Below, one piece after another: positions 1 to 64,000 of a stretch of DNA of 64,000 nucleotides. How positions within the stretch are numbered: the first letter of the stretch is position 1; the number at the start of each line of letters is the position of its first letter. The notes under the pieces were generated by a model that saw only the letters and a list, made by a program, of their open reading frames with translations, ran no database searches and had not been told where the DNA came from. Source of the DNA: a virus; the IMG/VR virus record IMGVR_UViG_3300037297_000178, positions 64,001 through 128,000 of that record. The stretch is one strand, 5' to 3'. Position numbers and translations under genes: made by a program.

Positions 1-889
1 CGCGCCTGTCAATGTACACCTCGACAAGCCCGTCAGGTGAGTATACTATAACATCACGTCCCTCGTCAAATACGGACGTGATGTGCCCGCGCCCCCTACG
101 GGGTTCGATGAACTCGCCTGGGACGTCAAGACCGAACATCCTGAGCAGGTGAGCAGCCGCCTGTCGCGCGAGCTTCCCTGTCGTCTCGAATGACAGGAAC
201 GGGACTGACGCCTCGTCGGTGTGGGCGTATAATTGCCCTTCGAAATACGACACACGGAATCCGTTCACGCGTACAGGCTCGGAAGCCTCCTCCGTTACTC
301 GCGCCCTCTTGAGTTCGCGTAAGAGGTCGCGCGTCGATGCTTCCGGGTCGGCTAATGCAGCGTAAGCATCGTCTGTCATTTCCCTTCGCGCCTGCGCCCC
401 TCTCGCGTACACGAGCTTCGACTCGGGGATGTTTTCGAGGTCGAGCTTCACCTCTTTGACTTCGCCTGTGTCGACGAGGCGCGTACCTACGCGCTCCCTC
501 ACAGGCACAGCCACCTTTTCAGGGAGCGCCCCTTCAGCTTTTTGCTCAGCCCAAAACCTTGAGGTCGAGATTTTCGCGCTTATCGTCGAGGGCGCGAGGT
601 CTGTCGCGTTCTCAGCCCACTTCATAAATTCGCCGTCCCAGGGGGACGTGACCTCGGGCGCGAGGCGGTACCACACCTCGTGGACCGCCTCGAGGATGTC
701 CATTTGTCTTCGTGTGGCGAGTGTGCCTACAGCCGACAACCCCTCGAGCGCCGTTTTGGCATCGTGAAGGAACAGACGGTGATGGTCTGCCGCCTTCTCA
801 ACTATCGTGTCGGCTGTCAGTAGCACGTGTGTGATAAATTCAAGGCCCGAAAGTTCAAGGCCCGTTTCAGCCTGCTGAATACTATTCAT
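1..889 (-). CDS. Hypothetical protein, cut by the left window edge
   Basis: About 296 residues are visible, reading leftwards off the edge with no stop, so the product is longer. The ATG follows AGGAGTGA at normal spacing and lies 10 bases beyond the stop of the DnaB-like helicase gene, so it is the next gene of that leftward operon. The visible part is soluble-looking, without signal peptide or membrane segment, and contains a Trp/acidic stretch (SPWDGEFMKWAE, near residue 87). I recognise no family; position argues for a replication-associated role, which is inference only. Confidence 0.85.
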   Translation of the reverse strand, partial: MNSIQQAETGLELSGLEFITHVLLTADTIVEKAADHHRLFLHDAKTALEGLSAVGTLATRRQMDILEAVHEVWYRLAPEVTSPWDGEFMKWAENATDLAPSTISAKISTSRFWAEQKAEGALPEKVAVPVRERVGTRLVDTGEVKEVKLDLENIPESKLVYARGAQARREMTDDAYAALADPEASTRDLLRELKRARVTEEASEPVRVNGFRVSYFEGQLYAHTDEASVPFLSFETTGKLARQAAAHLLRMFGLDVPGEFIEPRRGRGHITSVFDEGRDVIVYSPDGLVEVYIDRR

Positions 890-899
890 ATCTCACTCC

Positions 900-2309
900 T
901 TAAAAATGCTGCGCCGGGGGGGGCATAAAGAGATACCCTTCCGGTACGTGTACGTCTCGAAATGTCATGCTTCCGGGAATCCACTCGAGGCCGTCGTATC
1001 GGCCCGGTTTCCCTTCTTTGTTCTTGGTTAACACGAGGTGCGCCCGCTCGGGATTCCAGCCCGAAGGGACGGCGAAGTCGAGGCCGAGGGCCGTCATGGC
1101 TAACGGGTTGTACAGTATGCCCACAGCACGAGCATACTGATATATCGAACTCGCTCCCTTAAGTGTGTCCGGGTCGGCTCCGAGCTTCGTGCTGTCCTTC
1201 AGTGCCTTCGCGTTCATTTGCGCGAGAAGAACCTCAGCCGCGCCAGTTTCCCAGGCTATGTCCCGCACCCCCTTCGTTATGCCTGTTATCTCGCGCTCCA
1301 TAGTTTCGCCGGGGTTGTCGACAAGCTCGAGAAAATCCACAAAATGAAGTACGAGCGGACCGTGTACGAGGTGAAGCTGAAGCGCTCGCCTCTGGAGCTG
1401 AGATATAGTTACGCTCGCGCTGTCGTCGACGTATATCGGAAGTTCGACGAGGTCTTTGTATGCCTCGATGTAGCGGGCGTGCGCGTCGGTCTGGTCGTCG
1501 ATTATGTCGACGTTTCGAAGCCTCGTGTTATGAAGGCCGAAACGTCGAGCGACGGTTGCGCGTCCCGTCTCAAGGGACGAATACGCCACGCAGCCCGGAA
1601 GCCCTTGCTCTTTGAGCTTCTTCGCTGTTCCGAGTGCCCACCACATACTCAGAGACGTCTTCCCGACCGACGACAGGGCCGTCAGGATGGTGAGTTCGCC
1701 GGGACACGGTATACCGTGTCCCTCTAGGCCCGGTATGCCTGACGGGATGTAGTCGACCACCTCACCTGCTACCTGCCTCGTGAGACGGTCGAAGTCGAGC
1801 GACATTAGTTCACTGATGTGAATGAAGTCGGCCTTCCCCGTCCGCATGAGGATGGTGTTAATGTCGACTGAGATTCCCGTCACGAGGTCGTCAACGTCGA
1901 CGCTCTGTGCAGCCGCCTCGATGTCGTGAAGGGCCTGCCCATAGGACTCGACCTGCTCTGCTATCTGTCGGAGTACTCCGACCTTGTCGACGTAACGGAC
2001 GGCTGCGTCAAGGCCCGTGAGCTTCCCGACCCCGTGTAGCTTAGGGACGCCGAAAAGCTGTCGGAGATACTCTTCGCCTCCGACGCCCGCCAGCTTGTCG
2101 CCAAGCTCGAGCGCGACGGCAGCTATATTCGGCTCGTCGCGCCTCTTGACCACCTGCGCGATAGCACGATAGATTTTACCCTCGACCCCCTTCGGGTCAA
2201 ACTTGTCAGGAGTCAAGGTGTTCACTACCCTGAGTAATTCGCCCGTCTCGTCGTCTGAGTTCCTTAACAGTGCCCCACAGATTAGCTTCTCTGCTTCACT
2301 CGCCTTCAT
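900..2309 (-). CDS. dnaB: DnaB-like replicative helicase
   Basis: Hexameric 5'-3' helicase that would unwind the fork and recruit primase. The 469 residues match the DnaB plan: helical N-terminal domain (about 1-130), linker, and a RecA-fold ATPase from about 165. Visible motifs are a Walker A variant ALSSVGKTS (211-219), Walker B LHFVDFLEL (321-329), the sensor-like LLAQMN (361-366) and KNKEGKPG (429-436), equivalent to the DnaB KNRNGPTG motif. The Walker A differs from the usual GxPxxGKT in its first residues. Its ATG overlaps the TGA of the upstream primase gene (ATGA), implying translational coupling of helicase and primase. Family assignment is secure; the symbol is by analogy. Confidence 0.95.
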   Translation of the reverse strand: MKASEAEKLICGALLRNSDDETGELLRVVNTLTPDKFDPKGVEGKIYRAIAQVVKRRDEPNIAAVALELGDKLAGVGGEEYLRQLFGVPKLHGVGKLTGLDAAVRYVDKVGVLRQIAEQVESYGQALHDIEAAAQSVDVDDLVTGISVDINTILMRTGKADFIHISELMSLDFDRLTRQVAGEVVDYIPSGIPGLEGHGIPCPGELTILTALSSVGKTSLSMWWALGTAKKLKEQGLPGCVAYSSLETGRATVARRFGLHNTRLRNVDIIDDQTDAHARYIEAYKDLVELPIYVDDSASVTISQLQRRALQLHLVHGPLVLHFVDFLELVDNPGETMEREITGITKGVRDIAWETGAAEVLLAQMNAKALKDSTKLGADPDTLKGASSIYQYARAVGILYNPLAMTALGLDFAVPSGWNPERAHLVLTKNKEGKPGRYDGLEWIPGSMTFRDVHVPEGYLFMPPPAQHF

Positions 2310-3319
2310 AGGCTGTCAATCACCTCTCCTTGCTCGAAGTCGTCAAGCTGCTCGCGCCACATGGCACAAATTTCCTTAGCGCTAAAGATTTGTCGGTAGT
2401 CGGTGTAGTCTTTCGCCTTCGTGTCTATGGGCGGGAACGAGAGCACCCACGCCTCGACCCCTTGCGAGCGCATGTTCACCGCAAGCTGGCCCGCTACGGT
2501 CTCTTCACCCCTGTCAAACACTATTATAGCACGCTTTACTCCGTTTAGCCACATCATCACCCACTCGTCGGGAAATTGCATCCATCCCCACACCCCGTTT
2601 ACGGGTGACAGGGCCGGTAGACCGTCCTGAGCTGCTAGGTAGCAGTCGAGTTCGCCGCCCAGGACTAAGACGGTCTCGCCTGTTACGTGCGAGCGCCCGC
2701 ACAGGGTCGCGTTGTTGTAGTCTTCGACGCCGATGTACTTGGGGCGGTCGTCGGGCGTGAGTTCGGAAGCACGCCTGCGAACGTTCAAGCACGCGCTCGC
2801 GCCCGGTTCGCCAGCCCATACGGGGATGGTGTAACGCGTGCCGTCCCAACCGAGCATATACCGGTCAATCGTCTCGTCGGTAAACATACGCTCGTCTAGA
2901 AACCATTTTCGCCGGTCTCCGAGAAGACCATGCCAGTATGACACAAACTTGAGGGGAAGGGTACGCTCGACGTATTCGGGACGCTCGCGCCTTTTGACCT
3001 CAACCCTCGTTGCGTTGAGGTCAAGCAGCCATTCTACAGCCTCTTTGAAGGAACAATCGAGATACTGCCTCACAAGCTCGATTGTGTCCCCGCCGTTAAT
3101 GCCCGCCTTCCCCTTACAGCCTGCCCCGAAGCACGCCCAGGTGTTTGACTCAATGTACACAACAAACGACTCGGTGTCCCGGTCGTCGTGAAGCGGGCAC
3201 AGGCCCACGAGGAGCCGTCCCGACTGGCGAAGTTGAACGCCAAGGACGGCTAACACCTCGACAATCGACTTCTCCTTTGCGCCGTCTACGTCAAGCTGTC
3301 GGCTTCGACGTTCACGCAT
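2306..3319 (-). CDS. dnaG: DnaG-like primase (zinc finger plus Toprim)
   Basis: Would synthesise RNA primers at the fork. The N-terminal ~90 residues form a CHC2-type zinc finger: CPLHDD near residue 42 and a variant CFGAGCK knuckle near residue 63, with two cysteines five apart. A Toprim-like half follows with GGELDC (about 229) and the acidic FDRGEE (about 268). At 337 residues it lacks the long C-terminal helicase-binding domain of bacterial DnaG, as phage primases often do. The ATG lies 34 bases inside the preceding recA-like gene. A stronger AAAGGAG sits about 17 codons downstream, so the true start could be later. The gene contains one copy of the TTAGCGCTAA palindrome (2376), encoding FSAK. 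Confidence 0.92.
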   Translation of the reverse strand: MRERRSRQLDVDGAKEKSIVEVLAVLGVQLRQSGRLLVGLCPLHDDRDTESFVVYIESNTWACFGAGCKGKAGINGGDTIELVRQYLDCSFKEAVEWLLDLNATRVEVKRRERPEYVERTLPLKFVSYWHGLLGDRRKWFLDERMFTDETIDRYMLGWDGTRYTIPVWAGEPGASACLNVRRRASELTPDDRPKYIGVEDYNNATLCGRSHVTGETVLVLGGELDCYLAAQDGLPALSPVNGVWGWMQFPDEWVMMWLNGVKRAIIVFDRGEETVAGQLAVNMRSQGVEAWVLSFPPIDTKAKDYTDYRQIFSAKEICAMWREQLDDFEQGEVIDSL

Positions 3320-4305
3320 GGGAGCCTCAGCCTTGCTCGTATGTCGTTCTCGAGCGCATATCGTGTTGCCGGGTCGGTTCGGAGAGCGTCGTACAGGGCG
3401 CTTTTCCCCTGAAGTTTTACCGGTTCTTCGAGGAATGCCATTTCAAACCACGCGCCCGCCTGCTTTATCAGGTCAAACGATATAGCGTACTCGACAAGCG
3501 AGTACGTCTCGTCGTATCCGCCTGCGTCGTATATCAGGCCCACAACCGCCCTTTTGAAGGGGGGGGCGCATTTGTTCTTTTTGACCTCGAGTATCACCTC
3601 GTTACCATACACGTGACGCTCGGTTCCCTGATAATATTTCTTTCCCCTCTTGACCTCGACCTCAATGCTAGTCGAGTGCTTCAGAAACCAGCCGCCGGGC
3701 CGTTGTTTAGTTTCGTAGCCCATCCCGCCGATAACATCCCGCTGCTGATTCGTCACGAGCACGACGCAGTGCGCTCGCCTGAGGGCTGCGGCGACGCGCT
3801 TCATCCCTCTCGTCGTCGGCTTTGCGATTCCTGCGACGTGCGTCTTTTCAGGGTCGGTTTCCTCGAGTTCTCGCGTTGCGAGCATAGCACCGACGCTGTC
3901 GAGCGCCACGAGGCCGAACTCGCCTGAGGCGACGCCCATTTCCATAATGTCATACGCTTGTTCTGCCGAATCAGGCTGTACCACGACGAGCTTCTCGTCG
4001 TCGACGATAACGCCGATTCGCTTTGCCCACTGTACGTCGAAGGCATATTCGGTGTCGACAAGGAGTGCGTTATAGCCGAGTCGCTGTACCTGCGCTATGG
4101 TGTGATTAACCAGGGTCGACTTCCCTGACCCAGGATTCCCGTAATATTGAGTGATAAGCCCGAACGGGAGTCCTCCGATACCTAACGCCACGTCAAGCGG
4201 TAGCGAACCGGTCGGGCACACCTCGTGTAGAGATTTCTCTGTATATGGCACAAACATCGCCTTCCCATATCTTTTCCCCGCTAGTTCTCGAAAACCTTTT
4301 CCCAT
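3286..4305 (-). CDS. RecA/UvsX-like recombinase
   Basis: RecA-fold ATPase, 339 residues, expected to promote strand exchange for repair or recombination-dependent replication. Walker A GNPGSGKST lies near residue 56, Walker B LVALDSVGA near 132, and VLVTNQQRDVIGG near 184 corresponds to RecA loop L2 with its motif-3 Gln/Asn. The start chosen is the ATG after AGAGGTGAGGTG; it overlaps the stop of the upstream gene. A longer in-frame start 13 codons earlier has no ribosome site. The C-terminal part (KLQGKSALYDALRTDP) is more diverged, as in phage RecA homologues. The order RecA, primase, helicase is a compact replication and repair operon. Confidence 0.9.
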   Translation of the reverse strand: MGKGFRELAGKRYGKAMFVPYTEKSLHEVCPTGSLPLDVALGIGGLPFGLITQYYGNPGSGKSTLVNHTIAQVQRLGYNALLVDTEYAFDVQWAKRIGVIVDDEKLVVVQPDSAEQAYDIMEMGVASGEFGLVALDSVGAMLATRELEETDPEKTHVAGIAKPTTRGMKRVAAALRRAHCVVLVTNQQRDVIGGMGYETKQRPGGWFLKHSTSIEVEVKRGKKYYQGTERHVYGNEVILEVKKNKCAPPFKRAVVGLIYDAGGYDETYSLVEYAISFDLIKQAGAWFEMAFLEEPVKLQGKSALYDALRTDPATRYALENDIRARLRLPCVNVEADSLT

Positions 4306-4697
4306 CACCTCACCTCTCGACCCGGCGGGTACGTCTCCGACCACCTGTACTCGTCGGCTAAAAACGTTATACCGAATGGGTGTCTCACCACCTGTATCGC
4401 TACGACGAGCCGCCGCTCGACCTCTTCTGGTCCTGTTTGTTCGATTAACTGTTTTGCCTGCCTGAGGTGACGCCGAAACCGCTGGTCGTAGTCACCTGTG
4501 CCGGGAAGCTCGAAGCCCCGGCGCTTATTCATATATGCGAGCGCCCTTACCAGCGAGGGCGCATCAGTTACCCTGTACTCGTCGGGTAACGTGAGTCGGG
4601 CCTTCGCCCCGACAATCGGTAAGGTCTGTATTTCGGCCTTACGCGATTGTCGGAAGCGAGGCGTTGACCGGAGTCTAGAACATTCCAGTTCCGGCAT
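4305..4697 (-). CDS. Hypothetical protein in replication operon
   Basis: 130 residues, basic and soluble. It starts inside the last codons of the upstream gene (23-base overlap) behind a GGGGAAG-type site, and its TGA overlaps the ATG of the recA-like gene, so it is coupled on both sides. An Arg/Lys-rich helix (near DYDQRFRRHLRQAKQ) could contact nucleic acid. I recognise no family; a recombination-mediator or nuclease-accessory role is only suggested by position. Confidence 0.8.
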   Translation of the reverse strand: MPELECSRLRSTPRFRQSRKAEIQTLPIVGAKARLTLPDEYRVTDAPSLVRALAYMNKRRGFELPGTGDYDQRFRRHLRQAKQLIEQTGPEEVERRLVVAIQVVRHPFGITFLADEYRWSETYPPGREVR

Positions 4698-5988
4698 TCT
4701 TCCCCTGCCCGGCGGGGACGAGGAGCGGCTCGAGTTGAGTCACTATCAGGTTGTACGAGCCTTCGGGTATCCTGCCCGACAGGCCATACACGAACTGTGC
4801 AGCCTCGTCGACCGTCAGGTCGGTCAGGTCTGTCGATGTGAACGCCTTCGACGCCGCGAGCTTTGGGTTCTGCTCCATTATCTCACGGATGGTCGCGCCG
4901 ATGAGCGCGAAGCCCTTTTCCGGGTCGGGAACGAAGCGCCCGCCGATATACGTTACTGTCACCGCCTCGTGAAGCTCTGACAGGCCCGCCGCGAGTAGTG
5001 ACATTGCTTCGGGGTGCGTGCTGTCGGGGGCGGGTTCGACGGGGGTCGGTGTGGGCGCGGGCGGTGCGGGGGCGGGTGCGGGTTTCGCGGGTGCGGGCGC
5101 TGCGACCAGCGTCGCGCCGTCGACCGGCTTCACGCTGATGAGCGACTGCCGAATCACGTCACCGTCCTCTTCGGCGTTTACGAAGGCGGTGAACACGCGC
5201 CCCGCCGCCGCCTCGACCAGTCCCGCCTCTTCCCATTCCAGAAGCACGTTTTCGGGGTGAAGCCACGCGTCGCTCGCATACCGTTCGGGCGCTGTGGCTA
5301 TCATGCTTGCCTTTATCGCTTTCGCGGGCTTCGTGAGTGTCCCTTTACTCGTTGTCCACAGAACCGGGATTCCATCCTCGAGGCCGACGTGATACGACAC
5401 GATGTCGGACACGACGACTCCTGAGTATGGCCCATCGACGATTTCGGCGTTAAGCCAGAAGTAGCGGTTTTTCTCTTCGACCGGTCCTTCCTTGTTCACG
5501 TCCCGTTTCGCAACCTTCGGGTAGGGCTTGTCGTTGTCGTCGCGGGGTGTGAACTCCTTGAAACGGAGCGTGTACACGTCCGGTTCGACGAAGCACCACG
5601 CTTGATTTTTCTCGTTTGCCCAATTCCCCGTCACGACAGTGACCGGCACAACCTGTTGGGACGCTGCGAATAGCGCCTGGGCGTCCTCGAGGTAGGTCGT
5701 GATTCCGCTCACGTCACTGAGTTGCGGGACGGTTATCGACTCGCCCGGTACGCCCGCCGCTATGAGAAGCATCTTCACGGTCGGAAGCTCAAAACTCATT
5801 GCCGGACCGTCTTCGCCGTTCGCAAGGGTGAACGCGACGCGACACACCATCCGGTTTAACTTGTCCCTCACCAGTATCGGGCGCTTTGTCCCCTCGTCTG
5901 TGGTGATGAACTTGAAGCCGGTACATCGGTACGTGCCGGGGTCGAGGTCGGCGATTTCACTTCCCATCGGTTTTGTTGACTGTTTCAT
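4675..5988 (-). CDS. Possible ssDNA-binding or recombination accessory protein
   Basis: 437 residues in three parts: a beta-rich N-terminal region of about 280 residues, a Pro/Ala linker (about 295-325, alternating AP and PT) and an acidic-helical C-terminal domain of about 100 residues. The segment FWLNAEIVDGPYSGVV resembles the conserved core of DUF669/OB-fold phage proteins that bind ssDNA. Flexible Pro/Ala linkers followed by a small domain are also typical of single-strand binding proteins. This reading is tentative. It precedes the recA-like gene in the operon, a usual place for an ssDNA-binding protein. Confidence 0.8.
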   Translation of the reverse strand: MKQSTKPMGSEIADLDPGTYRCTGFKFITTDEGTKRPILVRDKLNRMVCRVAFTLANGEDGPAMSFELPTVKMLLIAAGVPGESITVPQLSDVSGITTYLEDAQALFAASQQVVPVTVVTGNWANEKNQAWCFVEPDVYTLRFKEFTPRDDNDKPYPKVAKRDVNKEGPVEEKNRYFWLNAEIVDGPYSGVVVSDIVSYHVGLEDGIPVLWTTSKGTLTKPAKAIKASMIATAPERYASDAWLHPENVLLEWEEAGLVEAAAGRVFTAFVNAEEDGDVIRQSLISVKPVDGATLVAAPAPAKPAPAPAPPAPTPTPVEPAPDSTHPEAMSLLAAGLSELHEAVTVTYIGGRFVPDPEKGFALIGATIREIMEQNPKLAASKAFTSTDLTDLTVDEAAQFVYGLSGRIPEGSYNLIVTQLEPLLVPAGQGKNAGTGMF

Positions 5989-6169
5989 TTATTCCATCTC
6001 CTTGTCGCTGTACGAACGATAGTTCGTCTTTTTGATACACAACGATTACCCCTGAGGGCACACACGAGGTGTGACAGGGGGCAGCATCTTCAGGGGTTCT
6101 TACATACAACCCGTTCGGAAGCTCGATTTTCTTCTCGCAGAAAACACAGGTAAAAAAGTATTGACTCAT
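5957..6169 (-). CDS. Small zinc-ribbon protein, first gene of the replication operon
   Basis: 70 residues with a paired-cysteine knuckle CVFC (8-11) and a second ligand set CHTSC, which together can bind one zinc. The ATG follows GAGGTGATGTGA, and a consensus promoter lies just upstream (6188-6216), so the leftward replication operon begins here. Its end overlaps the next gene by 32 bases. Role unknown; such knuckles commonly mediate DNA or protein contacts. Confidence 0.8.
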   Translation of the reverse strand: MSQYFFTCVFCEKKIELPNGLYVRTPEDAAPCHTSCVPSGVIVVYQKDELSFVQRQGDGINETVNKTDGK

Positions 6170-6187
6170 TCACATCACCTCACGAAC

Positions 6188-6216
6188 ATGATAGCATCGT
6201 CTCACGCTGGTGTCAA
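6188..6216 (-). promoter_or_regulatory. Promoter of the helicase/primase/recA operon
   Basis: Minus strand reads TTGACA, 17 bases, TATCAT. It sits between the membrane-protein gene stop and the zinc-ribbon start. Confidence 0.85.
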
Positions 6217-6217
6217 G

Positions 6218-7183
6218 CTAGAAATGCTTAGCAAGACCTCTCATTTCAGTGACCGTGTCGTCGACCAGCTTGACACGGCCTTCGGCCTGAAGCTCAAGCA
6301 CAGCCTTGATGATTTGCGCCATGCTCACGCCCGAAAAAGCCTTGTCGAGCGTTGCGAGCTTGACCTCATTTCCCGTCACCATCGAGACTATCTCGTCCTT
6401 CAGGTTTACGGGAACGGTCGGCCTTCCCTTTTTCGGCGCGTCGCTTACGAACGCCTGCGCCGGGTCTTTCCCGGCCTTGTACGCCTTAAATTCGGGGCTT
6501 CTGTGGAACGCCTGAAGCGTCCCCATTTCCCTCAACTGCGCCTCGTATGTGTCTAGTTGAAATTCCCGAATACGGTCGAAGCGTTCCGTTTCCATGCCGA
6601 TAACAATGCCCAAGACATTGGCTATCGGCGGGACACAGAACCCTATGAAGATGTTCGTGACCACGAGAAACACCCTCGTGAATGTCAGGAACCCTGCGCT
6701 ATCGACTATCTCGTTTGCGGACTCGAGGCCCGGATACACGGCGGCGAAAGTGGCGGGGATTATAGCGAGCGCGAGGAGTAGATACCACCACTTCACGCTT
6801 ACCTTCACCTCCGACACGATTTCCGTTTCACCATCTTCGCCCTCGACCTCGACCTGTTCGACCTTCACCCTCGAGTGCCCGATGAGCACACCGACGAGGA
6901 AAAAGACAAGCTCGAACATCAGGCCGAGAAGCGACTCGACGGCTGCAAGCCGGTTCTGCGCCGTGACCGACACAAGCCCGAAGTAAGTCCCTAGTTGTGG
7001 TAACGCCCCTATTCGAGCGAGCGCGAGACCGGTACGCGACACCGACAGTATCAGCGTACAGATAACAGCCGCGTAAGACAAACCTATTCGGAACATGTCT
7101 TTGTGGGGCGGGCGCGGCGGGGGGTTGAACAACCTCACGCGCCCCTGATAGATTTTCAACGCGTTTTGATACGCCTTGTCCAT
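6218..7183 (-). CDS. Four-helix membrane protein with soluble C-terminal domain
   Basis: 321 residues. Hydrophobic spans lie at about 31-50, 82-103, 131-151 and 165-190; an acidic loop (VEVEGEDGETEIVSE) separates spans 2 and 3. The last ~120 residues are soluble and helical; the region DEIVSMVTGNEVKL to LQAEGRVKLV looks like a small winged-helix-type fold, which is inference. Start: ATG after GGAGG, directly preceded by the palindrome TTAGCGCTAA at 7195. It has its own promoter inside the end of the helicase gene. Function unknown; membrane anchoring of DNA or superinfection functions are possible. Confidence 0.85.
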   Translation of the reverse strand: MDKAYQNALKIYQGRVRLFNPPPRPPHKDMFRIGLSYAAVICTLILSVSRTGLALARIGALPQLGTYFGLVSVTAQNRLAAVESLLGLMFELVFFLVGVLIGHSRVKVEQVEVEGEDGETEIVSEVKVSVKWWYLLLALAIIPATFAAVYPGLESANEIVDSAGFLTFTRVFLVVTNIFIGFCVPPIANVLGIVIGMETERFDRIREFQLDTYEAQLREMGTLQAFHRSPEFKAYKAGKDPAQAFVSDAPKKGRPTVPVNLKDEIVSMVTGNEVKLATLDKAFSGVSMAQIIKAVLELQAEGRVKLVDDTVTEMRGLAKHF

Positions 7184-7194
7184 ATAACGCCTCC

Positions 7195-7204
7195 TTAGCG
7201 CTAA
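7195..7204. repeat. TTAGCGCTAA palindrome before an SD
   Basis: Fused to the GGAGG of the membrane-protein gene (minus strand TTAGCGCTAAGGAGG). Confidence 0.9.
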
Positions 7205-7217
7205 GATTGTGAGCGTG

Positions 7218-7246
7218 ATTCTAGCACGATTCGGCCTGGGCGTCAA
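7218..7246 (-). promoter_or_regulatory. Promoter of the membrane-protein gene
   Basis: Minus strand TTGACG, 17 bases, TAGAAT, overlapping the 3' end of the UvrD-like gene. Confidence 0.75.
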
Positions 7247-8912
7247 ACCGGTCGAACGAATCGTCGTATTTCTCGTTCACGAAAACGAGGTTGTCCTTCC
7301 CCCTTGTGCCAGCGACGTATTCGACGTGCTTCTCTTCTTCGACCTCCTCAGGGGTCGAAGCGTAAGCGTGGGGCATGTTCTCGTCGAGCACCCACACGCA
7401 GTCGTCGCGGGCCTCGACCTCGAGGCCCTTCCCCTTATGCACAGTCATGAGTGTTACCTCTTGCCGCTCGTCACTGAAAATGTCGCTTATAGCCTCGACA
7501 AGCTGACCGATTGTGTTCACGCGGTCCCAGGTGGCTATAGCCACAACGGTATTCGCCTTGTCGACGAGGCGCTCGGCTGCTCGCTGTTTCCCTGCGAGCA
7601 TGAGCTTCGCCTCGACGTTGTCGACGTGGTCGTTCATTTTCATCAGGAACGCGCCCAGGCTGTCGACGCCGGTCGACAGGTATTCGACAAACGTGATTAG
7701 TTCGGCTCTGATTTCCTTCCCTTTGATAGCAGCCTTGACGCCTCTCATTATGAGGGTCCACAGGTAGTCGACCAATTCGGCGTTCGTTCGGCCCATCAAG
7801 AAGTCCCCTTCGCGTATGTTCTCAAGCATCGTTCGGGGGTGACAGTAAAGCACCTGCCCGACCGGGTTCCAGGGGGCCGCCTCAAACTCGATTTCCCCGT
7901 CAAAGCGCTCGTTCACCCAACGGGCGATAGCTTCACAACAACGGAACGACATGCTAAGGGGTGCGTCAACCGCCTGAAGGCGGTCGGCTAGAAGTTCCAT
8001 GCTCATTGTGTCTGCCCCTCTCCACTGATAAATAGCCTGATGGTGGTCGCCTACCACCATCATGTTCCCGCCCGGCGCAACGGCTCGCAGCATCATCTCG
8101 ACCTGTGCCCTGTTCCAGTCCTGTACCTCGTCTCCGAGCACAACGTCATACACAGCCGGGAATCTGTACTCCCTCGTCACAGGCCAGTACAGAAGGTCGT
8201 CAAAGTCGGCCTTCACAACTTTGTCCGACATTCGGAGCGCGTACAGCACAAGTTTGGTAAACTCGTTCTGCTGTTCGGGAACAAGAAGGGGTATCCCGTA
8301 GCGCCTGAGTATGTAGTCGACCCCTTCAGAAGTCGCGTCCGTGAGTGTGTTCTTGATGAGGCTCACTGTCGTACACGCCGGTCCTATCTGCCATTTCCGA
8401 CGGTCCCAGTCGTCCCCATACAACTGCTCTTTGATTATCTTTCGGACCTTGTCGGGGTCGACGTCAAACGCCTCGTCCCCATTAGCGACACATATCTGAC
8501 GCCCGAGGCTGTGCGTTGTACACGGAGACCAGCCTGCCGAAATTACCGTTTCGGCGTGTGCCCGAGCAGAACGGTTGTAAACGGCATACAGACCTCTCAC
8601 GTGCTCGAGTGCCTCAAGCTCAGTTATCATTCGCATTAGAGAAGTCTTCCCGCTTCCCGCACACGCCTTCGTGCGGACGTTCCTTCGTTTTCGAGCAAGG
8701 TCGAGCACGTGTACCTGATAGTCGTTCGGGGTTATGTCGAGCTTCGGGCGCGGGGCCATTCGCCGCGCTGCCGCCTCTACAGACAACGTCCCGCGACACC
8801 CTGTCGCGCGATAGTTCTCACAGCCCCAAAAGGGACCGTTCCGCCCCTCAATATACCTCATGTCTGCGCCACACACGGGACACGAGGGTGCTTCGATAGA
8901 ATTGTCTCTCAT
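7221..8912 (-). CDS. UvrD/Rep-type SF1 helicase with N-terminal zinc finger
   Basis: 563 residues. Residues ~11-45 form a topoisomerase-type zinc finger (CPVCG, then GCENY and TGCRG). The helicase follows: Q-motif region NDYQ, Walker A ACAGSGKTS (about 84), Walker B GDEVQD (about 262), motif III VVGDHHQAIYQWRG (about 285), motif V MTVHKGKGLE (about 501) and motif VI VAGTRGK (about 542). It would be a 3'-5' helicase in repair or replication restart. It is shorter than host UvrD (about 720), lacking part of the 1B/2B insertions. The zinc finger probably targets single-stranded DNA. Start after GGAGAGTGATGTA, with its own consensus promoter. Confidence 0.93.
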   Translation of the reverse strand: MRDNSIEAPSCPVCGADMRYIEGRNGPFWGCENYRATGCRGTLSVEAAARRMAPRPKLDITPNDYQVHVLDLARKRRNVRTKACAGSGKTSLMRMITELEALEHVRGLYAVYNRSARAHAETVISAGWSPCTTHSLGRQICVANGDEAFDVDPDKVRKIIKEQLYGDDWDRRKWQIGPACTTVSLIKNTLTDATSEGVDYILRRYGIPLLVPEQQNEFTKLVLYALRMSDKVVKADFDDLLYWPVTREYRFPAVYDVVLGDEVQDWNRAQVEMMLRAVAPGGNMMVVGDHHQAIYQWRGADTMSMELLADRLQAVDAPLSMSFRCCEAIARWVNERFDGEIEFEAAPWNPVGQVLYCHPRTMLENIREGDFLMGRTNAELVDYLWTLIMRGVKAAIKGKEIRAELITFVEYLSTGVDSLGAFLMKMNDHVDNVEAKLMLAGKQRAAERLVDKANTVVAIATWDRVNTIGQLVEAISDIFSDERQEVTLMTVHKGKGLEVEARDDCVWVLDENMPHAYASTPEEVEEEKHVEYVAGTRGKDNLVFVNEKYDDSFDRFDAQAESC

Positions 8913-8946
8913 TACATCACTCTCCTTTTCGCGTTAAACAGACTCA

Positions 8947-8975
8947 ATTATATGTGTTCCTGCCCGCCTTGTCAA
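8947..8975 (-). promoter_or_regulatory. Promoter of the UvrD-like gene
   Basis: Minus strand TTGACA, 17 bases, TATAAT. Confidence 0.9.
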
Positions 8976-8994
8976 GTCTTCTGTCTTAAAAGCG

Positions 8995-9019
8995 AAAAGC
9001 CCCCAAGGTGGGGGCTTTT
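8995..9019 (-). terminator. Intrinsic terminator after the 9036-9248 gene
   Basis: Ten-base arms AAAAGCCCCC and GGGGGCTTTT around a 5-base loop, followed on the minus strand by CGCTTTT. It isolates the small gene from the UvrD-like gene. Confidence 0.85.
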
Positions 9020-9035
9020 CAGGAGTGACGGGAAG

Positions 9036-9248
9036 CTAGAAAACTGCGGGTGTTACTTCGAGGTGGTCGGCTTCCCGGGCTACGGTATAGCCGTCCTCTT
9101 TTAACAACGTTTCGAGTAATTCGAGGTCAGACGCTTTGACCAGAAGCGATTCACCTGACCTCGAGTCCCCACGCTCGAAAATCTCTACTTTTACTTCGTA
9201 CTGTCGCGCGAGCTTTTGTATTTGCTCGAGCGCTCGTGTTTGTGCCAT
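9036..9248 (-). CDS. Small hypothetical protein behind a structured leader
   Basis: 70 residues, alpha/beta, with an N-terminal helix (ALEQIQKLARQYEVK). It has its own promoter, an 89-base leader and a terminator, so it is an independent unit. The strong SD AAAGGAGG is directly preceded by the TTAGCGCTAA palindrome and can pair with an upstream anti-SD (see regulatory entry). No family recognised. Confidence 0.8.
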   Translation of the reverse strand: MAQTRALEQIQKLARQYEVKVEIFERGDSRSGESLLVKASDLELLETLLKEDGYTVAREADHLEVTPAVF

Positions 9249-9337
9249 ATCACGCCTCCTTTAGCGCTAAGGATTAGCGGACGGGGGGGGCCGGTGTTCG
9301 TCCCCCCCACGCCCAAGGAGGTGATGTGGGTCAACCC
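9249..9337 (-). promoter_or_regulatory. RNA leader with anti-SD: putative translational switch
   Basis: In the RNA, AUCACCUCCUU (complement of 9315-9325) matches the conserved 3' end of 16S rRNA and can pair with the gene's own SD region AAGGAG..GUGAU (complement of 9249-9261): five plus six base pairs around a 2-base bulge. Between the arms lie a hairpin of seven G-C pairs (9283-9290 with 9302-9308) and the TTAGCGCTAA palindrome. Closing the long helix would bury the SD; melting or a ligand would open it. Pairing is read from sequence; the regulation is inference. Confidence 0.6.
9261..9270. repeat. TTAGCGCTAA palindrome before an SD
   Basis: Forms the upstream border of the AAAGGAGG site of the 9036-9248 gene. 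Confidence 0.9.
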
Positions 9338-9343
9338 AAAAAG

Positions 9344-9372
9344 AGCATATCACAAAACAGACTCAATGTCAA
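9344..9372 (-). promoter_or_regulatory. Promoter of the structured-leader gene
   Basis: Minus strand TTGACA, 17 bases, TATGCT, overlapping the 3' end of the 9350-9886 gene. Confidence 0.7.
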
Positions 9373-9886
9373 GTCTGTAGTTAATTGCTATTGTTAAGTT
9401 TTCGAGCGCCCCTGACAGGGTGTCGCCATGCGCTTTTATCGACATGGGACCTTCCCCCATGTCGATTTGTCGATTGAGGATGACTGTGAATAGAGGGGAA
9501 CGCTCGACAACGTTCCCCTTCCGCCGGTAAATCACCTCGTACTCGAAGGTCGTCACCGGCCAGTCCTGGTCGTCGGTGACGATTTTCGAATCAGTCGCTC
9601 CCTTGAACTCGTGCTCGACCTCGAGTGGGCCATACAGTAGGTCGGCCCACTCAACCTCGTGAATGTCATAAAAGCGCGGGTCGGTCGGCGGAAGCGGCAT
9701 GTTGAACGCGAACGCACAGCCCTGAAGGTCGACCTTTATATACAATTTTTTCATCGTTGGGGTCTGCGTTCCCCCTTTGAGCACGAATCCAACGAGCGGA
9801 AGCGTTACTCGAATAGCATAACCGGTACTCGCCACGTCGAGGCTAAAGCCAAAACCGATGTACCAGTAAAAGAAAATGCTCAACAC
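9350..9886 (-). CDS. Hypothetical protein with hydrophobic N-terminus
   Basis: 178 residues. The first ~20 (IFFYWYIGFGFS) are hydrophobic and could be a membrane anchor or uncleaved signal; the rest is beta-rich (FEYEVIYRRKG). The start is a GTG that overlaps the TGA of the upstream gene, with no good SD of its own, so re-initiation is likely. An internal ATG 45 codons in (MKKLYIKVDLQG) is an alternative. No family recognised. Confidence 0.7.
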   Translation of the reverse strand: MLSIFFYWYIGFGFSLDVASTGYAIRVTLPLVGFVLKGGTQTPTMKKLYIKVDLQGCAFAFNMPLPPTDPRFYDIHEVEWADLLYGPLEVEHEFKGATDSKIVTDDQDWPVTTFEYEVIYRRKGNVVERSPLFTVILNRQIDMGEGPMSIKAHGDTLSGALENLTIAINYRLDIESVL

Positions 9887-10164
9887 GGTTCGACGCCCAT
9901 GTCAAAAAGGTCGGACGCAGTCAGGCGCGAGGTGTGGCACTGACAACCGACACACGAGGCGAGCTGGAGCGTGGGCCATAATAGGACGTGCTCGCCTCGT
10001 GATATGCGCCCCATTTGCTCGGTTACGAACAGGCCACGAGGGCATGGGTTAAAGCGTTTCGGCTGTTTGTTGGTCTGGCGCGTCTGATACGCGTAGGCGT
10101 CGGCCTGAAGCTGACCCGCAACGCGCTCGAGTCTCCTGTACACGCGACGGTCACGTGAACTCAA
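9880..10164 (-). CDS. Hypothetical Cys-containing basic protein
   Basis: 94 residues, basic N-terminus (SSRDRRVYRRLER), with five cysteines including CPRG and CVGCQCH that could bind a metal. The start is a TTG behind GGGAGG at 7-base spacing and overlaps the nucleotidyltransferase gene by 14 bases. Probably co-translated with it; function unknown. Confidence 0.65.
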   Translation of the reverse strand: MSSRDRRVYRRLERVAGQLQADAYAYQTRQTNKQPKRFNPCPRGLFVTEQMGRISRGEHVLLWPTLQLASCVGCQCHTSRLTASDLFDMGVEPC

Positions 10165-10873
10165 TGAGGGCCTCCCTGTGTATCTCGACCAGCTTCGCGT
10201 TCATGGCGTCAAAGTCGACCACCTCCGGCAGCGAAGACTCTTCGAACTTCTTTCGGGCTGACTCGATTATCGCATGTGTGAGTGTGTATATCTCCGTGAA
10301 CTTACATTCGCCTTTACGTATGCTCAAGAGGTATTTCTCGTCTACGTTGTGGTTGTTCGGCTGATAGCTGAAGTCAGGATACAGCCAGCCGGTCCACGCA
10401 ATTATGCTTCCCTCAACAGCGAGCCGGACGCAGTTCACTGCGTGCTTATAGTCGTACACGCCGGTGTCCTCGTCATACGACTCGACCACCTCGTGAAGCT
10501 CTGCTTCGGCGTACCTGAGAAACGTGTTCCGACATTGCTTACTAAGGAAACCGCGACGGGCGTCCCTCACCATTTCGCCAAGGGGGGTCATGGTGAGGAT
10601 GTGCTCAGACGGCGCGAACAGCCATTCGAGCACGTTCGGGTTTGCGCCAACTGCGAGTTTCCAGAGCTTTTTCAGGCTGAAAATCACCCGGTCGGGTATT
10701 TCCTGCTCGTACTGCTCGAACACCTTCAGGCCCAGGACGTATTCGGCGGGCGGGACGCACACACCGCGAAAGTCCTCGTCGGACACGCCCTCAATCGCGC
10801 AGCCGTAAAGGCGCGAGCCTGCAACGGTCTCGTAAATTACGTACTCGTCAATCGGAAAGTCTATTTCTTGCAT
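10151..10873 (-). CDS. RlaP-type nucleotidyltransferase (RNA-repair associated)
   Basis: 240 residues of the DNA polymerase beta superfamily, matching the PF10127 family: AGSRLYG (about 18-24) then the acidic SDEDFRGV (about 31-38) supplying the metal-binding Asp pair, followed by a helical C-terminal half. Members of this family are often linked to RNA ligases and RNA repair. Here an RtcB ligase is encoded at 40524. The ATG follows GAGGTG. Substrate not known. It is the first clear gene of the leftward block after the RHH-like gene; no strong promoter is seen directly upstream. Confidence 0.88.
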   Translation of the reverse strand: MQEIDFPIDEYVIYETVAGSRLYGCAIEGVSDEDFRGVCVPPAEYVLGLKVFEQYEQEIPDRVIFSLKKLWKLAVGANPNVLEWLFAPSEHILTMTPLGEMVRDARRGFLSKQCRNTFLRYAEAELHEVVESYDEDTGVYDYKHAVNCVRLAVEGSIIAWTGWLYPDFSYQPNNHNVDEKYLLSIRKGECKFTEIYTLTHAIIESARKKFEESSLPEVVDFDAMNAKLVEIHREALIEFT

Positions 10874-10910
10874 AGCACCTCAATACCTGTTTGTAAGCGG
10901 GTCGCTGTGG

Positions 10911-10916
10911 TATAAT
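10911..10916 (+). promoter_or_regulatory. Possible rightward extended -10 promoter
   Basis: TGGTATAAT (an extended -10) with a poor -35. It would transcribe the 13-bp hairpin at 10949-10985, antisense to the end of the RHH-like gene. Confidence 0.35.
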
Positions 10917-10948
10917 GTGTTTGTATACCTCTTCTTGTCCCCGCAGTA

Positions 10949-10985
10949 ACAGGAGTCGGCGGAACCCCACTACGCCGACTCCTGT
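10949..10985. repeat. Perfect 13-bp stem-loop
   Basis: Arms ACAGGAGTCGGCG and CGCCGACTCCTGT flank an 11-base loop. The right arm also encodes the last codons of the RHH-like gene. No T-run follows on either strand, so it is not a standard intrinsic terminator; RNA stability or an antisense RNA are alternatives. Confidence 0.75.
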
Positions 10986-11215
10986 GATTCGTATAACGAA
11001 AGAACCATCGTCAGGAACACCGACATGGGCACACCTGCCTCAGAGGCAGCACCCCTCAGCCGTCCCATGAGGACGGGCGTTAAGTTCAACTCAATACCGG
11101 CCTGTAAAAGAAAATCGACGAACAACTGGTCGCTCGGCCAGCTTCCCTTCACCCGAGCGAGTTGCATAACTCTATGTGTGCCCGGTTTTATGCTCACCAC
11201 CTTACGTGTCACCAT
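10970..11215 (-). CDS. Small ribbon-helix-helix-like regulator
   Basis: 81 residues. The start is the ATG behind AAGGAGGctg; upstream in-frame residues lack an SD. An N-terminal strand TRKVVSIKPG followed by two helices (HRVMQLARVKG, QLFVDFLLQAG) fits a ribbon-helix-helix DNA-binding domain, though this is inferred from pattern only. It is transcribed leftwards from a promoter whose -10 overlaps that of the whole rightward 34.7-kb block. This suggests it regulates that choice. Its last codons form half of a 13-bp hairpin. Confidence 0.75.
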   Translation of the reverse strand: MVTRKVVSIKPGTHRVMQLARVKGSWPSDQLFVDFLLQAGIELNLTPVLMGRLRGAASEAGVPMSVFLTMVLSLYESQESA

Positions 11216-11223
11216 CAGCCTCC

Positions 11224-11252
11224 TTGCGAATTTCACCTTCACGTAGTATAAT
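11224..11252 (+). promoter_or_regulatory. Promoter of the rightward accessory block
   Basis: TTGCGA, 17 bases, TATAAT on the plus strand. It overlaps the leftward promoter, so the two cannot be used at the same time. Confidence 0.75.
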
Positions 11253-11273
11253 ACAATTAGCGTGAGAGCGCAA
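11245..11273 (-). promoter_or_regulatory. Promoter of the RHH-like regulator
   Basis: Minus strand TTGCGC, 17 bases, TATACT. Its -10 (11245-11250) overlaps the rightward -10 (11247-11252). Confidence 0.65.
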
Positions 11274-11283
11274 GTGAGGCAAT

Positions 11284-11649
11284 TTGAACGAATATACGGC
11301 GTTGTCAGCATTTACGAAAAAGAGGCGACTGAAGGCGGGCGCGAAATACATCCTCCCTGATGGTACGAACGCAGCCATGTATCGCTGCAATACGACCGAC
11401 ATGTACGAGGAGTTATCTGACTGTTTCGAGATAGCGCGACAGGCCCGTCTACGGTACAGGCAGGTTGAGGGCATTGACAGAGACGAGGTCGAGTTTTTGT
11501 TGTCGCAGATTGAAGGTCGCCTCGTCGAGGCTGCTCGCTGCGTGCGTGAACTCCACCGACTTCTGACGCCTGAGCTGAGGCGCGACCAGAACGAGAAACT
11601 CCCTCATAAGTTCAAAGTTACGAGAGTGGTAGAAAATGATAGGTGGTGA
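11284..11649 (+). CDS. Hypothetical protein, first gene of the rightward block
   Basis: 121 residues, basic, largely helical (RDEVEFLLSQIEGRLVEAAR). The start is a TTG 4 bases after TGAGG. It is the first gene after the divergent promoter pair and therefore probably made early. No family recognised. Confidence 0.7.
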   Translation: MNEYTALSAFTKKRRLKAGAKYILPDGTNAAMYRCNTTDMYEELSDCFEIARQARLRYRQVEGIDRDEVEFLLSQIEGRLVEAARCVRELHRLLTPELRRDQNEKLPHKFKVTRVVENDRW

Positions 11650-11650
11650 A

Positions 11651-11905
11651 ATGTTAGCAACACACGGGAAAACGGCGCTCGTGTGGACACTCATTATCTT
11701 CGGCCTTCGCGTGCTATACGTTGTCGGCATGTCTGCCATGACGTACAGGCGACTCTTCGACATTGTCACCGACTATACAGACGACGGTTTTCGCATTATA
11801 GTTTACGAGGTTCAACGCATCCCTCTCAAGGCACGAATCCAACTGATGCGAGGTTATACCATTGTTCACATAACAGCCGACCACACAGAGGTACGCATAT
11901 CATGA
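11651..11905 (+). CDS. Single-span membrane protein
   Basis: 84 residues with one hydrophobic span (about 9-31) and a soluble remainder rich in Ile/Arg. ATG after GGTGGTGAA; the stop overlaps the next ATG (ATGA). Function unknown. Confidence 0.75.
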   Translation: MLATHGKTALVWTLIIFGLRVLYVVGMSAMTYRRLFDIVTDYTDDGFRIIVYEVQRIPLKARIQLMRGYTIVHITADHTEVRIS

Positions 11906-12441
11906 AGGTGAGGGTACTCGAAGAGTGCGGACGCGAGGCAGCCCTGTTGGGCCTGTCGCTATCGCGCCGTCAGTCAATCGAACGTATGGAAAGCGTTGCA
12001 GAACGGCTCGCGTCGCGCGACGGCGGGCACAACAAGTTCCTTGAGTCCATCGTCGTGTGGCTTGACGTAACGGCCCCTCGTTACTGGTGGCAGCAGTTTG
12101 ACACGTATCGGGTCGGCGTCACCAAACAGAGCGAGAGCACGATGTATTCTCTCACGCGCCGTCCGCTCACGCCCCTCGACTTCGAGGGTACTGTAGCTAT
12201 CCAGATAATTGCACACCTGAATACCCTCATACAGGACGGCGAACTCGAGGCTGCGAAGCGGGCGCTCCCTGAAGCGTTCCTTCAGAGGCGCGTCGTGTGT
12301 CTGAATTACAAGGTACTGAGGCACATCATAGCACAGCGGAAGAACCATCGGCTGAGCGAGTGGCGATTTTTCATACGTGAGGTGCTCGGGCAGGTGAGAC
12401 ACCCCGAATACATGGAGGACTTGATGAATGGACGCGATTAG
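11902..12441 (+). CDS. ThyX-like protein with altered signature
   Basis: 179 residues that align by eye with flavin-dependent thymidylate synthase: the region VVWLDVTAPRYWWQQFDTYR then GVTKQSEST corresponds to the ThyX segment around RHRxxSxNExSxRY, and a later NYKVLRHIIAQRK then LSEWRFFI matches its C-terminal helix with the family's Arg pattern. The signature is degenerate: RHR is replaced by YRV and only QSES remains of NExSxR. It may have shifted function or be inactive. A dCTP deaminase lies two genes on, which fits a dUMP/dTMP supply context. Confidence 0.7.
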   Translation: MKVRVLEECGREAALLGLSLSRRQSIERMESVAERLASRDGGHNKFLESIVVWLDVTAPRYWWQQFDTYRVGVTKQSESTMYSLTRRPLTPLDFEGTVAIQIIAHLNTLIQDGELEAAKRALPEAFLQRRVVCLNYKVLRHIIAQRKNHRLSEWRFFIREVLGQVRHPEYMEDLMNGRD

Positions 12442-12778
12442 TGTTTACCTTATAAATGCACAGATTGTGTACACAACAACAAGGGGCATCGAGCTTAGGC
12501 CCCGCGCATGGGAAGTGGGCCTGTCGAATATCCTGGGCCTGATAGTGGCGGCAGCCCTGTCAATCGGTACTAAGCGCACGGCGAAGCGCGAATACGAAAA
12601 GAGCGTCCGTATTGAGGAGGGTATCACAGTCAACGAGGTCGACGCGATAGTAGTTCGAATGGCTGCGGACGGGTACATCGATTTCAGTGTCAAGAAGGGG
12701 GGCGTGTGGACTCAATACGGGTACGCAGGCGCTTTCATAGCGCAGTTCCCATCACGGGTTGACGATGATACTGAGTGA
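12428..12778 (+). CDS. Hypothetical membrane-associated protein
   Basis: 116 residues with one moderately hydrophobic span ([18 protein letters not shown], about 30-47), then a basic segment and a C-terminal domain that may be a small winged helix ([17 protein letters not shown]). ATG 8 bases after GGAGG, inside the end of the ThyX-like gene. Confidence 0.7.
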
Positions 12779-13337
12779 CGGCGAAATTCGCGCCCGTGCT
12801 TCGGACGGCATGATTGAGCCGTTTGTCGACTATCAGGTCAAAAGCCTTCCGGGCGGGAAAAGGGTAATTTCATACGGCCTGTCCTCTTACGGGTACGACA
12901 TACGGACCGCAAACGAGTTCAAGGTGTTCACTCCCTCTTACTCGCCTACTATACCAGTAGTCGACCCGAAGGACTTCGACGAGCGGGCGTTTGTAACGTA
13001 CAAAAGGGTCGAGAGTGTCACCATCCCGCCGAATAGCTTCGCCCTGGGCGTCTCGCTCGAATACATCCGTATGCCGCCAGACGTGACCGGAATTGTTCTC
13101 TGTAAGTCGACCTACATCCGGTGCGGGATTCTAATCCCGACGACGGTGCTCGAGGCAGGTTGGGAAGGTGAAATAACGCTCGAAATAGCGAACACGACCC
13201 CGCTCCCTGCCATAGTTTACGCGAATGAGGGCATAGCGCAGATTCTCTTTTTCAGAGGGAAGCTGTGTCTCACGAGTTATGCCGACCGGAACGGGAAGTA
13301 TCAGCAGCAAAAAGGAATCACATTAGCTGAGGTGTGA
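12765..13337 (+). CDS. dcd: dCTP deaminase
   Basis: 190 residues, trimeric dUTPase-fold enzyme converting dCTP to dUTP, a precursor for dTMP. Signatures: N-terminal [18 protein letters not shown] (about 42-51), CKSTYIRCG with the family's catalytic Ser and Arg, and [11 protein letters not shown] with the catalytic Glu. The Arg of RS in the E. coli enzyme is Lys here. I chose the ATG giving the usual MILSD start; a TTG two codons earlier is possible. It may also hydrolyse dUTP, as some bifunctional homologues do; this cannot be told here. Confidence 0.95.
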
Positions 13338-13338
13338 T

Positions 13339-13605
13339 GTGGACGAGATTCAACTGTTTGTGGAAAGTAACGAGGCGCTTTTTAGAGAAGCGCCTCTCGA
13401 GCTTGCTATCGAAACCAATAGCGAGAAAATAGCGCTTCTGTACGACGACGAGGACGGCTGGTGTGTCGACATTTACGAATGGAACTCGAAGTTCGAGGGG
13501 TACGCTTACCAGAGGGGGGACGCCCTGGGCGAAGACCTCGACAAGGCACTGAAAGCGTTCGAATATTACGTCGGAGACTTTAGCGCTAAGGCGGAAGATA
13601 CTTGA
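13339..13605 (+). CDS. Hypothetical acidic protein
   Basis: 88 residues, GTG start after GAGGTG. Compact alpha/beta with many acidic residues. The coding sequence holds a 9-bp hairpin (13372-13396) just after the start and one TTAGCGCTAA palindrome (13580) near the end, encoding FSAK. No family recognised. Confidence 0.7.
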   Translation: MDEIQLFVESNEALFREAPLELAIETNSEKIALLYDDEDGWCVDIYEWNSKFEGYAYQRGDALGEDLDKALKAFEYYVGDFSAKAEDT

Positions 13606-13630
13606 CAAGCCCCCCTGAGGGGGGTATAAT
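13602..13630 (+). promoter_or_regulatory. Promoter with inverted repeat in its spacer
   Basis: TTGACA, 17 bases, TATAAT. The spacer holds CCCCCC-TGA-GGGGGG (13610-13624), a possible operator. It starts over the stop of the preceding gene. Confidence 0.85.
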
Positions 13631-13652
13631 GAGGATGAAAGGAGAGACGGGT

Positions 13653-13829
13653 ATGTTTCTTTATCTCATACGAAACGAAGGTCGGAACACGTATGTGTCT
13701 GCCGACCGGGTGAAGGTGCGGGACGGGCGCTTACTGTTTTACAGAACGCGCCTTTTCGCGTTCCGTGACGAGTTAGTCGCGGCCTTCAACGAGTGGACAT
13801 TTTTCAAGATTGACAACAAGGAGAAGTGA
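13653..13829 (+). CDS. Small hypothetical protein
   Basis: 58 residues, ATG after AAAGGAGA, first gene behind the promoter at 13602. Basic and aromatic-rich (LFYRTRLFAFRDE). Its TGA overlaps the next ATG. Function unknown. Confidence 0.7.
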   Translation: MFLYLIRNEGRNTYVSADRVKVRDGRLLFYRTRLFAFRDELVAAFNEWTFFKIDNKEK

Positions 13830-14053
13830 TGTATCACGAAGGGAAGCACATTAAAGTTGAACCCCGCGCCGTCACGGTCACAAGGGGAAACTTCACACCG
13901 CACAGGCGCGAGTTCGGCCTGACGGTCGGGGTAGAGCGTATGATTCGCAATTCTCACAGACATGTACACAACATAACGAGACCGCTGTTTATGCTCAACG
14001 ACTTCCACCTGGGTACGTATCAGAAGCGCATATTCCCGCAAAAGGAGGGCTGA
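13829..14053 (+). CDS. Small basic hypothetical protein
   Basis: 74 residues, ATG 4 bases after AAGGAG. Rich in His and Arg (RNSHRHVHN), no recognisable domain. Confidence 0.65.
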   Translation: MYHEGKHIKVEPRAVTVTRGNFTPHRREFGLTVGVERMIRNSHRHVHNITRPLFMLNDFHLGTYQKRIFPQKEG

Positions 14054-14054
14054 C

Positions 14055-14363
14055 ATGGAATCAAACGCGATGCTCATTCGAAGCGCGGCTGAGGTGTCGG
14101 AAGCGTTGTGTCGACCGGTACAGGTAAGGGTTGACATACTAAGCGACGACGTTGTACGCTTGAAAGTGGTCGACCCTGCGGTACAGTGCGAGTGGCTCAC
14201 GAAGGCCGGGGCGTGTAACCTGATAGTTGTGCGCGAAGAGGACGAGCAGTACAGGGTCGAGCTTAACCGACCCGGGCAGGAAACGGAGTGTCGGTCTTGC
14301 CACAAGCGCGACTTACTCGACCTCGTGTTCGCGCTCGCTATGAAAACGGTGGCAAGGGAATGA
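14055..14363 (+). CDS. Hypothetical protein with CxxC
   Basis: 102 residues behind AAAGGAGG. An alpha/beta body ends with ECRSCHKRD, a single CxxC knuckle. Its stop overlaps the ATG of the QueF-like gene, so the two are coupled. Unknown function. Confidence 0.75.
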   Translation: MESNAMLIRSAAEVSEALCRPVQVRVDILSDDVVRLKVVDPAVQCEWLTKAGACNLIVVREEDEQYRVELNRPGQETECRSCHKRDLLDLVFALAMKTVARE

Positions 14364-14734
14364 CAGACGAGAAGATAATTCGGACGTTCTTGAACAAGTT
14401 CAACATCGACACGGTGACGTTCGAACCGAGGTTTAACACCACGTGCGTTTTCAGCGAGACGCCGATGACGGGGCACATCGAAATAACATACTGGCCCGGC
14501 GCGAGGCTCCTCGAGTTCGACAGTTTCGAGAAGTGGCTGAGCCAATACGAGGGCCTTCGCACGTCCGCTGAGGCGCTCTGCTCTGACGTTTTCCTGCGCC
14601 TCAAGAGTGCGAGTGACCTGTCGCCTCGTTACCTGAGGGTAACGGTTGTCGTAGAAGAAGCGTCACACGGTCCGTGTCGCGTCACGAGGTCGACACCCGT
14701 CCCTTCTGACGCAGGCCCGCTGTTCTGCTCGTGA
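14360..14734 (+). CDS. QueF-like T-fold protein
   Basis: 124 residues. The stretch NTTCVFSETPMTGHIEITY then LLEFDSFEKWLSQYE, SAEAL and YLRVTVVVEE follows the order of 7-cyano-7-deazaguanine reductase (QueF): a Cys at the nucleophile position, the SxK/SFEK substrate loop and the Glu that binds the base. The second catalytic residue, Asp in the QueF CPxTGxPD motif, is not conserved (PMT here). Phages use such proteins in 7-deazaguanine DNA modification, but no FolE, QueD, QueE or QueC gene is in this window. Assignment to the T-fold is moderate; activity is uncertain. Confidence 0.6.
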   Translation: MTDEKIIRTFLNKFNIDTVTFEPRFNTTCVFSETPMTGHIEITYWPGARLLEFDSFEKWLSQYEGLRTSAEALCSDVFLRLKSASDLSPRYLRVTVVVEEASHGPCRVTRSTPVPSDAGPLFCS

Positions 14735-14979
14735 GACTGTACCATTGGACCAACTTGAAGGCCCTCGACTCCATCAGGCGCGAGGGCCTTCGGCCTAACG
14801 GCCTGGGCATCGTGTATCTTACGCCCGACCCGAAGGTGGTGTGTGGGGAAGTATGTCTTGAGGTCGAGACGGGAAGCCTGAGGCTGACGGCCTTCGAAGG
14901 CTGTGAGGACAGGGAGGTGCTCTGTTGGGGGCACATCCCGCCTCGGCAGATAGGAGAGGTGATATGTACCAGAATTTAG
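14731..14979 (+). CDS. ADP-ribosyltransferase-like fragment (Tpt1/DarT-type N-motif)
   Basis: 82 residues. LYHWTN (3-8), then IRREGLRPNG and VYLTPDP follow the order of the NAD-binding core in ADP-ribosyltransferase-fold proteins such as RNA 2'-phosphotransferase (LYHGT, GL.P, VHLS). At 82 residues it could hold only the core, and the usual Gly after His is Trp. If Tpt1-like, it would remove 2'-phosphates from spliced or repaired RNA, which fits the RtcB encoded downstream; this is inference. The GTG start overlaps the previous stop (GTGA); a 10-bp hairpin lies at 14758. Confidence 0.6.
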   Translation: MRLYHWTNLKALDSIRREGLRPNGLGIVYLTPDPKVVCGEVCLEVETGSLRLTAFEGCEDREVLCWGHIPPRQIGEVICTRI

Positions 14980-15314
14980 GGTTTTATGCAAGCGTTGTCG
15001 TGTTGTTAGCACTCGGGTTCGTGGCGGTGCAAATGCTCGCCTCCGTTACGATGGTCTCAGTCGAGACCATCGTCGTAGACCGGAAGACGGAGTCGGTCAG
15101 TTACACGTATAAGTGCGTGAGGGGTTCTAATCTGACAGGCTGCGACCAGTGGGTCGAATACGTAAACCGTCAAGGGTTCGTATTTGCGAACCGCGAGCTT
15201 TTCACTGCCGACCATGACGTGTGGGCCGACCTCGGGGTCGGCGAAACGTACACGGTTCAAATACGAGGCTGGTCGCTTCTATTCGACAGGCACATACAGG
15301 CGGTGATACGATGA
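14964..15314 (+). CDS. Membrane-anchored hypothetical protein
   Basis: 116 residues: an N-terminal span (about 6-27) and an exported beta-rich domain. ATG after GGAGAGGTGAT. A 10-bp hairpin with a 4-base loop (15049-15072) lies in the coding sequence. Function unknown. Confidence 0.75.
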   Translation: MYQNLGFYASVVVLLALGFVAVQMLASVTMVSVETIVVDRKTESVSYTYKCVRGSNLTGCDQWVEYVNRQGFVFANRELFTADHDVWADLGVGETYTVQIRGWSLLFDRHIQAVIR

Positions 15315-15778
15315 AAAAGGTAACAGGGGTAGACCTGAGACGAGAGGGACGGTCTCTTGGGACTGGAGAGGTGATGGAAACGCAAGAGGGCCTCGTGGGC
15401 GCAGCCATTGTGAAGCTCACGGTGTGCCCTGAGTGCGAGCGCCCGATGATTGACCTGTCATGGGGTTCGTTTGACGCCTTCCCGTTACTACCTCGAGGAT
15501 ACAGCATATGGGAACAATGTCACACATACGGCTGGTGCGTCCGGTCCCAGGTTCGAAACATTAAAGGCGAACCGATATGTAACGAGTGCGAGCAGGATGG
15601 GAAGGGCGCGTTCGTGTGCGCGATGTGCCATAAAGAGAAACCGTCAACGAAAATACAACGACAGTTCGGAGACGGCGACCGGAAGATATACCTGTGCTCT
15701 GACTGCTTCGAGACCGTGTCTGCTGTCGCGTGGCACGAAATATGTCAACGAATAGAAGCGAAAGTCGACGAACTTTAA
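15311..15778 (+). CDS. Multi-zinc-ribbon protein
   Basis: 155 residues with four CxxC knuckles: CPEC (~39), CNEC (~95), CAMC (~109) and CSDC (~135), enough for two zinc sites. Start ATG overlaps the previous gene's stop. It is the last gene before the promoter/terminator leader at 15799. Likely nucleic-acid or protein binding; no family named. Confidence 0.75.
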   Translation: MKKVTGVDLRREGRSLGTGEVMETQEGLVGAAIVKLTVCPECERPMIDLSWGSFDAFPLLPRGYSIWEQCHTYGWCVRSQVRNIKGEPICNECEQDGKGAFVCAMCHKEKPSTKIQRQFGDGDRKIYLCSDCFETVSAVAWHEICQRIEAKVDEL

Positions 15779-15798
15779 GGTTAAACCCGCCTGGGCAT

Positions 15799-15827
15799 TT
15801 GACAACTGTTTGCAGCAGGTGTAAAAT
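15799..15827 (+). promoter_or_regulatory. Promoter of the 15939 gene cluster
   Basis: TTGACA, 17 bases, TAAAAT. Transcription would start near 15834. Confidence 0.8.
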
Positions 15828-15885
15828 GGGCGGGTGGGGGGGCTAATAAGGGATGGTAATGGGTAACATGACGGGGCGGGGGAGG

Positions 15886-15909
15886 AATTTGCCTTCGGCA
15901 AATTTTCTG
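15886..15909 (+). terminator. Terminator inside a leader (possible attenuator)
   Basis: AATTTGCC-TTC-GGCAAATT followed by TTCTG, about 50 bases after the predicted start and 30 bases before the next gene. It would give a ~75-nt RNA unless read through. The leader before it is G-rich (runs of 5 to 6 G). Confidence 0.65.
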
Positions 15910-15938
15910 TCAAGTTATTATTGTAAAGGAGAGGTACT

Positions 15939-16268
15939 ATGGCTAAGGGGTTGATATTTGACGACCCGAAGGTGGTTGTGTTGCGGGCGGTTATTCGAGA
16001 GCTGTCGTCTTTGGGGGTTGAACTTGAAGACGGGGACGTTGCGGCGGTTGACGAGAGTAAAGAGGGGTTGCGCGTCCGACTCGAGTTGACGAACTTCCCG
16101 GGCTTCGTGATAGTGTCGAACTATCACGAGGTAGAGGATGGGTTCGTGTCGGACACAGGCATGTGGTGGCGGGTCGAGGATGGTACGCGTCACCTGTGGG
16201 TGCGCGACTTTGTCGAGGCCGTCAGGCATATTCGAGGAGTGGAGGCCGAACGTGGCGAAAGGGATTAA
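15939..16268 (+). CDS. Hypothetical protein, stand-alone copy of a repeated module
   Basis: 109 residues, ATG after AAAGGAGAGG. It shares the opening AKGxxFDDP and the helix IREL..GVELEDxD with the N-terminus of the next gene, and more weakly with the 18043 gene. So it looks like the free form of the N-terminal module of those longer proteins. Function unknown. Confidence 0.8.
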   Translation: MAKGLIFDDPKVVVLRAVIRELSSLGVELEDGDVAAVDESKEGLRVRLELTNFPGFVIVSNYHEVEDGFVSDTGMWWRVEDGTRHLWVRDFVEAVRHIRGVEAERGERD

Positions 16269-17082
16269 GTTTGACGACCCGCTCGGGCAGGTAAGGGAGG
16301 CGATAATACGCGAGCTTGCGGCTGAGGGGGTTGAGCTTGAAGACGATGACAATCTGACGGTCATGGAAATAGGGGGCGGTTGCCGCGTGCTCATTCGGGG
16401 AAGCCTGAAGATTAGACAATATGCAGGCTTTACATTCGTGACGCCCGGATACCAGGTAAAGGGGGGTGTGCCGGTGAAGGTCGAGCCGAAATGGCACATG
16501 AACGTCGGAAGCGACGAGTACACGTACTTGCTAGGGGATAACGCGAGCACGTTCGGAGAGATTCTTTTAGTGGCGCGTCACGCAGTTACAATGAGCGACG
16601 ACGTCTTACCGGCTACCCCTCCCTCCCTGAAAGAGATAACTGACCGCCTCGTGATAGACAGACACGCCGACAAGGGCCTGACCCCGGCCCCCTGGGCGGT
16701 CGAGAGCGTCGAGGTACTCGTGTGTCCTGGGCGCGTCGTGTGCGGGGTTGAGCGCGAGGAGTTAGTCGAGGAGGAGATTGTCATAATGGGGCCTGACGGC
16801 GAATACGTCGCCAAGATGAACGACAACGCGCCCGACGCCCATTTTATAGCGCGTATGCGCTCCGACCTAGAGCAGACGGTTGAAGACCGTGACCGTCTGC
16901 TCGAACTTGTGAAGAGGGGCGTGTTCGTGGCGCAAAACGTATTAAAGACGCTCGAGTTTATCGCCATGCAGGATGGTGAATGTACCCTGTGTGAGGGGGA
17001 AGCGGTCGACGGCGTGTTCGTTCACGGATACTTTTGCCCGATAACTGAGGTACGCGAATACCTCGAGGAGTTTGAGGCGTGA
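16252..17082 (+). CDS. Ea22-like protein with N-terminal module and C-terminal Cys pairs
   Basis: 276 residues, GTG start 6 bases after GGAGG. Three parts: an N-terminal module related to the preceding gene (1-120), a middle with TPAPW and NAPDAHFIARMR that follows the phage Ead/Ea22-like pattern (TPGPW ... NAxFIAxAR), and a C-terminal CTLCEG...FCP knuckle. A helix (RSDLEQTVEDRDRLLELV) precedes the knuckle, encoded by an 11-bp inverted repeat (16870-16902). Lambda Ea22 is an accessory early protein of unclear role. Confidence 0.8.
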   Translation: MAKGIKFDDPLGQVREAIIRELAAEGVELEDDDNLTVMEIGGGCRVLIRGSLKIRQYAGFTFVTPGYQVKGGVPVKVEPKWHMNVGSDEYTYLLGDNASTFGEILLVARHAVTMSDDVLPATPPSLKEITDRLVIDRHADKGLTPAPWAVESVEVLVCPGRVVCGVEREELVEEEIVIMGPDGEYVAKMNDNAPDAHFIARMRSDLEQTVEDRDRLLELVKRGVFVAQNVLKTLEFIAMQDGECTLCEGEAVDGVFVHGYFCPITEVREYLEEFEA

Positions 17083-17672
17083 AGGCGTGGTTCGTGTACG
17101 ACGGGGACATCGACGAGGGGGGCGAATACTTGCGGGCCGAAAACAGGAACGAGGCCCGCACAGCCGGTTCGCTTCTGTTAGGTAGCCGGTACTTCGACAC
17201 GAAAGCGCGACGCGCTCCGTTCCTTGACGGGAACTTTCGCCTCACGACTGAGAGCATACACCGGCATGGGGGCGCTGTTATCTGTGCTGAGTGTGACGGT
17301 ACGATATGGCCTGACGACCCGGTGCTATACGAGCCGAGGGTGATACATATGCGCTGCGACCCGGCTGTTCCCATGAGCTTCCCCCTCGGGCACGACGGGA
17401 AGCCGACCCGGTTACAGCAGTTTTCAGCCGGGTTTCCGCTCGAGGTGAAGTTAGCCGGTAAGTGGGTGTGCTGGTGGGTCGGGAAGGTCGAGATAACAGC
17501 GACATGGCCTGACTATGTGCCCGACTATCGGATGTTTAGTAAGTGGCTTCACTCGCTCGACTGGTGGTCGGCTGAGGACATCCTCGAGGCGGTAACGGAG
17601 CGGGTTAAGGCGATGGAAGCGCGACAGGTGCGGGTCGAGGTCAGTTACCCTGAGGTGAACGATGAGCAATGA
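17079..17672 (+). CDS. Hypothetical protein with zinc-type Cys
   Basis: 197 residues, GTG start overlapping the previous stop. CAECDGTIWPDD with a later HMRC gives a plausible zinc site near residues 70-93; the rest is Trp-rich (WVCWWVGK). No family recognised. Confidence 0.75.
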   Translation: MKAWFVYDGDIDEGGEYLRAENRNEARTAGSLLLGSRYFDTKARRAPFLDGNFRLTTESIHRHGGAVICAECDGTIWPDDPVLYEPRVIHMRCDPAVPMSFPLGHDGKPTRLQQFSAGFPLEVKLAGKWVCWWVGKVEITATWPDYVPDYRMFSKWLHSLDWWSAEDILEAVTERVKAMEARQVRVEVSYPEVNDEQ

Positions 17673-18039
17673 GGTGAGCCTCGAGGTATACCTTCCGAAC
17701 TTTTTATTTGACATAGCAATGCGCTTGGACGGGAAGCAAGTTCGGTTCATTATTGTTGACGACGTCGATGCTGAGTTGAGGCTCGTTACGGTCGACGACG
17801 TGTATCCGATACAGACTCAATTTACGCAGAACGACATCCCGGGTTCGACCGGCTTTATTCTCGACACGTCTTTGGGGATGTGCCTGATTGAGGCCGAACA
17901 CATAGAGAAGTTTGACGGGCAGGCGTTTCCATTCCACGTCGGAAACGCCGTCTGGAGTCTGAATACACCAGCGAACACAGGCTGGTACATAATCGCCCGC
18001 TTACTTGATGGTAGGTGGCTTTTGATACTCGAGAGGTGA
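17662..18039 (+). CDS. Hypothetical protein
   Basis: 125 residues, ATG after GAGGTGAAC. Beta-rich, with hydrophobic strands and a C-terminal GWYIIARLLDGRWLLI. No recognisable motif. Confidence 0.75.
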   Translation: MSNEVSLEVYLPNFLFDIAMRLDGKQVRFIIVDDVDAELRLVTVDDVYPIQTQFTQNDIPGSTGFILDTSLGMCLIEAEHIEKFDGQAFPFHVGNAVWSLNTPANTGWYIIARLLDGRWLLILER

Positions 18040-18042
18040 GGT

Positions 18043-18852
18043 ATGGCTATTGGAATATGTACGACACAACGAACGTTTATTGTTCATAGATGCGTGATGA
18101 AGCACCTGCGTGACCTGTGCGTCACGCTTGATGAGGGGGACGTGCTGTCGGTGAAGGCGCTTGACACCCGCTTCGTGAGGGCTGAGTTGTACCTCACGAA
18201 TTTCCTGGGCGTCTGTATCCGCTTCCCTCGTTACGAGGTAGTGAACGGAGTCGGGAAGGTGGTTGAGAGCGACAAGTTCGAGGTGCGCTATGGGACCGTC
18301 AGTCTTCCGGCTGACGACTTCATTGACGCGTGCGGTATTGCAGACAAGATGGTCGAGCACAAGCGCGGTACGCTCAACCTGTGTGCGATACTTGACCGCT
18401 GTGAGCGCGACGAAGAAGCGTGTCGGCTCGCAACGCCCGGTCCCTGGCTCGCGCCGGTCGAGACGTGGCCCGAATACGACCCGGAAGGCGAAGAGACGGG
18501 TAACACATATGAGGATGTTGACTGTGTCTGGCGCGGGGAAGAGAAGGGGGACGACGGCGTGGTGTGCCTCATGTATGGGTGTAAGTACGAGCACCCATAC
18601 GGGAACGCCGTCAACAACGCCCGCTTCATAGCGGCTGCGCGGGAGGCGCTCGAGGAGGCGACCAACGACAGGCGCGAGCTTCTAACTGAGGTCGGCATAC
18701 TGCGGCAGGTACTCGCGCAGGCTATGTGGTATATCGAGTTTATCGAGACACACGACGGGTACTGCGAGGTGTGCGGGAGCGTGTGGGGCATTGACAATCC
18801 ACCTGAGCACGAGAAGGACTGTATAATCGAGAAAATACGAGGTGCGTTATGA
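18043..18852 (+). CDS. Ea22-like protein, second long paralogue
   Basis: 269 residues, ATG after GAGGTGAGGT. Same plan as the 16252 gene: N-terminal module (KHLRDLCVTLDEGD), a clear Ea22-type core with TPGPWLAP (~139) and NNARFIAAAREAL (~188), then a C-terminal CEVCGSVWG (~238) and a last Cys. The two genes flank unrelated ones, so duplication was followed by insertion or shuffling. Function unknown. Confidence 0.8.
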   Translation: MAIGICTTQRTFIVHRCVMKHLRDLCVTLDEGDVLSVKALDTRFVRAELYLTNFLGVCIRFPRYEVVNGVGKVVESDKFEVRYGTVSLPADDFIDACGIADKMVEHKRGTLNLCAILDRCERDEEACRLATPGPWLAPVETWPEYDPEGEETGNTYEDVDCVWRGEEKGDDGVVCLMYGCKYEHPYGNAVNNARFIAAAREALEEATNDRRELLTEVGILRQVLAQAMWYIEFIETHDGYCEVCGSVWGIDNPPEHEKDCIIEKIRGAL

Positions 18853-19046
18853 CAATGGCAATTTTTAACATCGTGATTGACTACGAGATTGACCGCTCGA
18901 AGGCACAGAATCCTCTTACACCCGAACAGGTCGAGGCTGAGATAAGACGCGCCTTCGAGTCGCTAAAAGAGGTCGGTTCTTTTATGACAGACGGTTCGCC
19001 GATAGTAGCGAAGTCGGTGAAGGTCGAGCTTACGACCTGGGACTGA
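18849..19046 (+). CDS. Small hypothetical protein
   Basis: 65 residues, ATG after AGGTG and overlapping the previous stop. One helix (PEQVEAEIRRAFESLKEV) between strands. No family recognised. Confidence 0.7.
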   Translation: MTMAIFNIVIDYEIDRSKAQNPLTPEQVEAEIRRAFESLKEVGSFMTDGSPIVAKSVKVELTTWD

Positions 19047-19047
19047 C

Positions 19048-19209
19048 ATGGACATCGAAGAGAAGGTCGGACATGAGGCAGTTAAGTTTTTCTTCTGCTT
19101 TTTGGGGGCGCTCGTGCTCATACTTGCAGTAGTGCTCGTGCTGTATGTTATAGGCTGTGCTGCGATTGACCTGTATGTACAATATCAGGCGGTTTTTGTT
19201 GGACTTTAG
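19048..19209 (+). CDS. Single-span membrane micropeptide
   Basis: 53 residues: polar N-terminus, a long hydrophobic span (about 14-39) and a short tail. It starts one base after the previous stop. Coding is supported by spacing and by the clean membrane profile. Confidence 0.6.
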   Translation: MDIEEKVGHEAVKFFFCFLGALVLILAVVLVLYVIGCAAIDLYVQYQAVFVGL

Positions 19210-19318
19210 CGTTCCTGAGATTGCGCTCGCCTGCATGTTCGGCTCGATTGTCGGTTGTTTTGGATGTTGTGTACTGTACGCTGTTTGTGAGGTATTATGG
19301 ATTCTGTTCCTACGGTGA
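19175..19318 (+). CDS. Possible membrane micropeptide
   Basis: 47 residues with a central hydrophobic, Cys-rich span (SIVGCFGCCVLYAVC). It begins within the previous micropeptide gene in another frame and ends inside the next gene. No clear SD, so support is weak. Confidence 0.35.
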   Translation: MYNIRRFLLDFSVPEIALACMFGSIVGCFGCCVLYAVCEVLWILFLR

Positions 19319-19554
19319 TGGTATACTATACGACGCAGGGGCGTAACGAGAAGGCGTTCCTGTCGGCTGAGGACGCCGTTGCAGCCGGGTTTATAGGTGA
19401 GGTGTGGGGAAACTTTAGCGTTAAGGAGTTCGCGCCTGAGTTTGACTTTGACGCGCTTGACATCAAGAAGGTTATCGAATTGGTCCGGCTCCGTGTCCCG
19501 TATAATGACGACAAGGACGCGAGGCGGGCGCTTAGAGAACGTTTTGTGAGGTGA
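19297..19554 (+). CDS. Hypothetical protein
   Basis: 85 residues, ATG after GTGAGGTATT. The central FDFDALDIKKVIELVRLR suggests a helix after an acidic turn. A one-mismatch copy of the recurrent palindrome (TTAGCGTTAA, near 19424) lies in the gene. Confidence 0.75.
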   Translation: MDSVPTVMVYYTTQGRNEKAFLSAEDAVAAGFIGEVWGNFSVKEFAPEFDFDALDIKKVIELVRLRVPYNDDKDARRALRERFVR

Positions 19555-19557
19555 GAA

Positions 19558-19728
19558 ATGCAGACGAGACCTAAAGAGTTTAGCTTGTTTAGTCGGATAG
19601 CAGGTTATATCGCTGTGACCCTACTCCTTCTCGCGTTCGGGTTCCTCGTGCTGTACTTGGGCGGTCACATCATCCTTGACCTGCTGGCGAAGTACATCGA
19701 GATATGTGGACCGACGCCGTTGGGGTAG
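19558..19728 (+). CDS. Single-span membrane micropeptide
   Basis: 56 residues, ATG after AGGTGAGAA; hydrophobic span about 18-40 (VTLLLLAFGFLVLYLGG). Third of four consecutive small membrane genes. Confidence 0.6.
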   Translation: MQTRPKEFSLFSRIAGYIAVTLLLLAFGFLVLYLGGHIILDLLAKYIEICGPTPLG

Positions 19729-19874
19729 TGCTGACCCTCATTGTGGCCGTGACCGGCTACATCGTCGTGTACGCATTTTTTAACTTTGTCGGGCCTCTCC
19801 TTGACGCCGCCTGTAAGTGTGGTATAATATTTGTCAAGGAGGTTGTTCACAATGAGCGAAGAAAAAGACCTTGA
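19704..19874 (+). CDS. Possible membrane micropeptide
   Basis: 56 residues with a hydrophobic span about 6-32, in a different frame and overlapping the gene before and the gene after. SD weak (GAG). Its end contains the promoter of the next gene. Confidence 0.4.
   Translation: MWTDAVGVVLTLIVAVTGYIVVYAFFNFVGPLLDAACKCGIIFVKEVVHNERRKRP
19801..19828 (+). promoter_or_regulatory. Promoter within a small gene
   Basis: TTGACG, 16 bases, TATAAT, with extended -10 (TGGTATAAT), 23 bases before the 19852 start. Confidence 0.7.
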
Positions 19875-20232
19875 AGTTATACTTCTAAAACAGCAGGTTG
19901 AAATATTGAAGGCACACCTTCACGCAAATGAGGTAGCTGTTGTTCAACAGTCGGCCTGCCTCGACAAGCTGAGGGAGACGCTTGGGGAAGACAAATACGG
20001 TGAAATACTCGGGGACACTGAGTACGAGGCGGTTGTTCGTGCTTTCAGTGGTTTCGAGATTCTCAAAGACCTCATGACTACTGTCGATAACCCGGGTTTA
20101 CGGCGCGAGCGGTGTACAGTGTTTCGCTGTCGGTACTGTGACGAGTTTTACCTTGACACGTACACCGGCAAGAGCACCATGCATGGGTCGGACTGCCCCA
20201 TTCGGAGGGCTGAATTATGGCTGAGTCAGTGA
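19852..20232 (+). CDS. Coiled-coil/zinc hypothetical protein
   Basis: 126 residues, ATG after AAGGAGG. N-terminal helix (EVILLKQQVEILKAHLHA) likely coiled coil; C-terminal CRYCDE...HGSDCP is a plausible zinc site. Behind its own promoter. Function unknown. Confidence 0.75.
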   Translation: MSEEKDLEVILLKQQVEILKAHLHANEVAVVQQSACLDKLRETLGEDKYGEILGDTEYEAVVRAFSGFEILKDLMTTVDNPGLRRERCTVFRCRYCDEFYLDTYTGKSTMHGSDCPIRRAELWLSQ

Positions 20233-20447
20233 AGTTTTACTGCCCCTCTTGTGACGCGTACTATGACACAGCAGTCAGGCCGACAAGCATCGACGCGATT
20301 GTCGACGTTGACGAGGTGGTCGACTTTGACGCGACGCAGAAGTACGAGCACACGCACATTCACGCCCTGGGCGCGTTCCGCTGCGTTGAGTGTGGCGGAT
20401 GGGCGTACAAGAAGCGATGTACGATTATCCTGGCCGCCGATGAATAG
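20217..20447 (+). CDS. Small zinc-ribbon protein
   Basis: 76 residues, ATG after GGAGG. Two knuckles, CPSC (9-12) and CVEC (~56-59), make a classic zinc ribbon, separated by an acidic stretch and several His. Function unknown. Confidence 0.75.
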   Translation: MAESVKFYCPSCDAYYDTAVRPTSIDAIVDVDEVVDFDATQKYEHTHIHALGAFRCVECGGWAYKKRCTIILAADE

Positions 20448-20769
20448 ACGTGACCTTGTGAGGGTAAAGAGACTGAAGTACGTACTTCAGTCAATACCGA
20501 ACCCGCAATTAGGGAAGGGACGGCAGTCAATGTCACTCGAGGGGGCGCTCGCCTTCGCTTTCGAAATGATTGAGGTGAAGGCTACGCTCGTGAAGGTGCT
20601 TGACGCGACCATTGACGAGGCGGTCGAGGTCGACGGGGACGACGTCGACCTTTACATCGACGTGCTCGAAGAGTGGCTCGTGGCTCGTCAGAAGGTCGAC
20701 TGGTCGAACGAGCGCCCGTTCCACATTGAGGCTGAATACAGGCGACGTGAGAGGGAAAAGCATGACTAA
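20440..20769 (+). CDS. Hypothetical helical protein
   Basis: 109 residues. ATG lies in the last codons of the previous gene. Early in the gene is a perfect 22-bp palindrome (20471-20492). Acidic centre (EVDGDDVDLYIDVLEE) and basic tail. No family recognised. Confidence 0.7.
   Translation: MNRRDLVRVKRLKYVLQSIPNPQLGKGRQSMSLEGALAFAFEMIEVKATLVKVLDATIDEAVEVDGDDVDLYIDVLEEWLVARQKVDWSNERPFHIEAEYRRREREKHD
20471..20492. repeat. Perfect 22-bp palindrome in a coding region
   Basis: GACTGAAGTAC followed directly by its reverse complement; starts 31 bases into the gene. Could be an operator or a cruciform. Confidence 0.9.
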
Positions 20770-21424
20770 AGGGCGAAACATTGTTAAAGAAGACCTCACC
20801 GACATCGTCATACGGGACGGCGAGTCTTTACTCGACTCGCCCGAACCGGTCAGATTCCTAGACCTGCCTGAGGGGGCAGTCTTCCGGTACAGAGGCGAGC
20901 GGTTTGAGAAAATACAGCCGCGTATCAGGGTCGACGAGCTTTACCCCTGCTGGAACGCGCGACGCCTCGTCGACGACCGCCTTCTCTTTATCGGGAACGA
21001 GGAAATGGTGAGATGCCCCTACAAGGGCATTATCAGGATACCTGCCCCATATGGGAATCCGACCGTGAGCTTTGAAGACTTAAGGGAGGGCGACACGTTT
21101 TACGTCGCCTTCGAGGGCCTCGAGCGCTACAGGCGTATTCACGATATGGAGTCGGGCCTCGAGCACATCCCTTGCTGGAACGCCGAACGGGTACGTGATG
21201 GGATGATGTACTTCTTTCGCTCGACGACGCCCGTCACGAGGTCGAGTGACCTGACCGAAGAGTTCGTTTTCACTGAGGGCACGAAGGCGATTTATCACTT
21301 CGCGTTCGCTATGAATGAGCTTTCGGAACAAGCAAGGTTGACGCTCGCAGCCGTATTCAGTGACGTACTCGAGAAGTACGTCGATATGCTCGCGCTGGTG
21401 AAGACATGGCTAAATACAGAGTAA
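20762..21424 (+). CDS. Hypothetical protein with internal duplication
   Basis: 220 residues. Two related copies of about 50 residues: one around LDLPEGAVFRYRGERFEKI with PCWNARRLVDD, the other around FEDLREGDTFYVAFEGLERY with PCWNAERVRDG. Each reads x-DL-EG-x-F then PCWNA-R-V-D. The C-terminal third is helical. Probably a phage-specific structural repeat; function unknown. Confidence 0.75.
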   Translation: MTKGRNIVKEDLTDIVIRDGESLLDSPEPVRFLDLPEGAVFRYRGERFEKIQPRIRVDELYPCWNARRLVDDRLLFIGNEEMVRCPYKGIIRIPAPYGNPTVSFEDLREGDTFYVAFEGLERYRRIHDMESGLEHIPCWNAERVRDGMMYFFRSTTPVTRSSDLTEEFVFTEGTKAIYHFAFAMNELSEQARLTLAAVFSDVLEKYVDMLALVKTWLNTE

Positions 21425-21663
21425 GAGCAACCGTGTGGGTCTTTTATGACGTATGGTGGATTGACGACAACATATACGAGGTCGACGAGACGGTTTTTGC
21501 GCGTAACGAAGAGGACGCCGTCGACCGGCTTCTCTCGAAAATCGAGCGTTCATGCGACCCGGACGGCCTGAGCTTAATCGGCGAACCGAGGGTCGACCTT
21601 GTGGAAGGGCCTGGGTCTCCAAAACCCGGAACGGGGGTTCAAATCCCTCTCGACCTGCTATGA
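21406..21663 (+). CDS. Hypothetical protein whose 3' end runs through tRNA-Trp
   Basis: 85 residues; the first ~60 (YRVRATVWVFYDVWWIDDN, EEDAVDRLLSKIE) look like a real domain. The last 24 codons are the tRNA-Trp gene read as protein. Stop TGA overlaps the next ATG. The tail may be a by-product of the overlap. Confidence 0.65.
   Translation: MAKYRVRATVWVFYDVWWIDDNIYEVDETVFARNEEDAVDRLLSKIERSCDPDGLSLIGEPRVDLVEGPGSPKPGTGVQIPLDLL
21590..21657 (+). tRNA. tRNA-Trp (CCA), compact D-arm
   Basis: Acceptor GGGTCGA pairs with TCGACCT (G-U first pair), discriminator G as in bacterial tRNA-Trp. Anticodon stem TGGGT/ACCCG with loop CTCCAAA (anticodon CCA). T-arm GGGGG-TTCAAAT-CCCTC. Only 15 bases lie between acceptor and anticodon stems, against about 19, so the D-arm is short (CCTT/AAGG). 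No CCA end is encoded. Confidence 0.75.
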
Positions 21664-22682
21664 TATACATAATGAGGCATTATGAGGGGGGCGGTCACAT
21701 CAGCGACCATGCCGAAGACCTGCTTGACGGCCTTGACACGCTTACCGTCAAGCGTTCGTGGTGTTACCGCGAGAAAACGAGCACGTCCCCATTTGTTGAA
21801 ATTTCTATTGCCCCCCTCGAGCGCTATTTTTCGGGCGAGTCCTTTAGCGCTAAGGGGACGGTCGAGTACACGCACGACGAGTTCGCTCGTGCGTTGTTCG
21901 AGGTGCTCAAAGAGCATTTGCGCGACGCGTGGAAGCATGGGGTCGAGCACTTCTTTTTTCACTCGAGCGGCGCTGACTCGCGCGTGCTGTCGCTCGCGCT
22001 CCGTGAGCTGAACCTTCGGCCCGTGTTCGTATGCCGGTACGACGAGGCCGACTCATTTCATCGGATACTGGACGCAGAGGGGTGGGACCGGGGCTGTCGG
22101 CACGTGTTCGGCCCGAAGCCAATTCGGTTCGAGACGGCCTGGGCCGACTATGGACTCGTGTCAATTCCGGTCAACCTCTATAAGGACATTGTGACGCCGG
22201 GGTGCGTGCGGGCTATCTGCGGGAATTGGGGAAACGGGTTATTCAGGTGCTTATTACACAACGAGTGCTCTGTTGAGGTGTGGTTTCAGTTTATGGCCTC
22301 ACACGACGTGTGCGGTCGACCAAAGCCAGCCGACAAAGACCGAATGATTATCCCATACGCGAGCCGGAAGGCGCTTCACTGCGTCAGTGAAGCGAGGGTT
22401 CCGCCGATAAATCCTGAGACTTTCCGGCTTAGCTTCCCGGGCCGGATAAATCCGGCTATCGGCATGACGGCCATTCCCGAACAGAAGATGACTGCCGAAA
22501 TGGGGTTCACGATTGACCCGCGCCCGCTCCAGAGGGCCTACGACGCCTCATGGTATGGGAAGCAGGTTCCGTGTGAAATACCAAACCGTGTTGTATTTCA
22601 CGAGGCGTGGAGTCGCTTTATGCTCGCCTCGTGGTGTGAGGCACACAGGGGTAAGGTGAAGATACATGTCGAAAGTGTATGA
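21660..22682 (+). CDS. PP-loop ATPase, asparagine synthase-like
   Basis: 340 residues. SSGADSRVLSLAL (~100) is a PP-loop (SGGxDS) variant as in asparagine synthase and other AANH ATPases that adenylate a substrate; CRYDEADSF follows at the usual distance. No glutaminase domain is attached. C-terminal half has Trp/Cys-rich stretches and no known motif. The ATG overlaps the previous stop (ATGA) and starts 3 bases after tRNA-Trp, so an RNA substrate is a tempting but unsupported idea. One TTAGCGCTAA copy (21844) encodes FSAK. Confidence 0.75.
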   Translation: MIYIMRHYEGGGHISDHAEDLLDGLDTLTVKRSWCYREKTSTSPFVEISIAPLERYFSGESFSAKGTVEYTHDEFARALFEVLKEHLRDAWKHGVEHFFFHSSGADSRVLSLALRELNLRPVFVCRYDEADSFHRILDAEGWDRGCRHVFGPKPIRFETAWADYGLVSIPVNLYKDIVTPGCVRAICGNWGNGLFRCLLHNECSVEVWFQFMASHDVCGRPKPADKDRMIIPYASRKALHCVSEARVPPINPETFRLSFPGRINPAIGMTAIPEQKMTAEMGFTIDPRPLQRAYDASWYGKQVPCEIPNRVVFHEAWSRFMLASWCEAHRGKVKIHVESV

Positions 22683-23088
22683 TATGGACACGAAGTCGCT
22701 CGTCAACCGTGTCGAGAATGGACTTCGGCAGGGGATACCCCGGGGCGTCGTCTGCGGGACGATGCGCTACTTTTTCGAGAGTGGCGTATCGTCAAGCGAG
22801 GAGGGCCTGGGGTCGACGCTTGGCCCACTTGTCGAATACGCAGTCGAGGAAATCAAAGATGTGCTTTGGGACGCGTTTCTCAAAGGACTTCAAGTGTACT
22901 GCTTACATCCCGACGAACAGGTCTGCTCTGAGTTGTCGAACGAACGCGACGTAAAGATGATACTCACGCACAACCGCCCGCTTCCATTTGTGCTTCAAAT
23001 ACGCGAGCTTACGGACGACGTGTACACAGCCCGCCTCGTGTTCATACTCGTGGTTGAACCCATTGAGGCGCTATGCTCAACGAGATAA
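22666..23088 (+). CDS. Hypothetical protein
   Basis: 140 residues, ATG after GGTAAGGTG-type SD, overlapping both neighbours by 16-17 bases. Helical with acidic centre (VEYAVEEIKDVLWDAF). No family recognised. Confidence 0.75.
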   Translation: MSKVYDMDTKSLVNRVENGLRQGIPRGVVCGTMRYFFESGVSSSEEGLGSTLGPLVEYAVEEIKDVLWDAFLKGLQVYCLHPDEQVCSELSNERDVKMILTHNRPLPFVLQIRELTDDVYTARLVFILVVEPIEALCSTR

Positions 23089-23699
23089 TCGTCGATGAGG
23101 CGCAGGCGGTAAGTCCGCTCATAGCGGACGGGTACATTGACCTCGTGTTCGCCGACCCGGTGTACGACGACATGGCGCAGTATGAATGGCTGTCGCGCGA
23201 GGCTGCTCGCCTATTGAAGCCCGACGCAGCCTGCCTCGTTTGGTCGGCGGTGAAGCACCTCCCTGAAGTCATTCGGGCAATGAGCACACACCTGAGCTTC
23301 AGGTGGCAGTTCATATGGTATCAGTCGAACAGGCGCGGGCACGCAGACTTCGGTTATCCGCTGTATACCCCGCTTCTGTGGTTTGAGAAGGGACACAGTA
23401 TGCCGCGTTTCCCGGTACAGGACATAAGGAACGCGCCGTTCACGGCGCGAGAGGGACACAGGTGGCAAAAAGAACCGGGTGTGGTCGAGTATTTCGTGAG
23501 CGCGTTCACCGTAGCTCACGAGTGCGTATTCGACCCGTTCTGTGGGGGCGGTGCAGTACCCGTCGCCTGCAAGCGCCTCGAGCGAACTTACATAGCGGTC
23601 GAGATTGATGAGCGAATAGCGAAGGCTGCGAGTGAGGCTGTTATGCTCGCGCAGCCGCCGATTAGAGAAATAGAATACGTACAAGGAGAGATAGTGTGA
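23073..23699 (+). CDS. N6-adenine (or N4-cytosine) DNA methyltransferase, beta order
   Basis: 208 residues. The catalytic motif precedes the SAM motif, the beta-class order: FADPVYDD (~26, a DPPY variant with Val) then DPFCGGGAVPVACKRL (~155) and YIAVEID. DPPY enzymes methylate an exocyclic amino group; the Val replacement of the second Pro is unusual. At 208 residues the target-recognition region is short. No restriction endonuclease partner is adjacent, so it is an orphan phage enzyme. Specificity cannot be read from sequence. Confidence 0.85.
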   Translation: MLNEIIVDEAQAVSPLIADGYIDLVFADPVYDDMAQYEWLSREAARLLKPDAACLVWSAVKHLPEVIRAMSTHLSFRWQFIWYQSNRRGHADFGYPLYTPLLWFEKGHSMPRFPVQDIRNAPFTAREGHRWQKEPGVVEYFVSAFTVAHECVFDPFCGGGAVPVACKRLERTYIAVEIDERIAKAASEAVMLAQPPIREIEYVQGEIV

Positions 23700-24025
23700 G
23701 CTTTATGGAAGATTTGACAGTTAAAGAACCGACAAACTTGTTGTCAATTCCCTGCCTGTTCTGCGAGGCAGAAGGACTTGAACTGATGGTGAGATTTACC
23801 ATGACTGACGACGACGAGTTTGTACCTGTGAGGCTCGTCGTTGTTTGTAACGAGTGCGGCGTTGAGCACACCTGGGAAACCGTTGCAGAAGGCTTGATGG
23901 TACATAGGTCGGATGTGTGTACGCCTGAGGGAATACCGCCCGTCCCGGCAGACTTAGCAGTGCTCGCCTGGGAAGCGTGTGACGACGTGCGTAAAAAGTT
24001 AGCGCGTCAGGCGTCAGAGAAGTAG
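23696..24025 (+). CDS. Zinc-ribbon hypothetical protein
   Basis: 109 residues, GTG start after AAGGAGA and overlapping the methyltransferase stop. CLFC (~20) and CNEC (~52) make a zinc ribbon. Function unknown. Confidence 0.75.
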   Translation: MSFMEDLTVKEPTNLLSIPCLFCEAEGLELMVRFTMTDDDEFVPVRLVVVCNECGVEHTWETVAEGLMVHRSDVCTPEGIPPVPADLAVLAWEACDDVRKKLARQASEK

Positions 24026-24030
24026 CTTGA

Positions 24031-24243
24031 ATGGCTGACGACGAGATACTAGAACTATCGAGGGCTAGAAAGTATCTTGAAAAGATACTCGAAGAGAACG
24101 ACCGACTGTTTTCGGAGAATTTTAGCCTGTGCCTACAGAATCAGATATTAAGGGCCGACCTTCGAGAAACGGAACGAAAATACGCGAGGTTAGTACGCAT
24201 TATGGTTACGAGAAACGTGACACAACTAGTTGCAGAGAACTGA
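24031..24243 (+). CDS. Small coiled-coil protein
   Basis: 70 residues, nearly all helical with heptad-like hydrophobics (KYLEKILEENDRLFSENFSL). SD weak (TAGCTTGA). No family recognised. Confidence 0.6.
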   Translation: MADDEILELSRARKYLEKILEENDRLFSENFSLCLQNQILRADLRETERKYARLVRIMVTRNVTQLVAEN

Positions 24244-24252
24244 GGTGTGATT

Positions 24253-24678
24253 GTGGCGAAAAGACTGCTCGAGGCGTATAGGGACGAAAAGCAGCATCAC
24301 ATAGCGTTAATACAGCATCGACGTAAGAGGCAAAAGGATTTTGTGGGGAGGGTCGAGGAGGCCGGGCGCGAAAAATTTCACGAAGTGACGGGCTTCGAGC
24401 CGGACGACGAGATAGTGTTTCTGGCCCTGTTCAACAACGTGTTCAAGCCGGAACTCGCGTTCGAGTTCGAGGTGTTCGTGTCGCCACACCCCAAATACGT
24501 ACTGAAGGGCATCAAAGGACAGATTAAGCCTGACGACACGATTGAGGTTAGTTTCACAACGTGGTCACTGTGGCGCGAATCGACGGTCGGCTTTTATCAC
24601 GACCACGTCGCTACGAACGACAGTATTTTCAAGTTACTTGACGCGATGTATGCCGATGAAGCCCGAACGGATACGTGA
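24253..24678 (+). CDS. Hypothetical protein
   Basis: 141 residues. I chose the GTG 5 bases after GAGGTG; a GTG two codons earlier is also open. Basic helical N-terminus (HRRKRQKDFVGRVEEAGR), then a beta-rich acidic domain. No family recognised. Confidence 0.7.
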   Translation: MAKRLLEAYRDEKQHHIALIQHRRKRQKDFVGRVEEAGREKFHEVTGFEPDDEIVFLALFNNVFKPELAFEFEVFVSPHPKYVLKGIKGQIKPDDTIEVSFTTWSLWRESTVGFYHDHVATNDSIFKLLDAMYADEARTDT

Positions 24679-24916
24679 CAAGAAGCGGGCGGTACTGTGT
24701 AGAAAAGAGAGACCGCTCGTGTTCTTTGACGAGGCGAAGACCCTTTTCGAGTTACCTGCTCAGGGTCTTCGGGTGTTCGTAAGCCGACCGCGCCCAACAC
24801 GAACACCCGACTGGAGCGCGTTCGTGTGTGCTCATTGTAACAGGGTACACACAGAGGCCGAGGGTTGTTGTATCGGAGGAGTTACGGTCTGTAAAAAATG
24901 TCTTGCAGTTTTGTGA
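24650..24916 (+). CDS. Zinc-ribbon protein, first of a tandem pair
   Basis: 88 residues with CAHC...CC...CKKCLAVL at the C-terminus, very like the next gene's CAVC...CKACLAVL. The start is uncertain (ATG at 24650 or 24656, no clear SD). A 12-bp inverted repeat (24769-24810) overlaps the middle. Confidence 0.65.
   Translation: MPMKPERIRDKKRAVLCRKERPLVFFDEAKTLFELPAQGLRVFVSRPRPTRTPDWSAFVCAHCNRVHTEAEGCCIGGVTVCKKCLAVL
24769..24810. repeat. 12-bp inverted repeat in a coding region
   Basis: TCGGGTGTTCGT and ACGAACACCCGA with an 18-base loop; a second pair GAAGACCC/GGGTCTTC (24736-24743, 24763-24770) lies just upstream. Confidence 0.8.
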
Positions 24917-24924
24917 GGTGATGT

Positions 24925-25116
24925 ATGAGAACATTGTTTGACGAAATAGAAGAGAGCGGGTTCACGATTATTCGCCCGACAGTCCACATTGAGACCGCCT
25001 ACGAAACGACATGGTCGGTTTTCACCTGCGCCGTCTGTGGCGAATTTCGGGTCGGCGAAGAGTATGTGAGTGTGGGGGAAGCGAGGGTATGTAAGGCGTG
25101 TCTGGCGGTTCTGTAA
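24925..25116 (+). CDS. Zinc-ribbon protein, second of a tandem pair
   Basis: 63 residues, ATG after GTGAGGTGATGT. FTCAVCGEF and VCKACLAVL form the ribbon; the shared ending with the previous gene shows a recent duplication. Function unknown. Confidence 0.75.
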   Translation: MRTLFDEIEESGFTIIRPTVHIETAYETTWSVFTCAVCGEFRVGEEYVSVGEARVCKACLAVL

Positions 25117-25145
25117 GGGCACGTAATATATTGAGGAGATAATCA

Positions 25146-25442
25146 ATGTCTGTAATTAACGAGTTGAGAACCTTTGCAAAAGAGAAGGGATATGAGGTCG
25201 ACGTGGTGAGGTCGGCGTACTTTGACCTCGGATATGCTATCACGTGGGGGGACAGGTACACGCGCGTCGTGGTCGAGCCTGATGACGAAACGTCGGTTCA
25301 CGTCAAGTTGCAGCATAAGGAGGTCGAAGGCGGCGACTGGTTGACTGTAAGCGGTACGTGTTACGTCAACCATGCTGAAAAGGCGCTGAAGGCTGCAAAG
25401 GGCCTCGTGAAGGCGTGCGTTACTCCCGACGAGATAGCTTGA
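25146..25442 (+). CDS. Hypothetical protein
   Basis: 98 residues, ATG after GAGGAGATAATCA. Compact alpha/beta; ends directly at the -35 of the tRNA-Asp promoter. No family recognised. Confidence 0.75.
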   Translation: MSVINELRTFAKEKGYEVDVVRSAYFDLGYAITWGDRYTRVVVEPDDETSVHVKLQHKEVEGGDWLTVSGTCYVNHAEKALKAAKGLVKACVTPDEIA

Positions 25443-25466
25443 CATCACACAGGCGTGATGTATAAT
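25439..25466 (+). promoter_or_regulatory. tRNA-Asp promoter with inverted repeat in the spacer
   Basis: TTGACA, 16 bases, TATAAT. CATCAC-acaggc-GTGATG (25443-25460) covers the end of the -35 and the spacer. Confidence 0.85.
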
Positions 25467-25472
25467 AGAGAA

Positions 25473-25544
25473 GGGCCTGTGGTCTAGTGGTGAGGATACC
25501 GTCCTGTCAAGGCGGAGTCACGGGTTCAATTCCCGTCAGGCCCG
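25473..25544 (+). tRNA. tRNA-Asp (GTC)
   Basis: Acceptor GGGCCTG/CAGGCCC, discriminator G, anticodon stem CCGTC/GGCGG with loop CTGTCAA, T-loop TTCAATT. Regular cloverleaf of 72 nt, no encoded CCA. It has its own promoter and does not overlap a protein gene. Confidence 0.95.
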
Positions 25545-25560
25545 TTTAAGGGAGGTAGCT

Positions 25561-25953
25561 ATGTGGAATCGGTTAGGTGGTTTTATCGTGCTCGTACTTT
25601 TCGTAGTTACGCTTTTCGCTCTGTTTAAGGGCGTCGTGGCGTTTTGTTCCGTGATAGTGGACGGGTTCACGGTAGTAGCGACCGGAGTCATGGGTGTGCT
25701 CGCGTGGGCGGTGCCGGTGCTCGTGTTTGTCGTATGCTTCGTGGCGGGCATAATCACCCTTGCGTTCGGGGTGTACATAGCGGGACGCGTCGGTTATTAT
25801 GTAATACCGCTGGTTGACGACATAGTTAATTATAGACGCGAGGTGCGGGGCGAAGACCGGGTGACGTTAGCAAGTCACAGTTTAGTGAACTTACCGCACG
25901 CGCCCCGACTGATACAAGAGAGGTACAATTTACTGGAGGAGAGATATGATTGA
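25561..25953 (+). CDS. Multi-span membrane protein
   Basis: 130 residues with two or three hydrophobic spans in the first 82 (about 8-30, 35-62, 60-82) and a soluble basic tail. ATG after GGGAGG. Lies between tRNA-Asp and the Thg1-like gene; function unknown. Confidence 0.75.
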   Translation: MWNRLGGFIVLVLFVVTLFALFKGVVAFCSVIVDGFTVVATGVMGVLAWAVPVLVFVVCFVAGIITLAFGVYIAGRVGYYVIPLVDDIVNYRREVRGEDRVTLASHSLVNLPHAPRLIQERYNLLEERYD

Positions 25954-26734
25954 CTTACCAGATAGGATGAAGGCGTACAGAGACGGCGAACGGCAGCGTC
26001 TCACGAAACTTCCCGCCGTCCTGAAGTTACAGGCTGTCGGAGGTGTGGTCGAGTATGATACCCTGTACGACCAACGACAGGCCGAAATAATGGGGAAGGT
26101 AACGAAACGACTCGTCGAGAAGGTGAACGCGATTTTTGCCTTCACCATAGGAGAGGAGATAAACCTCGTGCTGACGCCGCCGTTTTACTACGGCGGGATT
26201 GTCGACAAGATGCTGAGCACGGCGTCGTCGTTTGCGACGGCAGTGTTCATGCAAGAGCTTGTGCTCTCGCGCGTTCCGTTCACAAGCGTCCCGCTGTTCG
26301 AGGCACGGGTATTTCAAGCAATCGACTACGAAGTGCTCAACTTTATTCTTCACCGGCAGGGGACGGGTCGGTCGAACGCCGTGCTTGCTGTCGCGCGAGA
26401 GCACTTCATGCATGACGACATAGTCGGCGTGGCGCAGGCAAACCTTCTCGAGTGGTTCGAGAAGGACGGCATTGAATGGGAATCGTTGCCGAGGCACTTC
26501 CGGGAAGGGACGTTCTTCAAGCGCGTTTGGGTGCGTAAACCCTTCGAGAACGACGCCGAGGAACGCCTCCCTGAGAATCATCACGCACGCACGAAGCCCG
26601 GGAAACGATACCAGCGACGAATGGTCGTCCCGGTACAGCCCGTAAACCTGTTCGATTCAATCGACAGGTTATTCAACCCAAACCTGTATTTCAACCTCGA
26701 GGATGGGCAGGTGGTACTTGACGGGAATCAGTAG
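25946..26734 (+). CDS. Thg1-like protein (tRNA-His guanylyltransferase superfamily), catalytic Asp replaced
   Basis: 262 residues following the Thg1/TLP plan from end to end: DRMKAYRDGE (6-15), the strand AVLKLQ (~24), GEEINLVL (~69), VDKMLSTASSFATAVF (~86), EARVFQAIDYEVLNFILHRQ (~118) and the C-terminal DGIEWESLPRHFREGT (~174). Thg1 enzymes add nucleotides to RNA 5' ends (3'-5' polymerisation) using two metal-binding Asp. Here the RLDG motif is replaced by KLQAVG and SDE by GEE, so both Asp positions are lost or changed. The protein may be inactive, bind tRNA only, or use other ligands. It sits one gene after tRNA-Asp. Confidence 0.85.
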   Translation: MIDLPDRMKAYRDGERQRLTKLPAVLKLQAVGGVVEYDTLYDQRQAEIMGKVTKRLVEKVNAIFAFTIGEEINLVLTPPFYYGGIVDKMLSTASSFATAVFMQELVLSRVPFTSVPLFEARVFQAIDYEVLNFILHRQGTGRSNAVLAVAREHFMHDDIVGVAQANLLEWFEKDGIEWESLPRHFREGTFFKRVWVRKPFENDAEERLPENHHARTKPGKRYQRRMVVPVQPVNLFDSIDRLFNPNLYFNLEDGQVVLDGNQ

Positions 26735-26810
26735 TTTCGACTTCAAAAGCCGGTGCAGTGTGGGCTTGACGTGAGGTGGTCGATGTTTGTCGTGATTGAG
26801 GAGGTGAACT

Positions 26811-27197
26811 GTGTCGAAAATATGGATTGACGATACGAGTCGGGGGCCTGAGGTTGTTGAAAGAAGGGTCAGGCGAAAAGAGTCCCTGGGCGTGATTCTT
26901 CACGATGGTGAGGTTCACGACCTCGTGTCGGGCCTGATAAAGTACGAGCACCGGCGCGTGTGGGTGCTGAGAGCACCGGACGGCCTGTATCGCCCGTCCG
27001 GGTCGGAGTATGGCCCGTATAAGCTGCTCGAAGGTGAGGCGCTCGAATACGGCGAACCGTTCGAGGGCGGGACGATGGTACATCAGAACGACTGGACGCG
27101 CCCGCACCCCTCCCTGTACGTGCTCGATGGGCACAGGATGTTCGTCAAGCACGAGGGGGAATACCTAGAGGTTGACCCGGACGCTGCGTCCCTTTGA
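26811..27197 (+). CDS. Hypothetical protein
   Basis: 128 residues, GTG start after GAGGAGGTGAACT. Beta-rich, with His/Trp pairs. Preceded by a 76-base gap holding only a 13-codon open frame. No family recognised. Confidence 0.75.
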   Translation: MSKIWIDDTSRGPEVVERRVRRKESLGVILHDGEVHDLVSGLIKYEHRRVWVLRAPDGLYRPSGSEYGPYKLLEGEALEYGEPFEGGTMVHQNDWTRPHPSLYVLDGHRMFVKHEGEYLEVDPDAASL

Positions 27198-27221
27198 CAA
27201 GCAGTCCTGATATGGTATACT
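27194..27221 (+). promoter_or_regulatory. Promoter of the lipoprotein/tRNA segment
   Basis: TTGACA, 16 bases, TATACT. The TTAGCGCTAA palindrome begins 4 bases after the -10, covering the predicted start. Confidence 0.8.
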
Positions 27222-27225
27222 ATCC

Positions 27226-27235
27226 TTAGCGCTAA
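27226..27235. repeat. TTAGCGCTAA palindrome between -10 and SD
   Basis: Directly joined to AGGAGG of the lipoprotein gene; also covers the likely transcription start. Confidence 0.9.
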
Positions 27236-27246
27236 AGGAGGCGTGT

Positions 27247-27513
27247 ATGAAAAAGAAAAAGCTGTCTGAGGTATGGATTCTGCTTATGCTCGCGCTCGTC
27301 GTGTTGACGGCCTGTGGGGGCGCAACGGGCGTGTACACCGGGAAGGTCGAAAGTGTTGAGCCGATTGACGGCGGTTGCATGGTGACGTTTTACGAGCGTC
27401 ACGGGGAAGAGTTTGTATGGTCGGGCGTCCCGGACGTGTGTGACGAGCTTGTTGTCGGGAAAATGCACATACTTGAGGTCGAGGACGGCGTCATACAGAA
27501 CGCCGTTTACTGA
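27247..27513 (+). CDS. Small lipoprotein
   Basis: 88 residues. A lipoprotein signal: KKKK N-region, hydrophobic core and lipobox LTAC (20-23). The mature part (about 66 residues) is beta-rich with two Cys. It would be anchored outside the cell membrane; superinfection exclusion is a usual role for phage lipoproteins, not shown here. ATG after AGGAGG. Confidence 0.85.
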   Translation: MKKKKLSEVWILLMLALVVLTACGGATGVYTGKVESVEPIDGGCMVTFYERHGEEFVWSGVPDVCDELVVGKMHILEVEDGVIQNAVY

Positions 27514-27809
27514 TGAGCGATTGGTTTTCGCGCCCTCGAATGGGTGCTCTTGAGGATTCAAGGGGGGACATCGAGGTGAGGCTTACGAATAGGCACAGGG
27601 TAAGGGTCAAGAGCGTGAACGTACTCACGCTCTTATTTCACCCCTGTTACCTGTGCCTTGTCGGCAAAGAGGGGACTGTGATTGAGGAGCGTAGGCCGAA
27701 AACCGTTGTCGTAATTGACGGGCGCGTATGGACGTTCGGGAAGGGGGTTCGGCTCGAGCGAATAAGGGAAGGTGGCAGAGCGGATGATTGCGTCACTCTT
27801 GAAAAGTGA
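27513..27809 (+). CDS. Hypothetical protein ending inside tRNA-Ser
   Basis: 98 residues. ATG overlaps the lipoprotein's TGA. An SH3-like or KOW-like beta core is suggested by GKEGTVIEERR. The last 14 codons and the stop lie inside tRNA-Ser. A 10-bp hairpin (27609-27634) lies in the gene. Confidence 0.7.
   Translation: MSDWFSRPRMGALEDSRGDIEVRLTNRHRVRVKSVNVLTLLFHPCYLCLVGKEGTVIEERRPKTVVVIDGRVWTFGKGVRLERIREGGRADDCVTLEK
27609..27634. repeat. 10-bp stem-loop in a coding region
   Basis: AAGAGCGTGA and TCACGCTCTT around ACGTAC, followed by ATTT; terminator-like but with a weak T-run. Confidence 0.75.
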
Positions 27810-27854
27810 AGGGCCTGAAATACGGCTTCGGGGGTTCGAATCCCTCCCTTCCCG
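27766..27854 (+). tRNA. tRNA-Ser (TGA)
   Basis: Class II, 89 nt with a long variable arm. Acceptor GGGAAGG/CCTTCCC, discriminator G, anticodon stem TCACT/AGTGA with loop CTTGAAA, T-loop TTCGAAT. The preceding protein gene stops within its anticodon arm. Confidence 0.93.
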
Positions 27855-27857
27855 TAA

Positions 27858-27944
27858 GCTGAGGTGGTGTAATGACAGGAAAACACACCGGCCTTAAAAT
27901 CCGGTTCCCTGACGGGAATGAGGGTTCGAATCCCTCCCTCAGCA
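27858..27944 (+). tRNA. tRNA-Leu (TAA)
   Basis: Class II, 87 nt. Acceptor GCTGAGG/CCTCAGC, discriminator A as in leucine tRNAs, anticodon loop CTTAAAA, variable arm TCCCTGACGGGA, T-loop TTCGAAT. Starts 3 bases after tRNA-Ser. The bottom anticodon-stem pair is a C-U mismatch. Confidence 0.92.
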
Positions 27945-27973
27945 TTTACGGACGTGTTTTTCGTTATGGGCGC

Positions 27974-28291
27974 ATGGTGAGGCAACACTCTCACGTGACA
28001 TGGCGCATGAGGACTTACGTTGTCGAGTTTGTTGCAGTCACCGACGGCGGCGAATGGGCGGGCCTGTATGACGACCCTCGTTTACCGTTCAAACGCCTCG
28101 AGGTGAGGTACAGGTGGCTCACTGTTTCGGGAAGCGTCTCGCGCCCAACAACCTGGGCGCGTGAGGACTTCAAAGTTGTGAAGGCTTCTGATTTTATGGA
28201 CGCGTGGCCTGCTGCACCTGAGGCTGAAGACCCGGTCGAGAGGGCCACGTGGTTTAACGGGCGCGAGTTACCTGAAGGGGTGATATTCTAA
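27974..28291 (+). CDS. Hypothetical protein ending inside tRNA-Glu
   Basis: 105 residues from the first ATG after tRNA-Leu. Other starts are GTG 27995 (11 bases after GGTGAGG) and ATG 28007. A longer frame exists upstream, but it is tRNA-Leu read as protein. Beta-rich core, acidic C-terminus (EAEDPVERATW); the last codons lie in tRNA-Glu. Confidence 0.65.
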   Translation: MVRQHSHVTWRMRTYVVEFVAVTDGGEWAGLYDDPRLPFKRLEVRYRWLTVSGSVSRPTTWAREDFKVVKASDFMDAWPAAPEAEDPVERATWFNGRELPEGVIF

Positions 28292-28348
28292 GGGTCAGGA
28301 TGTGAGGCTTTCAATCTCACGGTCGGGGTTCGAATCCCCGTCACCCCT
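28277..28348 (+). tRNA. tRNA-Glu (TTC)
   Basis: Acceptor GGGGTGA/TCACCCC, anticodon stem TGAGG/TCTCA with loop CTTTCAA, T-arm CGGGG-TTCGAAT-CCCCG. D-arm TTCT/AGGA. The first 15 bases are shared with the end of the preceding protein gene, including its stop. Confidence 0.88.
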
Positions 28349-28396
28349 CAAGCATGAGGTATAGTGGGGAAAACTCACTAAAAGGAGGAGCGAGCG

Positions 28397-28801
28397 ATGG
28401 TGCTTGAACTTGTTATGTTAGTGTTCGGGTTTAGCAGTCATTACGCGCCGGGTCGAATGGCTGAGGTTATCGAGGCCCGGCAGGCACATCGGACGCACAT
28501 CACGCTTCCCGTCAAACTCGGAGAGTTTGACGGTTACGGCGCGAGCGTTCGGTGTGACGATATAGGGAACGTGGTGTTTGCAAGGCCGGTCGGCTCGAAG
28601 GAGTGGTCGTCGATACTCATTGTCGACTGCGCGAACCCGAACGACGTTCGGCCCTTTGATGGTTTGTCGGGGCAGGCATGGATGTTGAAGTATGGATTTG
28701 TGCTCGAGACCGGCTACCCCCTTGCAGAGGAGTGGGGGTGCGTTGGGCGGGCGTGTGAGATTGAAATGTTGACTAGTTCATTATGGAAAATAGAGAGGTG
28801 A
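28397..28801 (+). CDS. Possible double-psi beta-barrel (RlpA/3D-like) protein
   Basis: 134 residues, ATG after AAAGGAGGAGCGAGCG. After a hydrophobic start (VLELVMLVFGF), SSHYAPGRM, a His/Thr/Leu-Pro stretch, and ILIVDCANPNDV then FDGLSGQAWMLKYG follow the order of RlpA/barwin-like barrels, which act on cell walls. The match is by pattern only. It could be a secreted wall-active or adhesion protein. Confidence 0.7.
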   Translation: MVLELVMLVFGFSSHYAPGRMAEVIEARQAHRTHITLPVKLGEFDGYGASVRCDDIGNVVFARPVGSKEWSSILIVDCANPNDVRPFDGLSGQAWMLKYGFVLETGYPLAEEWGCVGRACEIEMLTSSLWKIER

Positions 28802-28805
28802 GTCA

Positions 28806-29201
28806 GTGATAAAGTTTCGGGTCGGGGAACGGGTGAAGGTGGTCGAGGTGCGCGAGCCTTACGACGAGGTGTCGCGCGAGCTTGTCGGCGAAGAGGGGTA
28901 TGTGCTCAAGGTCGACGACTTGAACAGACACGAGACGTATTATCAGGTACGCGTCGAGTCGCAAGAGACGCCCGTCTGGATGAAGGCGGTCGAACTGAGG
29001 CGTGTGTTCCTGATACGCGAGTATGTCGATGGGGACGACCCGTTCGACTACGTGACGAGGCTCGCCTTCGCTGCTATGGGCGGCATTGACACAGACGGGT
29101 CACACCACAAGGACGAGGCCCTTTGGGAAATCATCGAAATGCTCGGCTACGACGTGGTTGACGCGAAGGCGAAGCTCGAGGTGGAACAGAATCGTGAGTG
29201 A
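28806..29201 (+). CDS. Hypothetical protein with SH3/KOW-like start
   Basis: 131 residues, GTG start after GAGAGGTGAG. N-terminal KFRVGERVKVVEV...LVGEEGYVLKVDD is typical of a KOW/SH3 barrel; the C-terminal half is helical. Function unknown. Confidence 0.75.
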   Translation: MIKFRVGERVKVVEVREPYDEVSRELVGEEGYVLKVDDLNRHETYYQVRVESQETPVWMKAVELRRVFLIREYVDGDDPFDYVTRLAFAAMGGIDTDGSHHKDEALWEIIEMLGYDVVDAKAKLEVEQNRE

Positions 29202-29211
29202 GGTAGTCAAG

Positions 29212-29601
29212 ATGTTCGAGAGGGCTTGCAAACAAGCCCTCAACGACGGCATACATAGGATTGAGCACTCAGACCTATGTATTCGGAGGGAAGGTGAGCA
29301 TGTCCTTGTTTGGTGGGATACTGAAGACTGCTGGTGGATTGAAGAGACGGCTGCTCAGTGCGAAGATGCTGCGAGAAAATTCCCGATAGCCGTCGACGAG
29401 ATACTGATACGAGTGAAGGATTTTCTCTTGTCTGAAGCACTCGAAAACCGGGCATACGAACCGGTTCGTATGCCTTCACCAGAAGACGGTTTTGTTGTTG
29501 ACGTCGACGGCCTCCCTGTGAGCGTGACGGTGAAGACTGACAAGTTCGACTGCTGGCTTCACCTCGAGGTGAAGTTTCAGAGAGTGGGGGGAAACGAATG
29601 A
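29212..29601 (+). CDS. Hypothetical protein rich in RNA hairpins
   Basis: 129 residues. The ATG 8 bases after TGAGG is preferred over a GTG six codons upstream. Trp-rich middle (VLVWWDTEDCWWIEE). The coding sequence holds two 9-bp stem-loops (29220-29241 and about 29252-29282) and a perfect 24-bp palindrome (29451-29474). Confidence 0.75.
   Translation: MFERACKQALNDGIHRIEHSDLCIRREGEHVLVWWDTEDCWWIEETAAQCEDAARKFPIAVDEILIRVKDFLLSEALENRAYEPVRMPSPEDGFVVDVDGLPVSVTVKTDKFDCWLHLEVKFQRVGGNE
29451..29474. repeat. Perfect 24-bp palindrome in a coding region
   Basis: GGCATACGAACC followed directly by its reverse complement. It encodes part of RAYEPVRMP. Longest perfect palindrome I saw. Confidence 0.92.
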
Positions 29602-30044
29602 ACGAGACGGGCCTTGACTTTTTGAGAGAGTGGTGTCTCGCGGGATTAGCTATGAGAGACCCCATACCGAGTCACGTCAAGGTGACACGTGATGTAGCTT
29701 CGGTGATTTTCAGACAACAGTCGCGAGACGTATCCTTGTGGTCGGTTTTAGGACGCGAGTACACTGAGGCCGACGTGCTCATGGCGCTACTATTACCGGA
29801 CGTTCAAAAGAAGCTGATGTTCCCGTTCCTGTGGACGGTCGGAGAGGTACACGAGGCAGTGAAGCAATTCCTGTTTCGAGCACTCTGTTCCGACGAGTTG
29901 TACGTGCTTGTCAGGAATATCGATGCGCCGGGCGTTGGCTTTGTGGTCGAACACGAGGGCTTCGTATTCGCAGTGAGTGTTATCGTCAAGAACGCGAAGG
30001 TGTTTTTCATAGTCGAGACTCGACTAACGGAGGTGAAACGGTGA
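29598..30044 (+). CDS. Hypothetical protein
   Basis: 148 residues, ATG overlapping the previous stop. Helical first half (FLWTVGEVHEAVKQFLF), beta-rich second half. No family recognised. Confidence 0.75.
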   Translation: MNETGLDFLREWCLAGLAMRDPIPSHVKVTRDVASVIFRQQSRDVSLWSVLGREYTEADVLMALLLPDVQKKLMFPFLWTVGEVHEAVKQFLFRALCSDELYVLVRNIDAPGVGFVVEHEGFVFAVSVIVKNAKVFFIVETRLTEVKR

Positions 30045-30571
30045 AAATACGGTTACTGAAAGATGTTCACGGCCTGAAGAAGGGCACGATACTTGACGCG
30101 CAGAAGCGCGACAGATTCGTGTACATAGGTCAAGGGCTGTTAATCGAGGCCGACGAGTACGAGGTGATAGAACCACAAGACTGTATTGACATTGAGATAG
30201 TTAAGTCAGTCCTTGACTTGACGGGGACAATAGTCGAGGCGGGGACAAAGCTCAAGGCGTACAGGGTCGACGGGCAGGTGTGGCTTTCGTTGAGGGGGAC
30301 ACTGCCGCTCGCTGAGGACTCATACCGCGTGATTGAGGATAACTACAGGGAATTTCACCTGATGGGGCACCTCGTGATTCAACTGGTGATTCCGGTCGAC
30401 TATCACGTACACAGGTGTTCGGCAGAAGAAGCGGTCGAGGCGTTGGTCGACATCGAGGGTTTTGTCATGTGTGGTGAAGTGCCGGTCGAGGAGTACAGCG
30501 AGATTCAACTCCCTGAGGGGACCTGGGCTTCAAGCCGATTCGTCGGTGAAATCGAGAGTAAGGAGTTGTAG
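30041..30571 (+). CDS. Hypothetical protein
   Basis: 176 residues, GTG start after GGAGGTGAAAC. Opens with an SH3-like LLKDVHGLKKGTILDA; a similar turn (GTKLKAYRVDG) recurs about 75 residues later. Function unknown. Confidence 0.75.
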   Translation: MKIRLLKDVHGLKKGTILDAQKRDRFVYIGQGLLIEADEYEVIEPQDCIDIEIVKSVLDLTGTIVEAGTKLKAYRVDGQVWLSLRGTLPLAEDSYRVIEDNYREFHLMGHLVIQLVIPVDYHVHRCSAEEAVEALVDIEGFVMCGEVPVEEYSEIQLPEGTWASSRFVGEIESKEL

Positions 30572-30572
30572 G

Positions 30573-31316
30573 ATGGACGGCCAATGGGATGAGAACCGAA
30601 AAGAGGTTCCGTTCGACCCGTTCACGGGCGATATGATGCGTTACCCGCAAGAGGTGTACAAGAGGGGCGAAACGCCCAGGGGGCCTGAGTGGCGAGAGGC
30701 AGTCCCGTTCGTTGACACGCTCCGTTTTGTAAGGATGTATTCAGGCCGGTCTGCGAAGGGCCTGATACTTGAGAGCGTGTCGACCGGCGTTCGCTACTCG
30801 ATGTTCACGAAGGACGCTGTTGAAATGCTGATGACCCTCAAGCCTGAGCACCTTACCGGCACGAACGAATACACCTGCGCGTGGGGCTTTGTAAAGAGGG
30901 GTGCGAACTTCGGCATTTTTATGTCTCACGACGGCGAAGTGCTGAGACCGGTACACGAGCGGATACAGGGTTTTGTGCGGGCGATTTGTGCCAATGCCGG
31001 TTTGAATGTTCAACCTCGAGACATACGGGTGCTGAGTGTCCCTGGGGGGACACGAGCGCATCCGACGAACGTTACGCGAAACGCGTTCGTCGCTATTGTC
31101 AAGGAATACTACACCGACGAGTGGTCAATCATCAGCCCTGAGATTGAGGTACTAAACGGTGTCCCGCACATCAGCGGGGCCTATGGGGACTCGGGAAGAC
31201 GATGGAAACTAACGCAAAGTAGGCTCGAAGCCGGTTCGGTTGAGTTCGAGCTTCCCCTCGACCTTGCGACGGCGATTGACGAGGTAAGAAAAAGAAATGG
31301 ACAATCAGCATCTTAA
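30573..31316 (+). CDS. Hypothetical protein
   Basis: 247 residues, ATG after AAGGAG. Contains RSAKGLILESVSTG then TCAWGFVKRGANFGIF. A predicted alpha/beta protein with no recognised domain. Overlaps the next gene by 20 bases. Confidence 0.78.
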   Translation: MDGQWDENRKEVPFDPFTGDMMRYPQEVYKRGETPRGPEWREAVPFVDTLRFVRMYSGRSAKGLILESVSTGVRYSMFTKDAVEMLMTLKPEHLTGTNEYTCAWGFVKRGANFGIFMSHDGEVLRPVHERIQGFVRAICANAGLNVQPRDIRVLSVPGGTRAHPTNVTRNAFVAIVKEYYTDEWSIISPEIEVLNGVPHISGAYGDSGRRWKLTQSRLEAGSVEFELPLDLATAIDEVRKRNGQSAS

Positions 31317-31695
31317 GCTCTGGCGTATCCGGTTACGGGAATACCCCCGATACGACAAGTTTGTGTACATGGACAACCCGGTTTTCGCCGAACGCCTTCG
31401 GCTCGCTTTAGGCATGGCAGAAGACGCCGTCGAAGAGGTACGCGTGAACGACCCGGAATGGGTGCAAATAGCGTCTCTTGGACTGAAACCGTTCGAGGTG
31501 TCGTGGCGTGACGGCACGACAAATGTCGAGGTACTTGAGGGACTCGACAGTTTCAACGACGCGAGAAACACACGCGCATTTTTCAACGGTGACGAGGACG
31601 GATGGGTGAAATTACTAGCAGTCGACGAGGCAGAAGCGATTGACCGCGCCTCATTCCTGCGAAAATGGTGGCTCGAGGCGGCGAATGGAGCCTGA
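31297..31695 (+). CDS. Hypothetical protein
   Basis: 132 residues; SD weak (AAGAAAA), starting within the previous gene. Contains two short acidic helices (AEDAVEEVRVND). No family recognised. Confidence 0.7.
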   Translation: MDNQHLKLWRIRLREYPRYDKFVYMDNPVFAERLRLALGMAEDAVEEVRVNDPEWVQIASLGLKPFEVSWRDGTTNVEVLEGLDSFNDARNTRAFFNGDEDGWVKLLAVDEAEAIDRASFLRKWWLEAANGA

Positions 31696-31990
31696 GGCCG
31701 ACGTTGTATATCACCACCTCTGTAGTGAAGTCGCTGCGCTTCTCACGCGTCATAACGGCGCTGAGTGGACGGCCCAAGAGGAAATAGTGACCGACCTTGT
31801 CGAGGCATGGTTTGAGGAGTCGGGCGCGAGAACTGCGCTGTACGAGCACGACCTCGAGACCGTAACGTACCTGCTCACACAACTGTTTTTCGGAGACCGT
31901 TTGTGTGACGCTTCTCGCAGCCGTCGTCTCGTTGTGCTATCGTGGTTCAAACAGGTGATTGACAGAATAACAGAGGAGACAGGAATATGA
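31685..31990 (+). CDS. Hypothetical helical protein
   Basis: 101 residues, ATG after GGCGG. The pattern EEIVTDLVEAWFEESG...LTQLFFGD resembles the tandem pair at 39490 and 39779 (VxxWVxxxxIVE...KLCxLxWxH), suggesting a distant third copy. Function unknown. Confidence 0.7.
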   Translation: MEPEADVVYHHLCSEVAALLTRHNGAEWTAQEEIVTDLVEAWFEESGARTALYEHDLETVTYLLTQLFFGDRLCDASRSRRLVVLSWFKQVIDRITEETGI

Positions 31991-32373
31991 ACCGAATTTA
32001 CTTTTTCCCTGACGTGGTCGACTCACGCACGGGGTCGAAGGTGTTTTTCACGAGTAAGGACGACGCCGACGGTTTCGCTGCGGCAACCGGGAAAGCATAC
32101 GAGTCGCTCGAGGCCGACAGGGACGACCACCTCGAGATAGCGAGGGGCGGTCAGAAGGCGTGGAAGGCGACAATCGTGGGTAGTCAAGTTGCCCACTGTG
32201 CTCGCGTCGAGGGCCTTCAGGCATACCGTCAGGCCGAAAATCGAGAGGCGGCCTTCAAATGGCCTGACGGGTACATATACGTACTCGCGCCTTCGCGCGA
32301 CGAGGCGAGGGAACGGGCGCAAAAGCTGTACGATATGCTGACCGAAGTTGCAAAGGTGGTCGACAATGGCTGA
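31987..32373 (+). CDS. Hypothetical protein
   Basis: 128 residues, ATG overlapping the previous stop. Alternating strand/helix (FFTSKDDADGFAAATGK; PSRDEARERAQKL). No family recognised. Confidence 0.75.
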   Translation: MNRIYFFPDVVDSRTGSKVFFTSKDDADGFAAATGKAYESLEADRDDHLEIARGGQKAWKATIVGSQVAHCARVEGLQAYRQAENREAAFKWPDGYIYVLAPSRDEARERAQKLYDMLTEVAKVVDNG

Positions 32374-32845
32374 CCGGTTGCCGCAAATGCTGTTCGAACA
32401 CCGAGCGCGACGGGACGCCCGATTAACGTACATATGTGAGGAGTTCGAACAGCAATTGTTCGATGAATACGGGGTCGAGTTCGAAGAGGACGAGATTGCA
32501 ATCTCAGAAACCGATGCGTCTTACTATCGTGTGTACATAATCCTTCCCGACCTTCGCTATGTCATTATGGGGCCATTGTACAAGATGAGTGACGCGATGT
32601 ACGAGGCGAACGAGGACTTCTCGTCGTGCGTCGTTGACGTGGCCGCGCTCGAGGTTGTGCAGCCGAACTACTTCGTGTATCGGCCCGGCGAAGCACCTCC
32701 AAAGTGGCGCGAGCACACCTCGTTCCCGGACGCCTATGAGGACGCGCTCAATCGAACAGAGATTGACAACGAGACAAAAAACCTGGGCCTGCTCGGGTTA
32801 CTTATCTCGAAGGTATTAGCCGGAAATGATAGTCCTCGTTCGTGA
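32366..32845 (+). CDS. Hypothetical protein
   Basis: 159 residues, ATG after AAAGGTGG. N-terminal helix with acidic patch (FEQQLFDEYGVEFEEDE), then strands. No family recognised. Confidence 0.75.
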   Translation: MADRLPQMLFEHRARRDARLTYICEEFEQQLFDEYGVEFEEDEIAISETDASYYRVYIILPDLRYVIMGPLYKMSDAMYEANEDFSSCVVDVAALEVVQPNYFVYRPGEAPPKWREHTSFPDAYEDALNRTEIDNETKNLGLLGLLISKVLAGNDSPRS

Positions 32846-33158
32846 CGGCGAAACGAGCACAAGGTACAGGCGCGGGGGGGCCTGCCGTAAATGCGGGAAG
32901 TGCTGTGAGTACGATATGAATTTCGTGAGGCACGACAACCCTTACGACGGGTCGGTATGGATTCTCGGGTCGGAGTATTCCTGGGACGTGAAGGACATCC
33001 GCCCGCGAAGCGGCCCCCCCTGTAAGTGTTTCGATGAGACAACAAGGATGTGTACCTGCCCTGAGGGGGAACGCGCCCCGGGCGGTGTGTGCGAGTTGTG
33101 GCCGTTCGACCCGCGCCGTGTCATTCCGGGTTGTGGTTTCCGCTTCGAGGTGCTATAA
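32826..33158 (+). CDS. YkgJ-like Cys-rich (Zn/Fe-chelating) protein
   Basis: 110 residues. GACRKCGKCCEYD (18-30) gives the CxxCxxCC motif of the YkgJ family; CKC, CTC, CEL and CGF supply the later ligands in the family order. Members bind a metal or Fe-S cluster; the biochemical role is poorly known. Short compared with host members, with no added domain. Confidence 0.8.
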   Translation: MIVLVRDGETSTRYRRGGACRKCGKCCEYDMNFVRHDNPYDGSVWILGSEYSWDVKDIRPRSGPPCKCFDETTRMCTCPEGERAPGGVCELWPFDPRRVIPGCGFRFEVL

Positions 33159-33358
33159 TGGAAGCGAAAGAAATAGTCATTTCGGTTGTTATCATAGCGA
33201 CTGCAAGCGTTGACCTTGACCTCGAGTCCTTACGTCAGAGCGTACACCGTCAAGTAGCTGAGCAGTTAGGAGACGGCATTATCTTCGACGGCGGTACTGT
33301 GGTTTTCGACCGACAAATAACAGGGGTCATGGAGGTGACAGGAAAAAATGAGGATTGA
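33158..33358 (+). CDS. Small hypothetical protein
   Basis: 66 residues, ATG after GAGGTGCTATA and overlapping the previous stop. Beta start (EIVISVVIIAT) then helix. No family recognised. Confidence 0.7.
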   Translation: MEAKEIVISVVIIATASVDLDLESLRQSVHRQVAEQLGDGIIFDGGTVVFDRQITGVMEVTGKNED

Positions 33359-33860
33359 AGAATGCACAAGAGGGACGGTTGTGAGGCTTGAGGACGGGGA
33401 CACGGGTTTTGTGTGCGGTTCGTGCTGTGACGCCTCGAAGGGGCCTGCCGACCTCGTACAACTTTTTCTCGTCGAGACGGCGAACGGGCAGGTGCGGGTC
33501 GAGCACGGAACGGAGGTCGAACGGGTCGCAGATAAGCGGGAATTGATTCGCTCGTTCACCCGCGAGTATGTGGCTGAAATACTCGCTGACTGGTGTCTGT
33601 CGAGTTCGACGCTGTTCGGTCTGATAATGGCAGCAGCGAAGTCAGGCGACGACTTCGGCGCGACACAGTACATAGCAGAACTCATTCAGGCAAACCTTGA
33701 CGAGCTTATGAGCCTAGAACTCGGACACATAAACGACCGCCTTTTCTTGAGAATATTCAGGCTTGCGGTCGAGCACGTCGACGTGTCTCACGTTGCAGAA
33801 CTCGTGTTACACGACGCGAGGATTATACAACGGAAGGGGCATGATACACAGGCTCTTTAG
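33348..33860 (+). CDS. Hypothetical protein, first of three related genes
   Basis: 170 residues. The N-terminal 60 (GTVVRLEDGDTGFVCG...VRVEHGTEVERVADKRELIRSF) matches the 34238 gene (GHMVRLPDG...FVGYGTNVTGVAYRHEVIRAF). This is an SH3-like barrel followed by a helical domain. No known family. Tail overlaps the next start. Confidence 0.75.
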   Translation: MRIEECTRGTVVRLEDGDTGFVCGSCCDASKGPADLVQLFLVETANGQVRVEHGTEVERVADKRELIRSFTREYVAEILADWCLSSSTLFGLIMAAAKSGDDFGATQYIAELIQANLDELMSLELGHINDRLFLRIFRLAVEHVDVSHVAELVLHDARIIQRKGHDTQAL

Positions 33861-34245
33861 CGCTAAGGGAAGGCAGCAGAAGCGGATTGACGATGGTCAG
33901 ATAGTGAGAGGCGACGCTGTCGGCCTGGAAACGGGCTTCTGGAAGGTTGTCAGGTCTGGCCCTGACGTAGTGGGCACGTTCGGCGGCGCTAAGTCATGGC
34001 TCGTGCTGTTGAAGCACGGGCACAAAGAGCGACTGCTTCGGTACGTGTTCGTGGGGGACGCTTTTGAGCCTGAGAAAGTTGACGAGTACAGGGAGAGCGT
34101 CGACGACTGGCCGGTGACGCAGACCGACGTGGTGTTAAAGGCCCTCGAGCTTATCGAGGGCGGGGTTGCGCCGGACACGGTCTACAACTTGCTCGAGAAC
34201 CTCGAGCGATTAACTAATGCGATAAAGAGGGCACGCGATGATTGA
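33841..34245 (+). CDS. Hypothetical protein, second of three related genes
   Basis: 134 residues. A GDAVGLETGFWKVV...LLRYVFVGDAFEPEKV barrel similar to its neighbours, then a helix (NLLENLERLTNAIKRARDD). One TTAGCGCTAA copy (33857) near the start encodes FSAK. Confidence 0.72.
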   Translation: MIHRLFSAKGRQQKRIDDGQIVRGDAVGLETGFWKVVRSGPDVVGTFGGAKSWLVLLKHGHKERLLRYVFVGDAFEPEKVDEYRESVDDWPVTQTDVVLKALELIEGGVAPDTVYNLLENLERLTNAIKRARDD

Positions 34246-34708
34246 CGTTATTGAGAATTTCCCGCAAGGGCACATGGTCAGGCTTCCCGACGGGGTGCTT
34301 GCGATGGTGGTCGGCGTTGCGTGGAACAAGCCGGATGGGCACGCGAGCATAATTGTCGAAACTGTGCGGGACGGGCAGGTGTTTGTCGGATATGGCACGA
34401 ACGTTACAGGTGTCGCGTATCGACACGAGGTTATTCGTGCGTTCGAAGCCCTAAGCGTCCATGACGCCGTATTCGAGTGGGTTATCACTGACGATGTTAT
34501 GTTGACAACCGTGAAGGGCATTGTGGCGAGCGAGCTAAACGTCAATCAGCGAATAACGGATGCGCTAGAGGCAGCAGTGAGACGGTTTCCGAACGTACCT
34601 GAAAATGCTTTTGTATTTGAAACGTCACTCCGACACCTGAGCACATTCCTCGACTACCGCGCTCTTGCAGAGCGCGTTCGTAGATACATCACGGAGGAAA
34701 TCGATTGA
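34238..34708 (+). CDS. Hypothetical protein, third of three related genes
   Basis: 156 residues, overlapping the previous stop by 8 bases. Barrel as in the first copy plus a C-terminal helical domain (LDYRALAERVRRYITEE). Function unknown. Confidence 0.75.
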   Translation: MIDVIENFPQGHMVRLPDGVLAMVVGVAWNKPDGHASIIVETVRDGQVFVGYGTNVTGVAYRHEVIRAFEALSVHDAVFEWVITDDVMLTTVKGIVASELNVNQRITDALEAAVRRFPNVPENAFVFETSLRHLSTFLDYRALAERVRRYITEEID

Positions 34709-35202
34709 TAAGCACCATCAAGAAGCACCTGAAATATGCAAGTTACGTATTCAGGCACAAGTGGTATGTGTTTGTCGAATGCGTGAAACTCGGGGTCCCG
34801 TTCCTGGGTCTTACACACGACCTGTCGAAGTTTCGGCCCGACGAGTGGATTCCGTATGCGAATTACTTTTACAACATGAACGGCGGTCCTTCGCCTGAGG
34901 AGTGTGAGGCGTTTGACGAGGCGTGGCTCCGCCACATTCACCGGAACAAGCATCATTGGCAATGGTGGGTTATCCTGAGGGACAACAACGGGAACAGGAT
35001 ACTCGACATGCCGGACAAGTACAGGCGCGAAATGCTCGCTGACTGGATAGGAGCGGGGAAGGCACAGGGGAACGACGACACGGCGGGCTGGTATGCCGAA
35101 AAACGACCATTCCTGATTTTACATCCTGAGACTGAGGCATGGCTCGATGGGCAGTTCGGACTCAGAACGGGTGAGCGAAAGTGGTTTCATAGGCTGAGGT
35201 GA
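34705..35202 (+). CDS. DUF5662-like protein
   Basis: 165 residues, TTG start 7 bases after GGAGG. GLTHDLSKFRPDEWIPYA (35-52) then HRNKHHWQWWV (~80) match the DUF5662 family, common in phages; the clustered His and Asp (THD, HxxNKHH) look like a metal-binding HD-type site. Enzymatic role not established. Confidence 0.82.
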   Translation: MISTIKKHLKYASYVFRHKWYVFVECVKLGVPFLGLTHDLSKFRPDEWIPYANYFYNMNGGPSPEECEAFDEAWLRHIHRNKHHWQWWVILRDNNGNRILDMPDKYRREMLADWIGAGKAQGNDDTAGWYAEKRPFLILHPETEAWLDGQFGLRTGERKWFHRLR

Positions 35203-35206
35203 GAAT

Positions 35207-35797
35207 ATGTGGGTGTGTCAAGCTATAAAATGCGCCGTCTGTGGCGTGGTCGGAACTCGTGAGCACGGCGAACCGTATTATATGTACTTTGACCGTCAAC
35301 GGAAGGAGTACTTCGTAAGGGAAAACGAGACCGACGTTCGGTGCGGGCGCTGCGGTTCGACGCGCTGGTCTCCGTTGGACGACGACGGAGAACGTTGTAA
35401 GCGTTGTGGGGCGCTCGTCGGGGGCGTGTGGCAGACCTCTGACGAAACATGGGCGAAGGTGTCAGGCGAGCACGTGATATTGTGCCGTCACTGTTTCGAG
35501 GTATTAGCGGACGAGAACGGGGACACTCCCTACTGGGAAGTTGAGCTTGGGCGCTTCCCGTCTGAGACGGGTTTTCTCGCCTTAACTGAGGCGTTCCTTA
35601 ATCGACTGCGCGAGTTCGTACCTGAGAAAAAAGACTGTCGGCACGCGCTTATGATTATTGACGGGAAGCTCGCTGTCGCAACGCACAGCGAGAACGGATG
35701 GAACACCACGTTTTTCGACCCGGTTGACTACAACCTTAGTCCGGCTGACTTAGCCGTTGAGGTGAGGACTGCTCTTGAAATTTTATCAGGTGAGTGA
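35207..35797 (+). CDS. Zinc-ribbon protein
   Basis: 196 residues with four Cys pairs: CAVC (~9), CGRC (~47), CKRC (~64) and CRHC (~92), enough for two zinc ribbons, followed by an alpha/beta domain. Similar ribbon architecture to the 15311 gene. Function unknown. Confidence 0.75.
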   Translation: MWVCQAIKCAVCGVVGTREHGEPYYMYFDRQRKEYFVRENETDVRCGRCGSTRWSPLDDDGERCKRCGALVGGVWQTSDETWAKVSGEHVILCRHCFEVLADENGDTPYWEVELGRFPSETGFLALTEAFLNRLREFVPEKKDCRHALMIIDGKLAVATHSENGWNTTFFDPVDYNLSPADLAVEVRTALEILSGE

Positions 35798-36470
35798 TTT
35801 TCGGGGGGACAAATACGAATACCTGATACGTAAGGGGACAATGGACGGGGGCATAGTGAAGATGGTTGTCGAGGGGAACAGGTATCGCTTCCCGCCCCGA
35901 TTCCCCTCTTTGCCGGTCATCGATGTAGGAGCGCATATCGGCGCGTCTGCAACTGAGCTGAAACGACGGGGCGCTTCTGTCGTGTGGGCGATAGAACCAC
36001 AGCCCGAAAACGTGAAGGTTCTTCGCTGCAACCTCGGCCTTCACGACGTGACGGGTAGCGTTTTCGTGCTTGACGTGGCGGTCGGGTACACGAACTCGGC
36101 CTTTATGACGCCGTTCCCGCTTTCGGGCGGGAACGTGAACACGGGCTGTGCCCGTGTCGGCGAAGGGACGGTCGAGGTGCGTTGCGTCACCCTCGAGAGC
36201 ATAGTGTCGATGGTAGCGAGCGCACACGACAGTCAGGTGATACTCAAGCTCGACTGTGAGGGCGCAGAGTTTGACATCATTCGCCATGCCGACCCGTCAT
36301 TGTTCGAAATGGTCCACTCGGTTTACGGCGAATACCACGAGGGGAACGGGAACTCTGCGAAGGTACTTGCTCACTATTTCGAGGGTGTCGGGTTTGACGT
36401 TCGGCTGTACGACCGGCTCGGGCAGCCCGGCGGCGGCGGTTTTGGTAAGTTTGTGATGGTGAGGCGGTGA
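35775..36470 (+). CDS. FkbM-type SAM methyltransferase
   Basis: 231 residues. Motif I VIDVGAHIGASA (~48), acidic turn AIEPQPENVKVLRCNL (~72) and the family's LKLDCEGAEFDII (~156) identify FkbM. Most FkbM enzymes methylate hydroxyl groups on sugars or antibiotics; in a phage the target could be a host surface glycan. TTG start after GAGGTGAGG, inside the end of the previous gene. Confidence 0.9.
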   Translation: MKFYQVSDFRGDKYEYLIRKGTMDGGIVKMVVEGNRYRFPPRFPSLPVIDVGAHIGASATELKRRGASVVWAIEPQPENVKVLRCNLGLHDVTGSVFVLDVAVGYTNSAFMTPFPLSGGNVNTGCARVGEGTVEVRCVTLESIVSMVASAHDSQVILKLDCEGAEFDIIRHADPSLFEMVHSVYGEYHEGNGNSAKVLAHYFEGVGFDVRLYDRLGQPGGGGFGKFVMVRR

Positions 36471-36577
36471 TGAAACGAGGTACACAGTTGGAGGCTTTGA
36501 CAATTCTATGTCTGATAATAGTCCTTTCGATGGTGATATGTCTGATAGGCGAGGCGATAATACGGGCGTGCTTCTGA
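36470..36577 (+). CDS. Membrane micropeptide
   Basis: 35 residues: short basic start, then a hydrophobic span (LTILCLIIVLSMVICLIG). The ATG overlaps the FkbM stop (TGATG). It overlaps the next gene in another frame. Confidence 0.5.
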   Translation: MKRGTQLEALTILCLIIVLSMVICLIGEAIIRACF

Positions 36578-37683
36578 GGGAAGGAGACCTGCTTCGGGCA
36601 ACTTACGACACGATTGAGCTATACGTGAGGCTTCTCGCGGGCGGGAATGCGCAGGTGGCAGACCGTTACGGGCGCGTGCTCGACAAGAGCGTGTACTCAA
36701 TACACGAGGCGAACGAGTACGCCCGCTACAACTACGAACTGGTCGGTAACGACCTCGAGGTACACATTGACCTTGACTTTGACGACTACGAGGCGGTGCG
36801 CGAAGCGTTCGACGTTATGTACACGCTCCCTTCTCGCGTGTTTGTCGTTCACCCAACGGGTGACGTTTCCGGTTGTCTAACACAGATTCTTCGAAGGCCC
36901 TGGGCTGCACATTATGGGGGCGTGTACAGTGAGGGCCTTGTACACTACTCAAACCTGTGCGGTTATCGGCGATTTACGGGCTGCAACCATCCCGACACGA
37001 ACGGGGTGTGTCCCGACTTCCCATGCCCGATAGTCGAGCAGGCAGGTGAATGGCTCGTTCGTGTCGTAGGACGTCCGAAGGGAACATACAATGAGTGGTA
37101 CAGTAACGTCTTTATTCAGTACAAGGATGGGTCGATGGATATACCACGACCGGGCATTATGGGGCTTGACGAGCAGTTTACCCCCCTCGTCGAGTTCGAA
37201 CTACGGCGGCGTGTCGAACAAGGCGCGAACTCGCTCATGCTTACGTTCGACCAGTCTGACATTTTCACGGGTTCCCTCGTGACAGGCGAGACAGTAGCGC
37301 TTCTCTCGCAAATCCTTGTCGAGCGCGTGATGCTCGACGACGATGGTGAACCGGTCGAGGTCGACGGCGTGATACAGACTGAGATTGTGCGCGAACCGAT
37401 AGTCATGCTCGAAATGCGCGACCAGCCCTATGTCCCATGCCCTATATCACACGATGCGCCCGTTTTCACCATTGAGAAGGTTAAACTGAGGCGTTATGTA
37501 CCGCGCCTCGTTGTTACCTACCCGACGCTCTTTTTAATTCGGACGGCAGCAGGCGACATAATCGACTACCACGACCCGAACGCTGCTGAAATCATCAAGA
37601 GGGCGCTGATAAAAGAGGCGGAAACTTCCGCAGAGGAATGTTTAAGACTTGTCGAAAGACAGATTGCCGAACGCGCAGTATAG
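36508..37683 (+). CDS. Large hypothetical protein with Cys-rich core
   Basis: 391 residues. Cys-rich middle (LCGYRRFTGCNHP then CPDFPCP, ~152-176) related to the next gene's ACGYKTRGYRGHC. A second ATG at 36538 is possible. The rest is alpha/beta with an acidic repeat-like patch (EPVEVDGVIQTEIVREP). No known family; position suggests a pair with the next gene. Confidence 0.75.
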   Translation: MSDNSPFDGDMSDRRGDNTGVLLREGDLLRATYDTIELYVRLLAGGNAQVADRYGRVLDKSVYSIHEANEYARYNYELVGNDLEVHIDLDFDDYEAVREAFDVMYTLPSRVFVVHPTGDVSGCLTQILRRPWAAHYGGVYSEGLVHYSNLCGYRRFTGCNHPDTNGVCPDFPCPIVEQAGEWLVRVVGRPKGTYNEWYSNVFIQYKDGSMDIPRPGIMGLDEQFTPLVEFELRRRVEQGANSLMLTFDQSDIFTGSLVTGETVALLSQILVERVMLDDDGEPVEVDGVIQTEIVREPIVMLEMRDQPYVPCPISHDAPVFTIEKVKLRRYVPRLVVTYPTLFLIRTAAGDIIDYHDPNAAEIIKRALIKEAETSAEECLRLVERQIAERAV

Positions 37684-38209
37684 CATCAGGTACGTATCAG
37701 ACCTGTATCAGATATACGAGCGGGCCTTCACCGACCCTGCAAGGTTGTATGTCGTCGATGTGCCCGACCCGGGACGTGCTTCGTTTTGGGTGCGGAAATA
37801 CGCCTCCCTGGGGCGTCACCTCGACAATCCGAGCACGCCCCCTTACCAGTATGGAATGGTAGTGAGCACATACAACTTTTTTCACCTTAACGCGTGCGGA
37901 TATAAAACGAGGGGGTATCGAGGGCATTGCGCGTTCGGCGTTGGCCCTGATGAGTGTGACCGCGACATGATTCTCGGCGCGTGTCCGTTCGTGCGCGTCG
38001 CAGAACCGGGTGACATACGCCGCTTGTGGACCGGTGCCGTTGCGCCGGACTACAGGGAACGTTACATCAACTTTTGGCTCGAAGAACACTCAAAGAAACC
38101 GACGCACGTTGTCGTCGTGAAGAGGGCGCGTGGCATGTGGTTACATAACGTATTTCTATCTCATGAGGGCGATATAGTGAACGTCTGGAGGAATTATGAA
38201 GGGGCTTGA
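37649..38209 (+). CDS. Hypothetical protein related to its upstream neighbour
   Basis: 186 residues, TTG start after AGAGGA. Shares HxNxCGY...GHC...CP and a later strand (NVFLSHEGDIVNV versus NVFIQYKDGSMDI) with the 36508 gene, so it is a shorter paralogue. Function unknown. Confidence 0.72.
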   Translation: MSKDRLPNAQYSIRYVSDLYQIYERAFTDPARLYVVDVPDPGRASFWVRKYASLGRHLDNPSTPPYQYGMVVSTYNFFHLNACGYKTRGYRGHCAFGVGPDECDRDMILGACPFVRVAEPGDIRRLWTGAVAPDYRERYINFWLEEHSKKPTHVVVVKRARGMWLHNVFLSHEGDIVNVWRNYEGA

Positions 38210-38564
38210 CGATTACATTGACGGGAAGCTGACGGCTGACCCTGACCTCACGCATGAGTTTATCGTTGAGGGGCACAGGCAATTTAACGAGTGGCTCGAG
38301 CGAGAAGGACTGTCGCTCGAGGAGGGGGACACTGTTCACATCAAGCGAAGCCGGTTTATACCAGGGGACGCCTTCTATGTGGTGATGTGGCTTGACGGTT
38401 TCGACGGGGTCATCTTTTCGCCGCCGATGCAGAACGGCGAATTTCTTGACGGTAAGTGGCGCGTCGAGCTTGACCGCGAGGTGAGTCGCATCGAGACGAC
38501 AACTTCGTCATATAACACGCTTGTAGAAGCGCTGAAGAAACTCACGCGCCCTGCTTATGGGTAG
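38196..38564 (+). CDS. Hypothetical protein
   Basis: 122 residues, ATG after GGAGGAATT. Helical start (EFIVEGHRQFNEWLEREG) then beta strands. No family recognised. Confidence 0.77.
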   Translation: MKGLDDYIDGKLTADPDLTHEFIVEGHRQFNEWLEREGLSLEEGDTVHIKRSRFIPGDAFYVVMWLDGFDGVIFSPPMQNGEFLDGKWRVELDREVSRIETTTSSYNTLVEALKKLTRPAYG

Positions 38565-38736
38565 AATCACACGCGCCGTAGGGTACTTAATAGCAGCGGA
38601 GGCCGAACGAGTTGTACCGCGCCCCTCATGTGTCCCGCCCGGTCTTCACAGGTGGTATACAGTTATGTACATTTTCGCGTGGTCGAGTTGGCTTGGGTTT
38701 TGGGCGCGAATGTATGTAAAATTTCACAAGAGGTAG
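38557..38736 (+). CDS. Small protein with hydrophobic segment
   Basis: 59 residues, ATG overlapping the previous stop. A Trp/Tyr-rich segment (WYTVMYIFAWSSWLGFWA, ~36-53) could be a membrane helix. Confidence 0.55.
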   Translation: MGRITRAVGYLIAAEAERVVPRPSCVPPGLHRWYTVMYIFAWSSWLGFWARMYVKFHKR

Positions 38737-38737
38737 T

Positions 38738-38989
38738 ATGAGCCGACAACTCACGTTCGAAGGAAAGACCGGAAGAGAACTGATTGTTGAGGCCGAAAAC
38801 CTCAAGTATCGGTCAATCTGTCAGGAAATCAGGGACGCTTACCGACTTGCTGAAGCAATCGAGGCAACCGACATTATGGAACACCTCGAGAACTGTATCG
38901 TCATGGCGAAAAAGATGGACCGGAAGCTGCGCGAGAATAAGGCGAATCGTGGTGAGAAGCTCGACCGCGAGCTTTGGGAACCGCGATGA
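38738..38989 (+). CDS. Hypothetical helical protein
   Basis: 83 residues, ATG after AAGAGG, mostly helix with a basic tail (MAKKMDRKLRENKANR). No family recognised. Confidence 0.72.
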   Translation: MSRQLTFEGKTGRELIVEAENLKYRSICQEIRDAYRLAEAIEATDIMEHLENCIVMAKKMDRKLRENKANRGEKLDRELWEPR

Positions 38990-39060
38990 ACACCGACCTC
39001 CTCGTTTTGGCCTTAGCGGTTGTGCTTGTGTTTGTAACCGGGAAGTGGTTTTCCTCTTGA
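38986..39060 (+). CDS. 24-residue membrane micropeptide
   Basis: MNTD start, one hydrophobic span, stop TGA. The ATG overlaps the end of the previous gene (ATGA). Its last codons contain the -35 of the tRNA-Thr promoter. Confidence 0.4.
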   Translation: MNTDLLVLALAVVLVFVTGKWFSS

Positions 39061-39085
39061 CCATTTTTGTATAATAGTGTATAAT
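39057..39085 (+). promoter_or_regulatory. tRNA-Thr promoter with doubled -10
   Basis: TTGACC, 17 bases, TATAAT; a second TATAAT (39070-39075) lies 4 bases upstream of the first. Sequence resembles the tandem TATAAT repeats near 48 and 63 kb. Confidence 0.8.
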
Positions 39086-39098
39086 CGTTGTATGAAAT

Positions 39099-39170
39099 GC
39101 CCTTGTAGCTTAGATGGTAAAGCGCCCGCCCTGTAAGCGGGTGACATCGGTTCGACTCCGGTCGGGGGCT
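39099..39170 (+). tRNA. tRNA-Thr (TGT), C33
   Basis: Acceptor GCCCTTG/CGGGGGC with two G-U pairs, D-arm with TAGATGG, anticodon stem CCCGC/GCGGG with loop CCTGTAA, T-arm ATCGG-TTCGACT-CCGGT. The base before the anticodon is C instead of the near-universal U. Identity by anticodon; confidence on amino acid is moderate. Confidence 0.85.
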
Positions 39171-39181
39171 TGGAGGTGACG

Positions 39182-39493
39182 ATGGACGGCGAAATAACAA
39201 TGAGGACCGTAAAACCGAACGACGTGAAGGAACACACGGTCCGGCGTAACAGTAAGTGGGCGAAGGTTCACGCTATGTTGCGCGAGGGTCTCAGTCGTGA
39301 GACGGCGGTCGAGTTCACCTGCCCGGACGCGAAAATGCGTGAGGTACTGCGGAACGTTATTACCTCTTGGCTGAATTACAACCGTGAGGGGCTTGTCCCT
39401 GAGGGGTACAGGGTGAAGACCACGACTAACGACGAGGGCGGCTTTTTCCTTTATGTCAGTTTAATTGAAGATATTTACTGTGAGGAACGATGA
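39182..39493 (+). CDS. Hypothetical protein
   Basis: 103 residues, ATG after GGAGGTG. KWAKVHAMLREGLSRETAVEF is a helix-turn-helix-like stretch; the end is acidic. Function unknown. Confidence 0.75.
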   Translation: MDGEITMRTVKPNDVKEHTVRRNSKWAKVHAMLREGLSRETAVEFTCPDAKMREVLRNVITSWLNYNREGLVPEGYRVKTTTNDEGGFFLYVSLIEDIYCEER

Positions 39494-39786
39494 AAAGTGA
39501 TGTTATCAGAGTGTCGGAAGCAATAGCTCAAGGAATTGTCGGGCGCGAGCGTGACATACAGCCCGCGCAAGTGGCAGCCGTAGCGGAATGGGTGATTGTC
39601 AATCGTGTTGTCGAGGATTGTGAGTATGGCTTCTGGGAAGCACTCGTTGACAAGCTGTGTCACCTGTTCTGGGAACATGACGGCATGACCGGACGGGCCG
39701 AACGAGTTGTGACGCTCGCCTGGGCTAACACGTATTTACGTGATGTATACGAGAAAATTCACGAGGTGTACCAGAGGGATGAATAA
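39490..39786 (+). CDS. Hypothetical protein, first of a tandem pair
   Basis: 98 residues, ATG overlapping the previous stop. AIAQGIVGR...VAEWVIVNRVVEDCEYGFW...KLCHLFWEHDG...LAWANTYLR matches the next gene position by position. All-helical. No known family. Confidence 0.75.
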   Translation: MKSDVIRVSEAIAQGIVGRERDIQPAQVAAVAEWVIVNRVVEDCEYGFWEALVDKLCHLFWEHDGMTGRAERVVTLAWANTYLRDVYEKIHEVYQRDE

Positions 39787-40072
39787 AGACGAGCCTGACA
39801 ACAACGGATATTTAGCAAGGGCGATAGCTGAGGGCTTGACGGGACGGGGAAAGAACGCAAGTCAGATTATCGTGTCTGTGGTCGAGGCGTGGGTTGAACA
39901 AGAGGACATAGTTGAGTCTTGCGTGCGTGGAGACTGGAGGTTTGTCGTGTTCAAGCTGTGTGTTTTATTGTGGGGACACCCAGGCGCAGTCGAAACAAGA
40001 CTCACCGAAGCGTGGGCTAACATCTACTTACGCGAGGCGTTTGACAATATTCGGGGCGGTAGTGACGAGTAG
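39779..40072 (+). CDS. Hypothetical protein, second of a tandem pair, ending inside tRNA-Gln
   Basis: 97 residues. AIAEGLTGR...VVEAWVEQEDIVESC...KLCVLLWGHPG...AWANIYLR duplicates the previous gene. The last three codons and the TAG lie in the acceptor and D-arm of tRNA-Gln. Confidence 0.72.
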   Translation: MNKDEPDNNGYLARAIAEGLTGRGKNASQIIVSVVEAWVEQEDIVESCVRGDWRFVVFKLCVLLWGHPGAVETRLTEAWANIYLREAFDNIRGGSDE

Positions 40073-40133
40073 TTAAGCGGAATAACACCGGGCTTTGAAC
40101 CCGGGGTCTGAGGTTCGAACCCTCACTCGTCAG
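40063..40133 (+). tRNA. tRNA-Gln (TTG)
   Basis: Acceptor TGACGAG/CTCGTCA with the U1-A72 pair typical of tRNA-Gln, discriminator G, anticodon stem CCGGG/CCCGG with loop CTTTGAA, T-arm TGAGG-TTCGAAC-CCTCA. 71 nt. Overlaps the end of the preceding protein gene. Confidence 0.93.
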
Positions 40134-40146
40134 TCGGAGGTGAATA

Positions 40147-40527
40147 ATGAAATTGTTGAAGCGTTTAGAACAGGTTAGGGCCAGAAATCTCGAATCTGAG
40201 CAGGTTCGGGGAAGGGTGAGGGAATCACTTCGCCCGGCTATCGTCGATGCTGTCAGGCTCGAGTTCAAGAAGAGGACTGCTCTTGACCTTGACGATAGCA
40301 TACCGGTTGTGCTGAGGTGGAAGGAGGACGCCTTCACCGTCCGCTTGTTTATAAACAATCACTGTTTTATTACAGGCATTGAGGGGAAGGTACGCATAAA
40401 CGAGGTACTCGAGACGGGCGAATTTTCGTTGTCTTTTACAGGCACGTGGGTAGGGTACAGCACGCTAAAGGACGAGGCCGTGATAGAACATGAGGACATC
40501 GAGGCGGTTGGGTTGAGGTTACTATGA
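40147..40527 (+). CDS. Hypothetical protein upstream of rtcB
   Basis: 126 residues, ATG after GGAGGTGAATA. Basic helical start (KRLEQVRARNLESEQVRGR) and a beta-rich rest. Overlaps the rtcB start by 4 bases, so probably co-translated with it. Confidence 0.77.
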   Translation: MKLLKRLEQVRARNLESEQVRGRVRESLRPAIVDAVRLEFKKRTALDLDDSIPVVLRWKEDAFTVRLFINNHCFITGIEGKVRINEVLETGEFSLSFTGTWVGYSTLKDEAVIEHEDIEAVGLRLL

Positions 40528-41720
40528 ACGTTTACCAGGGAAAAGGAAAAAGACTGTTGTTTTCGACGGTTGACCTCAACGACATCGAAGCACAGGCGCG
40601 TTTTCAGCTCGTGAACGCTCGTCAACACCCGTCTGTGGTTCGAATGGGCGTTATGCCCGACTGTCATGCCGGATACGACATCCCGATAGGCACGATGGTA
40701 GCGTCGACGGCTGCTTTCCCGCGCTTTGCGGGTGTTGACGGCGGTTGTGGGGTGCTTTATGGGCGGCTGTACCATTGGCGCGAGAAGAGGCCCATCCGCC
40801 CCGACGAGCTTGACCTCGAACAGGTTGTCGAGCGCATATACGAGTCTGTGCCGGTCGGGAATGGGCCTGACGGTTCGCGTAAGGAGTATTACACGAAGAA
40901 CACGCCGTCCCTCGACCACCTCGAGGCGTCGCTGAAGGACGAGGTCGAGTACGAGGTGATGCTCCGGCAGGTCGGCACGCTCGGAGGTGGGAATCACTTC
41001 ATCGAGCTTGACGTGAACGAGCGCGAGGAGGTGTGCTTTATGATACACACCGGCTCGCGTAAGGCCGGTCACACCATAGGCTCGTTCTATGAGAAGGTTG
41101 CAGAAGACCTCATGGACACGTTCTATGTGTCCGACGCTCCTTCCCCATTCCTTCCCTGTGGTATCGTGCGGTCTAACATGTACTTACAGGCACAGGAATG
41201 GACCGTCGAGTACGCGAAACTGAATCGCTATGCCATAGCGAAGCACGTTATTCAGGCTATCTGCGACGCACTCGGGGCTGACCGTAATGTGTATGAGTGC
41301 GAGCGCGTCGAGAGCGTCCATAACTTCGTCGAGACGGGCACGCTCGAGGGGCAGGACGTATTCATTCACAGAAAAGGTGCGATACGCCTTCCGCCCGGCG
41401 AACTTGGCGTGATTCCCGGCCATATGGGCGGGCACTCGTTCGTGGTGAGAGGGGTTGAGTCGGAATGGGCCGAAAAGGTGCTTCACACCGCCCCTCACGG
41501 GGCCGGGCGCGTTATGGGCCGACGCGAGGCGAAGCGAGAGCTTGACCTCGAGGAACAACAGGCGATAATGAAGGGCATTGTCAATCGGCTCGACGCAGAA
41601 CGGCTCGATGAAGCGCCGGGCGCTTACAAAGACCCGGACGAGGTTATCAGGGTGTGCGTTGAGAACGAACTGCTCGAGGTGGTTGAAGTTCTTTCCCCGA
41701 TAGCTAACGTAAAGGGGTAA
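40524..41720 (+). CDS. rtcB: RtcB RNA ligase
   Basis: 398 residues. GTP-dependent ligase that joins 2',3'-cyclic phosphate or 3'-phosphate ends to 5'-OH, as in repair of cleaved tRNA. Conserved sites: MPDCHAG (~44), DGGCG with the metal-binding Cys (~74), LGGGNHF (~154), IHTGSR (~174), VHNF (~262), RKGA (~282), GHMGGHSFVVRG (~300, a variant of GSMG..SY) and PHGAGR with the guanylylated His. All expected metal and GMP ligands appear present. Phages use RtcB against host anticodon nucleases; with seven tRNAs here that fits. No archease gene is visible. Confidence 0.95.
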   Translation: MNVYQGKGKRLLFSTVDLNDIEAQARFQLVNARQHPSVVRMGVMPDCHAGYDIPIGTMVASTAAFPRFAGVDGGCGVLYGRLYHWREKRPIRPDELDLEQVVERIYESVPVGNGPDGSRKEYYTKNTPSLDHLEASLKDEVEYEVMLRQVGTLGGGNHFIELDVNEREEVCFMIHTGSRKAGHTIGSFYEKVAEDLMDTFYVSDAPSPFLPCGIVRSNMYLQAQEWTVEYAKLNRYAIAKHVIQAICDALGADRNVYECERVESVHNFVETGTLEGQDVFIHRKGAIRLPPGELGVIPGHMGGHSFVVRGVESEWAEKVLHTAPHGAGRVMGRREAKRELDLEEQQAIMKGIVNRLDAERLDEAPGAYKDPDEVIRVCVENELLEVVEVLSPIANVKG

Positions 41721-41724
41721 GCAA

Positions 41725-41811
41725 ATGGAAAATATAGCACTTGTGTTTTCGGTTGTCGCGCTCTGTTCTGCGATAGTCTCACTTGTCCTTGTCATTGCGA
41801 AGCGTCAATGA
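41725..41811 (+). CDS. 28-residue membrane micropeptide
   Basis: ATG after AAAGGGGTAAGC. Nearly all hydrophobic (LVFSVVALCSAIVSLVLVIA) with a KRQ tail; stop overlaps the next ATG. Confidence 0.5.
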   Translation: MENIALVFSVVALCSAIVSLVLVIAKRQ

Positions 41812-41966
41812 TACTACTCGCCTTGTTAATTGACGTGTACGTCGTGCTCTGCCTGTACGCTGTCCTTAGCGCTAAAGAAGCAGAGCACGACGCGCTAATT
41901 GAGAAATACCGGCTGATGCGCCAAGAGGCACAAAGCGACTGGTATGAGAGGTGGTTTAATGGTTAG
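41808..41966 (+). CDS. Membrane-anchored small protein
   Basis: 52 residues: N-terminal span (LLALLIDVYVVLCLYAVL) and a charged helix. One TTAGCGCTAA copy (41866) encodes LSAK at the membrane boundary. Overlaps both neighbours. Confidence 0.55.
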   Translation: MILLALLIDVYVVLCLYAVLSAKEAEHDALIEKYRLMRQEAQSDWYERWFNG

Positions 41967-42318
41967 TCTGTCAGACCTGGGTTTTGACCACCTGAGCATG
42001 GTGTTGTTAGTCGGGGACGCGCAGAATCAGGGGATTGACGTTGAGTTGTGGAAATTGAGGGTAAACCCGACCACGCATCCAAACCAGGGCGTCTACACCG
42101 TCTGGAGCGAGAGCGACTCGACTAGGCTCGCAGACGGGGCCGTGCTCAGTGGGCACGATGACCTTGACGTAATTGACGACCTCGTGAGTTTGAATATACT
42201 GACGAACGGGAAGGATGGAGTCGCGCTCACCACGAAGGGGCGCGAGATATACTACATACTGTTAGCCAAGAAGCGAGCGAGAGGTACTATAAAAGGAGTG
42301 ACATTGAACTATGAGTGA
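41959..42318 (+). CDS. Hypothetical protein, winged-helix-like end
   Basis: 119 residues, ATG after GAGAGGTGGTTTA. The end DDLVSLNILTNGKDGVALTTKGREIYYILLA fits a winged-helix wing and last helix. Possible regulator; unproven. Confidence 0.75.
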   Translation: MVSLSDLGFDHLSMVLLVGDAQNQGIDVELWKLRVNPTTHPNQGVYTVWSESDSTRLADGAVLSGHDDLDVIDDLVSLNILTNGKDGVALTTKGREIYYILLAKKRARGTIKGVTLNYE

Positions 42319-43243
42319 GGTGATATGTGTCGGGCACGCGCCCGACTTTGACGGAATCGGGTCGATGATGCTCATGGTCAATCGCTTTGACCTTAAGCCG
42401 TTCGACCCGGCGGGTGACAACAAGCGCGTTGTATGGCCCTACAACTACAGGGGTTATGAGTTCCCCTGGGACCTGATAGGAACGGAAACGCTCGTGTACA
42501 TGGTCGACGTTTCTCTTCCCATCGACGACATGATACGTCTCGATAACCTGTGTCGGCTTGTCGTGCTCGACCATCACGAAACCCTGATACGTGACATGGA
42601 AGAGAGGGGCGTCACGTTTGAGGGCATACAAGAGGCGGGACGCGCAGCGATACAACTCACCTGGGAATGGCTGTATGGGCCACACGAGGCCGTCCCTCAA
42701 TGGGTCGAGTACATCGGCCTTTGGGACGTGTACGACCACAGCGACCCGGACACGGTATATTTTCAGTGGGGCCTTCGGGGGGTCGACTCCTCCCTGGGCG
42801 CAGAGGTGTGGGCCGATTTACTCAATGAAGCGTTTTACGAACAACCAGCCCCACTTCAGGACGGGTTTGAGTCGCTGCGGGAAGCCGTGACGAGTTCCAT
42901 AATCGAGCGCGGCATAATCGTACACGATTATGTACAACAAATGAACAAACAGTTCGAGGCGCGGGCATTTGAGGCGACCTTCGAAGGTCACACGGTGCTT
43001 GCAGTAAATGGGCCGGTCGGCGGTTTTCAGGCCGTCAAAGAAATCTTCAACCCGGAAAAGCACGCCTTTGTGCTGACGTTCACGTATGGCCCGTTAGGCT
43101 CCGACATTGGCGTGCGCGTCGGCCTGTATGGGGGCGACCAGACGGGCGTGAACTGTGGCGAGATAGCGCGTCGGTTTGGGGGCGGCGGGCACGCTGGCGC
43201 AGCCGGGTTTACCGTCAATACGTTTTCGGAGATAGGGTTATGA
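42311..43243 (+). CDS. DHH/DHHA1 phosphoesterase (NrnA/RecJ-like)
   Basis: 310 residues. Motif I GHAPDFDGIGS (8-18), VDVS (~65), DHHET (~87) and the C-terminal DHHA1 GGGGHAGAAGF (~290) define this Mn-dependent family. NrnA-type enzymes degrade short oligonucleotides; some act on cyclic dinucleotides or pAp. A cyclic-dinucleotide phosphodiesterase activity against host signalling would be interesting but cannot be decided here. His to Pro change in the first motif (HxxD to HAPD) is within the family range. Confidence 0.92.
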   Translation: MSEVICVGHAPDFDGIGSMMLMVNRFDLKPFDPAGDNKRVVWPYNYRGYEFPWDLIGTETLVYMVDVSLPIDDMIRLDNLCRLVVLDHHETLIRDMEERGVTFEGIQEAGRAAIQLTWEWLYGPHEAVPQWVEYIGLWDVYDHSDPDTVYFQWGLRGVDSSLGAEVWADLLNEAFYEQPAPLQDGFESLREAVTSSIIERGIIVHDYVQQMNKQFEARAFEATFEGHTVLAVNGPVGGFQAVKEIFNPEKHAFVLTFTYGPLGSDIGVRVGLYGGDQTGVNCGEIARRFGGGGHAGAAGFTVNTFSEIGL

Positions 43244-43590
43244 AACGCGCATGTGTGTTGTGTAAAAGGGGGAAGATAACCGACCTCGAGCTTGTTAATT
43301 GCTCTGAGGCCGTGAACTTACGCGACCAGCGAGGGGAAGCGATAACCTCGACTGCGAGCGGTCTGATAAAGTCGCCTGTGTCCGAGTGCGATAACTTCGA
43401 ACACGTCGGGCTTGATGCGCCCGACATTGAGGACCGCGAGCGCATTTACCTTGAGGCCATATCGTACAGGCACACAGAGGAACGGCGGGGAAGGGTACGC
43501 CGTATTACGAGGTTTGAGGATGGGTGCTTCAACATTATCGAGCTTATCGAGGCCCCCCTGTATAACATTCACAAGGTGATTGACCTATGA
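43240..43590 (+). CDS. Cys-motif protein, first of a tandem pair
   Basis: 116 residues. CVLCKRGK...CSEAVNLR...CDNFEHV: four Cys in the order CxxC, C, C, likely one zinc. The next gene shares the pattern. Function unknown. Confidence 0.77.
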   Translation: MKRACVLCKRGKITDLELVNCSEAVNLRDQRGEAITSTASGLIKSPVSECDNFEHVGLDAPDIEDRERIYLEAISYRHTEERRGRVRRITRFEDGCFNIIELIEAPLYNIHKVIDL

Positions 43591-43904
43591 GAGTCCCTGA
43601 CCGAAGCTGTATTTGCTGCAAACACGGACGGGTTCGTGAATCGAGGCTGCTTGATTGCAACAACATCAAAAACCTGCGAACACACGACGGGCGCGAAATC
43701 GACGTTTTAGTTACCCCCACCTGCGTCACGCCTTCGATGGTTTGCGACAACTTCGAAGCACTCGATGTGCTCGACAATGAGCGCGAGGCCATAATCGAGG
43801 CGTACAAAAAGATGGACACGACGGTTTACCCCGTTCACCTGTCTCGTGAAGGACATGAGACAATTGTTCACGAAATATTCCCCTGGAGAGCGAGGTTTAA
43901 GTGA
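43587..43904 (+). CDS. Cys-motif protein, second of a tandem pair
   Basis: 105 residues. CICCKHGR...CNNIKNLR...CDNFEAL repeats the previous gene's motif and spacing, clear evidence of duplication. ATG overlaps the previous stop. Confidence 0.77.
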   Translation: MRVPDRSCICCKHGRVRESRLLDCNNIKNLRTHDGREIDVLVTPTCVTPSMVCDNFEALDVLDNEREAIIEAYKKMDTTVYPVHLSREGHETIVHEIFPWRARFK

Positions 43905-44209
43905 CAAAAGACCAGATTGCAGCAGTCGCGCTCGCGCTTCTCGCCTTACTGATTCTCGTGTGGGTTGTCGGGTGCGTGCTTGAGGTCGAGACGATGTGGG
44001 GGCGCGTCACGGACAAGGAAATAACTGTCGTTATGACAGACGACGGTCCCGAATACAATTACTGGTTACACGTCCACACGGACGGGGCAGGCGAGAAGAT
44101 GTACCTGACGGGCGTCCACTCGTACAACAAGGCAGTGGTCGGAGGGGGGTACAAGCTAAAAGTGAGAGGGTTCAAGTGGCTCCCGCAAACAGCCGAAATA
44201 ATGAACTGA
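43901..44209 (+). CDS. Membrane-anchored protein or lipoprotein
   Basis: 102 residues, GTG start. Span (VALALLALLILVWVVGC, 9-25) ending in VVGC, a possible lipobox, though no basic residues flank it strongly. The outer part is beta-rich. Function unknown. Confidence 0.72.
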   Translation: MTKDQIAAVALALLALLILVWVVGCVLEVETMWGRVTDKEITVVMTDDGPEYNYWLHVHTDGAGEKMYLTGVHSYNKAVVGGGYKLKVRGFKWLPQTAEIMN

Positions 44210-44598
44210 TTGACTTTACATACGATAGCTGTCGGGAAATTGACGACCTTCTGAGGCGCAAACTTTTAGCGCTAAAGGTCGACGTCGACCTTACTCTACG
44301 GGACGACGTCGTTAGGAATCGTTCGTTAGAACGCATCGACTACCTCGTGGGCGGCAGTTTTTTTGAGAACTACACAATAGCAGTCGAGCGAGAGGAGTGG
44401 GGCTTTAGCGGATACCTTTTCCTTCCGTGTCCTGGGGGTAGTGTCGTGAACGCACACAAGGTCGAGATTCGCTTTCCGCTCTGTTACGGGAACATAGCGG
44501 ATTTAATAGCTTACTTTATCTGTATAGCCGAGCGCACAGACGAGACGAACATGATGTTCGACTTGTGGCGCTCGAGGAGAGAAAATGTCAAGAGCTAA
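44176..44598 (+). CDS. Hypothetical protein
   Basis: 140 residues, GTG start after AGAGGG. One TTAGCGCTAA copy (44266) encodes LALK. Contains YDSCREIDDLLRRKLLALK. No family recognised. Confidence 0.7.
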   Translation: MAPANSRNNELIDFTYDSCREIDDLLRRKLLALKVDVDLTLRDDVVRNRSLERIDYLVGGSFFENYTIAVEREEWGFSGYLFLPCPGGSVVNAHKVEIRFPLCYGNIADLIAYFICIAERTDETNMMFDLWRSRRENVKS

Positions 44599-45241
44599 GA
44601 AGCTCGAGGTTGAGACACGCCGAAACGAGAATCTACTTAGAGGGAAGGTGGTGTCCGGGCGGGCGGCCCTCGAAGATGGTCGCCCTTGGTACACGCCTGA
44701 GGCGGTTGAGTGGCTTGAAGAGTTCCTGCGGACGTTCCCGCGAGAGGAGCGGAAGGTATGCGAGTTTGGAGGGGGCGGGTCGACGGCCTTTTTCCTACGC
44801 CTGTGCTCAATGGTGCTCACGGCTGAGCATAATGTCGAATGGCTTCCCCACATACGCGAGTTGACCATACGCCTCGAGGTTGCAGAGGGACTTCACGTGT
44901 ACTACATACCGGGCACACCGGACGTGGTACAGCCTGAGAAATATCGGGCGTACACGCGAGCGTTCCGTTTCGTTCCCGACAAGTCGCTTCTCGTCGGAGC
45001 AGTTGACGGCGAAGAGCACGTGCGATTGTGGCAGTTCCTCGAACTGTATCCGAAGGTGCGGGACGACGGCATAATTGTCGTCGATAACTCCGACTGGATA
45101 CCTGAAGACCTCTGCAAGGTACACAAGCTGACGCGCATACGTAAGCGCATCGACTTCATACAAAAGGCCGAATGGCCGCCCGACAAGAAGGTGTTCAACT
45201 GGTACACCTCAGTGTTCCTGTTCGAGGGGGCGAATGGCTAA
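44585..45241 (+). CDS. Class I SAM methyltransferase-like protein
   Basis: 218 residues. VCEFGGGGSTAFF (~57) is a glycine-rich SAM motif, LTAEHNVEWLPHI (~77) the ribose-binding acidic turn, and IVVDNSDW (~159) the later strand. Substrate unknown. Overlaps both neighbours by 8-14 bases. Confidence 0.82.
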   Translation: MSRAKKLEVETRRNENLLRGKVVSGRAALEDGRPWYTPEAVEWLEEFLRTFPREERKVCEFGGGGSTAFFLRLCSMVLTAEHNVEWLPHIRELTIRLEVAEGLHVYYIPGTPDVVQPEKYRAYTRAFRFVPDKSLLVGAVDGEEHVRLWQFLELYPKVRDDGIIVVDNSDWIPEDLCKVHKLTRIRKRIDFIQKAEWPPDKKVFNWYTSVFLFEGANG

Positions 45242-45701
45242 GACCGGGGTACACGACGGGGCGTGCGTCGCCCTGGGGGCGATACAGCTTGCAGCGAGCG
45301 CTTTCAGTCCGGTGTTTCTCTTTTCGGGCCTCGGCTCGCTTGCGGGACTGTTACTCAGTCCCGACATGGACTGGAACGGTTCGCTCGTGTTCAATGAGCG
45401 AACCGAAAACACCTACATCATCACGCGTCACCCGGCGCGTCACGAGACGGTCCAAATACGGTACGTGTGGGGGAAGGTGACGCGTCGCTGGCCGCCTGTT
45501 TTACGCGAGTGGTGGCAGGTGTACGCGCTACTGTTCCGTCACCGGAAACTCTCACATGCCCCGTTCGTAGGGACTCTCACGCGCGTCCTGTGGCTGTTCC
45601 CCTTATTCGCCCCGCTCGTGTACTTCTTCCCGGTCGAGACGGGCCTGTTCCTGATGGGCCTGACGATAGCTGACCTCGTTCACCTCCTCCTCGACCTGTG
45701 A
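45234..45701 (+). CDS. DUF2227-like metal-binding membrane protein
   Basis: 155 residues. LLLSPDMDW (~38) and RHRKLSHAPFVGTLTR (~97) match the DUF2227 pattern of Asp and His ligands; hydrophobic spans lie at about 10-38 and 113-155. Related to inner-membrane metal-dependent proteins. Role unknown. Confidence 0.8.
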   Translation: MAKTGVHDGACVALGAIQLAASAFSPVFLFSGLGSLAGLLLSPDMDWNGSLVFNERTENTYIITRHPARHETVQIRYVWGKVTRRWPPVLREWWQVYALLFRHRKLSHAPFVGTLTRVLWLFPLFAPLVYFFPVETGLFLMGLTIADLVHLLLDL

Positions 45702-45705
45702 CAAT

Positions 45706-45734
45706 TTGCGTCATACGCGTTACTGTGCTATAAT
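45706..45734 (+). promoter_or_regulatory. Promoter and operator of the sigma-like gene
   Basis: TTGCGT, 17 bases, TATAAT. ACTGTGC (45722-45728) and GCACAGT (45737-45743) form a perfect inverted repeat around the -10 and the start site. The ATG at 45744 is only ~3 bases past the predicted start, so the RNA would be leaderless. Confidence 0.75.
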
Positions 45735-45743
45735 AGGCACAGT

Positions 45744-45962
45744 ATGAAATGGGAAGAGAGAGTCGAACTCAACGTCGACCTTCAAAATGCAATTCTTAAC
45801 CTCACTGTGAATCAATACTTCGTGTTCCATTATATATTTGTGCTTGAATACACACACGAAGAGCTTTCAGAGCTTCTAGGCTGCTCGTCACAGGCCGTTT
45901 CCGACTCTGTGGCGCGTATCAAAGAAACTCTGAAAGCTCACCTGTCTGAGTATCTAGACTAG
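45744..45962 (+). CDS. Sigma region 4-like DNA-binding protein
   Basis: 72 residues. HEELSELLGCSSQAVSDSVARIKETLK has the helix-turn-helix of sigma70 region 4, with a preceding helix (LTVNQYFVFHYIFVLEYT) as in ECF factors. Region 2 is absent, so it is not a full sigma factor; it may be an anti-sigma-like or promoter-specificity regulator. It is the last plus-strand gene before a convergent minus block, with overlapping stops. Confidence 0.75.
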   Translation: MKWEERVELNVDLQNAILNLTVNQYFVFHYIFVLEYTHEELSELLGCSSQAVSDSVARIKETLKAHLSEYLD

Positions 45963-46294
45963 TTGTCGAACTCCTCGACCTCAGGGAGCCAACTTGTTGG
46001 GGTAAAAGTCGAGGCCACAAGTTGAGGGGGTTCGGGGGCCTCGACGCGGGCGCGACTGCCGTTGTGGTACGCCCGCCCTAGTTCACGAACGAATCCCCCT
46101 TGAACTACGTTCGTGGCTATGTCGGCCCCCTCCCTCAGAAGGGTACGCCCGAAAAAAACACCTAAGCCGACACAGAGCACGCCCACGACAACGAACATAA
46201 GTAATAGCAGTATGGCTACGTAAGGCGTACTGAGCACAAGCATCAGGAACACGCCGAACGCGAAACAAACAGCCCCGACTAAAAAGTTTCTCAT
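45959..46294 (-). CDS. Two-span membrane protein
   Basis: 111 residues. Hydrophobic spans at about 4-22 and 26-48, then a polar C-terminus. ATG after AAGAGAT-type site; it overlaps the FtsK-like gene by 4 bases and is part of its operon. Function unknown; membrane partner of the translocase is a reasonable inference. Confidence 0.8.
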   Translation of the reverse strand: MRNFLVGAVCFAFGVFLMLVLSTPYVAILLLLMFVVVGVLCVGLGVFFGRTLLREGADIATNVVQGGFVRELGRAYHNGSRARVEAPEPPQLVASTFTPTSWLPEVEEFDN

Positions 46295-47640
46295 ATCTCT
46301 TCACCTGTTACCGGGTCGATTATCCCGGCCTCGACCAGCTTGTCATATACCGGTCCGGCTATCTCGTAGTGACGCCGGGCCTTGTTTATGTTCACGCGCC
46401 GACCGTCGGGCCGACACCAGCCTTCGATGGTGTATTCTGACGACGGGGGACCGTCGAAGTGACGTCTCACCACCATGTTCGCTATGTAGTCGGGTTCGAG
46501 CGGGTCGGGCGGTCGGCCCGCAACCGACGACTCGATGATATGTATCGGGCAGTCGGTTGAATCGAACTCGACCGAATTGTTGCCGGGCGGAAGTATGTCG
46601 AACACGTCCTGTGACACCTGCGCGGCCTGAAATCGAATTACCGGCTTCATTCGGTTTGTCGGGTCGACTATTATGAAGTCGCCTTCCCCGAGGAGCCGTT
46701 CTGCACCGGTCCCGCCCCTCCCTGTGGCCGTGTCGGCTGCGGTCGAATCCTCGACGCGCCCGACGAGTTTGAGGCCCAGGTTGCGCCTCAGCGGGCCTAT
46801 GTCTTCGAGCGTCACGAACTGCGTCCCGACTATCACGTGAATCTTGAACTCGCGGGCCTTCTGCCCCAGGCGCTTGAGAGCGGTTATAACCCACTTCCGG
46901 GACTCCTTGTCCTGGTCGAGAAGGTCTGCGAGTTCGTCAATCACCAGGAACAGGTGAGGCATGTCGGCGTCGGCTATCTGGAGCGTCTTTCGTCGTTCCA
47001 TTTCCTTGACGAGGAACGCGATACACTGGAGCGCCTCGTCAAATTCTGTTATGACGGGGTGCGCGAGATGAGCCTTGCCGTTGAAAATGGACAGGCGACG
47101 CCCGCCCTTCCCCTCGTCGACGATGAAGAACTGAAGGTCACGCGGGCTATTCGACCGACTGAGCGCAGCAACAAGCATTTGAATCATTTCGGTCTTCCCT
47201 GAGCCGGTCATGCCTGCGACGAGCGCGTGCGCGTTCGTGCTCGCGCCGAAATTCGCCGTCACCAGTTCCTTGACAACGTCGATACCCAGGTAGGGATTGA
47301 CCGACTGTCGCCTGCCGGGCGGAAGGTCTTTGTCACACAGGCCGAAGACGAGGTTTTCGGGTTTCGGTAGTTCGAGGCGAATAACATACCCGTGATGCCT
47401 CGAAATGTTGACTGTCATACCTTCCGGGAAACCCATCGCCATGCTAAGTTGCGTGTCGATTTTTTGAAGCGGACTCAGTAGCTTCGGGTTAATAGCCACG
47501 AACACCGAAGCAACTTTCGGCGTGTCAATAACCCGCGTCACCCGATAGTGACGCTCGGGCACGAGTTTTAATTCCTGATGCGCGTACAGTGCAAAACCGC
47601 GCATCGACTCTTGTACGAACTTCGCAGTGGTATCAAACAT
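46291..47640 (-). CDS. FtsK/SpoIIIE-type DNA translocase
   Basis: 449 residues. Walker A AGMTGSGKTEM (~146), Walker B LFLVIDELADLL (~233) and GTGAERLLGEGDFIIV (~314), the FtsK signature, identify a hexameric dsDNA pump. No transmembrane N-terminus and no gamma (KOPS-reading) domain, but an N-terminal region of ~110 residues and a C-terminal winged-helix-like stretch. It is in an operon with an RHH-like protein and a small membrane protein, an arrangement like plasmid transfer or partition units. It may segregate or package the genome. Confidence 0.92.
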   Translation of the reverse strand: MFDTTAKFVQESMRGFALYAHQELKLVPERHYRVTRVIDTPKVASVFVAINPKLLSPLQKIDTQLSMAMGFPEGMTVNISRHHGYVIRLELPKPENLVFGLCDKDLPPGRRQSVNPYLGIDVVKELVTANFGASTNAHALVAGMTGSGKTEMIQMLVAALSRSNSPRDLQFFIVDEGKGGRRLSIFNGKAHLAHPVITEFDEALQCIAFLVKEMERRKTLQIADADMPHLFLVIDELADLLDQDKESRKWVITALKRLGQKAREFKIHVIVGTQFVTLEDIGPLRRNLGLKLVGRVEDSTAADTATGRGGTGAERLLGEGDFIIVDPTNRMKPVIRFQAAQVSQDVFDILPPGNNSVEFDSTDCPIHIIESSVAGRPPDPLEPDYIANMVVRRHFDGPPSSEYTIEGWCRPDGRRVNINKARRHYEIAGPVYDKLVEAGIIDPVTGEEI

Positions 47641-47641
47641 G

Positions 47642-47935
47642 CTACCCTCGAATCGCCTTAATCCCCAGGGACGAGCCTATTTGTTCGTCACATTCCTCGA
47701 TTGCGCGAGTGACGGCTGTCTCGTTTTTCAGTAAAAGCTCGAGCACATCCGCCGGTGATTTACCGGCTTCTTCACATTCGGCGCAAAACTGTTTGATGTT
47801 CTGGCGGTCAAGCTCGACTAACATCCCCCTCATTATCAGAGCTTCAGCCGCTTCGTAAATTTTCGTACCCCTCAGTATTCGATATATACTGAGGGCCTTG
47901 TGGACTTTCAAACCCACCTGTATTTTCTTACTCAT
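47642..47935 (-). CDS. Ribbon-helix-helix-like protein upstream of the translocase
   Basis: 97 residues, ATG after AAAGGGGACGTGA. KKIQVGLKVHKALSIYRILRG then YEAAEALIMRGMLVEL is compatible with a strand-helix-helix DNA-binding domain (CopG/ParG type), by pattern only. Two Cys close together (CAEC) follow. It has its own consensus promoter. Possible centromere-binding or repressor role. Confidence 0.77.
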   Translation of the reverse strand: MSKKIQVGLKVHKALSIYRILRGTKIYEAAEALIMRGMLVELDRQNIKQFCAECEEAGKSPADVLELLLKNETAVTRAIEECDEQIGSSLGIKAIRG

Positions 47936-47973
47936 TCACGTCCCCTTTCGTCATTGTTACCAACTTACTGCGA

Positions 47974-48002
47974 ATTATAACACGGACGACCGTTTTTGTC
48001 AA
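47974..48002 (-). promoter_or_regulatory. Promoter of the FtsK-like operon
   Basis: Minus strand TTGACA, 17 bases, TATAAT. Confidence 0.9.
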
Positions 48003-48028
48003 TACTCGAATGTGAAAAAGGGAATTTC

Positions 48029-48090
48029 TGTATAATGCTGTATAATAGAATAGAATATTGTTCAAGGATATAATGGGGTATAATTCTTGT
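48029..48090 (+). repeat. Tandem TATAAT-type repeats
   Basis: TGTATAAT at 48029 and 48039, GATATAAT at 48067, GGTATAAT at 48077, in the divergent AT-rich gap between the FtsK-like operon and the P-loop gene. Same kind of array as at 63150-63215. Confidence 0.7.
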
Positions 48091-48179
48091 ATTCTTCACA
48101 CATACATTTAATTTAATCGTCTTAGAAACTCTGTATTCTGTTGTATAAATGGGGGTTTTCGTGTTTCCGTGTTTTGTGG

Positions 48180-48185
48180 TATAAT
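48180..48185 (+). promoter_or_regulatory. Extended -10 promoter of the P-loop ATPase operon
   Basis: TGGTATAAT with a poor -35, 24 bases before the gene start. Confidence 0.6.
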
Positions 48186-48208
48186 ACAGGGTATGAGGAG
48201 GTGAAAAC

Positions 48209-48805
48209 GTGGATTTACACGAATATCAGCAGTTAATGACACGGAATTTACTCGCTGACCTGGGCGTTTCACGGAATGTGAGGTTTAGTTTTCAGGCTCA
48301 CTGTGTACTTATGGGCGGGCGGTCGAGCGGGAAAACGACGATTCTTCGAGCATTACAGGAAATGCTCGAAGACCGGCTCATTGACGTGAAATATTTTAAC
48401 GAAAAAGGTGAACTGCCGGAGGCGGAAGGGATAATTCTCGTCGACGATGCCCACGACAAGCCCCGTCCGGCGCTCGAGGCAGTTTTGGTGTATGCCGAAA
48501 AGAACGACTGTAAGTGCGTATTCGCTTTTACGCCGTCCTACCTCACACCCCTGAGTAGTCCCGAAAAGTGGCTTCGTCTTAACATAAAGCCGGTCGAGTA
48601 CAGGGAACACCGAATACGTCCGTCCTTAGCGCTAAGGGAGGGGGTCATGCCCGTTTCGCTAGTGGTCGGGTCGGGAAACGCTGTTTTACCTGAGTTCATC
48701 ACGCAGGTACTCGGTCTTCCGGCTGAGACGGCGATTAAGCACTGTGCTTACGACTACGCGAACATCATGAGCGTACTGATAGAACAAGTAGGGGGTCGGG
48801 CATGA
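48209..48805 (+). CDS. Small P-loop ATPase
   Basis: 198 residues, GTG start after GAGGAGGTGAAAAC. Walker A GGRSSGKTTI (~36) and Walker B GIILVDDAHD (~74), then SxxT-like sensor (FAFTPSYL) suggest an AAA+/ORC-like core that is short for the class. One TTAGCGCTAA copy (48626) encodes LALR. Function unknown; DNA-linked ATPase near a repeat region. Confidence 0.82.
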   Translation: MDLHEYQQLMTRNLLADLGVSRNVRFSFQAHCVLMGGRSSGKTTILRALQEMLEDRLIDVKYFNEKGELPEAEGIILVDDAHDKPRPALEAVLVYAEKNDCKCVFAFTPSYLTPLSSPEKWLRLNIKPVEYREHRIRPSLALREGVMPVSLVVGSGNAVLPEFITQVLGLPAETAIKHCAYDYANIMSVLIEQVGGRA

Positions 48806-49518
48806 CGGGAATAATTTTTCACACGAAGGGGAACGACGACGTCACCGTAAGGGGGTCGGAGCGCATACGCATCGACTCGTACATTGCGGGCTTGACGTGG
48901 AACGTACTTCGAACCATACCGGGTAAACAACTGATGAAGGTGCTCGACAAGAGCGATTACCTTTACGGGCTGATACGCTCCGAGCACGTTGCGGGGCGCG
49001 AGGTGATTGAGGAGTTTCTCGAGCGTCAACTCCTCGTGTGGCTGACTGTTCGCTCGTCAAACTACGGCTTCCACCTCCCTACTGGGCACGTATCAGCCGA
49101 CGCTATTGTACACAACACGGTGAACGTGTGCGCGAGCGAGCATGTGAAGTTCCTTGCGAAATTACACGGGCAGTGTGAGACATACGCGTATATCCCAGGC
49201 GTATTCACCCCCTGGGCGGCTGACTTGCTCGAGCAAGCCTTAGCGCTAAACCTCGTACCAGAGGGGGTCGGCTGGGAAAAGGTACTCGCGTTACTTGACG
49301 GTGACCCAGGGACCGTCGTGACCTCGTACTCGGTAACTGGCCCGTTCCCTCGAGCCGGTTCGACGTATGATGTATCCTGGGACGATGGGATGGAGTGGCT
49401 TCATACGGAGGTCGAGCCTCGAAACAACATTTGCCTCACTCCAAAGGCGCTCAACGTGTGCTTCGGCGGAACGCACCACACCGCCTTTACCATCAAGGAG
49501 TACTGTAATAGTGTTTGA
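48802..49518 (+). CDS. Hypothetical protein
   Basis: 238 residues, overlapping the ATPase stop. Predicted alpha/beta with a His/Asn-rich centre (GHVSADAIVHNTVNVCASEH). One TTAGCGCTAA copy (49240) encodes LALN. No known family; probably works with the ATPase upstream. Confidence 0.77.
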   Translation: MTGIIFHTKGNDDVTVRGSERIRIDSYIAGLTWNVLRTIPGKQLMKVLDKSDYLYGLIRSEHVAGREVIEEFLERQLLVWLTVRSSNYGFHLPTGHVSADAIVHNTVNVCASEHVKFLAKLHGQCETYAYIPGVFTPWAADLLEQALALNLVPEGVGWEKVLALLDGDPGTVVTSYSVTGPFPRAGSTYDVSWDDGMEWLHTEVEPRNNICLTPKALNVCFGGTHHTAFTIKEYCNSV

Positions 49519-49597
49519 CCTCCCTCTCGAATATCAGAACGCAGAAATCGAGTATGCGCCAGCGCTTGCTCGATGTATTGCTCGTCAGTACGAATGA
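49511..49597 (+). CDS. 28-residue coupling peptide
   Basis: GTG start within the previous gene's end; its TGA overlaps the methyltransferase ATG (ATGA). It may only couple translation. Confidence 0.4.
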   Translation: MFDLPLEYQNAEIEYAPALARCIARQYE

Positions 49598-50490
49598 GCG
49601 AGACGTGTGGCTCGTTATTTTCAGGCTGTGGCGGTTGGGAAGTTGGAGCAGGCCTGACACCGTTGTTTGCTATCGAGAAAGACCCTTCCGTAGCTGAGGT
49701 GTACAGGCGCAACGTCGGTCCGCACGTGACGGTTGCCGACGTGTGCTCGACCGACGCGAAGCGATTCCCGCGTGTCGACGTTCTGTTCGCGTCACCTCCC
49801 TGTGTGAGAGCGTCGGTTGCGGCTCAGTCGGTCGAGCACCGGCTCGACCTCGAAATGGCCCGGGCGGTAGCCCGCTTTGTCACGGAGCTGAGGCCCGCCT
49901 TCTTTTTCCTCGAAAACGTCATCCCTTACCGGCATTTCGAGGCGCTTAACGTGATATGTGAGGGGCTTCAAAATGCCGGTTACGTGTATGACGTTCACGC
50001 TCTGTGTATGGCCGACTTCGGGGTCCCGCAGACGCGTCGACGGCTAATACTGAGGGCGTCGCGTGACACTCTCCTCAACCCGCTCCCTGAGCCTACTGAG
50101 TGGGGGAGCTGGTTTGACGCAGTATTCGACCTTAACCTTCCGCTCACGAGCTTCTCGCCTGTACAGGTTCGGCGACTCCCGCCTCACCTGTGGAACGAGG
50201 ATTTTATGATGATACCTGACAGTAAGCTGACGCGGCGCTTTATTGACGAGCCGAGCGTCACCGTCACGGCTAACCTGTGCTACAGGCAGGTTGCGAGGGC
50301 CTACCTCGGCGGGGACGTTTACCGCCTCACGCTGAGGGCACTGGCACGCCTCCAGACGTTTCCCGACTCGTTTGACGTTCGAACGCAGGTTGAGGGCGCT
50401 GTGATAGGAAACGCCGTCCCGCCTGAGTTCTCGAGGCGCATCGTTGAGGCAACTTTATGCACATCTAGGGCGGGTTACTGCGTAAAATGA
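49594..50490 (+). CDS. C5-cytosine DNA methyltransferase
   Basis: 298 residues. Motif I SLFSGCGGWEVGAGL (~7), motif IV SPPCVRAS with the nucleophile Cys (~69), motif VI ENVIPYR (~105), motif VIII QTRRRLI (~151) and motif X GNAVPPEFSRRI (~276) are all in order. The target domain is short. Motif IV has PCV where PCQ is usual. Orphan enzyme, no nuclease next to it. Target unknown; it cannot be GATC if that site is absent. Confidence 0.95.
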   Translation: MSETCGSLFSGCGGWEVGAGLTPLFAIEKDPSVAEVYRRNVGPHVTVADVCSTDAKRFPRVDVLFASPPCVRASVAAQSVEHRLDLEMARAVARFVTELRPAFFFLENVIPYRHFEALNVICEGLQNAGYVYDVHALCMADFGVPQTRRRLILRASRDTLLNPLPEPTEWGSWFDAVFDLNLPLTSFSPVQVRRLPPHLWNEDFMMIPDSKLTRRFIDEPSVTVTANLCYRQVARAYLGGDVYRLTLRALARLQTFPDSFDVRTQVEGAVIGNAVPPEFSRRIVEATLCTSRAGYCVK

Positions 50491-50699
50491 AACGGAACAA
50501 GAAGCTGTTTTTGAGGTTACTCGCGGGGGGTCCAGGTGCGAGCCTGAATTATTATTATGGTCAACTTATGGCCCGCGACTTTCACCTATGTGACGAGTGT
50601 CTGTTCGGGCGGAAGCTCGGCGGTTGCTTCTGGCTTCCGTTTTGGAGACGCGACTATGAGTACGTCGCGTTCTGCCCTGAGTTTGTGGGGAAGAACTAA
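50487..50699 (+). CDS. Small hypothetical protein with Cys pair
   Basis: 70 residues, basic, with CDEC (~35). ATG overlaps the methyltransferase stop. Last gene before a bidirectional terminator. Confidence 0.7.
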   Translation: MKRNKKLFLRLLAGGPGASLNYYYGQLMARDFHLCDECLFGRKLGGCFWLPFWRRDYEYVAFCPEFVGKN

Positions 50700-50724
50700 A
50701 AAGACCCCCGAAGGGGTCTTTTTT
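50698..50724. terminator. Bidirectional intrinsic terminator
   Basis: AAAAAGACCCC and GGGGTCTTTTTT flank a 4-base loop; T-runs on both strands serve the convergent genes on either side. Confidence 0.93.
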
Positions 50725-50725
50725 C

Positions 50726-51007
50726 TTAGGCCCACATTTCCTGTCGGGCCTGCTTGTGAGCTTCGCGTATCCGCTCCTGCATCGTGGCGATGTCTTCGCC
50801 CTGTGCGAGCCTGCGGAGTATCGGGCTGGCGGGCATTTTGCCCGGGCGAAACTCGCCGCACTGTGCCTGGAAACTTATCTCGTCCCAGGCCTGCTCGAGG
50901 GCTATGAAAGCGTCGTCCTCGTCCTCGATGCCCTCAGCGAGCCGAAGCCCGATGTCCTTCAACTGTCCTTCAAGTCCTTTGTCGCTGTCCCAGATTATGT
51001 CGAACAT
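50726..51007 (-). CDS. Hypothetical acidic helical protein
   Basis: 93 residues. Acidic (GIEDEDDAFIALEQAWDE). SD AAAGGAGA after a repeated leader (GAGTTAAGGA then GAGTAAAGGAGA 27 bases on). Own promoter and terminator. Function unknown. Confidence 0.8.
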   Translation of the reverse strand: MFDIIWDSDKGLEGQLKDIGLRLAEGIEDEDDAFIALEQAWDEISFQAQCGEFRPGKMPASPILRRLAQGEDIATMQERIREAHKQARQEMWA

Positions 51008-51059
51008 TTCCTGTCTCCTTTACTCTAATTCGTAGTTTTTAATCCTTAACTCTACATCT

Positions 51060-51088
51060 ATTATAGCACTGGCCGACCACCTTGTCAA
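51060..51088 (-). promoter_or_regulatory. Promoter with tandem-SD leader
   Basis: Minus strand TTGACA, 17 bases, TATAAT; leader has GAGTTAAGGA (51043-51052) before the real SD (51013-51025). Confidence 0.93.
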
Positions 51089-51154
51089 GCAAGAAATAGG
51101 GAAACACCCCTCTGGAACCTTAAAATATCGTAAATTTAGCGTAAATAAAGTAAA

Positions 51155-51175
51155 GAGGCCCCTATTCGGGGCCTC
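51155..51175 (-). terminator. Intrinsic terminator of the 51179 gene
   Basis: GAGGCCCC/GGGGCCTC with a 5-base loop, followed on the minus strand by TTTACTTTATTT. Confidence 0.85.
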
Positions 51176-51178
51176 GAT

Positions 51179-51745
51179 TTATGGTATGAGGTCAATGAAA
51201 TACTCCGACCCGCCACCCAGGCGCGGGTGCGGGCCTCGGGGTGCTTCGCCCCTGAGTTGACGTGTTAGCTGTCGTTTAACAACAGCCATTTTCTCTTCAG
51301 GCGGTACGCTCTTGGGGCAGTGGCCGTGCCATGCCCACATTGTCGAGTGTTCGACCTTCCCATTCGAGTAGCGTGACATAACCTTTTGGGCCTGCCATTT
51401 GCCCGACCCACCAAGCCACACCCGGAACGTGCCACCTCGAGCGCCTTCGGTGTGGGCCTCTGTGAGAAGGACTGCTCGCCTTTCCTCTTTAGCCTGACGC
51501 CGCTCTGCTGCGACCCTGTCGCGGTGCTCAGTCACAACTTTGTACACGACGCTTTTCAGGTGCGGGAATCTGTCTTTAAGTGCTCGTGGAAGCTCGGTCT
51601 CGACCCACCATGCATGGTGTTTCGCAGCCACCGCTTCCACGAGCACTTCAGTTATGTCGGCTTCGGTCAGGCCGTCGAGTTCTTCGACGGCGGGGATTGA
51701 CGCCTTATGGTTGAGTGCTAGTTCCCGAAACTCGTTTTTATTCAT
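51179..51745 (-). CDS. Hypothetical protein, AWW family member 1
   Basis: 188 residues; the ATG overlaps the previous stop (an upstream in-frame extension is an artefact). HHAWWVETELPRALKDRFPHL (~46) is shared, with small changes, by the next two genes. A basic C-terminus (RGEAPRGPHPRLGGG) may bind nucleic acid. Confidence 0.78.
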   Translation of the reverse strand: MNKNEFRELALNHKASIPAVEELDGLTEADITEVLVEAVAAKHHAWWVETELPRALKDRFPHLKSVVYKVVTEHRDRVAAERRQAKEERRAVLLTEAHTEGARGGTFRVWLGGSGKWQAQKVMSRYSNGKVEHSTMWAWHGHCPKSVPPEEKMAVVKRQLTRQLRGEAPRGPHPRLGGGSEYFIDLIP

Positions 51746-52032
51746 CGTGCTGCCTGCTCTGCTGCTTTTTTCCTTCGCTGCTGACGCGCCTCTCTGTGGC
51801 GGCGTTCCTGCGTCTCGAACGTAGTTGCTCGGACGCGCTCTTGAAGGTTTGGGAACACGTCGCTGAGGTCGTCGGGCAGGTAAGGGTCGACCCACCACGC
51901 TACTTCGCCTTCGGAGATAGCCTGACACAGGGAGGCGATAACCTCGTCCTCCCCCAGGTGAAAAACCTCGTCCGGTGTGGGCTTGTCGGAGTTAGTGTCC
52001 TTCGCCAGTGCGTACAGTTCGTCGGGTGTCAT
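51742..52032 (-). CDS. Hypothetical protein, AWW family member 2
   Basis: 96 residues. VAWWVDPYLPDDLSDVFPNL (~44) is the family motif; the tail is basic (RREARQQRRKKAA). Overlaps both neighbours by 4 bases. Confidence 0.75.
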   Translation of the reverse strand: MTPDELYALAKDTNSDKPTPDEVFHLGEDEVIASLCQAISEGEVAWWVDPYLPDDLSDVFPNLQERVRATTFETQERRHREARQQRRKKAAEQAAR

Positions 52033-52475
52033 GCTGTCACCTCGAGCGCCCGGTCGACGATGTGACCGACGAGGGTCGGGTACTTCGAGTGAAGGTCGTA
52101 GCAGAGCGGTTCAATCCACCATGCTGACTCGCGCCTCACGACGGCGTCCCCGAGTATGCGCCGAAGCTGTCCCTCTGTCAGGCCGTCAACGTCAAGCGTT
52201 GTAGGCTTATCGGAGTACATCGTATTAGCGATGCGCTCGAGGTCGGCGGTGTCTATACGCCGACCGACGTGAGCGTGGAAGTGTGAAGCGGGCCAGTCGC
52301 TCACCACAGGGGTGTCGACCTGCTCGAAGTCGTTGAAGTGGGCATCGAGCACGAGACGGGCAACTGCGAGTTTCGAGCGGTGCGAGCCGTCCACTGAGTT
52401 CGCGTGCCGTCCGTCGTCAAGCTCGACGTATGCGCCGTCGATACCTTTTACGTAAAAAAATCTTTTAGCTTTCAT
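52029..52475 (-). CDS. Hypothetical protein, AWW family member 3
   Basis: 148 residues, ATG after GAGGTG. The C-terminus SAWWIEPLCYDLHSKYPTL is the family motif, preceded here by ~110 residues of a different domain (MKAKRFFYVKGIDGAYVE). The three genes thus share one short module. Confidence 0.77.
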   Translation of the reverse strand: MKAKRFFYVKGIDGAYVELDDGRHANSVDGSHRSKLAVARLVLDAHFNDFEQVDTPVVSDWPASHFHAHVGRRIDTADLERIANTMYSDKPTTLDVDGLTEGQLRRILGDAVVRRESAWWIEPLCYDLHSKYPTLVGHIVDRALEVTA

Positions 52476-52792
52476 TAAGCACCTCGATGCTGTGAATGAT
52501 GTTTCTTGAATTTTTCCTCGTCCCATCCTAAGATGCGAAGCCAGCGACCCAAACGATACTGGTGAGGGATAACAACTGCCTTCCCGTTCACGTCCCGGAA
52601 GTATATCTTCACCGGCCATATCTTGTTTCCCTTCGGGAAGCGCACGTAGGCGACGGCTTCGACCGAATCCCATCCTGTGTGTTCGCTCGGCTCAACCTCA
52701 ACGGGGCGCGTGTCGCGTCGTATCGTCACGTCAATGAACATCTTCCCGTCTTTTCTGTATGGCTGACCGTTACTCATTATCGGTTTCGGCAT
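52475..52792 (-). CDS. Hypothetical basic protein
   Basis: 105 residues, ATG after AAGGAGG. Basic, with a C-terminal KFKKHHSQHRG. It may bind nucleic acid. Its leader contains two hairpins (52817-52837, 52843-52872). Confidence 0.77.
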   Translation of the reverse strand: MPKPIMSNGQPYRKDGKMFIDVTIRRDTRPVEVEPSEHTGWDSVEAVAYVRFPKGNKIWPVKIYFRDVNGKAVVIPHQYRLGRWLRILGWDEEKFKKHHSQHRGA

Positions 52793-52842
52793 TTCGCCTC
52801 CTTGGCTTCGCCTCTCGTAAGTGCCCCCTTCACTTACCAGGG

Positions 52843-52872
52843 GCGAAGCCCGGGGGGTGTCCCGGGCTTCGC
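52843..52872. repeat. Perfect 12-bp stem-loop in the leader
   Basis: GCGAAGCCCGGG/CCCGGGCTTCGC with a 6-base loop, preceded by a second hairpin GTAAGTG/CACTTAC (52817-52837). No T-run, so probably RNA stability or processing rather than termination. Confidence 0.78.
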
Positions 52873-52884
52873 TTACTTCCCCTT

Positions 52885-53247
52885 TTACCAATCTTCGGGG
52901 AAGAGAATTTCGATTATGGAACCCCCGTCAGGGGCGTCGTTTATTTGTGTCCAGAGGGTCTCACCGAACGCCTTGAAGCTGGCGAACCAGTCGTTCCCGG
53001 CGGCCTTCATCGCCCGACTGTGGGCGATTTTCAGGGCGTCGAGGTTCGTTTTGATGCTGATGTTCCTCTCGTCGTCCGGGGCGGTGCGGTTCGTGTCGAT
53101 TATGGTGTCGAACACGGAGCGGGTGATAAAGACGCGGGCGGTCGTGCCGTCTGTGCCCTTGATGTCCCAAACGTTAATCATTTCGCCGTCCGCTTCGGGG
53201 TCGTGTATCTTGCTATCATCTATGTGAACTATTCTTGTGTCTGACAT
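52885..53247 (-). CDS. Hypothetical protein
   Basis: 120 residues, alpha/beta, Thr/Asp-rich (KGTDGTTARVFITRSVFD). Repeated leader GAGTTAAGGA then GAGTAAAGGAGAC. No family recognised. Confidence 0.8.
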   Translation of the reverse strand: MSDTRIVHIDDSKIHDPEADGEMINVWDIKGTDGTTARVFITRSVFDTIIDTNRTAPDDERNISIKTNLDALKIAHSRAMKAAGNDWFASFKAFGETLWTQINDAPDGGSIIEILFPEDW

Positions 53248-53293
53248 TTCCGTCTCCTTTACTCGTTAGCTGTTTTCCTTAACTCTACTTGTA

Positions 53294-53322
53294 ATTATAC
53301 ACCTGGGCGGTCAGGTTGTCAA
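53294..53322 (-). promoter_or_regulatory. Promoter with tandem-SD leader and spacer repeat
   Basis: Minus strand TTGACA, 17 bases, TATAAT; the spacer holds ACCTG-accgcc-CAGGT. Leader repeat at 53276-53285. Confidence 0.9.
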
Positions 53323-53355
53323 GCACGTTTGTTTGATAGTTTTGTAACAAAAAGC

Positions 53356-53384
53356 GGGAAGCCCCCTGGAGAGGGGGGCTTCCC
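53356..53384 (-). terminator. Intrinsic terminator of the 53408 gene
   Basis: GGGAAGCCCCC and GGGGGCTTCCC, then GCTTTTTG on the minus strand. Confidence 0.9.
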
Positions 53385-53407
53385 TGGTGTAAATAGAGTA
53401 AAGGATT

Positions 53408-54547
53408 TTAGGCTTCAACCGCTACGGGTTTGAACCTTGTGATGGTTGTCGACCCGTAGCGAGAATCGTGCTTCTTGATTGTGGCTTTGCCCCTGTAGGT
53501 CTGCCCGACCTCGAGGCCGTCCATAGCGTATCCGGCGTAGAACCACACCACCTTGTGACCCTCAGGGGAACGGAACGTGTACATTGTGTTTGTCCCGCCC
53601 ATGTACCCCGGGGTGTCACGTTCACCGACCAGCACCAGCGTGAGTTCTGTTTTTTCACCGACCTTCCCGACGAAGCCGGGCGTCCACTTCGGGGTCACGC
53701 TCTTGAGGTAATGCTGTACCCCGTAGGCTGCAAACCCTTCGAGCTTCCATTCTATCAGGTCGGTTTCGTAGACGGCTTTGAGGTTGTGAATGAACTCGGT
53801 GCCGTCGTCCTCGAGGGAGCGGATGTACTCAATCGCCTTGTCGGCTGTGTCGAAGTCTTGCGGGGCCGCACCGGCGGTAGTCGAACTCATGAGAACGGAG
53901 GCGAGGTATGCCGTGCTCGGGCGGTCGAGTTCCTGCGCCTTCGACTTCGAGACCCATCCGCCCCGTCGTATCTCAGCCGACACACAGGCGCAGAAGGAAC
54001 GGAGGCGGGTGTAGGGCGCGACCTCAGGTATGCCGTCGTAGTCGCGTGCCTCTTTGTCGAGGTTTTCGAGGGCTTCGGCCCACTTCGCGGCTGCGTGCGG
54101 GCTGTTCGAGCCGGTGAAGTCAGCGAGGCAGGTCGACCCGACCTGCGCCCATCGCCCGTCCTCGTGCCGCACGATGTAGACCGACTTTCGGAAGCGGCGC
54201 GTGTTGCAGTGGTCACAGCGCTCCGTGTCGGCGTTCCAGAACTCCTCAGGTATCGGGGCCTCGTCGTTACCCTGTGCCCAGGGGAACCGGCGAATAACGA
54301 AGTCTTCGCCGTTCGGCTCGAGAACGGCTATGAGTTCCCATCCCTCGAGCATCGGCGCTTCGCCTTCAACCTGGACCGTCACGGCAAGGTATTCGCCGCC
54401 GTCCGGGTGTTTGACGAACTTCTCGTCCTGTACTGTCATTTCAATCGGCGGGCAGCCGAGCTTTTCGGCTCGGCGATTAAGCTCGGCGACTCTGTCGCGC
54501 AGCTTCCCGTAGTTTTCCTGTGGTACTGTGTACGTCTTTTTCATCAT
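53408..54547 (-). CDS. Hypothetical protein with zinc finger
   Basis: 379 residues. CDHCNTRRFRK (~111) with GSTCLADFTG (~136) supplies Cys ligands for a treble-clef-like zinc site in a large otherwise unassigned protein; the last third is beta-rich. SD GAGTAAAGGAGACG. Similar zinc-centred proteins are frequent in phages; function unknown. Confidence 0.82.
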   Translation of the reverse strand: MMKKTYTVPQENYGKLRDRVAELNRRAEKLGCPPIEMTVQDEKFVKHPDGGEYLAVTVQVEGEAPMLEGWELIAVLEPNGEDFVIRRFPWAQGNDEAPIPEEFWNADTERCDHCNTRRFRKSVYIVRHEDGRWAQVGSTCLADFTGSNSPHAAAKWAEALENLDKEARDYDGIPEVAPYTRLRSFCACVSAEIRRGGWVSKSKAQELDRPSTAYLASVLMSSTTAGAAPQDFDTADKAIEYIRSLEDDGTEFIHNLKAVYETDLIEWKLEGFAAYGVQHYLKSVTPKWTPGFVGKVGEKTELTLVLVGERDTPGYMGGTNTMYTFRSPEGHKVVWFYAGYAMDGLEVGQTYRGKATIKKHDSRYGSTTITRFKPVAVEA

Positions 54548-54585
54548 CGTCTCCTTTACTCGAATTTTCCGCTTGAACTACCCCC

Positions 54586-54614
54586 ATTATAAGCGAAAAA
54601 CCCGCTGTTGTCAA
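54586..54614 (-). promoter_or_regulatory. Promoter embedded in a terminator
   Basis: Minus strand TTGACA, 17 bases, TATAAT. The TTGACA forms the loop of the terminator of the previous gene. Confidence 0.88.
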
Positions 54615-54624
54615 GCGGGTTTTC
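54595..54624 (-). terminator. Terminator whose loop is the next -35
   Basis: AAAACCCGC and GCGGGTTTTT around TTGACAACA. It ends the 54637-54819 gene; the next promoter's -35 is the loop. Confidence 0.85.
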
Positions 54625-54636
54625 GTGTTGCTTTTA

Positions 54637-54819
54637 TCACGACGATTGTCTTATCGCCCGGTTGAGGGAAGCTATCCTCTGCCGGAGGTGGTCGACGTTG
54701 TTATCAGCTTGCAGCCGATTCCGTTCGTAGTCGGGGTGTTCGCGGTCGAGGGAGGCGCGTTCGCGTTCGGCTTCAGTGAGCGCCGCCTTCAGGCTTGTGA
54801 GTTCTTTTATGTCTTCCAT
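54637..54819 (-). CDS. Small coiled-coil protein
   Basis: 60 residues, heptad-like helix (ELTSLKAALTEAERERASL). ATG after GGAGTAGTA. Two bases after the dnaE stop, probably co-transcribed with it. It could interact with the polymerase; unproven. Confidence 0.75.
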   Translation of the reverse strand: MEDIKELTSLKAALTEAERERASLDREHPDYERNRLQADNNVDHLRQRIASLNRAIRQSS

Positions 54820-54821
54820 TA

Positions 54822-57800
54822 CTACTCCTTCTCGATGCTTATGTTTTCTTGTCCAAATGCTGCTTTGAGTTCCCGTATGGCAGCGGTCGGGTTAATGGGT
54901 GCTTCCGGGAACTCGACCTCGTGTCCGTCAATCATTATGACAAAGCGGAAAGTGCCCGGGTGTGAACGCGCTATTTCGACGCCCCTCGTGAGCGTCGCCT
55001 TCCGGTCTGTTTTATTGGGCAGGACGACGGTTACTGTACCTGTTGTCATGGTGCTGTCACTCCCTATTGTAACATCGTATGCTTGAATAGACAAATTACC
55101 CCGATACTCGTCCATCTTCCCGTTAATGGTAAGTATCGCCCCTTCCCGAACGAGGCTTCTTTTCTTTTCCCAGACCTCTGGGAAAAGAGTCACTCGCGCC
55201 GTCCCCTCATCGTCCTCGAGCGTGATAAAAGCCATTTGTTGTTTCCGCTTTGTCATCACTTTCCGAACGCCCGTGACGAGGCCCACGACAACAACATGGT
55301 GAGGGGGGGCGGGAAGCGCGTTCAACTTGTGGCTGTGCCCCGTTACGCCCTCGAGCGGGTGCTCTGACAGGAACGTGCCTGCAAGCTCCTTCTCGTCCCG
55401 GAAGCGAGTAGTCGGGTCGACTGCTGCGTCCTTTAGCGCTAAAAGCGCGACTTCGCCTGTATCAAAAAGCGCAAGCTGGCCGGTGTCGCGCTCTTTAGCC
55501 GCACGCGAGCTTGCGGCTGTCAGTTCGTCGAGGGAGGCTAGAAGCGACTCCCTGAGCGAACCCAGGGAGTCGAGTGCCCCAACTCGTATGAGCGACTCGA
55601 CCGTCCGTTTCCCTACGCCCCTGAGGTTGACGCGTCGGCCCAGGTCGTGAACGTCCTTGAACGGTCTTTCACGGAGGAGTCTGAGAAGCGCCTTCTCGCT
55701 CACGTTCTTGATAGCGCCCAGGCCAAACCGAATAGCTTCCCCTTCAAGAGTAAACTCAACATCAGAGGAGTTCACGTCGGGCGGAAGTATCGTGACGCCT
55801 GCGCGACGGGCGTCGACCACGAGCGCTGCGACCTTGTGCTGTCGGCTGCGTTCTGCCGACAGGGAGCCACAGTAGAACTCGAGCGGGTAATGTGCCTTCA
55901 GGTACGCCGTCGTGGTCGTGAGGCTCGCGTAGTTACTCGCGTGTGCCTTATTAAAGCCATAGCGGGCGAAAAACTCTATGTCGTCAAAGATGCGCGACGC
56001 TGTGTCAAACGGGACACCCCGTTCTACGGCTCCGTTGACGAACTTCTCGCGGTGCGCCTTGAGTTCCTTTTCCTTCTTCTTCCCGACCGCCTTCCGCATG
56101 AGGTCGGCCTCACCAGCCGAGTAGCCTGCAAAGTCGCGGGCTATCTGGATTATCTGTTCCTGATAAACGATGATTCCATACGTCTCCTCGAGTACCCCCT
56201 TGAGGGAGGGGTGAAGGTACTCGACCGGCTCGCGCCCGTGCATACGCGCGATGTACGTGTCGATGTATTCGAGAGGTCCTGGGCGGTACAGCGCGACAAT
56301 AGCCACGATGTGCTCAAAGCGGGTCGGCTTGAGCGATGTGAGAACGGAGCGCATACCGGCACTCTCGACCTGAAACACGCCGACACTTTCGCCCCGGGCC
56401 AGTAACGCGAGCGCGTCCGGGTCTTCGAGCGGGATGTTCCCGAAAGACAGGTCTACGCCATGTCTCTCCTTTATCAGCCGACACGTGTTGTGTATGGCCG
56501 TCAGGCTCGACAGGCCCAAAAAGTCGACCTTGAGGAGGCCCAGGTCGTCTACGTCCCCCATGTCGTATTGCGTGAGCAGGCCGTCGCGGGTACGAGGGAC
56601 GAGCGTGACAGGTATGTAGTCGGTAAGAGGTCCTGGTGCTACGACTATGCCAGCAGCGTGAACACCTGCGCTTCTGACCGTCCCCTCGAGGTCAAGGGCC
56701 ATGTCGGCCATTTCCCTCAAATAGCTTTCCTTTTGAACGTGAGCAGCGAGGACGGGGTCTTCGAGCGCGTCCTCGAGCTTAGTCCCGGGCACAGCCGGAA
56801 TCTGTTTTGCGACTGCGTCAACTTCCCCATACGGAATATCCATCACGCGCCCCACGTCACGTATAGCAGCCTTCGCGCCCATCGTGCCGAACGTGATAAT
56901 CTGCGCGACGCGGTCTGACCCATATTTTTCGATGGTGTACTGTATCATCTCGTCGCGCCGGTCGTCTGGAACGTCGATGTCAAAGTCAGGCATGTTGACG
57001 CGGGCCGGGTTTAGGAATCGCTCGAACATCAGCCCGTGTTCGAGCGGGTCGAGGGTCGTTATTCCCATACAGTACGCGACGATTGAGCCTGCCCCCGACC
57101 CTCTCACGTTCCACATGATTCCGTTCTTGCGGGCGTACTCAATGAGGTCCCACACAATCAGGAAATACTCATCGAAGCCCATGTCGTGTATGATTTTTAG
57201 TTCGTATTCGAAGCGTTCAAGGACGGGTCCCGGATACACGGTCGACATGCCGGTGAAGCTCGCTCGTCCGTATTTTTTTGCAAGGCCCACCTCGCAGATT
57301 GAGCGAAGGTACGTCTCGGCGGTCCGGCCAGCCGGTACGGCGAAGTGAGGGAGGAGGTATCCTTCCCTGTCGAGGTCGACGTTGCACATCTCTGCGACTT
57401 CGAGCGTCGCCTCGAGGCTTTCCGGCTTGTGGTCTCGTTCCATTTCCTCGAAGGACTTGAGCCACAAGTCACCTATCAGGCGCATCCGTTTCGTGTCTGA
57501 TAACACGCTCCCTGTCTGGAGGCACAGGAGCGCGTCGTGTGTCTCCCGGTCTGACCGGCGGATGTAGTGAACGTCGTTCGTTGCGAGAGTCCGAATGTTG
57601 TTCCGCTCTGCAAGCTCGTACAGGGAGCGGTTAAGGATTGTGAGTTCCGATATGTTGAGTTCCATTATCTCGATAAAAAAGCGCTCGCGCCCAAACACCT
57701 GTACGTACCAGTCGAGGCGTTCGGCGGCCTGCTCGTGTGCCCCCTCCCTGACGAGGCGCGGTATTTCACCGGCCATGCAGGCGGTCGAACATATCAGGCC

Positions 57801-58196
57801 GTCCGAGTGTTCTGCGAGAAGCTCGCGGTCGATGCGCGGCTTGTAATAGAACCCTTCTGTCTGGCTGCGCGAGGCGAGAGTGAGAAGATTCTGGTATCCG
57901 GTCGGGTTCATAGCGAGAAGTAACAGGTGGTAGCGGAAGTCGTCGCGCCCCGCCTCTTTGTCAGTCATCCTGCGCCCCAGGGGGGTCAGGTACGCCTCGA
58001 GGCCGATAATGGGTTTGACGCCGACCTTCTTACAGGCGCAGTGAAATTTGTACGCGCTATACATCACGCCGTGCTCGCTAATAGCGAGGGCAGGCATGTT
58101 GAGGTCGGCGGCCCTTCTTGCAAGGTCGTCGAGATTACATAGGCCGTCCAACAGCGAGTATTCGCTGTGGACGTGAAGATGTACAAAGTTAGGCAT
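54822..58196 (-). CDS. dnaE: DNA polymerase III alpha subunit (DnaE)
   Basis: 1124 residues, replicative DNA polymerase, C-family. N-terminal PHP domain (FVHLHVHSEYSLLDGL, 4-19; metal-ligand pattern), palm with the catalytic pair in MPDFDID (~402-408) and RGSGAGSIVAY (~365), fingers ADLMRKAVGKKK (~705), then a helix-hairpin-helix (LRGVGKRTVESLIRVGALD) and an OB domain. Full length compared with bacterial DnaE. The start is the ATG after AAAGGAGA. One TTAGCGCTAA copy (55433). With DnaN downstream it would give a replisome of its own; no clamp-loader gene is visible. Confidence 0.97.
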   Translation of the reverse strand: MPNFVHLHVHSEYSLLDGLCNLDDLARRAADLNMPALAISEHGVMYSAYKFHCACKKVGVKPIIGLEAYLTPLGRRMTDKEAGRDDFRYHLLLLAMNPTGYQNLLTLASRSQTEGFYYKPRIDRELLAEHSDGLICSTACMAGEIPRLVREGAHEQAAERLDWYVQVFGRERFFIEIMELNISELTILNRSLYELAERNNIRTLATNDVHYIRRSDRETHDALLCLQTGSVLSDTKRMRLIGDLWLKSFEEMERDHKPESLEATLEVAEMCNVDLDREGYLLPHFAVPAGRTAETYLRSICEVGLAKKYGRASFTGMSTVYPGPVLERFEYELKIIHDMGFDEYFLIVWDLIEYARKNGIMWNVRGSGAGSIVAYCMGITTLDPLEHGLMFERFLNPARVNMPDFDIDVPDDRRDEMIQYTIEKYGSDRVAQIITFGTMGAKAAIRDVGRVMDIPYGEVDAVAKQIPAVPGTKLEDALEDPVLAAHVQKESYLREMADMALDLEGTVRSAGVHAAGIVVAPGPLTDYIPVTLVPRTRDGLLTQYDMGDVDDLGLLKVDFLGLSSLTAIHNTCRLIKERHGVDLSFGNIPLEDPDALALLARGESVGVFQVESAGMRSVLTSLKPTRFEHIVAIVALYRPGPLEYIDTYIARMHGREPVEYLHPSLKGVLEETYGIIVYQEQIIQIARDFAGYSAGEADLMRKAVGKKKEKELKAHREKFVNGAVERGVPFDTASRIFDDIEFFARYGFNKAHASNYASLTTTTAYLKAHYPLEFYCGSLSAERSRQHKVAALVVDARRAGVTILPPDVNSSDVEFTLEGEAIRFGLGAIKNVSEKALLRLLRERPFKDVHDLGRRVNLRGVGKRTVESLIRVGALDSLGSLRESLLASLDELTAASSRAAKERDTGQLALFDTGEVALLALKDAAVDPTTRFRDEKELAGTFLSEHPLEGVTGHSHKLNALPAPPHHVVVVGLVTGVRKVMTKRKQQMAFITLEDDEGTARVTLFPEVWEKKRSLVREGAILTINGKMDEYRGNLSIQAYDVTIGSDSTMTTGTVTVVLPNKTDRKATLTRGVEIARSHPGTFRFVIMIDGHEVEFPEAPINPTAAIRELKAAFGQENISIEKE

Positions 58197-58215
58197 GTGC
58201 TCTCCTTTCGTCTGA

Positions 58216-58244
58216 ATTGTACCACACGAGGCGACGCCCGTCAA
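58216..58244 (-). promoter_or_regulatory. dnaE promoter
   Basis: Minus strand TTGACG, 17 bases, TACAAT. Confidence 0.85.
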
Positions 58245-58251
58245 GCGAATC

Positions 58252-58280
58252 AAAAAGCCCCCCTCGTGGGGGGCTTTGTT
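58252..58280 (-). terminator. Intrinsic terminator upstream of dnaE
   Basis: AGCCCCCC and GGGGGGCT with a 4-base loop, then TTTTT on the minus strand. It separates the 58287 gene from dnaE. Confidence 0.92.
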
Positions 58281-58286
58281 TTCGAC

Positions 58287-58688
58287 TTAGCGGTCGAACC
58301 GCTCGTCGTACCATCTGTCGGCGAGTTCGTCAAGCTCGTCCTGGCGGGTGCGGACGTCGTCCTCGTAGTAGTCCGGGTTGTCGCAGCCGAACTCCTCTTC
58401 GTTCGTGTGGCAGACGGCGTAGAAAAACTCGTAGGCGACCTCGTTAGCTTCGTCACTCTCCGTAAGAAGGTCTTCTTCCCAGCGGGGAACCGCGTTCCAG
58501 AAGCCCGACTTGAGTTCCTCACACCATTCCGTGAGAGCTTCCGTGAGGCTCTTGTTGTCGAGGTTAGCGTTGTAAGCGGTGTCCTCGTAAGCCTCAGTGG
58601 CACAAACGAACTTGGCGAAGGCTTCAAGCGTCTCAGCCTCGTACTCGTGCTCTTTGTTGAATTTCTCTTTAAGTTCCTCGTAAGTCAT
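58287..58688 (-). CDS. Hypothetical very acidic protein
   Basis: 133 residues, strongly acidic (EEEFGCDNPDYYEDD), helical. SD AAAGGAGA with tandem leader. Ends with WYDERFDR, like the next gene. A DNA mimic is a possibility given charge; this is only a guess. Confidence 0.8.
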   Translation of the reverse strand: MTYEELKEKFNKEHEYEAETLEAFAKFVCATEAYEDTAYNANLDNKSLTEALTEWCEELKSGFWNAVPRWEEDLLTESDEANEVAYEFFYAVCHTNEEEFGCDNPDYYEDDVRTRQDELDELADRWYDERFDR

Positions 58689-58736
58689 TTCTGTCTCCTT
58701 TACTCGTTAGCTGTTTTTATCCTTAACTCTGATACT

Positions 58737-58765
58737 ATTATAGCACAAAACAGTATACTTGTCAA
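58737..58765 (-). promoter_or_regulatory. Promoter with tandem-SD leader
   Basis: Minus strand TTGACA, 17 bases, TATAAT with TGC extended -10; leader repeat at 58720-58729. Confidence 0.93.
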
Positions 58766-58820
58766 GCAAATATACGTCAAATTATCACTACATGTTATCA
58801 CAGTTTTATAACAAAAGTTA

Positions 58821-59156
58821 TTACCGGTCGAAGTGCTCGTCGTACACGGTGTCACAGTGGCGGTGAAAACCCTCGACGTATTCGAGCACAAAGGCGAGCA
58901 CTTCGGCGGCCTCAGGGGTACGTCTCAGAAGCTCGTCGCGTCCGTTGTTTAGCAACCACGACAAATGAGCGACGGCTGCGGCGAACGTTGGGACCCGGTG
59001 CTTCACGAGTAGGGTAGTGAAGAGTGGGTCATCGTGCGGGTTGACGACAACCGTCGCTCCATCCGATTCCTGTCGGAGCGCGATTTTATGTTCGAGTAGT
59101 TCTTTGAGTAAGGACGGGTGTTTCTCAACATCAGTTGCTAGGTAGTGGCGGTGCAT
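58821..59156 (-). CDS. Hypothetical protein with shared C-terminal tag
   Basis: 111 residues. Ends VYDEHFDR, almost the same as the neighbouring gene's WYDERFDR. Helical. Preceded by AAAGGAGG, 26-base overlap with the next upstream gene. Confidence 0.75.
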   Translation of the reverse strand: MHRHYLATDVEKHPSLLKELLEHKIALRQESDGATVVVNPHDDPLFTTLLVKHRVPTFAAAVAHLSWLLNNGRDELLRRTPEAAEVLAFVLEYVEGFHRHCDTVYDEHFDR

Positions 59157-59331
59157 TATCAGCCTCCTTTAGGGCGTGAAATTCCCGGAAGGTGTCGACG
59201 GCGCGGGCGAAGTCTGCCGGGTTGAGCACCTCGAGCGAGGTGCAGTTTTCCCGAACGAGAATCTTTCGTTCGTACAGGGCAGCGAACAGGCCCGGGAAGT
59301 CGTCGATTTTTCCGGTAAGTTGAACCTTCAT
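59131..59331 (-). CDS. Small hypothetical protein
   Basis: 66 residues, ATG after GAGGTGATGTAA, own promoter. Short alpha/beta fold with a hydrophobic pattern (IDDFPGLFAALYERKIL). The next gene overlaps its end. Confidence 0.72.
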   Translation of the reverse strand: MKVQLTGKIDDFPGLFAALYERKILVRENCTSLEVLNPADFARAVDTFREFHALKEADNAPPLPSN

Positions 59332-59350
59332 TTACATCACCTCGACGACG

Positions 59351-59379
59351 ATGATACACCTGCCTGACCTGGGTGTCAA
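59351..59379 (-). promoter_or_regulatory. Promoter of the 59131/58821 pair
   Basis: Minus strand TTGACA, 17 bases, TATCAT. Confidence 0.85.
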
Positions 59380-59389
59380 GCAGACAAAA

Positions 59390-59411
59390 GAAAAGCGCCC
59401 CGAAGGGCGCT
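59390..59411 (-). terminator. Intrinsic terminator of the 59417 gene
   Basis: AGCGCCC and GGGCGCT around a 4-base loop (CGAA on the plus strand), then TTTCTTTT; the T-run ends 10 bases before the next -35. Confidence 0.85.
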
Positions 59412-59416
59412 GTCGG

Positions 59417-59821
59417 TTACGGGATTCGGTATGGGTGTCGGCTCAGTTCGGGGAATATTCCCCGGGCCGTGTCCGGGCGAAGTTTCCGCCCGAAGTCTGC
59501 AACATCCGCCCACGCCTTGTCGGCGTTGTGGACGTATGCAGCCCACTTTTCGCCGTATGAGTCGGTGACGGCTACGACTTTACGGTCGTATCGCTGATTA
59601 GCCACGAGGTGCTCGACCTCAGGCGGGTTTTGGTGGTTAATCCAAGTGACACGCGGTCCGAAGCACTCTTCGTCAAGCTCGTCGAGAAAAATCGTATGGT
59701 CACGCCCGATGAACTCGACCCGCTGGCGACCGGCGTTCTCGCCAGCCTCGAGGGGCCTGTTTACGAGTACAACTTCCGGGCCTCTCAGCCCGTCAAACCA
59801 GAAGTATCCTTGCTTGTTCAT
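59417..59821 (-). CDS. Hypothetical protein
   Basis: 134 residues, ATG after AAGGAGAGAG and next to a TTAGCGCTAA copy. Beta-rich, aromatic start (QGYFWFDGLRGPEVVL). No family recognised. Confidence 0.78.
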   Translation of the reverse strand: MNKQGYFWFDGLRGPEVVLVNRPLEAGENAGRQRVEFIGRDHTIFLDELDEECFGPRVTWINHQNPPEVEHLVANQRYDRKVVAVTDSYGEKWAAYVHNADKAWADVADFGRKLRPDTARGIFPELSRHPYRIP

Positions 59822-59831
59822 ATCTCTCTCC

Positions 59832-59841
59832 TTAGCGCTAA
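59832..59841. repeat. TTAGCGCTAA palindrome before an SD
   Basis: Next to GGAGAGAG of the 59417 gene. Confidence 0.9.
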
Positions 59842-59867
59842 AGAAAATAAAGCCCCCCATTTATCGG

Positions 59868-60035
59868 TTATGCCTTCACCGGCTCGTATTCGGGGAGTCG
59901 GGTTTTGAGGATGTTCGACTTGTGTTCTTCCCCGACCCACTTGACCGTTACGGTCAGGTCGTTAATTCTGACTATCTCGAACTGGAGGGTCGAGCCTTTT
60001 TTCCTGATAATCAGACCTATAATCGGCTTGAACAT
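59868..60035 (-). CDS. Small basic hypothetical protein
   Basis: 55 residues, ATG after AAGGAGG. SH3-like (FEIVRINDLTVTVKWVGEE). Could bind RNA or DNA. Confidence 0.75.
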   Translation of the reverse strand: MFKPIIGLIIRKKGSTLQFEIVRINDLTVTVKWVGEEHKSNILKTRLPEYEPVKA

Positions 60036-60046
60036 TTTCGGCCTCC

Positions 60047-60535
60047 TTAGCCTCTCAATACCGCCGCCCACGTGGCGACGCCGCCCCAACTCTGCGCCGG
60101 GAAGCGCTCAATCACGCGGTCGACCAACTCGTCAAGTTCCTTCACCATCGCTTGTCGTTCCGGGCCGTAAGGGAGCGGGAGGTCCCACTCAGCGCACACC
60201 GGCATACAGGTTAGCTGGCCGGTCCAGCCCAGGTAAAATCCGACCATCCGCCACACGTAGGCTGCTTTCCCGGTGACGGGGTTGTTCTTGTCGACTTTCG
60301 GCTTCGAGCGGCGAAGCATATCCTTCCCGCCGCCGCGCGTGCTCAGGGTCAGGGTGAGAATTTCGCGCTCCTCAGAGGTGAGGTCGGGTACAGTTTCGAA
60401 GACCTCGGCGTGTGTCATTCCCCGGGTCTCGACCGTGAGGCGCATGTTCGCCTTCTGCCCTTCTGTCATTTCCGACTCGTCAATCGCACGAAGAAGTTTC
60501 TCTTTTTCCGCCTGTGTAAGTTTCGCCTGTTTCAT
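60047..60535 (-). CDS. Hypothetical protein
   Basis: 162 residues. Helical first half (LTQAEKEKLLRAIDESE; EVFETVPDLTSEERE), Trp-rich second half. SD GAGTAAAGGAGA, but no promoter is obvious; a second hairpin (60598-60613) lies in the leader. Confidence 0.77.
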   Translation of the reverse strand: MKQAKLTQAEKEKLLRAIDESEMTEGQKANMRLTVETRGMTHAEVFETVPDLTSEEREILTLTLSTRGGGKDMLRRSKPKVDKNNPVTGKAAYVWRMVGFYLGWTGQLTCMPVCAEWDLPLPYGPERQAMVKELDELVDRVIERFPAQSWGGVATWAAVLRG

Positions 60536-60620
60536 ACGTCTCTCCTTTACTCTTATTAGCCTGTCTCATTCAGAGGGCGGGGGCTAATCCGCCGCTGACG
60601 GGCTTTCGCCCGTTTCGACT

Positions 60621-60647
60621 AAAAGAGCCGGTCGAACTGACCGGCTC
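60621..60647 (-). terminator. Intrinsic terminator of the 60652 gene
   Basis: GAGCCGGTC and GACCGGCTC around 5 bases, then TTTT on the minus strand. Confidence 0.85.
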
Positions 60648-60651
60648 AGAT

Positions 60652-60939
60652 TTATGCGAATGAGGGAGCGGGGACAACTCTCACGCTCTCAACGAAGCGG
60701 GCGGGGATTACAACGAACAAGCCGCGAACCCTGAAGGCGACCCCGCCGCGAGCGCGAATTGCGGCGACCCGGGCGTTCGTGTCGCGGTCGGTCGTGCTCA
60801 TCATGTCGGTTCCGGCAATGAACTCGACGCCTTCGGCAACCTTCACGGTGTCGAACTTCGTTTTGTTGTCGAAAACGATGTCGTCCGACACGTTGACCTT
60901 CGCGTGCTTCTTGACTTTAACCACTATGATGTCCTTCAT
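60652..60939 (-). CDS. Small basic hypothetical protein
   Basis: 95 residues, basic, beta-rich (DIIVVKVKKHAKVNVSDD). SD AATAAAGGAGACG with tandem leader. No family recognised. Confidence 0.78.
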   Translation of the reverse strand: MKDIIVVKVKKHAKVNVSDDIVFDNKTKFDTVKVAEGVEFIAGTDMMSTTDRDTNARVAAIRARGGVAFRVRGLFVVIPARFVESVRVVPAPSFA

Positions 60940-60987
60940 CTTCGTCTCCTTTATTCTGTGAATGTTTTAATCCTTAACTCTGATACT

Positions 60988-61017
60988 ATTATACACCTGC
61001 GGCATACCACTTGTCAA
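60988..61017 (-). promoter_or_regulatory. Promoter with tandem-SD leader
   Basis: Minus strand TTGACA, 18 bases, TATAAT; leader repeat GAGTTAAGGA at 60971-60980. Confidence 0.88.
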
Positions 61018-61069
61018 GCAGGAACACATCACAAACACATAACAGTTTATGACGCAGTATGACAAAAAA

Positions 61070-61088
61070 AGACCCCCTTTCGGGGGTT
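61070..61088 (-). terminator. Intrinsic terminator of the 61087 gene
   Basis: CCCCCGAAAGGGGG then TCTTTTTTTG on the minus strand; the hairpin begins at the stop codon. Confidence 0.85.
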
Positions 61089-61359
61089 ATGCGAGGGTCA
61101 GTACCCTCGTCATATGGGCCACGAGTAGGCCCGTGTGAGGGGCCATTCCGTGCCCCTCAAAGCCTTCCACGTGGAAGGCGAAAAACCCGGCTTCCTCGAA
61201 CCCCTCGAGGTCTTCCTCCGTGTGGTGGCCCAGGGGGTCGACCCTGATGTCACTCACCTCGAAGGTGGTGTCCCTGAGGAGGGTCACGTGCTTCGGACTG
61301 CGCCCTGCCCCGTCCCTGAGTGTCACTCTGTTCCCGGTCTTTATCGTGAAGGTCTTCAT
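61087..61359 (-). CDS. Hypothetical protein
   Basis: 90 residues. Beta-rich with acidic middle (LGHHTEEDLEGFEEAG). ATG after AAAGGAGAGGCAGGAAT. No family recognised. Confidence 0.78.
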   Translation of the reverse strand: MKTFTIKTGNRVTLRDGAGRSPKHVTLLRDTTFEVSDIRVDPLGHHTEEDLEGFEEAGFFAFHVEGFEGHGMAPHTGLLVAHMTRVLTLA

Positions 61360-61412
61360 ATTCCTGCCTCTCCTTTACTCTGAGCTTAATTCGTCCTTAC
61401 CGAACTGACTAC

Positions 61413-61441
61413 ATTATATACCTGCCCCTTCCCGTTGTCAA
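61413..61441 (-). promoter_or_regulatory. Promoter of the 61087 gene
   Basis: Minus strand TTGACA, 17 bases, TATAAT; its leader has only a partial upstream repeat. Confidence 0.9.
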
Positions 61442-61476
61442 GGGCGAATTTTTCACAATAAGGAGAGAAAATAAAG

Positions 61477-61500
61477 CGAGGGTAGCTTTCGCTACCCTCG
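61477..61500 (-). terminator. Intrinsic terminator (dnaN and small RNA)
   Basis: CGAGGGTAGC-GAAA-GCTACCCTCG then CTTTATTTT on the minus strand: 10-bp stem with a GAAA tetraloop. Confidence 0.93.
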
Positions 61501-61531
61501 TCAGGCTCATCAAGCAAAAATGAGCGACACG
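61477..61531 (-). ncRNA. Candidate small RNA after dnaN
   Basis: A consensus promoter (61537-61565) is followed by about 55 nt and the terminator at 61477, with no open frame of note. The RNA has a first hairpin GCUCAU/AUGAGC (9-base loop) and the GAAA-loop terminator hairpin. It could be an antisense or protein-binding RNA. Confidence 0.6.
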
Positions 61532-61536
61532 AACTG

Positions 61537-61565
61537 ATTATATCACGTTACGCCTCAGGCGTCAA
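61537..61565 (-). promoter_or_regulatory. Promoter of the candidate small RNA
   Basis: Minus strand TTGACG, 17 bases, TATAAT, overlapping the last codon of dnaN. Confidence 0.8.
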
Positions 61566-62701
61566 GCTGCGACATGCATGGGCATGACGATGTGGGTGAA
61601 GCCGGGGTGTGAGGGGGCCACAAACACGACAGGTCCCTCCGTGCTTTCGATGTATGCCTCGAGGTATTCGGCGTCCTTTACGACGCCGAGGTAGTCGGCA
61701 AGGTATTTCACGTTTAGGGCTACGACGACGGGGTCGGCGTCGTCGTTTGCCCATTCAATCGGGGTGATGGTGGGGAGCCGCACCTCAACGTCTCCGACCG
61801 TCGTTGTCGATGTCGTGACCCGCACCTCGTCGCTGTCGGTGTCGAGCGACCACTTGATGATGTGGGCCGCCTGTCCTGCTACGTACTTCAGCGGTGTGAG
61901 AATCTCCCTGAGCCGGTCGGGGTCGAGTGTCACCTTTATCCGCCCGTCGAGGTCGGGCATTATCCGCTCAACGTCCGGGAAGTTCCCGTCGATAAGCTGC
62001 GATATGAGCATGGCGTTCTCATACTTCACGGTCAGGCGGTTACTTGCAACGAGGCCGGTTCTCGCAACGTCGGCGATACAGGTTGCTGTCGGGTCTTCCC
62101 CGTCGAGGATGTCCCCCATAAGCTGCCACATGTTATGAGGTATAATCAGTTCCCCGTCGACGCCCGAGTCGAACGGGATGTGGCTGAGGCGGTAACCGTC
62201 CGCTGAAGCTATCATGTCGGGGCGTAAGCACACGCCTGTGAGTACGGGTCTGGAGGCGTCCTGACTGACGGCGATGTCGACGGCCCGGTACATGTTCCTG
62301 AACTCGTTCACCTCGAGTTCGAACGTCACGGCGTTGTCCCCCTTCTCTTCCATCAGCGGAAATTCGGCGGGTTCGAGGCCCAGGAGCCTCGACCGGTACT
62401 TGTGCGCGAGGATTGTCATTTCGCGCTTCTTGTCGTCGGTCTCGAGCCGGATGGTGTCGGACGCCCCGATGGTTGCGACGAGGGCTGCGTAGGGAATGAC
62501 AATCCCTCCCTCCTCCTCGACCTTCACGGGTATTCGCAGAACGATACCTATTTCGAGGTTTGTCGCGCAAACTTTCATCATGTCCCCGTCCACCTCGAGG
62601 AGTACACCCGACAGGACGGGCAGTGCCGACCTGCTCGGGATTGCTCGCTTGACGCTCTTGAGAGCATCGAGCAGCGATTGACTTGTCAACTCAACTTTCA
62701 T
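61562..62701 (-). CDS. dnaN: Beta sliding clamp (DnaN)
   Basis: 379 residues; ring-shaped processivity factor that tethers DnaE to DNA. The true start is ATG 62701 (MKVELTSQSL) after AAGGAGAGTGATTCT; a longer frame upstream has no SD. Typical opening (LLDALKSVKRAIPSRSALPVL), and ending HIVMPMHV, as in bacterial clamps. It lies beside the repeat-rich region, as dnaN does beside many origins. Confidence 0.95.
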   Translation of the reverse strand: MKVELTSQSLLDALKSVKRAIPSRSALPVLSGVLLEVDGDMMKVCATNLEIGIVLRIPVKVEEEGGIVIPYAALVATIGASDTIRLETDDKKREMTILAHKYRSRLLGLEPAEFPLMEEKGDNAVTFELEVNEFRNMYRAVDIAVSQDASRPVLTGVCLRPDMIASADGYRLSHIPFDSGVDGELIIPHNMWQLMGDILDGEDPTATCIADVARTGLVASNRLTVKYENAMLISQLIDGNFPDVERIMPDLDGRIKVTLDPDRLREILTPLKYVAGQAAHIIKWSLDTDSDEVRVTTSTTTVGDVEVRLPTITPIEWANDDADPVVVALNVKYLADYLGVVKDAEYLEAYIESTEGPVVFVAPSHPGFTHIVMPMHVAA

Positions 62702-62743
62702 AGAATCACTCTCCTTGTCTGAGTACAGTTTGTAATTGATGGA

Positions 62744-62772
62744 ATTGTACCACAACTCGCCAAAAAGCTCAA
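62744..62772 (-). promoter_or_regulatory. dnaN promoter
   Basis: Minus strand TTGAGC, 17 bases, TACAAT. Confidence 0.75.
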
Positions 62773-62803
62773 AAATCCCCGAATAACAAAGACGACACGC
62801 GCT

Positions 62804-62813
62804 TTAGCGCTAA
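62804..62813. repeat. TTAGCGCTAA palindrome at the edge of the origin region
   Basis: 32 bases upstream of the dnaN -35; the only copy in a clear non-coding, non-SD position. Confidence 0.9.
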
Positions 62814-63154
62814 ACAACTTTATGTCATCTTCAAACGTAATTTTTTGGCATTATAACTTTGTTATCTTAGGACAGACTAACTTAACAACCCTGTTACAAA
62901 CAGCCTTAAATCATAACTTTTGTAACACAAAACCCTTGAAAGTTATCATTAACTCGTTACAAACAGGGGGTAAAAGTACGCAGATTGTCACAAAGTAATG
63001 GGTCTGTTATACGTTGAAAAATCGACCCCTTTTCAACAACTTGACAATAACAACCTTAAATATTACAGGCGTATAATATTCGTGTTTTTGTCTTGTTTAT
63101 CACTTGCCATAACAACCTTAAAAATGCCCTAGTTTATGCCTGTTTTTGTCATTT

Positions 63155-63215
63155 TATATAATGTTTTATAATCGTTGTATAACAGGATATAATCGTTGTA
63201 TAATATTGTAAAATT
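63155..63215 (+). repeat. Tandem TATAAT-type repeats
   Basis: TATATAAT, TTATAATCGTTGTATAA, ATATAATCGTTGTATAA in close succession; the unit TATAATCGTTGTAT also appears at 39080. Confidence 0.75.
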
Positions 63216-63350
63216 CGTGTCACAATCCTACCAGAGGCCACCAGAATAGCCGGAATCGATTCGCTATACAAGGGGTCACGTTTTGAGATTCCGGCTAAAT
63301 TGCATTTTTCCGCGTGTCGTCTTTGTCACAAGTAATAGTTAAGTGTTCTA

Positions 63351-63673
63351 CTTAACGTTAAGGGCTTTAACAAACTATTCTGTAAGGTGTAACTTGTAAC
63401 TCGTAAGATGTAATTCGTAAGGTGTAACTTGTAACTCGTAACTTCATTACTTAAGCGGAGCACTTAACGTTGAGTCTTCTACTCAACGTTAAGTCTTCTA
63501 CTTAACGTTGAGTAAACTACTCAACTATTGATATTGTCGGGCTAACACTAACCTTCGCGTCAGTCGTACACTATCTATGGTTGAGCCAGGCCCTTAACGT
63601 TAAGTAGAAGACTTAACTATAGTTTGCGTCGCACGTACACTATCTATGGTTGACGGCGGCGCACAACGTTGAG
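63351..63673. repeat. Six AACGTT-centred palindromic boxes
   Basis: CTTAACGTTAAG (63351, 63593), CTTAACGTTGAG (63463, 63501), CTCAACGTTAAG (63482), CACAACGTTGAG (63662), with half-sites CTCAACTATT or CTTAACTATA between them. Three boxes (63463, 63482, 63501) are spaced 19 bases, about two turns of helix. Confidence 0.85.
63382..63441. repeat. 25-bp direct repeat
   Basis: Two exact copies at 63382-63406 and 63417-63441, 35 bases apart start to start, beginning GTAAGGTGTAAC; the 10 bases between are a degenerate third unit. Confidence 0.9.
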
Positions 63674-63777
63674 TGGGGCGCTCAACTATTTGCAGCAACC
63701 GATTCAAAACTAAGAGGCGCGGGCGGGTGATAATTCAGGCTATTAAACGACTAACATGGTAGAACGGAGGTGAAACG

Positions 63778-64000
63778 ATGTACACAGAAATTCAGAAGGC
63801 GCAGGTGCTCAGTGACCTTGTCGACGACCTCAACGAGTGCAGAGTCCCGCGCCTGTGGGCGCTGCTCGCAACCGACCCGGGCCTCGTCGAGGCTGTGCTT
63901 CCAGAACTCATATTTGTGTTCTGGTTGACAGACCTGACGCTTCGGTGTAAAATAATCTTTAGCGCTAAGGAGGTGCTAGACAAATGTGGAGTCCTGAGAA
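63778..64000 (+). CDS. Hypothetical protein, cut by right window edge
   Basis: At least 74 residues, ATG after GGAGGTGAAACG, first gene right of the repeat region. Helical (KAQVLSDLVDDLNECRVPRLWALL). Possibly the origin-linked replication or control gene. A promoter and SD inside its end show that another gene starts at 63984 in a different frame. Confidence 0.75.
   Translation, partial: MYTEIQKAQVLSDLVDDLNECRVPRLWALLATDPGLVEAVLPELIFVFWLTDLTLRCKIIFSAKEVLDKCGVLR
63925..63953 (+). promoter_or_regulatory. Promoter of the next gene to the right
   Basis: TTGACA, 17 bases, TAAAAT; then the TTAGCGCTAA palindrome and AAGGAGGTG before an ATG at 63984. Confidence 0.8.
63959..63968. repeat. TTAGCGCTAA palindrome before an SD
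   Basis: Joined to AAGGAGG of the gene starting at 63984; also encodes FSAK in the 63778 frame. Confidence 0.9.

Follow-up and report, generated by a model that had tools for sequence, protein, structure and literature searches.

Does the leader RNA of a 70-aa phage gene mask the SD of that same gene and, if it does, is the masking regulatory or accidental? The gene lies in a window of 64,000 nt (the whole stretch of DNA that was analyzed, G000:C1:64001-128000), which is part of a 161,983-base IMG/VR record (G000) from a large, tailed phage that encodes a DNA polymerase III-like enzyme, a sliding clamp, a DnaB-like helicase, a tape measure protein, and a terminase. The reading that we favor, with a probability of roughly 45%, is that the 70-aa gene carries a cis-acting, default-off 5′ leader that sequesters its SD, from which the SD would be released by some trigger.

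The 70-aa gene and its predicted transcript

The features of the locus are collected in Table 1. With a hexamer model applied to the leader and gene, the 70-aa ORF scores 0.10 per codon, compared with values of -0.11 to -0.66 in the overlapping frames. Its start codon occupies positions 9248-9246, where GTGAT runs into ATATG. Structure modeling yielded a plausible alpha/beta protein (pLDDT 82.5), for which structure and family searches returned no significant fold or family match. Residues 32-67 match the C-terminal portion of a 161-aa protein from Agrobacterium rubi (L017:5001-5105) at 53% identity; the match is weak and partial. By eye, the Agrobacterium protein looks ACT-domain-like, which Pfam did not confirm.

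Table 1. Features of the 70-aa gene and its leader, in window coordinates.
Feature	Position	Strand	Remarks
Terminator-like hairpin GAAAAGCCCCCACCTTGGGGGCTTTTC after the 70-aa gene	8994..9020	-	Read by eye; not returned by the consensus scanner
70-aa orphan ORF	9036..9248	-	Weakly positive coding score; predicted alpha-beta-beta-alpha-beta-beta fold
SD AAAGGAGG of the 70-aa gene	9255..9262	-	Pairs with the anti-SD arm
Palindrome TTAGCGCTAA, consensus CTTTAGCGCTAAGG	9261..9270	.	32 occurrences in the 162-kb record
Hairpin GCUAA-UCC-UUAGC, third arm of the junction	9266..9278	-	Built from one half of the palindrome and an additional half-site
GC hairpin GGGCG-U-GGGGGGG...CCCCCCC-CGUCC, second arm of the three-way junction	9279..9314	-	Predicted fold
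Anti-SD arm AUCACCUCCUU	9315..9325	-	When held unpaired, frees the SD (0.03 to 0.77 unpaired)
5′-terminal mini-hairpin GGG-UUGA-CCC of the predicted transcript	9328..9337	-	Fold series; competes with extension of the SD stem
Predicted sigma70-type promoter TTGACA-17-TATGCT, extended -10 TG	9344..9372	-	Near-consensus; overlaps the end of the upstream ORF 9350-9886

From the position of the predicted promoter, a transcription start near 9337 is plausible, and the locus resembles a single-gene transcription unit whose leader is 89 nt long. At 95 nt, the distance from the -10 element to the start codon places this leader with the longest among the promoter-linked genes; for most of the others it is 15 to 60 nt. 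We rejected a leader-peptide attenuator, given that the only candidate is a TTG frame 3 nt from the predicted start with no SD and a negative coding score. The GC hairpin was likewise ruled out as an intrinsic terminator, as no U-run follows it.

One promoter class of this phage shares a leader, AGTATCAGAGTTAAGGA...CGAGTAAAGGAGAC, with about 45 to 50 nt from the -10 element to the start; its members are at 51088, 53322, 58765, and 61017 (all on the minus strand) and at promoters outside the window. The promoters at 13602-13630 (plus strand) and G000:8628 have inverted repeats of G and C runs as their -35/-10 spacers (e.g., CCCCCCTGAGGGGGG). A stretch of about 950 nt that lies downstream of a strong promoter (G000:157330-158281; L007:10830-11781) contains no predicted gene and ends in a T-arm-like GATGGGTTCGAAACCCATTGACTCCACC. 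Neither Rfam, at the gathering threshold, nor ARAGORN, for tRNAs, returned a match to this region, which is possibly a structured RNA. A 14-nt match of GGGTCAACCCAAAA at G000:157811 was taken as chance (E 0.11).

Predicted pairing between the leader arm and the SD

A first-pass annotation had described a sequence like the 3′ end of 16S rRNA in this leader, placed to pair with the SD of its own gene. The sequence is indeed present, as ATCACCTCCTT at 9325-9315 of the minus strand, which is its sole exact copy in the 162-kb record, and the predicted fold contains exactly the pairing that had been proposed. CCUCCUU pairs with AAGGAGG and AUCA with UGAU, with a CG bulge between them. The resulting stem closes a compact three-way junction with few unpaired junction bases, whose remaining arms are the G7/C7 hairpin and a small hairpin.

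In the predicted fold of the leader RNA, the probability that the SD is unpaired is 0.03 at 37 °C, and opening the region from the SD to the AUG costs 11.3 kcal/mol. The leader is therefore able to hide the SD of its own gene, and this masking is due to the arm, since holding the arm open, or placing the 5′ end of the RNA just after it, lowers the opening cost to 5.4 kcal/mol and leaves the SD 77% open. In longer read-through RNAs the SD is still closed, with opening costs of 12.0 to 13.5 kcal/mol. Between 15 and 50 °C, 94 to 95% of the arm positions pair with the SD region. A temperature series gave SD unpaired probabilities of 0.03 at 37 °C, 0.05 at 55 °C, and 0.09 at 70 °C; the SD stays masked, so the predicted structure does not leave it open. 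These computations show that the arm pairs with the SD, that this pairing is stable, and that the masking depends on the arm. In computational terms they agree with a cis SD-sequestering leader, in which an upstream arm pairs with the SD of its own gene and reduces the accessibility of that SD.

In a length series of folds, the SD is already captured in RNAs too short to contain the AUG. A default-off leader would work as follows. RNA initiated from the promoter at 9372-9344 would fold co-transcriptionally, the arm would capture the newly emerged SD while the AUG has yet to be transcribed, and translation of the 70-aa protein would be lowered. Something would then open the leader, which may be processing at the 5′ end, an RNA-binding protein, or loss of the arm through an antisense or start-site change; without any opener, the leader would simply keep expression of the gene low. 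Three points are inferred: such a transcript is made, selection and not accident accounts for the effect, and an opener of the leader exists.

An SD is defined by complementarity to the 3′ end of 16S rRNA. Because the arm complements an extended SD, it necessarily matches that 3′ end. The likeness to 16S rRNA is therefore automatic and without extra meaning, and it implies no 30S sensor.

Chance, relatives, and the palindrome

The main rival of the default-off leader is coincidence, whereby a GC-rich spacer pairs with the SD by accident, or the arm is a relic of an inverted sequence resembling a ribosome-binding site (plus strand AAGGAGGTGATGTG), with no selected role. We consider this a serious but lesser possibility. 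An 11-pair complement turns up in 0.3% of the shuffled leaders and in 0.7% of random phage segments (p of about 0.003-0.007 for this gene), but about one such match is expected over the some 180 SD-bearing genes of the phage. The cost of opening the SD is matched by 9% of shuffled leaders and 17% of random phage segments; this unexceptional value favors coincidence and, like the weak coding signal of the gene, counts against a default-off leader. Simple duplex energy discriminates poorly, with 23% of random 63-mers attaining the arm-SD value. Moreover, several ribosome-binding sites of the phage read GAGGTGATGT, and therefore an inverted copy automatically yields an anti-SD.

By opening cost the gene ranks 10th among 180 SD-bearing phage genes, and by upstream complementarity 6th among 179, although these ranks are approximate because the gene calls rest on a simple hexamer model. 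Across the SD-bearing genes, there was no phage-wide enrichment of anti-SD arms (mean p 0.52). The arm-SD pairing is strong, yet not beyond chance across about 180 genes, and pairing alone is only modestly better than chance.

Arguing against coincidence are the unusual length of the leader for this phage and the compact three-way junction with its stable overall fold. The whole leader is more stable than shuffled versions (z -2.5; p about 0.001 in a separate control test), which is driven largely by the G7/C7 stem. In addition, a physical effect on translation would persist even if the pairing had arisen by accident. In the folding model the pairing is physically real, and selection may have shaped it.

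Close relatives were sought among viral contigs with the 70-aa protein, the neighboring helicase, the upstream ORF, the arm-SD DNA pattern, and the palindrome-SD cassette, and none was found. Searches with the DNA polymerase and terminase recovered phages that are distantly related, together with one near-identical fragment of 44 kb (G001), which does not cover the leader. This IMG/VR contig of 44,242 bases (L018) has a 100% identical terminase and identical palindrome spacing and is, judging by these sequences, the same phage from another sample. A search of genome contigs yielded one weak partial match, in Agrobacterium. None of these searches turned up a relative with the leader.

The pairing had also been described as spanning the GC hairpin and a recurrent palindrome. 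The hairpin and half of the palindrome do lie inside the fold, but the palindrome itself is probably a phage-wide DNA-binding site rather than an RNA part designed for this leader. The record holds 32 exact cores, 25 of them inside predicted genes (examples of the cores are at 2376, 7195, 9261, 13580, 27226, and 63959), and seven of the 32 stand directly before an SD-like GGAG. Corndog has 17-bp dyad repeats and Cluster K phages have start-associated sequences, both of which are phage-wide (PMC4351075, PMC3203893). The palindrome resembles these as a phage-wide repeated site with some copies directly before an SD, but its sequence differs and most of its copies lie inside genes.

A 24-bp block, ATCCTTAGCGCTAAAGGAGGCGTG, is common to the 70-aa gene and a gene at 27226, which is a natural comparison without the arm. 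The default-off leader is supported because this second gene, which has the same SD cassette and a short predicted leader, has an SD opening cost of only 5.6 kcal/mol. A third cassette gene (start 7183) shows that the cassette does not always go with a low cost, since its SD costs 9.2 to open, for other reasons.

Possible opening of the leader and known parallels

One specific form of the default-off leader is a read-through or processing switch, wherein the arm silences a long or primary RNA and a shorter RNA, produced by RNase cleavage or from an internal start, is translated, as for T4 gene e or type I toxin mRNAs. The freeing of the SD by a 5′ end just after the arm is consistent with such a switch, as is a T4-e-like layout at another gene of this phage. 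However, no sigma70-type promoter was found between the arm and the SD, either by the scanner or by reading positions 9249-9325, and with the predicted promoter on the upstream side of the arm, primary and read-through RNAs would both carry the arm. We therefore judge this form improbable.

T4 genes e, soc, 49, and I-TevI have inhibitory leader structures in which the SD is paired to an upstream arm, and the late promoter is placed such that late RNAs lack the arm (PMC3014915). By analogy, gene e is the best-known parallel for the leader described here, in that the SD of a phage mRNA is paired to an upstream arm and the transcript is, here by prediction, poorly translated. The internal promoter of T4 is absent from the 70-aa gene, whose sole predicted promoter is upstream of the arm. 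Type I toxin mRNAs (tisB and others) start inactive and are then processed (PMC11228461, PMC7708055). These primary transcripts and, by prediction, the leader are alike inactive through structure around the start. At the 70-aa gene, in contrast, no antisense RNA gene or processing site was identified, and the product is not a hydrophobic peptide.

The other gene with a T4-e-like layout is at G000:16671-16721 (L002:16671-16721), where a promoter spacer, CCCGGCCTCC, is complementary to the SD of the same gene, GGAGGCCGG, with the -10 element in between. A read-through RNA would mask this SD and a promoter-made RNA would not, an arrangement that appears closer to T4 gene e than does the leader of the 70-aa gene. 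The ORF that starts there has, by eye, an HDIDIATSA motif and looks like a CCA-adding-type nucleotidyltransferase. At 19801-19852 (plus strand), a second promoter region, GGGCCTCTCCTTGACG, is strongly complementary to the SD of its own gene, AAGGAGGTT. A systematic test for promoter-region anti-SD arms gave two striking cases and no overall trend.

The compact three-way junction adjoining the SD might suit a ligand riboswitch or, through the 16S-like sequence, a sensor of free 30S subunits, both of which the first-pass annotation had suggested. However, even a lax threshold gave no Rfam family for the leader, the fold series contained no alternative arm competing for the anti-SD, and identity to 16S rRNA, which necessarily follows when a full SD is complemented, confers no affinity for 30S; we give such sensors very little credence. 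Even less probable is a dual DNA and RNA element, wherein a putative palindrome-binding protein of the phage would also recognize the leader, in which half of the palindrome makes a hairpin next to the masked SD. If true, genome-wide DNA binding would be coupled to the translation of one gene.

RNA thermometers such as ROSE and FourU mask the SD by base pairing. The leader resembles them in this masking, but it is far too stable and does not melt in the physiological range, with the SD remaining paired to about 70 °C; the proposal that warming opens the SD is thus not supported, and its probability is close to nil. The arm is also complementary to several other SDs of the phage, but no other AAGGAGGTGAT exists in the record and the arm spends about 95% of the time paired in cis, making antisense action in trans similarly negligible.

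If our reading is true, the leader belongs to a known kind, the cis SD-sequestering leaders, and would add a promoter-proximal, default-off case to phage translational control. The irrelevance of the 16S likeness is useful when similar strings turn up elsewhere.
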